Assembly (NCBI GenBank): GCA_902551695.1
Contig: CACDEI010000014.1
Location: 1 to 33,353, forward strand
Origin: an uncultured Pseudomonadota bacterium
Lineage (GTDB): Bacteria; Pseudomonadota; Gammaproteobacteria; Ga0077536
Direction: 5' to 3'
DNA: 33,353 nt
Part shown: one piece after another, positions 1 to 33,353 of the stretch
How positions within the stretch are numbered: position 1 is the stretch's first letter
Layout: the number at the start of each line of letters is the position of its first letter
Program-made: the position numbers and the translations under genes
Notes under the pieces: generated by a model
Databases searched by the model: none
What the model was told of the DNA's origin: nothing
Seen by the model: only the letters and a program-made list of their open reading frames with translations

Positions 1-791
1 AATTTGGCACCTACGTACCCCCTCCTTACCTCTCCGTGTTCTATTATCTGATTCGTAACTTCCTTGGCCATATTGGAAGGAATAGCAAATCCAATCCCTA
101 TGTTGCCACCACTTTGGGAATAAATAGCAGTATTAATTCCTATTAATTTTCCGTCGAGATTTACCAAAGCTCCCCCGGAATTACCTGGGTTGATAGAAGC
201 ATCAGTTTGTATCAAATCCTCATATCCGATTATTCCAAGACCAGATCGCGCCAAAGCGCTCACTATTCCAGAAGTAACGGTTTGACCCAAGCCGAAAGGG
301 TTGCCTATTGCTACTACGAAGTCGCCCACCCTTAGTTTATCGGAATTAAATAGCTCTAAAGAAACAATATTTTTAGCTTTAATCCTTAAGACCGCTATAT
401 CTGTTTCTGAATCTGAACCAACTAAATCTGCCTCAAATATCCTACCATCCGACAATTTTACTTTGATTACATCGGCGCTTTTTATCACATGGTAGTTGGT
501 AACTATCAGGCCACGTTTTGAATCTATAATGACCCCAGAGCCTAGGCTTTGTGTTTTTCTCTGCTGGCGTTGACCAGGAAAATTAAAAAACCTCTTGAAA
601 AACGGATCATTGAAAAGAGGATTAAATCTTAACTCGACTCTACCTTCAGTAGAAATATTTACAACTGCGCTAGTGGCAGTAGCAAGCATGGGAGCCAAAG
701 TGTACTCCTGACTAGCGGGCAGGGCCGCGAATGATTTGCCCCCCCAAAATAGAAGGTAAATTGCTAAGACAGACATTTTCAGAATTCGCAT
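1..791 (-). CDS. Trypsin-like serine protease, HtrA/DegP/DegQ family (C-terminus beyond window)
   Basis: Reverse-strand translation from the ATG at 791 has a signal-like N-terminus, then ...LGSGVIIDSKRGLIVTNYHVIKSADVIKV..., ...ETDIAVLRIK..., ...VVAIGNPFGLGQTVTSGIVSALAR..., ...LIQTDASINPGNSGGALVNLDGKLIGINTAI. These are the H/D/S triad motifs (GNSGG). Confidence 0.93.
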   Translation of the reverse strand, partial: MRILKMSVLAIYLLFWGGKSFAALPASQEYTLAPMLATATSAVVNISTEGRVELRFNPLFNDPFFKRFFNFPGQRQQRKTQSLGSGVIIDSKRGLIVTNYHVIKSADVIKVKLSDGRIFEADLVGSDSETDIAVLRIKAKNIVSLELFNSDKLRVGDFVVAIGNPFGLGQTVTSGIVSALARSGLGIIGYEDLIQTDASINPGNSGGALVNLDGKLIGINTAIYSQSGGNIGIGFAIPSNMAKEVTNQIIEHGEVRRGYVGAK

Positions 792-828
792 TTTTTTGCA
801 GCCCCCAATCTAGAGATGATTCTAAGTC

Positions 829-1533
829 TTAAAATTTTTGAGCAGTCTGTTTCATCACAAACGCCGCGATTCCCATAAGCTTGCTTGCAAACGGCGGTAG
901 TGTGGCACCACCTAATGATTCAGCTTTCTCCCCATGGACCAGCTCCTCTTCCCGCATTCGTTGTAAAATTGACCGCGTACGGTTGTCATCATGGGGGATT
1001 CTCGCGAGGTGTCCGTCCAAATGTGCCGCCACCTGCTTCTCCGTCTCCTCAACGAAACCCAAGCTTACAGGGTCACCGTTTAAAGAAACCGCAGCTCCAA
1101 TGACAAAGGACCCCAAAAACCATATTGGAGTGAAAAGACTCGCATTACCCTTCAATTCTTTTAATCTACGATTACACCAAGCAAGATGAAGGCGTTCTTC
1201 TGAGGCAGCTTTCAGTAAGAATAGAAAATTATTTTGATCCCTTGAAAACATAGCTTGGCCTAGATACAGACCCTGCGCAGAAACTTCGCCCGCATGGTTT
1301 ACGCGAACTAACGCTATTACGCTCCTCCTCTCCGACTCACTCGCCCAAATCTTTTCAATTTCAATGGCTGGATAACCAACTGGAGTGTGGTCAACTAAGC
1401 ATTTCTGTTCTTGACGGAATATCAAATCAAACCGTTCGACCAAAGCGTCGAGTACAGAAACTTTTCTAAATTCATCTAAGGGCACCAGGATTTCCTTAAT
1501 ATCAATAATTTCCCTAATAATACTTTCTATCAT
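829..1533 (-). CDS. coq7: Coq7-type demethoxyubiquinone hydroxylase (ubiquinone biosynthesis)
   Basis: VNHAGEVSAQGLYLGQ, EERLHLAWC, EETEKQVAAHLDGHL and EEELVHGEKAESLGG: EXXH-type diiron carboxylate motifs of Coq7. Confidence 0.92.
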   Translation of the reverse strand: MIESIIREIIDIKEILVPLDEFRKVSVLDALVERFDLIFRQEQKCLVDHTPVGYPAIEIEKIWASESERRSVIALVRVNHAGEVSAQGLYLGQAMFSRDQNNFLFLLKAASEERLHLAWCNRRLKELKGNASLFTPIWFLGSFVIGAAVSLNGDPVSLGFVEETEKQVAAHLDGHLARIPHDDNRTRSILQRMREEELVHGEKAESLGGATLPPFASKLMGIAAFVMKQTAQKF

Positions 1534-1624
1534 TGACAGTTATCAACGTTACTCGTAATATTGTTCGGCTATATTTCTTTTTACTTACTGGTGGGTTCAT
1601 CCTGCCGCAGATTGGTAGTGAAGT

Positions 1625-2059
1625 TTGATGAAAACATTCTCGATAACCCCAACAAACATAAGGCGAGACTGGTACGTGGTAGACGCCACCGACAGAGTGC
1701 TTGGCAGACTAGCGAGCGAGATTGCCAAACGGCTCAGAGGTAAACATAAGCCGCAGTACACCCCACATATGGATACTGGAGACTACATAGTAGTTATAAA
1801 TGCCGAGCACATAAGGGTCACCGGGAACAAGTTTAAAAACAAAACCTACTACCGCCATTCTGGATATCCAGGTGGACTTAAAAGCATAAACTTCGAGGAT
1901 TTGCTTAGTAAATCCCCAACCGCGGCGATAGAATATGCCGTCAAAGGAATGTTGCCAAAAGGACCGCTAGGCCGTGCTATGTTTAAGAAACTAAAAGTGT
2001 ACAGCGGACCAAAACACGAACACTCAGCCCAGCAACCTTTAAAATTGGAACTATCATAA
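1625..2059 (+). CDS. rplM: 50S ribosomal protein L13
   Basis: [47 protein letters not shown]...[20 protein letters not shown]; followed directly by rpsI. Confidence 0.98.
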
Positions 2060-2062
2060 GAC

Positions 2063-2455
2063 ATGGAAAGAACTGAGCATCTGCGTACAGGCCGAAGAAA
2101 AACATCGACAGCAAGGGTTTTTTTGAGATCAGGAGACGGGAAAATAAACGTGAATGGAAAACCCCTTGACGAGTACTTTGGTCGAGTAACGGGCAGGATG
2201 TTAGTGCGACAACCCTTAGAGTGCGTCAATATGTTGGATTCAGTAGATATCAAAATCACAGTCCGAGGAGGAGGAAATACTGGACAAGCTGGGGCCATTC
2301 AACATGGTATAACCAGGGCACTTATAGAGTATGATTCAAGCTTCAGAGGACCCTTGAGAGCGGGAGGCTTCGTGACCCGAGATGCCAGAGAAGTCGAGCG
2401 TAAAAAAATCGGTCTTCATAAAGCCCGTAAAAAGCCTCAATTTAGCAAAAGATAA
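2063..2455 (+). CDS. rpsI: 30S ribosomal protein S9
   Basis: [30 protein letters not shown]...[19 protein letters not shown]...[25 protein letters not shown]. Confidence 0.98.
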
Positions 2456-2734
2456 CTCGCTGCTAACCACCCCACCCTAGAAGTAACCTTCGATATCAGC
2501 TCCTGATGTCTAAGATTATCTAAAATCTCCGTAAAAACCGGTTCCAGGCGCGTACTGCGGCTTCCGGAACCCCCGGTCGACATTGGTGAATCAATAAGAT
2601 CCAGAACCCATATCTTAACTAGCCAGAAATGCAAGCGACCAAAACTAGTACTTGCCCTTAAACTTTAATGTAGTATAAATGGATAATGCTCACATTTTTC
2701 TACCGTTAACCTGACTTAAGCTGAGGGAAAAAAT

Positions 2735-4120
2735 ATGCATGTTAAACGATTTGATTTTGACTACAGCCGAAGAGTTTTTTTGGAAAAGACCGCCTTGGGA
2801 GCCGGAGGAGCTGGGGTATTGACATCATTATGGCCCGAAATCTGCCGATCCTACTCTGCGACCAAAGCCTACCCTGAGGAACTTCTAGACATAGAAACCT
2901 TTACCAAAGGACAAGTCAAAGTTGGAGACGTGATCGACGCCGATAATGTGCTTTTAGTCCAAGACTTAATTGACCCAATAACCTATCAGGAAGTTCTCCA
3001 GGATGGGAGAGAGTTCTTTATCCAACCCTCTATCCAAGACGCCAGCACAATGTATCCCCCTTATTTTTTGGATGCAACAATCAGAAACCAAGGTCAAGCA
3101 GTGTTCGATGGAGATGGTAATGTTTTTACTAAAGACGGAAACCCTTGGATCGGAGGCCTACCTTTTCCGGAAGTGAACAACGGCGATGAAGCAATAGCTA
3201 ATATCACTCTTAGTTGGGGCAGACATGACAAGGCCATGTACACAATTCCCGCTGTTACAGTAGACGAGGAGGGACGACAACGGTTCCAGTACGAATGGAT
3301 TTGGGCAGAGCAACAATGTACCGGATTAGTTCATCCTCGAGAAAGCAGTCCTTACTTGAGCAACTACGACCATCTAGCCAGAATGCAGGTGATTTGGTTT
3401 ACTTATACCTTGGACGTAAAAGGTCATGCCTTTCTTAGCTACTGGAAGTACGATCAAAGAGAGATCCCTGATTTATGGGGCTACTTACCTCAACTAAAAA
3501 GGGTGAGGAGGTTTCCCGCTAACCAGAGATTCGAACCCTATATGCCCGGTATGAACCTTTACCTTTCTGACGCTTGGGCATCAGGTGATCCCATGCTCAC
3601 ATGGGGCAACTGGAAAATAATCCACAGAGGCCCCTTCCTAGCCTCTCCTCATTTTCAATGGCATCCGGATAATCCCAATTGGGCGCCTCCCTTGATAGGC
3701 GGCAAGCAAAACGAGTCCTACTATTATGTCGGCAAATCCCTGATTCCAGAAGTCATAGTGTTTGAGGGTGAACCTATCGGTTTCCCTAGTGCACCCGTCA
3801 GCAAAAGGAGAATTTTTCTGGACACAAGGAACATGGGCGCCGCAATGGCAATTACTTACGATAGAAATGGCGACGTCTGGAAAGGCTTAGAAGGAGGCGG
3901 CGGACTCGCTCAAACCGACAATCATTCTATTTTGACCTCTGACGGCCGACCGGAATGGAGTTGGTGGTGGGCCATGAGCCACGATGTTCAGAGAAACGAC
4001 GTAACTCGCTTCCATAACGCTCCTACCAGTAGGGGCTCATGGGAATTCGCCCTTGACCCGGAAGAAGATTTCGTATCACGTTACATGACAAAGCAAGCTT
4101 TGAGAAGAATGGGCATTTAA
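2735..4120 (+). CDS. DUF1838-type protein with a Tat-like signal sequence
   Basis: 461 aa. N-terminal SRRVFLEKTALGAGGAGVLTSL fits a twin-arginine signal. Aromatic-rich body (MYPPYFLDATIRNQGQAVFDGDGNVFTKDGNPWIGGLPFPE) recalls DUF1838 proteins. Confidence 0.7.
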   Translation: MHVKRFDFDYSRRVFLEKTALGAGGAGVLTSLWPEICRSYSATKAYPEELLDIETFTKGQVKVGDVIDADNVLLVQDLIDPITYQEVLQDGREFFIQPSIQDASTMYPPYFLDATIRNQGQAVFDGDGNVFTKDGNPWIGGLPFPEVNNGDEAIANITLSWGRHDKAMYTIPAVTVDEEGRQRFQYEWIWAEQQCTGLVHPRESSPYLSNYDHLARMQVIWFTYTLDVKGHAFLSYWKYDQREIPDLWGYLPQLKRVRRFPANQRFEPYMPGMNLYLSDAWASGDPMLTWGNWKIIHRGPFLASPHFQWHPDNPNWAPPLIGGKQNESYYYVGKSLIPEVIVFEGEPIGFPSAPVSKRRIFLDTRNMGAAMAITYDRNGDVWKGLEGGGGLAQTDNHSILTSDGRPEWSWWWAMSHDVQRNDVTRFHNAPTSRGSWEFALDPEEDFVSRYMTKQALRRMGI

Positions 4121-4150
4121 ATCCGATCGTGCAAGGTAGCAGCCCTGGTT

Positions 4151-4840
4151 ATGACTGAGTATACACTTTCTAAGGATGTTTTAGATATTGGTTTTTTTAC
4201 TGCCAATCTCGACGACACTCTAGCATTTTGGAATAGAGAGCTTGGTTTGTTAAGCGAGGAGCCGGTTCCGTATAACGACGGCCTCAGACAATTCAGACTT
4301 CCATTTAAAAACACAATAATTAAAGTGAACTGTTCTGAGAAAAAACTTGAGAAACCACCTACAGGGTACTCTGAATTATACCTTGCGGTGGAAAATATAA
4401 GCTCTCCAAAAACCATTGTTAATCCTGACGGCGAATTAATTACGCTTGTGCCAGTAGGTTTGAAAGGAATAAAAGAAACCGCAATAAAAGTGAAGGTTAA
4501 CAATTTAAAGTCCCATGCAAACTTTTACGAAAACGTGATGGGTTTCAAACGAAAAAATGATAGAACCTTTCAAGTAGGCAACTGTCTATTATTTCTAGAT
4601 AAGGTAGAGGAAGAAGAGAAGCTTTTTGCAGGACACTGGGTGAATCTTGGCTTCAGATATCTCACTCTCCACGTAATGAAAATCGACGAAACCTTCTCTG
4701 GGATGGTTGCAGCTGGTGCTGCAGTAGGAGAAGAACCTTATGCGATTGGAGATATAGCTAAAATATCATTTCTAAAAGATCCAGATGGAAATTGGATAGA
4801 GGTTGCCCAAAGAGCTTCCCTTGCGGGCCCTTGGGATTAA
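4151..4840 (+). CDS. VOC (glyoxalase/bleomycin-resistance) superfamily protein
   Basis: Two paired betaalphabetabetabeta-like halves: DIGFFTANLDDTLAFWNRELGL and VKVNNLKSHANFYENVMGFKR...ISFLKDPDGNWIEVAQR. Confidence 0.85.
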   Translation: MTEYTLSKDVLDIGFFTANLDDTLAFWNRELGLLSEEPVPYNDGLRQFRLPFKNTIIKVNCSEKKLEKPPTGYSELYLAVENISSPKTIVNPDGELITLVPVGLKGIKETAIKVKVNNLKSHANFYENVMGFKRKNDRTFQVGNCLLFLDKVEEEEKLFAGHWVNLGFRYLTLHVMKIDETFSGMVAAGAAVGEEPYAIGDIAKISFLKDPDGNWIEVAQRASLAGPWD

Positions 4841-4849
4841 GAAAATAAA

Positions 4850-5620
4850 TTGAAACCCTACCAGGCAATAATATTCGACTTATTTAACACCTTAGTCCAT
4901 TGGAATCCTGAAAAAATCCCGACGTTTTTGTGGGGGGAAAAAGTATTAAAATCAACAAATCTAAAAACGTACAGAGAGCTCGGAGAGTACTGCAGGCTAT
5001 TTTCTTTCGAAAAATATCACAGAGCCTGTACAGAAGTCATAAGTGAAATAACAAAAAAAAAATCGGAAGAAAACATTGAAATTTCTTGTGTAGAGAGATT
5101 TAAAACCATCCTCTTACAACTTAACGTTTCTGAACCAGATACCTTGGGCCAATTGGCGACAAAGTTAGCCGCTTGTCACATGGAACTTTTAGCTAACGCA
5201 ACTACCGCTTCACAAACTCCAATTCAAGAAATAAAAAAGCTAAAAAACGGATACAAGCTAGGGCTTCTTTCAAACTTTGATGATGCGCAAACTGCCCGCA
5301 GAGTCTTGAAGGAAAAAAAACTAGGACCCTTCTTTTCTTCTATCATAATTTCTGACGAAGTTGGAATAAGAAAACCTGCCCCTGACATTTTTTCTGTCGC
5401 CCTTAACTCCCTGGAAATAGAGGCCAGAGAAACACTATTTGTGGGGGACTCTTGGGAGGAAGACATAGTAGGAGCAGCAAAGTTCGGCATGGACTCCGTT
5501 TGGATAAATCCAAACCGAACGAGTCCTGAAGAAAGAAGAATCAAACACCCTTTTAAGAAAAACATTTTTTGCATACCGTCTGTACAAAAGCTTTCCAAAC
5601 TAATAGAACAATTGACATAA
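4850..5620 (+). CDS. HAD-superfamily hydrolase (TTG start)
   Basis: AIIFDLFNTLVHW (motif I), GLLSNFDDA (motif II), KPAPDIFSVALNSLEIEARETLFVGDSWEEDIVGAAKFGM (motifs III/IV). Confidence 0.92.
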   Translation: MKPYQAIIFDLFNTLVHWNPEKIPTFLWGEKVLKSTNLKTYRELGEYCRLFSFEKYHRACTEVISEITKKKSEENIEISCVERFKTILLQLNVSEPDTLGQLATKLAACHMELLANATTASQTPIQEIKKLKNGYKLGLLSNFDDAQTARRVLKEKKLGPFFSSIIISDEVGIRKPAPDIFSVALNSLEIEARETLFVGDSWEEDIVGAAKFGMDSVWINPNRTSPEERRIKHPFKKNIFCIPSVQKLSKLIEQLT

Positions 5621-7504
5621 GTTTGGATATAAAACAATAGTGACAGCAAGGACAAAAATTATTAGTGCAAACGAAGATGAACCGATGAAAATATCCTTAA
5701 GAGAAATATGAGGGTCGTCCAGAGAGCCTTTTATGGTCAAAACGCTCAATCCCAAGGGTGGGGTTAGCAATCCAATCTCAACCCCCAACAGTGAGACAAT
5801 CCCAAACCAGATTAAGTCTCCATTCAAAGATATGACTGTCGGTAAGGCGAACGGAACCATTATCAACAGGATTGAGGTGGAATCGATAAGCATACCCAGG
5901 AAAATCAACAAGACTAAATAAATAAGAGTAAATTCTGTTAGAGTCAGGTCGACGGCTGCCACCAACAACCCGACATGTTGAGGAATACCTGAGAGCGTAA
6001 GCATCATTCCAAACATGGAAGCGCCTAATAGTAAAAATAAGATATTAGCTGATGTTTCAGTTGTCGCGCCCAATGAACAAGCAAAGTGTTTGATGTCCGT
6101 TCTTTTCAAAAAAATTGAGAATATAATCGCGATGGCGCTTCCAGTTGCGCCAGCCTCAGTGGGGGTGAAGATTCCAGTATAAATACCACCTAAAACCGCG
6201 AGTAAGATCATCAAAACTGCATAAAATCCCTTGAAAGCATTTTTTTCTGGCCTTTTGTTATCTTCTTTAACAACTGCATGTTGAATAAGTTTAAGATAAG
6301 ATAAGACTTGCACTTTTATGATCAACAAAATCACCAAGATTAGCCCAGGAATAACGGCAGCCAAAAACAGTTTATTTATAGAAACCTCAGCGATCACACC
6401 GTAGATGATTAATAAAATGCTCGGTGGAATCAGCATACCTAGAATAGAAGAGCCAGCAATAAGCCCTAAGGAAAAGCGCTTGGAATAACCCTCTTCCACC
6501 ATGTAGGGATAGGCGATTTTACTGAAAATCGCCGCGGAGGCTATCGAAATTCCGGTCATCGCTGCGAATAAGGCATTGGCCAGAACAACAGCTATCCCTA
6601 GTCCTCCCGACAATTTGAATGTCAGCCACCTTACCACACGCAAACTATCCCTGCCCATATTCGCGTCGCTAGTAATTAAACCTAAAAAAATAAACATCGG
6701 CACTGCTGAAAAAACATAATCGGACACCGACCCGCTGGCTATCATTCCCAAGGTATCAACAGCAACTCCAAAATCTTCCTTAATCAGCCAAATACTAATT
6801 AATGAAGACCCCAATAAAGACAAAGACATGGGGACACCCAAAAAAACTAAAAACAGGAGAAGAAATACGCCGGCAAGACCGAGAAAAATGTGGGCATTAA
6901 AAAGGCCAACCACAATTAACGCCGCAGACCAGAAAAAAAGCACTAAAAAAATCCCTATTAGCGGATTTTTTAACTCGCGAACTTTTACATAAGAATAGCG
7001 GACCACAACACAGGCGAATAAAAGACTGCCGAACGTCAGCCCTAGCTTGCTAGGCCAAATAGCCAGGACGAAATCTCCTGGGACTCCCAAAAATTCCCTA
7101 TCAGCAAAACTTTGTAAGAAATTACTCCCATTTGTCGCCGTAAACAAAAGAGCCAAGTTCACGGAGACTAATAAAAAACTCACCGTAGAAAAAATATCAA
7201 ACGCGGCAAACCTTTTACCTAATCCGCTAGCCACAGCACGCGAGGCTATCAAAGATTCACTCAACAAAAGCTTTGGCATCACTAAAAACACTACAGCGGG
7301 CAACATCAGAGAAATCAATTCTATTGAACCCAAAAAGGGTATTGAAAAGAGATTGCGCCCTAAAACATCTAAATTGACAATAAGTAACATAAACAATACC
7401 AAGGCGGAGGCCATATGAGACGATGCTACAGAAGTCTTTTCTATGCCTTTAGCCAAACGCGCCAATAAGTATTTTTTTTCTCTTCTCATAATGCCAGATC
7501 CCAT
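5600..7504 (-). CDS. TRAP transporter, fused small+large permease (DctQM)
   Basis: 634 aa, highly hydrophobic. N-terminal DctQ-like region, then DctM motifs (GVPMSLSLLGSSL, AVPMFIFLGLI, MTGISIASAAIFSKIAYPYMVEEGYSKRFSLGLIAGSSILGMLIPPSILLIIYG, IFTPTEAGATGS). Confidence 0.92.
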   Translation of the reverse strand: MGSGIMRREKKYLLARLAKGIEKTSVASSHMASALVLFMLLIVNLDVLGRNLFSIPFLGSIELISLMLPAVVFLVMPKLLLSESLIASRAVASGLGKRFAAFDIFSTVSFLLVSVNLALLFTATNGSNFLQSFADREFLGVPGDFVLAIWPSKLGLTFGSLLFACVVVRYSYVKVRELKNPLIGIFLVLFFWSAALIVVGLFNAHIFLGLAGVFLLLFLVFLGVPMSLSLLGSSLISIWLIKEDFGVAVDTLGMIASGSVSDYVFSAVPMFIFLGLITSDANMGRDSLRVVRWLTFKLSGGLGIAVVLANALFAAMTGISIASAAIFSKIAYPYMVEEGYSKRFSLGLIAGSSILGMLIPPSILLIIYGVIAEVSINKLFLAAVIPGLILVILLIIKVQVLSYLKLIQHAVVKEDNKRPEKNAFKGFYAVLMILLAVLGGIYTGIFTPTEAGATGSAIAIIFSIFLKRTDIKHFACSLGATTETSANILFLLLGASMFGMMLTLSGIPQHVGLLVAAVDLTLTEFTLIYLVLLIFLGMLIDSTSILLIMVPFALPTVISLNGDLIWFGIVSLLGVEIGLLTPPLGLSVLTIKGSLDDPHISLKDIFIGSSSFALIIFVLAVTIVLYPNLCQLFY

Positions 7505-8559
7505 ACTTTCTTCGGCTTCACATTTTCTTTCCTGAGACCATCCATCAGTTCTATCACTATCTTTCTTGCTGGAAGAGATTTCTCCTCATTTCTTAATACC
7601 CAATTTTTTCCGAGAGAAGTTGTCGCTTCTATCCATTTTTCTCTCTCAGCCAATGGCAACCCCGAGATTAAAGCTCCTTCTCTCTCTAAGTTAGATAGCG
7701 CTTTCTCAGCCATTTTAGTAGCCACTTGCGCACTGCGAATGGAGTAGTTTTTTGCCAACCTTCTGAGTTCAGTTTGCCAGTAGAGCGGCATTGCTTTCCA
7801 CCTATCCAAGTTGACCACGAGCGCCCCTACACTTTGTGCGCCCAATCCGACAAGTGTTAAGTATGGCGCCACCTCGTGTAGTCGGAAAGGATAAGCACCT
7901 GTCAAGATAGTTAGGGCGCCATCTGCTGCACCTGTTTTCATCTGCGTATAGTACGTGGTGAGAGCACCATTTACAGGGATGGCTCCTGAGCCGGTTAACC
8001 ATAACCTAGCAGCACCCGGGGCTAAAATTTTTTTACCTTTTAAATCAGAAAAATTTTTTACTGGGAATTTTGTAAGCAGATGATATGTGTCCACACCAGT
8101 TGCCCCCAAAAACTTTACATTATTCCTTTCCCATTCCTCTTGTATTTCAGGAATATTTTCATGTAACTCATTTACCACCTTGAGGAGCGAGATTAAGTCA
8201 TCGGTAATAAAAGGCAGGTTATACGTTATATTTGCTAACGGAAGCTTTGCAGACTCCCAAACTGACCCAACCCAGCCAATGTCCGAAAGACCGATTTTTA
8301 CTCCAGTCAGACTATCATGCCACTTATATAATGATCCCCAAGCCTTTGTCCAAGTGATTTTAGTTTGTGGATCTACAAGCTTAACTTTCTCCTCCAGCTG
8401 TGGAATAAATTCATCTCGTAACAAAGACACCCAAGGCAAACTTGGTGGGTGAGTGGTCGCTATTACAAAATGAATGTCTTGCGCTAAAACGGAATTTACG
8501 CCAGAAAAAAAACCGAGATGAAAAAGTGCAAATGCTACACATAGCCTCAGTTTAGACAA
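7486..8559 (-). CDS. TRAP transporter solute-binding protein (DctP family)
   Basis: Signal peptide, then FVIATTHPPSLPWVSLLRDEF...NFSDLKGKKILAPG...GALTTYYTQMKTGAADGALT; its 3' end overlaps the 5' end of the DctQM gene. Confidence 0.88.
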   Translation of the reverse strand: MSKLRLCVAFALFHLGFFSGVNSVLAQDIHFVIATTHPPSLPWVSLLRDEFIPQLEEKVKLVDPQTKITWTKAWGSLYKWHDSLTGVKIGLSDIGWVGSVWESAKLPLANITYNLPFITDDLISLLKVVNELHENIPEIQEEWERNNVKFLGATGVDTYHLLTKFPVKNFSDLKGKKILAPGAARLWLTGSGAIPVNGALTTYYTQMKTGAADGALTILTGAYPFRLHEVAPYLTLVGLGAQSVGALVVNLDRWKAMPLYWQTELRRLAKNYSIRSAQVATKMAEKALSNLEREGALISGLPLAEREKWIEATTSLGKNWVLRNEEKSLPARKIVIELMDGLRKENVKPKKVWDLAL

Positions 8560-8582
8560 ATAAAAGATTTTTTACTCCCCCT

Positions 8583-9359
8583 TTAGCGAGCAGCCGTCAG
8601 GCCGCCGTCTACAGGCAAAAGAATTCCAGTGATGTAAGAAGCAGCTTTAGAAGAAAGAAAAACCGCAACCCCCCCTATGTCATTGTCAGCGCCTAATCGT
8701 TTCATTGGCACCTCAGACTCTATCGTGGCCGCTCCCATTGTATCAACCATGGGTAGCATCATATCGGTCAAAAAAGGCCCAGGAGCAATGGTATTTACGG
8801 TTATATACCTAGAAGCTAGTTTGGTCGCGGCAACTTTCGTCATATGATGAAGAGCGGCTTTCGAGGCAGAATATGAAATATTTTCAAAGATAGAATTCGT
8901 AATCCCGTCTACCGAGCCAACATTTATTATTCGTGATGGATCGTTCTTATCTCCTGCTTTCTCGAGTAGAGACAAAAATTTCTGCATAAGAAAGAAAGGT
9001 GATTTGAGGTTAAGCGCTAAGACTTTATCCCAACCCTTTTCAGGAAAATCATCCAGCGTACTTCCCCAGGTTGTTCCGGCATTGTTTACAAGAACATCTA
9101 AATGGGTTTCTCGGCCACCAAAATCGGATACTAATCTGTCTATCTCTTCTATTTTAGATAAATCCGCGGGCAACGCCTTGCATTCTCCCAAGTCGGACAT
9201 TTTTTCTGCTATTTTATAGCAATTATCTTGATTTCTAGAGGTAATATAGACCCTGGCTCCCGCGATTAAGAAGGCCCTCGTAAGCATTAAGCCGATCCCC
9301 CGGGCACCTCCGGTTACAAGAACAACCTTCCCTTCGATATCAAATAAGCTTTTCCCCAA
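8583..9359 (-). CDS. Short-chain dehydrogenase/reductase (SDR)
   Basis: VVLVTGGARGIG (TGxxxGxG), VNNAGTTWG (NNAG), YSASKAALH (YxxxK), TVNTIAPGPFLTDM. Confidence 0.95.
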   Translation of the reverse strand: MGKSLFDIEGKVVLVTGGARGIGLMLTRAFLIAGARVYITSRNQDNCYKIAEKMSDLGECKALPADLSKIEEIDRLVSDFGGRETHLDVLVNNAGTTWGSTLDDFPEKGWDKVLALNLKSPFFLMQKFLSLLEKAGDKNDPSRIINVGSVDGITNSIFENISYSASKAALHHMTKVAATKLASRYITVNTIAPGPFLTDMMLPMVDTMGAATIESEVPMKRLGADNDIGGVAVFLSSKAASYITGILLPVDGGLTAAR

Positions 9360-9451
9360 AAGTATCCCTCCTAAAAAAACCTCATGACACTCTAATAAGC
9401 AATGATCTAAAATTCAAGAATGATATTGAAAATCCTATTGATGAAGCCGCT

Positions 9452-9817
9452 TTGGACATTGGCACCATAGAGATAAAGGACTCAAATATGCTCTTAGCAG
9501 AGAATTGTTATCGTCCAACCAAAACATGGGAAAAAATAAGGGGACTTATTGGGCGTCCTAAACTCGACTCATCGTCAGCGCTCTTACTCGATGCAAGCGA
9601 CTGCATACACACCTTGTTCATGCAATATTCGATAGACATTTTGTATTTGGACAAGGATCTGAGAATCATTAAAACCACCAGTTCCATGAAACCTTGGAGA
9701 ATAGCTTTCTGCTTTGAGGCCTTTGCCGTATTGGTCTTATCAGGTGGGTCGATTCAAAAAAAGCACTTAACGACAAACCACCAACTAATTTGGGCTTTCC
9801 GACAAAAAATTTGGTGA
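9452..9817 (+). CDS. DUF192-family protein (start uncertain: TTG 9452 or in-frame ATG 9488)
   Basis: KIRGLIGRPKLDSSSALLLDASDCIHTLFMQYSIDILYLDKDLRIIKTTSSMKPWRIAFCFEAFAVLVLSGGSI matches the DUF192 layout. Confidence 0.8.
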   Translation: MDIGTIEIKDSNMLLAENCYRPTKTWEKIRGLIGRPKLDSSSALLLDASDCIHTLFMQYSIDILYLDKDLRIIKTTSSMKPWRIAFCFEAFAVLVLSGGSIQKKHLTTNHQLIWAFRQKIW

Positions 9818-9919
9818 AGCAATCATTACACGGTATTGAATAAACGTAAATGTTGCCTACAAGTCGAAAAGCATTAATAATCAACCGAGGGATGAAAACT
9901 AACTGGGAGGATTTTTTTC

Positions 9920-10258
9920 ATGGGAGAAGTAGGAACAACCAAAGTCTATGAAAATGAAAAAATTATTGTGTGGGAGTTCACGTTGGAACCGGGAGAGGAA
10001 ACCCCGTTGCACGAACACAAACATGACTACATTTTTTACATTCAAAATGGTTCAAAATTACAAGTATTTGGAGAGGAAGGTAACGATCTGGGCACCTTAG
10101 ATGCCACGACTGGATCAGTATTCGCATTTAAAGTAGAGAATGGTTATCTAGTATCTACTGACGAAAAGAATCTCAGAGTTCCGGTGACTCATACTGCTAA
10201 AAATGTCGGCACCAGCAGCTACAAAGAAATCCTAGTTGAAACAAAAAACCGTATTTAA
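9920..10258 (+). CDS. Small cupin-fold protein
   Basis: VWEFTLEPGEETPLHEHKHDYIFYIQNGSKLQVF is cupin motif 1-like; strong RBS (GGGAGGA) upstream of the ATG. Confidence 0.8.
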   Translation: MGEVGTTKVYENEKIIVWEFTLEPGEETPLHEHKHDYIFYIQNGSKLQVFGEEGNDLGTLDATTGSVFAFKVENGYLVSTDEKNLRVPVTHTAKNVGTSSYKEILVETKNRI

Positions 10259-10278
10259 ATACCAAACGAGTTCAAAAG

Positions 10279-10713
10279 ATGTCTCCTAGTGATGATAAAT
10301 TGGTGTCTATAAGCCAAACAGTGGCACAAGCCCTATATGCAAGAGATATTGCCGCCCAGCGTTTAGGAATCAATATTGATTTTGTCGATGAAGGAGTCGC
10401 TGAACTTAGCATGACCGTAAAGGATTGGATGATTCAAGGGCATGACATTTGCCATGGAGGTTACATTTTCTTGCTAGCCGATACTGCCATGGCTTATGCG
10501 AGCAACAGTCGAAATAAGGCTAATTTAGCTATGAATGCTAATATAGATTTTCTACGACCTGCTAAATTAGGAGAAAATCTGACAGCCTCCGCCGTCGAGG
10601 GAAACAAGTCGAAGAACACCGGACTATATGACGTGAAGGTAACTAATGAAGCCAATATCTTGATCGGCCATTTCAGAGGAAGAACCTTTAACACTCAAGC
10701 CGAAGTGCTTTAA
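10279..10713 (+). CDS. paaI: PaaI-type hotdog-fold thioesterase (hydroxyphenylacetyl-CoA thioesterase-like)
   Basis: MIQGHDICHGGYIFLLADTAMAYASNSRNKANLAMNANIDFLRPAKLGENLTASA: HGG...aDtA signature. Confidence 0.88.
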   Translation: MSPSDDKLVSISQTVAQALYARDIAAQRLGINIDFVDEGVAELSMTVKDWMIQGHDICHGGYIFLLADTAMAYASNSRNKANLAMNANIDFLRPAKLGENLTASAVEGNKSKNTGLYDVKVTNEANILIGHFRGRTFNTQAEVL

Positions 10714-10731
10714 TTCGCCGAATAGTAAACC

Positions 10732-10941
10732 GTGTCAATCGTTCTACTGATAGACATTTTAAACTTGTTTTTTTCAATTCTACTGATAAGCGTCGGTATA
10801 ATAATCCAGTTCATTCCAAACATGGAAAGTACCTTTTTAAAACTAACGAAGAAACTTCCTATTTTAAGGCTGTTAGCATCCAGACCGGTACAACTTGTGG
10901 TAGGTTTCATTTTAGTAGGCGCAGGACTACGATTTTTTTGA
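10732..10941 (+). CDS. Small hydrophobic membrane protein, 69 aa (GTG start)
   Basis: Two hydrophobic stretches (LLIDILNLFFSILLISVGIIIQFI and PVQLVVGFILVGAGLRFF). Lies between paaI and the LLM gene with almost no overlap. Confidence 0.5.
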   Translation: MSIVLLIDILNLFFSILLISVGIIIQFIPNMESTFLKLTKKLPILRLLASRPVQLVVGFILVGAGLRFF

Positions 10942-10944
10942 TAC

Positions 10945-12000
10945 TTAAGATGAATTGAGCGCCCGCACCATTCTACGTATGCCCTCAGGATTTTTTTCAC
11001 TTATTGGAATACTGAATTCCACATTGGTTACTATACCGTTATACTTATCTTTTAACACCGACACGATATCTTCATGAAGTCCCACGCAAGCATATTCATT
11101 CAAGATATCATCATCTATAAGAGAGGGCATTTTTTCCCAATCGTTTTTCTTTGATAAAAACCTAAGCTTTTCAGCTATCTTGCCTAGCCCGTTAAACTCG
11201 AAAGTTTTCCGATAAGCCCATGTGGCTCCATAAAATGCGATTCTAGCACGTACATCCTCTTTATTTTTATCAAGTTCAAACCTATCAGCACCTGTCGCTA
11301 TCAGAGGTTTTATAGCCACACAAAAATGAGAATTCCCTCTGCATGATTTGTCTAACCCCCTTCTAATTTCTGGCCACATTACCTCCTTGATATATCTAGG
11401 GGTGCAAACTGGATGAGGTCTAACTCCTTCAGCCACCTCTCCAGCAACCATACTCATATATGGATTCACTGCCGCTAAGTGAATGGGTATGAAGGGGTAT
11501 TTGATGGGTCCTGGGTTGAATAGAGGATTTGTCATCGTAATTTTATAGATATCTCCAACCGCGCTCGGCTGCCGCCCCTCCTGCCAACTCGCCCATATTT
11601 CCCTCAGAGCTAGAACATATTCTCGCATCCAAGGGCCAGGCTTATTCCATTTTTGCCCATATCTCCTCTCAATATGACCTTTTACTTGAGTACCCAGACC
11701 AAGCACGAACCTACCAGACGACAAATGCTGAATATTCCATGAGGTTAAAGCAGTTACTGCTGGGCTACGTGGAAACGCTAGTGCTATCGCAGTCCCTATT
11801 TTTAAATTGTTTGTCGCAGCTGCAGCTAGCGCGCAAGCTATAAATGGATCTTGCTTTGTTTCTTCGAACATTAGAGCATCGTAACCTAGAGACTCGACCA
11901 GGGAGGCCTCTTCGCTAATGCATTTCAAATCGTAATCCAAGCGAGGTTTTCGCAAACCCGGATCAACTTTCCCTAGTGGAAGCAAAGTCTCTACCTTCAT
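10945..12000 (-). CDS. LLM-class flavin/F420-dependent oxidoreductase
   Basis: ESLGYDALMFEETKQDPFIACALAAAATNNLKIGTAIALAFPRSPAVTALTSWNIQHLSSGRFVLGLGTQVKGHIERRYG. Confidence 0.92.
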   Translation of the reverse strand: MKVETLLPLGKVDPGLRKPRLDYDLKCISEEASLVESLGYDALMFEETKQDPFIACALAAAATNNLKIGTAIALAFPRSPAVTALTSWNIQHLSSGRFVLGLGTQVKGHIERRYGQKWNKPGPWMREYVLALREIWASWQEGRQPSAVGDIYKITMTNPLFNPGPIKYPFIPIHLAAVNPYMSMVAGEVAEGVRPHPVCTPRYIKEVMWPEIRRGLDKSCRGNSHFCVAIKPLIATGADRFELDKNKEDVRARIAFYGATWAYRKTFEFNGLGKIAEKLRFLSKKNDWEKMPSLIDDDILNEYACVGLHEDIVSVLKDKYNGIVTNVEFSIPISEKNPEGIRRMVRALNSS

Positions 12001-12111
12001 ATAAGAATTTTTCCCTAATTTAATTTACAAGTGCCAAAGATGTGTCTATTCCCCTTCCAATGAAGTAAGATTCACCGGAGGTTTCCAGTCAACGTAAATA
12101 TTATTCTCGAC

Positions 12112-13074
12112 ATGCGAATTTTACTATTAACTTTAATCTTTTATTTGACAATATTACCAGACCAGGCAGAGGCGGAAAGTGCTTTCACCATTTTGAGCAA
12201 TTGGAACCCAGAAAAGACCGAGTGGCAAACACTTAAGAGCTATGAAGAACTTCTAAGACAAAACCTTCCAAAGGATAAATTCTTAGTTTTTGGGCCAAGC
12301 ACAATACCTACAGAGCATCAGTTTAAGATGTCTACCCTCGGGATTTTTGACTTCCTTTTTACCCAAGCGCACTCAATACCTGATAAAGAAAAAGCAGCTT
12401 TTTTATTAGAAATTTGGCCTCATAGGCCGGCCGACCTAAGGAAGACTGCTTTTTGGCAGGCTCTTGAAGGACATTATAACAACAAAGGTTTAAAGATTTT
12501 ATCTGCTATTAACTCCGGCAATGGCTACCACTTATTACTAAGAAGCAAACCTAATTTTTGTAGTTTGGAAGGAGCAAAAATTTCAGTGCCGCCTCCTTTT
12601 GATGGTTTTGTTGAACAACTATCTGGGGTACCTATAAAAAGAAATAGAACGATCACACAAGAGGATCTAAAGAATGATGATCTAGAAGGATTTTTCGCCC
12701 CCATTCGGGAACATTCTTCCTTAAGTTGGTCGAAAAACGTGAGATTCCGAACCCAACCAATCGGAAATATAAATCATCTGATTTTTATAAATCTTACAAA
12801 ATGGAATAGCCTCAATGAAGATGATCAGCAGAAAATATATACCGCTAGCCTAGCATTAGAGAATAAAATTTACGCCTTGAGAAAAAGAAGGGCTGGTGGT
12901 TTTTTTGCCGATTTACAAAAAAAAAACATAGAAGCTATAGATTTTTGCGAAAGTCAAACTGGTTTACTTAATGAAGCATTTGCTAAGTCATTGCTAGAGC
13001 TTTCATCAGTCAGGCCATCTCTACTCACCGACCAACTTAAACAACTTATTCGGATTCCACACAGTAAACAGTAA
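12112..13074 (+). CDS. Orphan, divergent TRAP-type solute-binding protein (DctP-like)
   Basis: Signal peptide MRILLLTLIFYLTILPDQAEA. C-terminal NHLIFINLTKWNSLNEDDQQKIYTASLALENKIYALRKRR is characteristic of the DctP family. No adjacent permease. Confidence 0.7.
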   Translation: MRILLLTLIFYLTILPDQAEAESAFTILSNWNPEKTEWQTLKSYEELLRQNLPKDKFLVFGPSTIPTEHQFKMSTLGIFDFLFTQAHSIPDKEKAAFLLEIWPHRPADLRKTAFWQALEGHYNNKGLKILSAINSGNGYHLLLRSKPNFCSLEGAKISVPPPFDGFVEQLSGVPIKRNRTITQEDLKNDDLEGFFAPIREHSSLSWSKNVRFRTQPIGNINHLIFINLTKWNSLNEDDQQKIYTASLALENKIYALRKRRAGGFFADLQKKNIEAIDFCESQTGLLNEAFAKSLLELSSVRPSLLTDQLKQLIRIPHSKQ

Positions 13075-13103
13075 GCGTTTCAAAGTTGAGAAAACCATGC
13101 GTA

Positions 13104-14423
13104 TTAGCCGTTTCTAGCATGCTCCTTGAGGCGCTGAGCCTCCAAAATTTGCTCCGGCGTTCCGTCCTTCACGATTTCTTCAAGTATAAGGCTCGCACTA
13201 GGCTGATATCCTAGTTCTATGTAGGCCCTCGCAAGGTTTAACTTAACGTCATTCTCGCCTCCATCAGTACTTACTGACTTTATAATGTCAGACACACTAT
13301 CTGTCTTTGCTGTATCAGATTTTGAAGGCAACGTTCCTTTCGAAAATCCCTCATCCTTACCTACCTCACCTCCATCCTCAGATAAATTTGTAAGGTCGTT
13401 CAACTTTTTTTGAGAGTCTTCATGGTTCAATTCATTTTCTAAATCCGCTAGTTCACTGATATCGCTACCATGTAAGGAAAAACTTTCAAAAGAATCGTCC
13501 TCATTTTCAAAATTCCAGTCGGCGAGCCCAGAACCGGTAAACTCTGTTTTGGCACCCGTATCGCCTTCAACTAATTCTTGGTCATTTGACCGAATAAACG
13601 ATTCATCCTCGAGAACATTCAGCAAATGCTTCCCACTTGCTTCCTCCCTCCAATTATTCTCAGGTACATGGCTCTCTACAGTTGGCTGAGTAAACCTCTC
13701 ATCTTTCCCAACACCCCATATTCTCATTAAGTTGAAAGAGTTTTCTATTTGTACTTGAAGTTCCTTAAGGAAACCTCTCCTGATCAGAACTAACTCTTCT
13801 GAGGGCTTTCGGAGCAAGCTAAAGGCCATTTCTCTCGCCCTATTTAGCAAATCCCTACCTTCTAATATTTCAGACACCACCCCAAACTGCTTTGCCTCTT
13901 TTACGGTCAAACTTTCTTCAGTTAATAAAAAATATCGAGCCTTATTTAGTCCAAATAAATTATGCAAGGCTAGCCGCCGACCTTCCCTATCAGATATCGA
14001 TTGGAAATACCCAGTTTGAGACTCTTGAAAAGAAACTCCCTCAGTAGCCAAGACAATATCTGACACTAAAGGAAGCTCGCAGTACTGCCTCACTGGACCA
14101 TTAATTGCTGAAATTACCGGAACTGGGATGCGGAGCAATAACTCTAAAAGTCCTTCAGTTCTCCAATCTGACGCTGGTTTAACTGAACCCTCTTCTTTTT
14201 CGGCATCTTCCCAAAATTTATCGCCAAACCCTGTAATCATCACCACTTTATTATGGGAATCGGTTGAAATGTCTTTGAAAAGGCTGGCGACCTGGGAGCG
14301 AGTGTTTGGGGTCCAAACCAAGGTTCCACCCACTCCAAAAGTCACTTCCAGTAAGCCACTATGTCTCTCCAATTGGATATCAGGGTAGAGTTTGGAGTAT
14401 TTCTCAAATTCGCCGTCCGCCAT
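13104..14423 (-). CDS. Chimeric protein: N-terminal crotonase (enoyl-CoA hydratase/isomerase-like) domain, acidic linker, C-terminal FimV-type domain
   Basis: One uninterrupted 439-aa ORF. N-terminus: KVVMITGFGDKFWEDAE...PVPVISAINGPVRQYCELPLVSDIVLATEGVSFQES...LFGLNKARYFLLTEESLTVKEAKQFGVVSEIL. C-terminus: VKLNLARAYIELGYQPSASLILEEIVKDGTPEQILEAQRLKEHARNG, which closely resembles the FimV C-terminal domain. Confidence 0.85.
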   Translation of the reverse strand: MADGEFEKYSKLYPDIQLERHSGLLEVTFGVGGTLVWTPNTRSQVASLFKDISTDSHNKVVMITGFGDKFWEDAEKEEGSVKPASDWRTEGLLELLLRIPVPVISAINGPVRQYCELPLVSDIVLATEGVSFQESQTGYFQSISDREGRRLALHNLFGLNKARYFLLTEESLTVKEAKQFGVVSEILEGRDLLNRAREMAFSLLRKPSEELVLIRRGFLKELQVQIENSFNLMRIWGVGKDERFTQPTVESHVPENNWREEASGKHLLNVLEDESFIRSNDQELVEGDTGAKTEFTGSGLADWNFENEDDSFESFSLHGSDISELADLENELNHEDSQKKLNDLTNLSEDGGEVGKDEGFSKGTLPSKSDTAKTDSVSDIIKSVSTDGGENDVKLNLARAYIELGYQPSASLILEEIVKDGTPEQILEAQRLKEHARNG

Positions 14424-14495
14424 CTGTTACCTCAAAAATATAAATATATTGCAGATTTAGTAATTCACTGGACCCAAGATCTATATAATTAATTT

Positions 14496-14567
14496 ATCAG
14501 AGTTTTTGTGTAAAATCAGAGTTTAAAAATAAAAACTAAGTTTTTGCTGCAATCTTTCACTAAGTTT
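14496..14567. promoter_or_regulatory. Repeat-rich upstream region of the SDR-sulfotransferase-CaiB operon
   Basis: Direct repeat ATCAGAGTTT at 14496-14505 and 14515-14524; perfect palindrome AAAAACTAAGTTTTT at 14531-14545; direct repeat ACTAAGTTT at 14535-14543 and 14559-14567. Confidence 0.35.
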
Positions 14568-14600
14568 AGAGCAAAGGTATATATCATATTGGAGGCACCC

Positions 14601-15368
14601 ATGGGTAAATTTAACGGTAAAGTTGTATTAATCACTGGAGCGACTGGAGGTATTGGCAAAGCTTCAGCAGAACTTTTCGTGAAAGAAGGTGCAAAGGTGA
14701 TTCTAACCGATTTAACTCAGGCCTCACTTGATGAATTGAGTTCTTCATTAGGTAAGGAGCACACCTTGGGCATCGCTGGTACAGTAACAGATAATAAGAC
14801 ATTCGAAAATGTTGTATTAAGGGGCGAGAAAGAATTTGGCAAAGTAGACGCTGTTTTTTTAAACGCTGGAATAGAAGGTCCTGTCCAGTTGATAACTGAC
14901 TACCCAGATGACGATTTCGACAAAGTAATGGCAGTGAATGTGCGTGGTGTTTTTTTGGGTCTTAAACACTCTATAGCGGCTTTGAAGCGAAATGGGGGTG
15001 GTAGTATTGTAATCACCTCCTCGCTAGGCGGTTTGAGAGGAATGCCCAAAATCTCTGCCTATATAGCGTCAAAGCATGCTGTCGTTGGACTGATGAAATC
15101 GGCAGCATTGGAAGTGGCGTCGTTTGGAATAAGAGTGAACACCATAAACCCCGCACCAATAGCGACTCGCATGATAGAAGCCTTAGAAAATGGTTTTTCC
15201 GGAGGAAGAGATAGCGATATCAAGCAACGCATGGAGAAATCCGTACCTCTACGCAGATATGGAACACCTGAGGAGGTAGCGAAGTTAGTTATGTTTTTGT
15301 GTAGTGATGAGTCCTCCTACATTACGGGAAATACTTATCCGATAGATGGAGGAAGCTCCGCAAAATGA
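14601..15368 (+). CDS. Short-chain dehydrogenase/reductase (SDR)
   Basis: VVLITGATGGIGKAS, FLNAGIEGP, YIASKHAVVGL, SSYITGNTYPIDGG. The ATG at 14601 follows GGAGG (14591), so I shorten the supplied ORF (14544). Confidence 0.95.
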   Translation: MGKFNGKVVLITGATGGIGKASAELFVKEGAKVILTDLTQASLDELSSSLGKEHTLGIAGTVTDNKTFENVVLRGEKEFGKVDAVFLNAGIEGPVQLITDYPDDDFDKVMAVNVRGVFLGLKHSIAALKRNGGGSIVITSSLGGLRGMPKISAYIASKHAVVGLMKSAALEVASFGIRVNTINPAPIATRMIEALENGFSGGRDSDIKQRMEKSVPLRRYGTPEEVAKLVMFLCSDESSYITGNTYPIDGGSSAK

Positions 15369-15982
15369 TACGAGCTATTGGTGCTGGAGTAGGACGAACA
15401 GGAACACGTTCACTTCAAAAAGCGCTTGAGCACCTACTCAAAGGCAAATGCTATCACATGTTTGAAGTGGGAAAGAAACCAGATGATATAACTTTCTGGA
15501 AAAATGTTGCGCAGGGGAAAAAACCAAATTGGAGCTCTTTTTTTTCTCAATGGAGTGCTGCTGTCGATTGGCCGGCCGCAGCCTTTTGGCCGGAAATTTC
15601 ATCTAACTTCCCTAATGCTCTCATAATTCTTTCCAAAAGAGATCCCGAAGAATGGTGGTCCAGCGCCTCCAATACGATCTTCAAAGTATTGAGGCAAGCT
15701 GAGAGCAGTGCCTGGAAAGAGATGGTGTTTGAAGTACTCCGTAGTAGGTTCACGGTAAACATTACAGATAAAGAGGAATGTATAGCCTTCTATCTGGACC
15801 ATTATCAAAGTGTTCTGGAAAATGTCGACCCCGAGCGCCTGTTGGAGTGGCTACCTACCGATGGTTGGGAACCAATATGCAAATCTTTAAATGTGCCAAT
15901 TCCTAATATAGAATTTCCCCATCTTAACGATGCTAAAAGCTTTCAAAAAAAATATTTAGTAAAAACTATTAATCTTCAATAA
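15365..15982 (+). CDS. Sulfotransferase-family protein
   Basis: IGAGVGRTGTRSLQKALEHLLKGKCYHMFEV (PAPS/P-loop-like N-terminus), FPNALIILSKRDPEEWWSSASNTIF, PERLLEWLPTDGWEPICKSLNVPIPNIEFPHLND. ATGA overlap with the preceding SDR. Confidence 0.88.
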   Translation: MIRAIGAGVGRTGTRSLQKALEHLLKGKCYHMFEVGKKPDDITFWKNVAQGKKPNWSSFFSQWSAAVDWPAAAFWPEISSNFPNALIILSKRDPEEWWSSASNTIFKVLRQAESSAWKEMVFEVLRSRFTVNITDKEECIAFYLDHYQSVLENVDPERLLEWLPTDGWEPICKSLNVPIPNIEFPHLNDAKSFQKKYLVKTINLQ

Positions 15983-17175
15983 TGGCAAATATAAATCAAC
16001 CCTTACAAGACAAAGTCTATACTGGCGTAAACGTGCTAGATTTTTCTGGAGTCATCGCTGGTTCTTATTGCACTAAAATGCTGTCTGATCTCGGCGCTAA
16101 CGTGCTAAAGGTAGAACACCCAAAAGGTGAAATTATGCGGAAAGTCGCCCCCATGAGGGGTCAAAACAGCGCGGTATACGCGGCGTTGAATTTTGGAAAG
16201 AGAAATATTTCTTTAGATTTAAAAAAACCTGAAGCGATCTCTATATGTAAACGTCTCATAAAGAAATACGATGTAGTGGTCGAAAATTTTAGTCCTGGTG
16301 TCATGAAACGTTTAGGGCTCGGTTACGAGGAGTTACGAAAAACCAACCCAAAACTGATCATGTGCTCTATTTCTGGCTACGGCCAGAGAGGCCCAGCTAG
16401 CAATAAACCAGCCTATGCACCGATTGTACAAGCAGCTAGTGGTTTTGACCTTACCTACCTTAACGCTCAAAACGACCCCGCTAAACCCTTAAACATGGGG
16501 CCACCAGTTGGAGATACGACAGCCTCTCTCCAAGCTTTCGGAGCAATTGGTGCTGCTCTTTTTTATAGAAGTAACACGGAAACAGGCCAACACATAGATA
16601 TTGCTATGATTGATTGTCTTATAGCTAGCATGCACAGAGATCTTCAAAGTTCACTGTTAAACGAAGACGTGGGAAGACAATATGGTCCTATTGCAACAAA
16701 AGATGGATACGTAGTCATAATGCCTTTATCTCAAAGCCAGTTCATAAACTTAGTAAAATGTCTTGAGAGAACGGATTTATTGAACGACAGCCGCTTCGCT
16801 ACGGAAAGCGTTCGCTTTGAAAATTATAACGAATTAATGACTATCGCCGAAAATTGGTCTGCAAATCTCGACTCAAAACAGGTTTTGGAAACCTTCGAAG
16901 AGGCAAAAATTCCTTGCGCTCAATATAAAACTCTCAGACAAGCAGTCAACGATCCGCAATTGAGATATAGGGGACTTATGATGGAAATCGTCGATGACAT
17001 CGGGTCATTCCAAGCAGCAGGCACGCCCATAAAGTATTCCAACGCAAGACCGAATGGCAATACCTCAGTATCTTCTATAGGGGAACACTCTGTATCAACC
17101 CTAATGGAAGAGTTATTTATGAGTGAGCCAGAGATTCAACAATTAATAAAAGAAAAGGTTATTTTTCAACCTTAA
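15982..17175 (+). CDS. CaiB/BaiF family III CoA-transferase
   Basis: VLDFSGVIAGSYCTKMLSDLGANVLKVEHPKGE...NFGKRNISLDLKKPEA...VVVENFSPGVMKRLGLGYEELRKTNPKLIMCSISGYGQRGP. TAATG overlap with the sulfotransferase stop. Confidence 0.95.
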   Translation: MANINQPLQDKVYTGVNVLDFSGVIAGSYCTKMLSDLGANVLKVEHPKGEIMRKVAPMRGQNSAVYAALNFGKRNISLDLKKPEAISICKRLIKKYDVVVENFSPGVMKRLGLGYEELRKTNPKLIMCSISGYGQRGPASNKPAYAPIVQAASGFDLTYLNAQNDPAKPLNMGPPVGDTTASLQAFGAIGAALFYRSNTETGQHIDIAMIDCLIASMHRDLQSSLLNEDVGRQYGPIATKDGYVVIMPLSQSQFINLVKCLERTDLLNDSRFATESVRFENYNELMTIAENWSANLDSKQVLETFEEAKIPCAQYKTLRQAVNDPQLRYRGLMMEIVDDIGSFQAAGTPIKYSNARPNGNTSVSSIGEHSVSTLMEELFMSEPEIQQLIKEKVIFQP

Positions 17176-17219
17176 AGCCTAATACGCCAAATTACCAATC
17201 ACTAAAGGAGTATATATTA

Positions 17220-17375
17220 TTGATTTCTTGGATAGGACTTTGGGTTCTCGCATTTTCTGTTGCTGGATTAGTTGCGACCGTCGCTGACATAGACAACCTT
17301 CACAAAAATAAGACCGTGATTATTTTTTTCTTTTTTCTTTCAGTAGCGTCGGGACTAGCTGTTGTCTTCAGATGA
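17220..17375 (+). CDS. Small putative membrane protein, 51 aa (TTG start), not in the supplied ORF track
   Basis: Manual translation: (M)ISWIGLWVLAFSVAGLVATVADIDNLHKNKTVIIFFFFLSVASGLAVVFR. AAAGGAG lies about 9 nt upstream; two hydrophobic segments. Confidence 0.5.
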   Translation: MISWIGLWVLAFSVAGLVATVADIDNLHKNKTVIIFFFFLSVASGLAVVFR

Positions 17376-17382
17376 AATAGGT

Positions 17383-17820
17383 TCAAACCCATTCTTCCTC
17401 CGTGTGCAAACGGGTTAAATGGATTTTCTCAATTTTCCAACCTTCAGAACTTCTAACGTAGACTTCATGATAATGACCCCAACCCTTAAAATTACAGGTC
17501 GGTAATCTCACATAATCAAACATAGCCCAGATACCCGTAGCTTTTTCATCACTCAACATTTCTATCTCTGGCATAAAACCCTGATGCATAGAACATGCGC
17601 CGGTCATTAATTTCTTTACCCCCTCCACGAGCTCTTCACGTCCAGTAATATGGATATCCTTGGGTTCCTCCTCACTTATCCGAGGGGCACCCTCGTAAGT
17701 AGCAGATACGTCATCTGTAAAACAATTGTGCCAACTATCCCATTGCTGAGTATCCATTAATCTAAAATAACGCGCCTTTAATTGACTTATATCTTCTAAA
17801 TGTTCAGCATTTTTGGACAT
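17383..17820 (-). CDS. NTF2/SnoaL-like protein (nuclear transport factor 2 fold)
   Basis: LKARYFRLMDTQQWDSWHNCFTDDVSATYEG...GREELVEGVKKLM...WKIEKIHLTRLHTEE. Start placed at 17820 (AGGAGGG just upstream), not the longer ORF start at 17916. Confidence 0.85.
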   Translation of the reverse strand: MSKNAEHLEDISQLKARYFRLMDTQQWDSWHNCFTDDVSATYEGAPRISEEEPKDIHITGREELVEGVKKLMTGACSMHQGFMPEIEMLSDEKATGIWAMFDYVRLPTCNFKGWGHYHEVYVRSSEGWKIEKIHLTRLHTEEEWV

Positions 17821-17851
17821 ATAAAACCCTCCTTTATTAAGTTCGGCAAGT

Positions 17852-19072
17852 TTACCACAGCACCTCACTTGCCAGCCGCGCTCCCTCTGAGAGTGCTGCC
17901 ATCTTCGCCCACACAACAGTTGGCGCTACCATTTCCCACCCAGCAAAAGTACCAAATCCACAGTCTGCTCCTGCTATTACGCGTGTCTTATCACCTACAG
18001 CATCCACTGCTTCCAAAATCCTATTGCAAACAACTTGAGGATGTTCAACGTAGTTTACTGTTGAGTCGATTACACCCGGTATCAAAATGAAGTCATCTCG
18101 TCTGTTGACTTTTTTCAGTTCTGCATATTCATGCTGATGACGTGGATTTGCAAATTCTATAGAAAAAGCTCCAACGTTTGCTTGCGATATTGCAGGCCAT
18201 ATTTCTTTCAGAGGCACATCACAGTCGTGTGGCCCGTCGTAATTTCCCCAACAAACATGAAGACGGATCATTTCCTTGGGTATGTCGCGACAAGCTTCAT
18301 TTATGGCGTCTATATGAACTGATATCGCATCGATAAATTCTCCACTTGTAGAGTGTTGAAACATCCCATGACGCTCCATAGCAAGATCAGGACAATCAAG
18401 TTGTAGAAGATATCCTCTGCTATGTATAAAGTCGTATTCTTTTTTCATTTCCGCTGCCACTGCATAAACATAATCAGAATGTGATTCATAATATCTATTT
18501 CCCAAGGTCGTACAGACTATCCCTGGACTGGCCGAGGTCATAAAAGCTTCAACATATTTCCCATTAAAATCAGATATCGCGGCATCGAACAGATCGCATT
18601 CAGACGAGGCAGGGTTAAGGTCGGTATACTCAACTTGATCATCGGCAGCGGGAGCATCAAAAACTGAAGAGTAAACCATCCCTCTTTTACTCCACACCTC
18701 GCCAAAATCTTCATACTTTGCGAAATCTGCAAAAGGAAGCCTCTCACTGGTCCCTCCGAAGCCGTTTAAGCGTTGCCCAACATAAGTCTGAAAGCCTACT
18801 CTCGGTTGCTCTCCGTCATTTATGACATCTATACCCGATGTCACTTGTTTTTCGACGCAGTGCTTAACCCCTTTTTCGCTTAGCAGATTGAGACGAGCCC
18901 GATCAATTTCAATACCCTTCTCTTCAGCTATCAATAAATCGGATAGTTCCCGACTACGTGGCAAGCTGCCCACATGGGTGCATAATATTCTCTCTCTACT
19001 ATCTTCCACTAGTTTGTCCTTATCGTTAACAGGATGTCTCTTTCTAGGGAGAAGAAGCTGTAGGCACCTCAA
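17852..19072 (-). CDS. MetE C-terminal-like (cobalamin-independent methionine synthase family) protein
   Basis: CTHVGSLPRSRELSDLL, SGIDVINDGEQPRVGF, LQLDCPDLAMERH, RLHVCWGNYDGPHDCDVPLKEIWP, SIEFANPRHQHEY, VIAGADCGFGTFAGW (Zn-ligand-like H/C/C). Start uncertain. Confidence 0.87.
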   Translation of the reverse strand: MRCLQLLLPRKRHPVNDKDKLVEDSRERILCTHVGSLPRSRELSDLLIAEEKGIEIDRARLNLLSEKGVKHCVEKQVTSGIDVINDGEQPRVGFQTYVGQRLNGFGGTSERLPFADFAKYEDFGEVWSKRGMVYSSVFDAPAADDQVEYTDLNPASSECDLFDAAISDFNGKYVEAFMTSASPGIVCTTLGNRYYESHSDYVYAVAAEMKKEYDFIHSRGYLLQLDCPDLAMERHGMFQHSTSGEFIDAISVHIDAINEACRDIPKEMIRLHVCWGNYDGPHDCDVPLKEIWPAISQANVGAFSIEFANPRHQHEYAELKKVNRRDDFILIPGVIDSTVNYVEHPQVVCNRILEAVDAVGDKTRVIAGADCGFGTFAGWEMVAPTVVWAKMAALSEGARLASEVLW

Positions 19073-19892
19073 CCCGACAGATTTCTACTCTAGCTTTCTT
19101 TGCCTCACCACCGATATCTTCAATCTCGCCTTCAAAGGTTATGCCGAATAAAGTACAACCATCCGCTCCACCTAAGTTACAGGCAACTGCCCTTTTACCC
19201 TCTACGGAGATTTCTTCGGTTATTTTTCCGCCTTCTTGGACCCTTAGAAAAACACCAGTGACAAAGCTAGCAACCCAGATAGCACCCTCAGCATCCAAGC
19301 AAATACCGTCCGGGGTATGCTCTCCTAGATCAGCCCATACTCGTCTATTCGTAAGCTGACCGGTAGAGTTCATACTAAAAGCTGTCAGACAATGTCCAAA
19401 GGTTTCAGCGCAAATAAGCGTGTCCCCACTTGGGCTAATCACCGCTCCGTTGGGAAAATTAAGTCCATCAGCAGCTATTCCAACAGAGCCATTTTTTTCG
19501 ACTATCGCCATAGACGCTAATTTAGGTTCCTCATTAGCAAAGAGATCGTAACCAAAACTACCCACATAAATATTTCCGGCCTTATCTACCACTGAGTCAT
19601 TAATATCCGAGTCAATTATGTCCGAAAGATCAGCGTACTCCGACAAGGAACCAGCCTTCGATATTTCAAATAACTTCCGATCGGCCATCGACACAACTAT
19701 AAGCCTGCCATCAGGCAAAAAATTTAAACCAGACGGCCTGCCAGGCACGTCGGCTACTTTTGTTACATCACCACCTTCTGAGGCAGAATACACCGCGTGG
19801 CCCCACATGTCCGAGAAATAAAGCCTGTCTTCGTGCCATCGAGGCCCCTCTAAAAAAACAAAACCATCAAGCAGTGTTTCCATCTGTTTCAC
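19044..19892 (-). CDS. SMP-30/gluconolactonase/LRE-family protein
   Basis: FLEGPRWHEDRLYFSDMWGHAVY, GRPSGLNFLPDGRLIVVSMADRKLFEI, NDSVVDKAGNIYVGSFGYD, FPNGAVISPSGDTLICAETF, PDGICLDAEGAIWVASF. Confidence 0.93.
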   Translation of the reverse strand: MKQMETLLDGFVFLEGPRWHEDRLYFSDMWGHAVYSASEGGDVTKVADVPGRPSGLNFLPDGRLIVVSMADRKLFEISKAGSLSEYADLSDIIDSDINDSVVDKAGNIYVGSFGYDLFANEEPKLASMAIVEKNGSVGIAADGLNFPNGAVISPSGDTLICAETFGHCLTAFSMNSTGQLTNRRVWADLGEHTPDGICLDAEGAIWVASFVTGVFLRVQEGGKITEEISVEGKRAVACNLGGADGCTLFGITFEGEIEDIGGEAKKARVEICRVEVPTASSP

Positions 19893-20062
19893 ATCAAAAC
19901 CCCCGTTTATGAGTAGGTACTAAACTAGATTCGAAACCAACTCCTGTCAAGAGTTAGTCTGATTTACTATATTAAAGACTTCAAGCTGAGGACCAAACAC
20001 CATCCCAAAATCCCCTGACATATGCTGATGATGGAATTCCTACACGCCTAAATTCTTTGGCA

Positions 20063-21322
20063 TCAAAATCGTGATAATAGGTAGTCTGTCTTAGAAATAA
20101 CGGTTGGATTGTCTGAGATGATATCAGCTATCAGCTTTCCCGAACCCGGTGCCATTGTCCATCCCAGATGACCATGCCCAGTATTAAGAAACAGACCCTG
20201 CAAATCGGTTCCTCCAATAATGCCAACCCCGTCTGAGGTCATTGGCCGATAACCAAACCATGGGGAGACATCCGAATCTCTTGCAATGTTTTTCGTAAAA
20301 GGAAAAAGAGCCTCACAAACATCAGATAGATTGTCTATCCGCGCTGTCACCATATCGGCGTTAAAACCGGCAAACTCAGCGGTACCCGCTATTCTTAGTC
20401 GCGATCCTAGCGGGCAAACTGCTGCGTGACGAGATTCATCGATAATTGGCATTCTAGGCTTAAGTCGCCACTCCTTGGCATCCACAGTGATCGAATAGCC
20501 TTTCACTGGCTCCAGTGGGACTTTGATCCCTAGCGGCTTCGCTAAGGCTTTACTTCCGCACCCAGCAGCTAGGACACATACATCCCCAGAAACCGTCTCA
20601 TTATTTACTCTTAATCCTCCAAACTTGCCGTCACGAACCAGGATTTCATCAACGGGAGAATTTAACCGAATATCTATTCCAGACTCTACGCATACCCTCG
20701 ATAGCGCCTTGCAGAAGCTATACGCATCCCCTGAAATATCATCCGGGTAATGGATGCCTCCTACAAGTTCGCCTTTAGCGTCCTCCAGGCAAGGTTCAAG
20801 TTCGAGTAATTCTGAGCGATTCAGAGTGGTATGACGAATACCCATGGCGGAGGCTTCATCCGCTAGACTGCAGGCGATTGCAAGAGCAGAAGAATTTGAA
20901 TAAATTTTTAAAGTACCAACTTGCCTACAATCAAAATCGAGTCCAAGAGGTAAGAACTCGTCCTTTAGCACTTTAATGGAAAACTGCGCCAAGCGGGCGT
21001 TTTTCTCCAGATTTTTTTTAAATCTGCTGACCGATGAGTTTATGAAGAATGAAAAAATCCAAGGCAACATACCAGCAACTGCATAAGGCCTTATTAGGAG
21101 AGCAGAATCCTCTTTACCCAACATTTTTAATGCTTGCCAAAAGATTCCCGGGTGATTCCACGGATTCGCCTCACTAGCATGAAGCATACCTCCATTAGCG
21201 AAACTGGTGCCTAGGCTGACCTCTTCATCTTTCTCATATAAGGATACCTCGTAACCCAATTTCCTCAAGAACCAGGCAGATGTTAGGCCTAGCAGGCCAC
21301 CACCAACAATTTGACAATGCAT
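20063..21322 (-). CDS. D-amino-acid dehydrogenase-like FAD-dependent oxidoreductase (DadA family)
   Basis: MHCQIVGGGLLGLTSAWFLRKLGYEVSLYEK (Rossmann GxGxxG-type), GTSFANGGMLHASEANPWNHPGI, FGYRPMTSDGVGIIGGT, FLNTGHGHLGWTMAPGSGKL. Start trimmed to 21322. Confidence 0.92.
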   Translation of the reverse strand: MHCQIVGGGLLGLTSAWFLRKLGYEVSLYEKDEEVSLGTSFANGGMLHASEANPWNHPGIFWQALKMLGKEDSALLIRPYAVAGMLPWIFSFFINSSVSRFKKNLEKNARLAQFSIKVLKDEFLPLGLDFDCRQVGTLKIYSNSSALAIACSLADEASAMGIRHTTLNRSELLELEPCLEDAKGELVGGIHYPDDISGDAYSFCKALSRVCVESGIDIRLNSPVDEILVRDGKFGGLRVNNETVSGDVCVLAAGCGSKALAKPLGIKVPLEPVKGYSITVDAKEWRLKPRMPIIDESRHAAVCPLGSRLRIAGTAEFAGFNADMVTARIDNLSDVCEALFPFTKNIARDSDVSPWFGYRPMTSDGVGIIGGTDLQGLFLNTGHGHLGWTMAPGSGKLIADIISDNPTVISKTDYLLSRF

Positions 21323-21370
21323 TTTTACCGATCTCCAAAAGGACCAAATTGAGATAGAGGCTCTCAAAAT

Positions 21371-21398
21371 AAAAAAGCCGGTTAAAAACCGGCTTTTT
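21371..21398. terminator. Rho-independent, bidirectional-looking terminator
   Basis: AAAAAAGCCGGTTAAAAACCGGCTTTTT: 7-bp GC-rich stem (GCCGGTT/AACCGGC), 3-nt loop, A and T tracts. Just downstream of the HU-like gene on the minus strand. Confidence 0.85.
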
Positions 21399-21422
21399 GC
21401 TTAGTCGAGCATCACGGGATTA

Positions 21423-21746
21423 TTATAGAACTACGTCCTTAATAGCCTTCATAGCAGTTGCCCGAACAGATAAGCTGGCAGGCCTCGCCTCAACGTCCAC
21501 CATTTCCTTTGTGAAAGGATTCATCTGCTTACCCGCAGGTCTTGCAGGCTTATCTACTCGTTTCAATTTTACCCCTAACTCAGGCACTGTGAATTCCCCA
21601 GAACCGTTTTTAATTAGATGGCATGCAGCTAGCCCTTTTACAGCCAAAAGCACTGCTTGGACGTCCTTTTTGCTCAAATTTGATTCTTCTGCAACCGCAG
21701 CGATTATTTGAGACTTAGTTTGTTTTTGTGTAATTGCGCTGCTCAT
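21423..21746 (-). CDS. HU/IHF-family DNA-binding protein (divergent)
   Basis: TKSQIIAAVAEESNLSKKDVQAVLLAVKGLAACHLIKNGSGEFTVPELGVKLKRVDKPARPAGKQMNPFTKEMVDVEARPASLSVRATAMKAIKDVVL; NPFT motif of the HU arm. ATG at 21746 preceded by AGGAAAT. Confidence 0.85.
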   Translation of the reverse strand: MSSAITQKQTKSQIIAAVAEESNLSKKDVQAVLLAVKGLAACHLIKNGSGEFTVPELGVKLKRVDKPARPAGKQMNPFTKEMVDVEARPASLSVRATAMKAIKDVVL

Positions 21747-22152
21747 ATTTCCTCCCATGGCAGGTGGCACTTTATACTTAGGAATTGACCCGTGTTTTCA
21801 AAAACAACTAGAGTCTTGTACGAACCGCTTCTCAATAAACATGCCTACAATCTAGCGGGCAATCCGAGTAGCCTATTTGCGTCACAATTCCCGTTTCTTA
21901 AATTAAAATGCTATCTCTTTAACATATGATAATTCAAGTTAAATATTGAGCATTTTAAACTTTAATTCGATCATCTCTAGAACTTAAACCAGAGCTACGT
22001 TTTTTTTTTTTTCACGCTGATCGGCGAAAACAATTTAATCTCAATTCGCCCGCCAGATCAATCCTAACCTATAAAAAAGACTCTTTTTTTTCATATTTGG
22101 AAACGATTTACGAATTTTAGATTTTCGTCGCTCTTTCTACTGGGAGGTCTAG

Positions 22153-22539
22153 TCATTGGGAGATTTCACCTCTGTCGACATCTTGATGCTCTAGTTCCCC
22201 TTCAAAAACGGCACCAGGCTCCAACTTTAGAAGGGAGTAGGAAAGTCTCCCTGTAACCCTTGCAGAACTGCCAATTTCTAATTTTTTGATAGCCGACACA
22301 TCACCATCAACGGTTCCATAAATCAGTACTGAGTCACCTTTTATCTCTCCTTTCACTTCTCCTGTGTCACCTATTTCAATAATAGCCTCATCACTCGCTT
22401 CTATATCTCCCTCTACACGCCCCGCCACATAGAGATCTTTTCCGCACCTTAGGTTTCCAATAAAAGTCGTCCCAAAACCAACTATAGAGGTTTGCTTTGA
22501 CAATTTCTTTAAAGTACTTTTTTTTGGATTAATCAACAT
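22153..22539 (-). CDS. Bactofilin (polymer-forming cytoskeletal protein)
   Basis: TSIVGFGTTFIGNLRCGKDLYVAGRVEGDIEASDEAIIEIGDTGEVKGEIKGDSVLIYGTVDGDVSAIKKLEIGSSARVTGRLSYSLLKLEPGAVFEGEL: right-handed beta-helix bactofilin repeat pattern. Confidence 0.93.
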   Translation of the reverse strand: MLINPKKSTLKKLSKQTSIVGFGTTFIGNLRCGKDLYVAGRVEGDIEASDEAIIEIGDTGEVKGEIKGDSVLIYGTVDGDVSAIKKLEIGSSARVTGRLSYSLLKLEPGAVFEGELEHQDVDRGEISQ

Positions 22540-22555
22540 TTAAAGAGAGCCCTCT

Positions 22556-23461
22556 CTATATCTGGTGTAAAGTCGACGGAGTATATGCTGTCAGACTGTG
22601 ATCACAGACTATATTCACTAGCCAGTCGCCAAAATCTTCCGTAATACGTAGCAAATCGACGACGTTATGATCGCTAATTCCGTAATTGAAAGTAGTTCTA
22701 AATACTTTGGAATAAAATATTGGATGACCCAAGAAACAAGGGAACTCCCTCAGGTTTCTATAAATGGTCAAAATTTCGGTTCTGTCTTCCAAGAGATTTG
22801 GTATCACCACCACCGTAGGAAGAAATTTAATTTTTCCGCCATTTATCAGAGGGTTCGCATCATAAAGGCGACTCAAGAATTTCTTTGTCGCTCCGAGGTC
22901 AGCATCTGAAGCAGAAGTAGGGACAAAAAGATAATCGGTATCCAGCATAAAAGAATACTCTGTTGGTGTTGTGCCGGCTGGGGTATCAAAGAAAACGAAT
23001 CTCTTTTCATTTTCTGACTTGAGTTGAAAACCAGATTTCAGATGTTGATAGATCCTGGCGTTATTTACACCACCCGACGCCAACAGAAACTCAGGGTCTG
23101 AAACGAGCTTAAACTTTTTGTTCGCAAATCGGTGCAAAGATTCACTGGTGGTTCCTTGTCGATCCAAATCGATAAACTCTATGAGAAAATCGGGCTTTTT
23201 TAGGGCCAATTTTAGGCAAGACACAAATGCCACAGTGCTCTTCCCGACCCCACCTTTAGAATTGGCGAAAACTATAGTGGTTGCTTCATCTGGAGATTTG
23301 GCCGGTTTCGTAGGGATATCTCGCCTAGGATTCTTGGACGACTCTATGCCCTCTTCTTCCAAATCGGGGGGTACAAGAGCACTTTCGGCAGGTTGCGAGA
23401 CTCTCTCCTCTCTCTTCTCCCCATTTTGCTTACCAAACTGTTTAAGGAACCTATCTAACAC
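22556..23461 (-). CDS. ParA/MinD-superfamily ATPase with N-terminal extension
   Basis: TTIVFANSKGGVGKSTVAFVSCL (deviant Walker A KGGVGKST), FIDLDRQGTTSESL (Walker A' region), FVFFDTPAG (Walker B). About 60-residue charged/proline-rich N-terminal extension. Confidence 0.93.
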   Translation of the reverse strand: MLDRFLKQFGKQNGEKREERVSQPAESALVPPDLEEEGIESSKNPRRDIPTKPAKSPDEATTIVFANSKGGVGKSTVAFVSCLKLALKKPDFLIEFIDLDRQGTTSESLHRFANKKFKLVSDPEFLLASGGVNNARIYQHLKSGFQLKSENEKRFVFFDTPAGTTPTEYSFMLDTDYLFVPTSASDADLGATKKFLSRLYDANPLINGGKIKFLPTVVVIPNLLEDRTEILTIYRNLREFPCFLGHPIFYSKVFRTTFNYGISDHNVVDLLRITEDFGDWLVNIVCDHSLTAYTPSTLHQI

Positions 23462-23499
23462 AGCTGTTAAACCAAGTCAGTCGAAATACCTATTTGCGT

Positions 23500-23946
23500 C
23501 TAGGCATCACCGACTGGGTTTTTGTTGGTTGAAGCTGGATTACTAGTTGGCTTGGGTTCTACCTTTTGAGCCAGTCGATTTAATCTATCTTCGGAGCTGG
23601 CTGCTGAAGGGGCATCCCAATCCGTGGATATTTCACCCACAAGTTTTGCGCCCTCATGGGCCTCTATAGACCCGTAGGAGATCTTTCCTCGAATTTTACC
23701 AGTAGAGGCAACCGTGAGTTTGCCGGACAAATTCAAACTTTCGTCAACAACACCCTCAATCCAAGCCGTTTCGCCCGATATATCCCCGGAAACATTCCCA
23801 CTTTTTCCTACTATTAGATGTTTTACCTGGACCTTCCCAACTAGTCGTCCATCAATCCTCGCAGTACCTTGAATAGCCAGGGAAGCTCCTTCCAGCTCTG
23901 TCGACTCTCCAACGAAAAACTCATAGTTTTTTTGCTCATCTTTCAT
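23500..23946 (-). CDS. Bactofilin (second paralogue, extended C-terminal tail)
   Basis: GASLAIQGTARIDGRLVGKVQVKHLIVGKSGNVSGDISGETAWIEGVVDESLNLSGKLTVASTGKIRGKISYGSIEAHEGAKLVGEI, then a Pro/Ser/Asn-rich tail. Confidence 0.93.
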   Translation of the reverse strand: MKDEQKNYEFFVGESTELEGASLAIQGTARIDGRLVGKVQVKHLIVGKSGNVSGDISGETAWIEGVVDESLNLSGKLTVASTGKIRGKISYGSIEAHEGAKLVGEISTDWDAPSAASSEDRLNRLAQKVEPKPTSNPASTNKNPVGDA

Positions 23947-23995
23947 CTGTCTAATTCTCTCTTAAGTAACATTTTCGTGTCCTCATAGGGACAGA

Positions 23996-24166
23996 TTAGC
24001 TGTGATATTGTGCTTTTAAGGACAATACTTTCATACCATTATACACAAAAAACATTTTATCGAACCTTTCTTTGGTGTTGATAGCAATATTCAGCTGAGA
24101 CTTCCCACTTTCTACCCATATTTTAGCTAATTTTACCGATTTAGTTTCCGGGAACTGAAAATTCAC
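23996..24166 (-). CDS. 56-aa small ORF (GTG start) overlapping the phaC stop codon; not in the supplied ORF track
   Basis: Manual translation: (M/V)NFQFPETKSVKLAKIWVESGKSQLNIAINTKERFDKMFFVYNGMKVLSLKAQYHS*. Its GTG start shares GTGA with the phaC TGA stop. Fills the gap between phaC and the bactofilin. Confidence 0.5.
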   Translation of the reverse strand: MNFQFPETKSVKLAKIWVESGKSQLNIAINTKERFDKMFFVYNGMKVLSLKAQYHS

Positions 24167-25899
24167 TTTACCATTACATAGCTCCCTGGCGAAGGCTCAA
24201 TGGCAGAAGTATTCTGCAATTTAGCCATTGTTTTTTTTCCGCTTCTGGACTGCATCCATTCCAACCAGGTCAACCACCAACTGTAATCATGGATTTCGGT
24301 ATTATTTTTTTCAACCACTTTGTTATCCCCATCTTGCCCTAAAACTCGATGAGAATAGGCTTTATCTCCAGGCGGATTCACAACTCCAGCAACGTGCCCT
24401 CCTTCTGTCAAAATAAAATGCTTTGGGCCATTAAACAAATTAGCACCTTGTAACGTTGAGCGCCAGGGAGCAATATGATCTTCGACAGCGGACACGAAGC
24501 AAACAGGTGTAGTAACTATCCCTAAATCGATCTTTTCATTACGAATCACTAGGCGTCCGGGCCTGGCCAATAAATTGTTTATATACATATTTTTGAGATA
24601 AGACTTGTGCATTTTCGCTGGGAGCCTAGTGGTATCGGCATTCCAAAATAAGATATCAAAGGGAGCTGGATCCTTCCCAAGCAAGTAGTTGTTGATATAA
24701 AAGTGCCACACTAAGTCTCTAGCTCTCAATAAATTAAAAACAAAGGCCATATCCTCTCCGGACAAGAAACCTCTATCGTCCAACCTCTTTTCGATTACGT
24801 TTATGTTTCTCTCATTAACGAAGACCCCTAAATCGCCAGGCTCGTTAAAATCTAACATAGTGGTCAAGAAAGTCGCTCCGGAAACGCGATTATCATTCTT
24901 AGAGGCCATATACCCTAACATAGCGCCGAGCAGAGTACCCCCAATGCAATAGCCTAAAGCATTCAAACGTCCGGTCTCTGATTCAGAAGCAACTATGTTC
25001 ACAGCCTCTAAAAAACCTTCCGTCCCATAATCATCAAAGTCTATCTCGGCCAAATCTTGCTTTGGATTGACCCACGAAATCACATAAACTGTGAGGCCAT
25101 TACTCACTGCCCATTTGACAAAAGAATTTTCAGGCTTCAGATCAAGAATGTAGTATTTATTTATCCAGGGCGGAATGATGAGCAAAGGTATCTCGTTGAC
25201 TTCCGACGTGGATGGCGCGTATCTAATGAGCTGCATTAATCGATTCTGGAAAATTACACTACCCTTAGAAACAGCAATGTCGACACCTACTGCAAAAGCA
25301 CTCTCCTTCACCATTCTTAATTTCAAGTTCCCTTTGAGGGGATCCCAGTCAGATAAAAAATTAATAGCTCCACGAATTAAGTTTTCCCCACCAGTTTCTA
25401 AAGTCATCTTTAAAACTTCTGGGTTGGTGATTAGAAAGTTAGCTGGCGAAAATATTTCCAAATATCTTGCCATATAGAATTCCACTTTTTGTTTCAGAGG
25501 TTCCCTCAAGCCATCCATTTCGCTAACAGACCCCAATACATTCTCTTCCAGCCGCAAATAAGTATCTTTTAATTCCTTAAATAGAGGGTTTTCATCCCAT
25601 TGACCGGACCTAAACCGTTTATCCTTCTTTTGAGTCTCCGAAGTTGCATCACCTGCTTCTCTTGCATAAGAGGCAGATTCTCTCCCCAACCAAATGCTCT
25701 CCAAGATTGAATGTTGGATGTTAAAAAAATGCGACGGCTTCTCCGCTAATAGACTAAAAAAATCGAAATATGTGTCTATTATCCCTAGCACATCCTCATC
25801 AGACGTTCCGGAAAAAAATCCAATTCTTTCATTGCGGGAACCAAGCTCTCCTTCTGGGGACACCGGGTCACTCGCTTCTAGATTCTTTCTATTTTCCAT
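24163..25899 (-). CDS. phaC: Class I poly(3-hydroxyalkanoate) synthase
   Basis: PLLIIPPWINKYYILDLKPENSFVKWAVSNGLTVYVISWVNP, ALGYCIGGTLLGAMLGYMA (lipase-like box with catalytic Cys), SAVEDHIAPWRS, LTEGGHVAGVVNPPG. Confidence 0.95.
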   Translation of the reverse strand: MENRKNLEASDPVSPEGELGSRNERIGFFSGTSDEDVLGIIDTYFDFFSLLAEKPSHFFNIQHSILESIWLGRESASYAREAGDATSETQKKDKRFRSGQWDENPLFKELKDTYLRLEENVLGSVSEMDGLREPLKQKVEFYMARYLEIFSPANFLITNPEVLKMTLETGGENLIRGAINFLSDWDPLKGNLKLRMVKESAFAVGVDIAVSKGSVIFQNRLMQLIRYAPSTSEVNEIPLLIIPPWINKYYILDLKPENSFVKWAVSNGLTVYVISWVNPKQDLAEIDFDDYGTEGFLEAVNIVASESETGRLNALGYCIGGTLLGAMLGYMASKNDNRVSGATFLTTMLDFNEPGDLGVFVNERNINVIEKRLDDRGFLSGEDMAFVFNLLRARDLVWHFYINNYLLGKDPAPFDILFWNADTTRLPAKMHKSYLKNMYINNLLARPGRLVIRNEKIDLGIVTTPVCFVSAVEDHIAPWRSTLQGANLFNGPKHFILTEGGHVAGVVNPPGDKAYSHRVLGQDGDNKVVEKNNTEIHDYSWWLTWLEWMQSRSGKKTMAKLQNTSAIEPSPGSYVMVK

Positions 25900-26008
25900 T
25901 TTTCGAGCGTTTCATGGGTCAATTGGAAATCCGTATTTATATTTGTTGCAATGCAACATTACCAGGTTTTTTCTTGTCTGGGAATAGATAATTAAAATCG
26001 GACATATG

Positions 26009-27427
26009 TTACTTTTTATTTCTACCCAAATAGAGTTCAGTCACGGTTCCTGCAGCTACTTCTGCCGCCGTAGAAATAGTTTCGGTCAACGTCGGATGCG
26101 GATGAATAGTCAGAGCTAAATCCTCCTCATCGCAGCCCATTTCGATTGCTAAAGATATTTCACCAATCAACTCCCCAGCGTTAGAACCCACTATTCCCGC
26201 GCCGATCAACCGTCTGCTTTTTTTATCGAACAACAGTTTCGTGATTCCCTCTTTTCTTCCCGTGGATAGAGAACGGCCGCTGGCATACCAGGGATACATG
26301 CCCTTTGAAAAATCTATTCCTGCCTTTTTCGCTTCCGTTTCAGTAACACCAGTCCATGCAAGCTCGGGATCGGTATAGGCCACAGAGGGAATGGTTAACG
26401 ACGAGAACTCGGCTTTCAATCCAGCTACTGCTTCTGCAGCTACTTTACCCTGATGAGCGGCTTTATGCGCAAGCATTGGAGGCCCCACTATATCCCCAAC
26501 AGCATATACACTCGGAGCAGCGCACATCATACTGTCTACCGAAACAAAACCATCATGGGATAATTGAACGTCTAATTTTTCGAGACCCAGGCCTTTTGTA
26601 TTTGGCTCTCGACCAATTGCTAATAAGACCTTATCAAAATTCATGTTCGACGGCACATCAGGCCCATCAAGGTCCACCGAAAGTGAATCTTTGTGAGAGA
26701 CTATACGCGAAACTCGGGTGCCTTTGAAAATTGCTTCTACTATTTTTAGGATAGATTTTTCTAAAGGAGCCACTAAATCTGGATCCAAATCAACCATCAA
26801 ATCAGAGGCCAACTCAACGATAGTGACCCGACTGCCTAATCCAGCGTAAACCGAGGCCATTTCCAAGCCAATAATACCCCCACCAACTATTAGAAGTCTT
26901 TCTGGAATATCACTGAGCTCTAGAGCTCCGGTAGAGTCTACAATTCTAGGATCGTCCGGAATGTCTGGAAGGCTAATCGAACTTGATCCGGTAGATATGA
27001 TTACATTTTTAAATTGAACCTCAATATCGGGAGCTTGATTTAAATTGACATTAAGAGTGTTCGACCCTGTAAATTGTCCGTCCCCTGTTATTAACGTTAT
27101 TTTTCTCTGTTTGGCCAAGCTAGCCAGACCTGTAGATAGCTGAGCGATCACCGATCTTTTTTTGCTGTTCAGTTTCGCCAGATCTATGTGGTGACCCTCG
27201 TAATAGATGCCATAATCCGTTAGATCCCTCACTTCACCAATAACCTTAGACACATGTAAAAGGGTCTTAGAAGGAATGCAGCCCACGTTTAGACAGACCC
27301 CGCCCAAACTCGGGTACCTCTCAACCAAAACTACTTTTAACCCAAGATCCGCAGCCCTGAATGCCGCAGTATAACCCCCAGGCCCTCCACCCAAGACAAG
27401 TAAATCATAATTCATAAATAAACCCAT
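26009..27427 (-). CDS. lpdA: Dihydrolipoyl dehydrogenase
   Basis: YDLLVLGGGPGGYTAAFRAADLG, GGVCLNVGCIPSK redox motif, YAVGDIVGPPMLAHKAAHQG, TIHPHPTLTE C-terminal His-Pro motif. Start may be 27415 (MNYDLL). Confidence 0.96.
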   Translation of the reverse strand: MGLFMNYDLLVLGGGPGGYTAAFRAADLGLKVVLVERYPSLGGVCLNVGCIPSKTLLHVSKVIGEVRDLTDYGIYYEGHHIDLAKLNSKKRSVIAQLSTGLASLAKQRKITLITGDGQFTGSNTLNVNLNQAPDIEVQFKNVIISTGSSSISLPDIPDDPRIVDSTGALELSDIPERLLIVGGGIIGLEMASVYAGLGSRVTIVELASDLMVDLDPDLVAPLEKSILKIVEAIFKGTRVSRIVSHKDSLSVDLDGPDVPSNMNFDKVLLAIGREPNTKGLGLEKLDVQLSHDGFVSVDSMMCAAPSVYAVGDIVGPPMLAHKAAHQGKVAAEAVAGLKAEFSSLTIPSVAYTDPELAWTGVTETEAKKAGIDFSKGMYPWYASGRSLSTGRKEGITKLLFDKKSRRLIGAGIVGSNAGELIGEISLAIEMGCDEEDLALTIHPHPTLTETISTAAEVAAGTVTELYLGRNKK

Positions 27428-27653
27428 TCTGCTAATAATTAGGTAAAGGACAATCTCTAGAATTTACAAAATTGAAATGTTCCATATCAAAAACAAGAGG
27501 TTTCCGAGAATCCTAAAAATCTTGGAAATTGTGACCTCTCTAGTTTAATAGACAAAATAACCAGTTTCAGTAATTTCATGGATTTCCAGTTTGGTAGTAT
27601 AATCATACACTAGATGTAAAAAATTAAACCTACTAGTCGATAATGGATAAAAC

Positions 27654-27848
27654 ATGGTTGACACTAGAGAAATAAAAATCGTCCCAGAGAAAGTAGAGTC
27701 AGTATACTGTGATGGTGGTGGTGGAGCTCTTGGCCATCCCAAAATAAGCCTACTTTTTGACTCAAAAAGGTATGTAGATTGTTACTATTGCGGGCAGAGG
27801 TTCGCCAAAGCTGGCTACTCCGAAAAAACTAGCAGCTCAAACTCCTGA
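27654..27848 (+). CDS. zf-CHCC-type zinc-finger protein (NDUFS6-like)
   Basis: VESVYCDGGGGALGHPKISLLFDSKRYVDCYYCGQRF: C..GGGGALGHP...CxxC. Confidence 0.88.
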   Translation: MVDTREIKIVPEKVESVYCDGGGGALGHPKISLLFDSKRYVDCYYCGQRFAKAGYSEKTSSSNS

Positions 27849-28364
27849 ATTAGCTGTTCCAATTTCCACCAAGTTTCTACTTAAACCCCTATTTTTCAAC
27901 CAGTCTCTCAACGCTAAACCGGTCCCTGCATTCCATGGTTCAACTCTATCCATCTCAATCCACTTAGCATCCACAATTTCATTTTTATCAAGGTTATATT
28001 CTAGTGTTGGCACAGTGACATGGTAGGCAATAATGAGTTCGTTCTTTCGGTGAAACTCATACATCCCGATAAAGGATTGCACTTCGGCATCTAGACCGAT
28101 TTCTTCCTTAACTTCCCTCACAACAGCCTCTTCAGGCATTTCACCCGATTCGACAAATCCAGTCACAAGACCATACCAGGTACTTGGCCAGCCGACATTT
28201 TGAACCAAGAGGACCGAGCCGCTGCATTCAACTACCGCAGCAGCCACAGGTATAGGATTAGTCCAATTCACAAAACCGCACTGTATATCGTGGCAAGCCA
28301 TTCGCTCTTTTCCCGACAAAAATAGGGCACCAAGCCTTTTTCCACAGTTTGGACAAAAATTCAT
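27837..28364 (-). CDS. NUDIX hydrolase with N-terminal zinc ribbon
   Basis: CPNCGKRL...CGFVNWTNPIPVAAAVVE, then GFVESGEMPEEAVVREVKEEIG (NUDIX box GX5EX7REUXEEXGU). Confidence 0.94.
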   Translation of the reverse strand: MNFCPNCGKRLGALFLSGKERMACHDIQCGFVNWTNPIPVAAAVVECSGSVLLVQNVGWPSTWYGLVTGFVESGEMPEEAVVREVKEEIGLDAEVQSFIGMYEFHRKNELIIAYHVTVPTLEYNLDKNEIVDAKWIEMDRVEPWNAGTGLALRDWLKNRGLSRNLVEIGTANSGV

Positions 28365-28420
28365 AAATTAGGTTAACCCTCTCCGTCTCTCGTAATAAAA
28401 GAATATTAGTTCTAGGCAAG

Positions 28421-31400
28421 TTACCATACGTCTGGATACCCTCTTTTAGATATTTTTTCTCCCGAGCGGTTACTTGCTTTTAATCCTTTGAGCAGCCAAT
28501 CACGCGTATCCCTCGGATCTATCACCGCATCAATCTCAAAAGATGAGGCTACCGAAATCCCCTTACCTTTGGAGTACATTGTACTTAATAAGCGCCCAAA
28601 AAGTTCTGTTCTCTCCTCTTCGTTAATAGCACCACTAAGCTCCTTGCTAAAACCTAATTCTACAGCACCTTCTAATCCCATTGGCCCCATTTCTGATGTC
28701 GGCCAACCAATAGTAAAAAACGGCTGATGAAAGCTACCACCCGCCATCGCTTGCGCACCTAAGCCGTAGCCCTTTCGGATAACAACAGTAAACAGAGGTA
28801 CGGAGAGGTTGGCGCTGGCCGTTATTAATCTGGATCCCCTCCTTACAGATGCGGTCTTTTCACTATCTGGTCCGACCATAAATCCTGGGGTGTCACATAG
28901 AGAAATCACTGGAATATCATAACTGTCGCAAAGCTGCAAAAACCGAGCCCCTTTCTCACCCCCCTCGCCATCAATTGCTCCTCCCAGATGACATGGATCA
29001 TTCGCAATAAGCCCAAAAGGATTCCCGTCCAATCTGAGAAAAGCTGTTATTATGCCTACTCCGTAAAACTGCCTCAGTTCTACCACCGAATCAGTGTCGG
29101 CTAGGGTCCGTATTACTTGTCGAATATCATACACTCGCAGTCTATTCTCTGGGACCAAATGCCTTAGCATTCGTTGATCTGCTGCCGTGGAATGCTCAAC
29201 TCTACCTTGAAAGTATCCGAGCAACTGTTTTGCTTTTTGGGTGGCATCTTGCTCATTCTCAACCAACAAATCAATCACACCATTTTTGGACTGAACCTCT
29301 GAAGGACCGATATCCTCCGGCTTGAATTTACCTAACCCTCCTCCCTCTATCATTGCCGGTCCCGCAAGTCCTATATTTGAATTCTTAGTGGCGATAGTTA
29401 TATCAGCGCAGCCAAAAAGCACCGCATTCCCAGCAAAACATCTTCCGGAGTTGATAGCTATCCTAGGGGCAATCCCGCTAAGTTGAGGCCAAGTTGCAAA
29501 CGTCTTAATATCAAGCCAGCTCATGATGAGGTCGTCGGTATCAACATCTCCTGGCCGCCCTCCTCCACCCTCCGTAAAGATAACGACCGGCGTTTCCCAC
29601 TCCTTTGCGAGTTCAAATATCCGGTCCTTTTTTTTGTGATTATTGTGCCCTTGAGTCCCCGCCAGGACCGTGTAATCGTAAGCTAAAACGGCACATTTGG
29701 TTTTTGCTTCTCCGAAAAGTGCACTATTAATTGTTCCAAAACCAGCGATCATACCGTCAGCCGGCGTCGTTCTTTGTAACTCATCAACACTTTTTCTACG
29801 TCTTTGAGCAGCAATTGCGAGTCCCCCGTACTCAAAAAAGGTTCCCGCATCACAAAGATCTTCTACGTTTTCTCTGGCGGTTCTAGCGCGAATTCTACGT
29901 CGCTTAGCTAACGCATCAGGTCTATTTTCATCAAGCAAAAGCTCATTACGCTCATTTAGCTCTTGCAAATCCTGGCGAGTTTTCTCCAAGTCAAACTTGA
30001 CTACGTCTCTTTTTCCATCGACCTCAAGCCCATCAGTGGCCAAAGTGAATAACCCCTGGCCCTCATCGACCATATCTCCCTCTTCTATTGTTACTCTCTC
30101 TATAGTTCCGTTTGCTGGAGACACTATTTCATGATGCATCTTCATGGCTTCTATTATCATCAAGCCTCTTCCTACTGAAACTTCTTCTCCTTCTAGGCAT
30201 GATACAGCGATAACGTTACCTCTTATCGGCGCCTCTATCTCAATCCGTCCCCCCTGTTCAAGACTCTTATCAACCTTAGATTTGCTATTATCCCCAATCG
30301 AGCTTATTAGTCCGTCAATAAAGTGAATGGTATAGGTAGCTTTCTTCACTGCTTCATGCTCTAAAATGCTTCCTAAAAATTTGATGTTTGTGTCCACCCC
30401 CTCTATTTCAAATTCTTTCAGTACACGAATAGCCTTACGAAGTAGTAGCGACAAGTCCGATTCAGTTGAATGAACTATCAACTTAGCAATCAGCGAGTCA
30501 TAGTCCGAAGTTACCTCGTAACCCTGACGTATAGCTGTATCAACTCTTATCCCTATACCGACAGGCAGATTTAGTTTTTCTATACGTCCAGTGGAGGGCT
30601 GAAAAAGTCCGGACGGCCCACGCTTTTCAGCATTAACGCGTAGCTGAATCGCTTGACCCGTGCCCATTGGCTTCATATTTTTCAAAACATCTTTTAGTTT
30701 CCACCCTAGAGCTAATTGAAACTGGGCCTGGACCAAATCTATACCAAATAGCATCTCGGTCACCGTGTGTTCCACTTGTAGCCTGGGATTCATCTCAATA
30801 AAACAAAAACGCTCAGAGTTAGGATTCACTAGAAATTCGACTGTGCCAAGTCCTCGATAATCTACCGACTTTGCTATGTTTAAAGCGTCTTCAAAGAGTT
30901 TTTCTCTGAGCTTTTCACTGAGGGATGTGGCAGGAGACAACTCGATAATTTTTTGTTTTTTTCTCTGTAAACTACAATCACGATCTCCGAGATGTCTCAC
31001 GGCACCCTTTCCATCACCGATAATCTGAATCTCAATATGACGAGCATCTTCAAAATATTCTTCTAAATATAGCCCTCCGTTACCGAAAGATTTTTCTGCT
31101 TCTCCTTGAGCTAAAGAAAAGGCTTTTTCAATATCGGTTTTCTCGTTCACCTCTCTTATCCCTCTGCCTCCCCCTCCATAGGCTGCTTTTAGTAAGAAAG
31201 AATAGCCCTGCGAGAACTCCATCAAGTATTCTTCCAAATCACTGAATTTTTGAAGAATCCTCGACGATTTCAGGACAGGCACTCCACATTTTTCAGCATG
31301 ATCTTTCGCAGAGAGCTTATTTCCAAAGAGTCTCAATTGACCTACTTTTGGCCCAACCCAAATTTTCCCTACATTTTCAACTGCTTCTGCAAAATCGGCA

Positions 31401-31666
31401 TTTTCGGAGAGAAATCCGTAGCCAGGGTGAACCAAGTCACATTTCAACTCAGATACTAGTGCTATCAAATATTCAGTATCTAAATAAGCCGTCGCGCCTT
31501 CGCCCGGTATCTCAATAATTTTCGCTATAGGAGATACCGCAGCTATATTCATCTTCTCTACTTTAGTGTGTACTACTATCGGCTCAAGATTTAGATCGTA
31601 GGCCGATTGCGCTAATCGCAAAGCTATCTCACCTCTATTTAGAATGAGCACACGAGGAGGTCGCAT
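28421..31666 (-). CDS. Single-chain biotin-dependent acyl-CoA carboxylase (biotin carboxylase - BCCP - carboxyltransferase)
   Basis: 1081 aa. BC: VLILNRGEIALRLAQSA, HPGYGFLSENADFAEA, KAAYGGGGRGIREV, EMNPRLQVEHTVTE. BCCP: IIEAMKMHHEIVSP. CT: GGGGRPGDVDTDD, CFAGNAVLFGCAD, CDTPGFMVGPDSEK, KGYGLGAQAMAGGS. Confidence 0.94.
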   Translation of the reverse strand: MRPPRVLILNRGEIALRLAQSAYDLNLEPIVVHTKVEKMNIAAVSPIAKIIEIPGEGATAYLDTEYLIALVSELKCDLVHPGYGFLSENADFAEAVENVGKIWVGPKVGQLRLFGNKLSAKDHAEKCGVPVLKSSRILQKFSDLEEYLMEFSQGYSFLLKAAYGGGGRGIREVNEKTDIEKAFSLAQGEAEKSFGNGGLYLEEYFEDARHIEIQIIGDGKGAVRHLGDRDCSLQRKKQKIIELSPATSLSEKLREKLFEDALNIAKSVDYRGLGTVEFLVNPNSERFCFIEMNPRLQVEHTVTEMLFGIDLVQAQFQLALGWKLKDVLKNMKPMGTGQAIQLRVNAEKRGPSGLFQPSTGRIEKLNLPVGIGIRVDTAIRQGYEVTSDYDSLIAKLIVHSTESDLSLLLRKAIRVLKEFEIEGVDTNIKFLGSILEHEAVKKATYTIHFIDGLISSIGDNSKSKVDKSLEQGGRIEIEAPIRGNVIAVSCLEGEEVSVGRGLMIIEAMKMHHEIVSPANGTIERVTIEEGDMVDEGQGLFTLATDGLEVDGKRDVVKFDLEKTRQDLQELNERNELLLDENRPDALAKRRRIRARTARENVEDLCDAGTFFEYGGLAIAAQRRRKSVDELQRTTPADGMIAGFGTINSALFGEAKTKCAVLAYDYTVLAGTQGHNNHKKKDRIFELAKEWETPVVIFTEGGGGRPGDVDTDDLIMSWLDIKTFATWPQLSGIAPRIAINSGRCFAGNAVLFGCADITIATKNSNIGLAGPAMIEGGGLGKFKPEDIGPSEVQSKNGVIDLLVENEQDATQKAKQLLGYFQGRVEHSTAADQRMLRHLVPENRLRVYDIRQVIRTLADTDSVVELRQFYGVGIITAFLRLDGNPFGLIANDPCHLGGAIDGEGGEKGARFLQLCDSYDIPVISLCDTPGFMVGPDSEKTASVRRGSRLITASANLSVPLFTVVIRKGYGLGAQAMAGGSFHQPFFTIGWPTSEMGPMGLEGAVELGFSKELSGAINEEERTELFGRLLSTMYSKGKGISVASSFEIDAVIDPRDTRDWLLKGLKASNRSGEKISKRGYPDVW

Positions 31667-31769
31667 CTTATATTTTCCTTAGGCTGTTTGTTTCAAGCTT
31701 TAAGCTAGCTTATATGAGCCTAACTTTCAAAGATAGAATAGTTCTTAAACATTGTTAAGGTTAAAGAAA

Positions 31770-31846
31770 TGGCGCGCCCGGAGAGATTCGAACTCCCGAC
31801 CACCTGGTTCGAAGCCAGGTACTCTATCCAGCTGAGCTACGGGCGC
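31770..31846 (-). tRNA. tRNA-Arg (anticodon TCG), CCA encoded
   Basis: Reverse complement GCGCCCGTAGCTCAGCTGGATAGAGTACCTGGCTTCGAACCAGGTGGTCGGGAGTTCGAATCTCTCCGGGCGCGCCA folds as a cloverleaf; anticodon loop CTTCGAA. Confidence 0.95.
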
Positions 31847-31877
31847 GCAGAAATATTCCCAAAATTCACAACTATTT

Positions 31878-31954
31878 TGGCGCGCCCGGAGAGATTCGAA
31901 CTCCCGACCGCCTGGTTCGTAGCCAGGTACTCTATCCAGCTGAGCTACGGGCGC
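31878..31954 (-). tRNA. tRNA-Arg (anticodon ACG), CCA encoded
   Basis: Reverse complement GCGCCCGTAGCTCAGCTGGATAGAGTACCTGGCTACGAACCAGGCGGTCGGGAGTTCGAATCTCTCCGGGCGCGCCA; anticodon loop CTACGAA. Confidence 0.95.
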
Positions 31955-32110
31955 ATATTTATATTATTTCAAGAATAGCCGTCGATTATCATCGTCATAA
32001 AACCCGCTGTCAAATTACACTAAATTAATAATTTTTGTAGGTGGCTAGTATCCTACTCCGACCAAGGCTACACTTCTGATGACGATAAAACTGTTGTAGG
32101 AGTGATTGTA

Positions 32111-32875
32111 TTGAAAACGACAATGGACATAAACTGCGATATGGGGGAAAGCTTTGGTAACTGGGTGATGGGAGATGATAAAGCAATGATGTCGAGAATT
32201 ACGACGGCTAATGTAGCATGTGGCTTTCATGCGAGCGATCCAGTAACAATGATAGAAACTGTCAAACTCGCAAAAAATAATGATGTAGTTATTGGCTCCC
32301 ACCCTGGTTTGCCAGACCTCCTTGGTTTTGGGCGAAGGGCAATGAATATAACTCCAGAAGATGCTTACGCCTACATGATTTATCAAACCGGTGCACTAGA
32401 CGCTGCCCTTAGAACAGAGGGCATGCGCCTTCATCACATCAAGCCACACGGAGCTTTTTACTCTATTTTAAAGGACAATACTGAGATTGCATCGGCAGTC
32501 GCCGACGCAATCTGCGCTCTAAGTACAGACCCCATCCTATATTGGCCTGCGCCGACCTCGGCTGCGCTTCCATCAGAGGCGAAAAAACGAGGGGTAAGGG
32601 TAGTCGGCGAAATCTACCCCGATTTACAGTACGCACCTGATGGTACGCTTATAATTCAACGAGAGAAACATGTTACTGACGTCTCTTTTGCCTCCGAACA
32701 AGTTGAGCTTTACGTGACATCTGGCAGCGTCAAGGCAGTAGATGGTAGTTTGGTAGAATTGGATGCTGAAAGTATTTGTGTACATGGAGATGGACCCAAC
32801 GCCATAGAAGTAACTGACGCTATCAATAATAAACTGAAAGATCTCAACTGTGATATAAAAGCAATAGTCGCCTAA
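32111..32875 (+). CDS. pxpA: LamB/YcsF family protein (5-oxoprolinase subunit A-like)
   Basis: MDINCDMGESFGNWVMGDDKAMMSRITTANVACGFHASDPVTM...GSHPGLPDLLGFGRRAM...HIKPHGAFYS...CVHGDGPNA. Start ambiguous: TTG 32111 (AGGAG upstream) or ATG 32123. Confidence 0.93.
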   Translation: MKTTMDINCDMGESFGNWVMGDDKAMMSRITTANVACGFHASDPVTMIETVKLAKNNDVVIGSHPGLPDLLGFGRRAMNITPEDAYAYMIYQTGALDAALRTEGMRLHHIKPHGAFYSILKDNTEIASAVADAICALSTDPILYWPAPTSAALPSEAKKRGVRVVGEIYPDLQYAPDGTLIIQREKHVTDVSFASEQVELYVTSGSVKAVDGSLVELDAESICVHGDGPNAIEVTDAINNKLKDLNCDIKAIVA

Positions 32876-32901
32876 GTTATAAAAGACGGAGGAAGTCATA
32901 A

Positions 32902-33353
32902 ATGAAATTTGGATTATTATTTTCTCATCAGGTCCCGCCTCTATCTGGAGGTTCATGGTCGACACCTTACACGGACATGCTGGAATGTTTACCCTATGCG
33001 GAGGATTTAGGGTTTCAATCCGCTTTCCATGCCACTCATCACGCGCAAAAAGATGGCCTGTGCCCCGCGCCCATGGTCGCATGTGCCGCAGCTGCTGCGG
33101 TAACCAAAACAATGAGGATAGGAACAGCTGTTCTACTTTTACCTCTCTATGCACCTCTCAAATTAGCAGAAGACATTGCTGTTCTAGATAACGTAGCAGA
33201 AGGCCGATTTGTTTTCGGAGTTGCTCCAGGTTACGTAGCATCAGAATTCGAAGCTCACCAGATTCCCAGGTCAGAAAGAGTAGGACGATTCGAAGAAGCT
33301 TTAGATTTAATCACCACCGCCTGGAGGGAAGAACATTTCGAGTTTAACGGCAA
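32902..33353 (+). CDS. LLM-class flavin-dependent oxidoreductase (C-terminus beyond window)
   Basis: MKFGLLFSHQVPPLSGGSWSTPYTDMLECLPYAEDLGFQSAFHATHHAQKDGLCPAPMVACAAAAAVTKTMRIGTAVLLLPLYAPLKLAEDIAVLDNVAEGRFVFGVAPGY; GGAGG RBS upstream. Open at the window edge. Confidence 0.92.
   Translation, partial: MKFGLLFSHQVPPLSGGSWSTPYTDMLECLPYAEDLGFQSAFHATHHAQKDGLCPAPMVACAAAAAVTKTMRIGTAVLLLPLYAPLKLAEDIAVLDNVAEGRFVFGVAPGYVASEFEAHQIPRSERVGRFEEALDLITTAWREEHFEFNG

Follow-up and report, generated by a model that had tools for sequence, protein, structure and literature searches.

A probable pseudoenzyme crotonase bearing a FimV-type C-terminal domain in a genus whose FimV proteins lack that domain

FimV and HubP are the main organizers of the cell pole in the bacterial class considered here, and one may ask to what their conserved C-terminal domain has to be joined: does it need an anchor at the pole, or only a carrier? 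A fusion gene in the window, by which we mean the entire 33,353-nucleotide stretch of DNA analyzed here, makes these alternatives testable. As a sequence-only reading had proposed, it is one uninterrupted reading frame of 439 residues; ORF analysis places it on the minus strand, which that reading had left unspecified, the plus strand of the same interval being full of stops, and a GAGGT-type ribosome-binding-site-like sequence lies immediately 5' of its ATG. Its parts are as follows, with OCH standing for 6-oxocamphor hydrolase.

13104..14423, minus strand: crotonase-linker-FimV C-terminal domain fusion gene, 439 aa, stop included in the coordinates; orthologue at L027:6001-7320, 91% identical; dN/dS 0.17
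13701..14423, minus strand: OCH-type crotonase domain, residues 1-241 (~5-241); equivalents of His45, His122, His145 and Asp154 lost
13266..13700, minus strand: acidic, probably disordered linker, residues 242-386, pI 4.21
13107..13265, minus strand: FimV C-terminal (TPR-like) domain, residues 387-439; TIGR03504 match at 394-433; three helices in the model
14424..14440, minus strand: ribosome-binding-site-like sequence TGAGGTAACAG, directly upstream of the fusion ATG

Each of the three parts can be identified with some precision. Residues 41-224 match the Pfam family ECH_1 at 56.8 bits (cut-off 27), and the top PDB match of the first ~225 residues in a phmmer search is OCH itself (1o8u, E = 2.8e-38), in agreement with the earlier placement of this domain nearest to the OCH branch of the crotonases. 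The acidic linker of about 150 residues that had been described before C-terminal to it spans residues 242-386, with 24% Asp plus Glu. At the other end, residues 394-433 match the NCBIfam model TIGR03504 (FimV_Cterm) with a score of 40.1 bits (curated cut-off 30.65), well clear of the insignificant match that the sequence-only reading had allowed for, and the last 68 residues match the structures of the Pseudomonas aeruginosa FimV C-terminus (4mal/4mbq, E = 2.2e-5), such that the assignment to a FimV-type domain holds. In an AlphaFold model, built from an alignment of two sequences only and poor overall (mean pLDDT 43), this domain is the sole confident part, forming three helices at a pLDDT of ~80, the linker is almost structureless and the crotonase part is too uncertain to be read. 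The other hallmarks of FimV are missing: FimV_core (TIGR03505) and FimV_N (PF25800) are absent from the Pfam results and from the best 25 of 54 NCBIfam families, and the protein shows neither a signal peptide nor a membrane helix, its maximum 19-residue hydropathy being 1.39 as against 2.38 in the FimV encoded by the same genome (G000). With no core and no anchor, the fusion is thus not a FimV. A derivation of the linker from FimV was also considered and dropped, as no sequence similarity between the two is detectable and only their acidity is alike.

The genome that contains the window, from a bacterium whose genome is small, is a fragmented assembly, 72% complete, and the sequence-only reading had itself raised the prospect of two separate genes joined by an assembly error; a decaying gene remnant is a related option. 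Against both, an independent assembly from a second species (G002; contig CACJXQ010000002.1, isolate AG-453-E14, locus L027) encodes a full-length orthologue of the same 439 residues, with 91% identity and with flanking genes and gene order equal to those of the window on both sides, which rules out a chimera. When the two genes are compared by codon, dN/dS is 0.16 in the crotonase part and 0.26 in the linker, and it falls to 0 in the FimV domain, where nine changes are synonymous and none is nonsynonymous (neutral P ~1e-6). Purifying selection acts on all three parts of the fusion, and its strength, together with the lack of stops, rules out a decaying remnant. Because the gene is present in an independent second species and its dN/dS is low, the chance that it is either an assembly error or a gene in decay is negligible. 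Its distribution is narrow: at E <= 1e-20 we found no other crotonase-FimV_C fusion among 36 genomes from the order or 369 sampled from the class, one scan of 85,462 species genomes, seeded with a pattern, returned AG-453-E14 as the only close relative, and a literature search retrieved no paper naming both FimV and crotonase. The earlier statement that no such fusion was known hence agrees with our searches, in which none turned up beyond the window genome and AG-453-E14.

What, then, has become of the enzyme? Across 25 stand-alone homologues there are 72 near-invariant columns, of which the fusion keeps 46, and it still has Trp40 and a large part of the crotonase core. It has lost every near-invariant histidine (positions 32, 45, 122, 145 and 157) as well as Asp154. 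Four of these residues, His45, His122, His145 and Asp154, which we take to be the catalytic ones in OCH, are replaced in both species with the fusion and retained by the stand-alone homologues. Tyr114 and Glu147 of the fusion occupy the positions of His122 and Asp154, position 122 having been anchored by the His/Ala difference between the PDB chains 1o8u and 1szo, and around Asp154 the PGDG of the homologues has become SDREG, with the glycine and proline gone. The sequence-only reading had suspected altered or lost catalysis from the presence of VRQYCE in place of a GGG motif. The suspicion of loss is likely correct, but the yardstick was not, for OCH-type crotonases carry PVTNHPE-type motifs at this site rather than GGG, and the telling change is therefore that of His122 to Tyr; the histidine of the HFPSG motif is absent from the fusion, as that reading had also said. 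Loss of the catalytic residues is well supported by these alignments, and the domain is probably a pseudoenzyme; with these residues missing, the fusion is unlikely to be a functional OCH. One could still imagine an active enzyme that performs a new chemistry through different residues and is positioned by the FimV domain at the pole or at a pilus machine. The purifying selection seen in the low dN/dS of the crotonase part (0.16) would fit this, and Tyr114 and Glu147 could in principle support other chemistry; however, the five near-invariant histidines and the aspartate of the OCH site went together, along with the Gly/Pro surroundings of the latter, and we consider such an enzyme quite improbable. 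Given the missing catalytic residues, the better of the two options initially offered for the fusion is the recruitment of an enzyme-derived domain to a scaffold role, rather than the tethering of a crotonase that is still active.

In the crotonase tree the fusion forms a very long branch of uncertain placement, as expected of a relaxed, re-purposed domain, and the origin of the locus was therefore judged by gene order. The relevant neighbors are:

14544..15368, plus strand: short-chain dehydrogenase (SDR), divergent neighbor of the fusion; its apparent orthologue is likewise divergent beside the stand-alone OCH in G004
9920..10713, plus strand: cupin and thioesterase pair, serving as synteny markers; the same pair adjoins the stand-alone OCH in G004
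10945-12000, minus strand: luciferase-like monooxygenase, one of two genes that separate the fusion from the synteny block; not between thioesterase and OCH in G004
12112-13074, plus strand: DctP-like orphan, the second of these two separating genes; not between thioesterase and OCH in G004

In G004, a genome of a related genus (g3; locus L133), the order is cupin (+), thioesterase (+), an intact stand-alone OCH-like crotonase (-) and SDR (+). That of the window is cupin (+), thioesterase (+), luciferase-like monooxygenase (-), DctP-like gene (+), fusion (-) and dehydrogenase (+). These orders match except for the two intervening genes, and the fusion therefore occupies the place of the stand-alone OCH in the same orientation. 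The DctP-like orphan, convergent with the fusion, matches TRAP_S1 at only 19.7 bits, where the curated cut-off is 50; it evolves at a similar rate (dN/dS 0.17) and, among eight related genomes searched, has a match in G002 only. It is distinct from a complete TRAP transporter at 5600-8559 (-), with a fused DctQM (634 aa) and a DctP (357 aa). Elsewhere in the window, a ParA/MipZ-like ATPase with a weak ParA match adjoins a PHA synthase, PhaC (22556-23461 and 24163-25899, both on the minus strand), a pairing possibly concerned with the partitioning of storage granules.

The surroundings of the fusion also bear on the idea that it is a ligand-controlled adaptor, in which the dead pocket would bind a small molecule, such as a cyclic diketone or terpenoid or an acyl-CoA, and thereby switch the FimV domain, linking metabolism to pili or polarity. 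Its neighbors include catabolic genes (the luciferase-like monooxygenase, the SDR, a CoA-transferase and the thioesterase), and the crotonase fold is under selection despite the lost catalytic residues, with Trp40 and much of the core retained. Set against this, the adjoining genes are separately oriented and form no obvious operon with the fusion, and a purely structural carrier accounts for the same conservation; we therefore regard ligand control as unlikely, if worth bearing in mind.

The other half of the question concerns the source of the FimV domain. In all three genomes of the genus (g1), fimV sits between asd and truA (G000, L075; G001, L076; G002, L077) and encodes a protein with FimV_core (81-83 bits) and FimV_N above cut-off, a membrane helix and an acidic tail. 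In none of the three does this protein have a FimV_Cterm, ending instead directly before truA. The fusion does not lie at this locus, which is taken up by the separate, shortened fimV, the only FimV_core match in G000; conversely, the only FimV_Cterm above cut-off in G000 and G002 is that of the fusion, and no genome of the genus has more than one. The third member, G001 (90% complete), shows no fusion and no FimV_Cterm at all, the domain having been lost, never present or dispensable there, or lying in the missing part of the genome. Elsewhere the domain is widespread. In the same family it is found above cut-off in 22 other genomes as well as in three mini-FimVs of genus g3, being carried in most genera on FimVs of 1000-1300 residues and retained in g3 on proteins of 224-236 residues; in the class it is present in 308 of 370 genomes, and the matches listed are mostly frames of 550-1300 residues. 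Three candidates for further losses (G019, G031 and G033) were set aside, as their FimV frames end at contig ends. In g3 (G029, G004 and G032; L050, L051, L052 and L078:1731-2405) the mini-FimV at asd-truA consists of membrane helices and FimV_C with no FimV_core, and the genomes of that genus that were tested have no PilB/PilT-type ATPase above cut-off; here the mini-FimV landmark has been kept without a pilus.

The FimV domain of the fusion is up to 58% identical to those of FimVs from the same family, with which it shares a KLNLA-AYIELG signature, and about 40-50% identical to those of other families; the alignment covers only ~45 residues, so its family origin is a matter of similarity rather than of a resolved tree. 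Because the FimV of the genus lacks the domain and the copy in the fusion is nearest to same-family FimVs, the most economical history, and one that the sequence comparisons support well, is that the docking domain left fimV in an ancestor of these species and came to be attached to the end of the crotonase gene. A less connected history would have FimV lose its domain by itself and the OCH gene separately acquire its FimV_C, either from another organism or from an additional fimV copy; the fusion would then not complement FimV. G001 has a FimV without the domain and no fusion, and loss from FimV is therefore tolerated; third-position GC is 0.53 in the FimV part of the fusion gene and 0.36-0.41 in the rest, although the former spans only 53 codons; and deletion of the FimV domain hardly affects swimming in Pseudomonas putida and Shewanella putrefaciens (PMC12918733). 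What speaks against coincidence is that the fusion domain most resembles those of same-family FimVs, that the genomes of the genus hold at most one FimV_Cterm above cut-off each and that the domain has no nonsynonymous changes. On this balance we think two unrelated events rather unlikely.

Several observations place the fusion in the context of type IV pili and of FimV clients. The window genome encodes PilB (763.8 bits, cut-off 675.65), a PilC-like protein and three PilT/PilU-family ATPases. The genes for the last are in tandem (L139:300-3601, minus strand; 351, 388 and 344 aa), and three such matches are clustered also in G001, G002 and G010. FliM/FliN were found only in G001 and G010 among nine genomes searched. 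The FimV domain has been described as a major hub for clients (PMC12918733): that of Shewanella binds PdeB via the GGDEF domain of the latter (PMC9061725), and in Acinetobacter baylyi a truncated FimV that resembles the P. aeruginosa FimV C-terminus recruits FimL/PilG and lines up type IV pili (PMC9596432).

Accordingly, we favor, at a probability of roughly 0.55, the reading that a catalytically dead crotonase carries the client-docking domain of FimV as a soluble adaptor in a cell with type IV pilus ATPases. FimV, still encoded at asd-fimV-truA, would have lost its C-terminal domain, which the end of the crotonase gene now carries; the crotonase has lost its catalytic residues, yet its sequence stays under purifying selection. 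The OCH-type crotonase fold is oligomeric, and here it might serve as a soluble, probably multivalent or oligomeric carrier whose flexible acidic tether would present FimV domains to partners, such as FimL/PilG-like pilus regulators, that FimV would normally keep at the membrane. This function, the clients and the cellular location of the fusion are inferred. The fusion may also contact the truncated FimV, restoring a split landmark in trans. More tentatively, then, the landmark might be divided between two genes, one for a FimV anchored to membrane or peptidoglycan and without its client domain and the other for a soluble, oligomeric pseudo-crotonase that organizes pilus or polarity partners in trans. 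Counting against the adaptor are the presence of the fusion in two genomes only, G001, with neither fusion nor FimV_Cterm, the poor structure model, the dissimilarity in sequence of linker and FimV, and the shortness of the FimV domain alignment.

Both domains are known, and it is their combination, along with a FimV that has no such domain, that is new within the reach of our searches. The docking domain has apparently moved from a membrane landmark to a soluble, enzyme-derived protein and differs by not one amino acid between the two species; the locus is traceable and clearly exemplifies the conversion of a crotonase into a probable pseudoenzyme adaptor. Compared with FimV/HubP (TIGR03504, TIGR03505, PF25800), the fusion shares the C-terminal FimV domain that follows a long acidic low-complexity stretch, but lacks FimV_N, FimV_core/LysM, the signal peptide and the membrane helix, the crotonase replacing the anchor half. 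With the OCH/beta-diketone hydrolase crotonases (1o8u, 1szo, 2j5g) it has in common a full-length homologous fold, Trp40 and the locus that a stand-alone OCH occupies in a related genus, and it departs from them in lacking the equivalents of His45, His122, His145 and Asp154 and in having ~200 additional C-terminal residues. The truncated FimV of A. baylyi (PMC9596432) and the mini-FimVs of g3 likewise indicate that FimV is separable and that its C-terminal part can work without the periplasmic half; in these the domain stays on a membrane protein, whereas the fusion is a soluble protein of enzymatic ancestry encoded elsewhere. Finally, a parallel in logic is seen in SpmX of Caulobacter and Asticcacaulis (PMC4460556), which differs in fold and in class of organism, is membrane-anchored and has no FimV domain: there, too, a polar organizer is made up of an enzyme-type domain, a muramidase, coupled to a long unstructured region.
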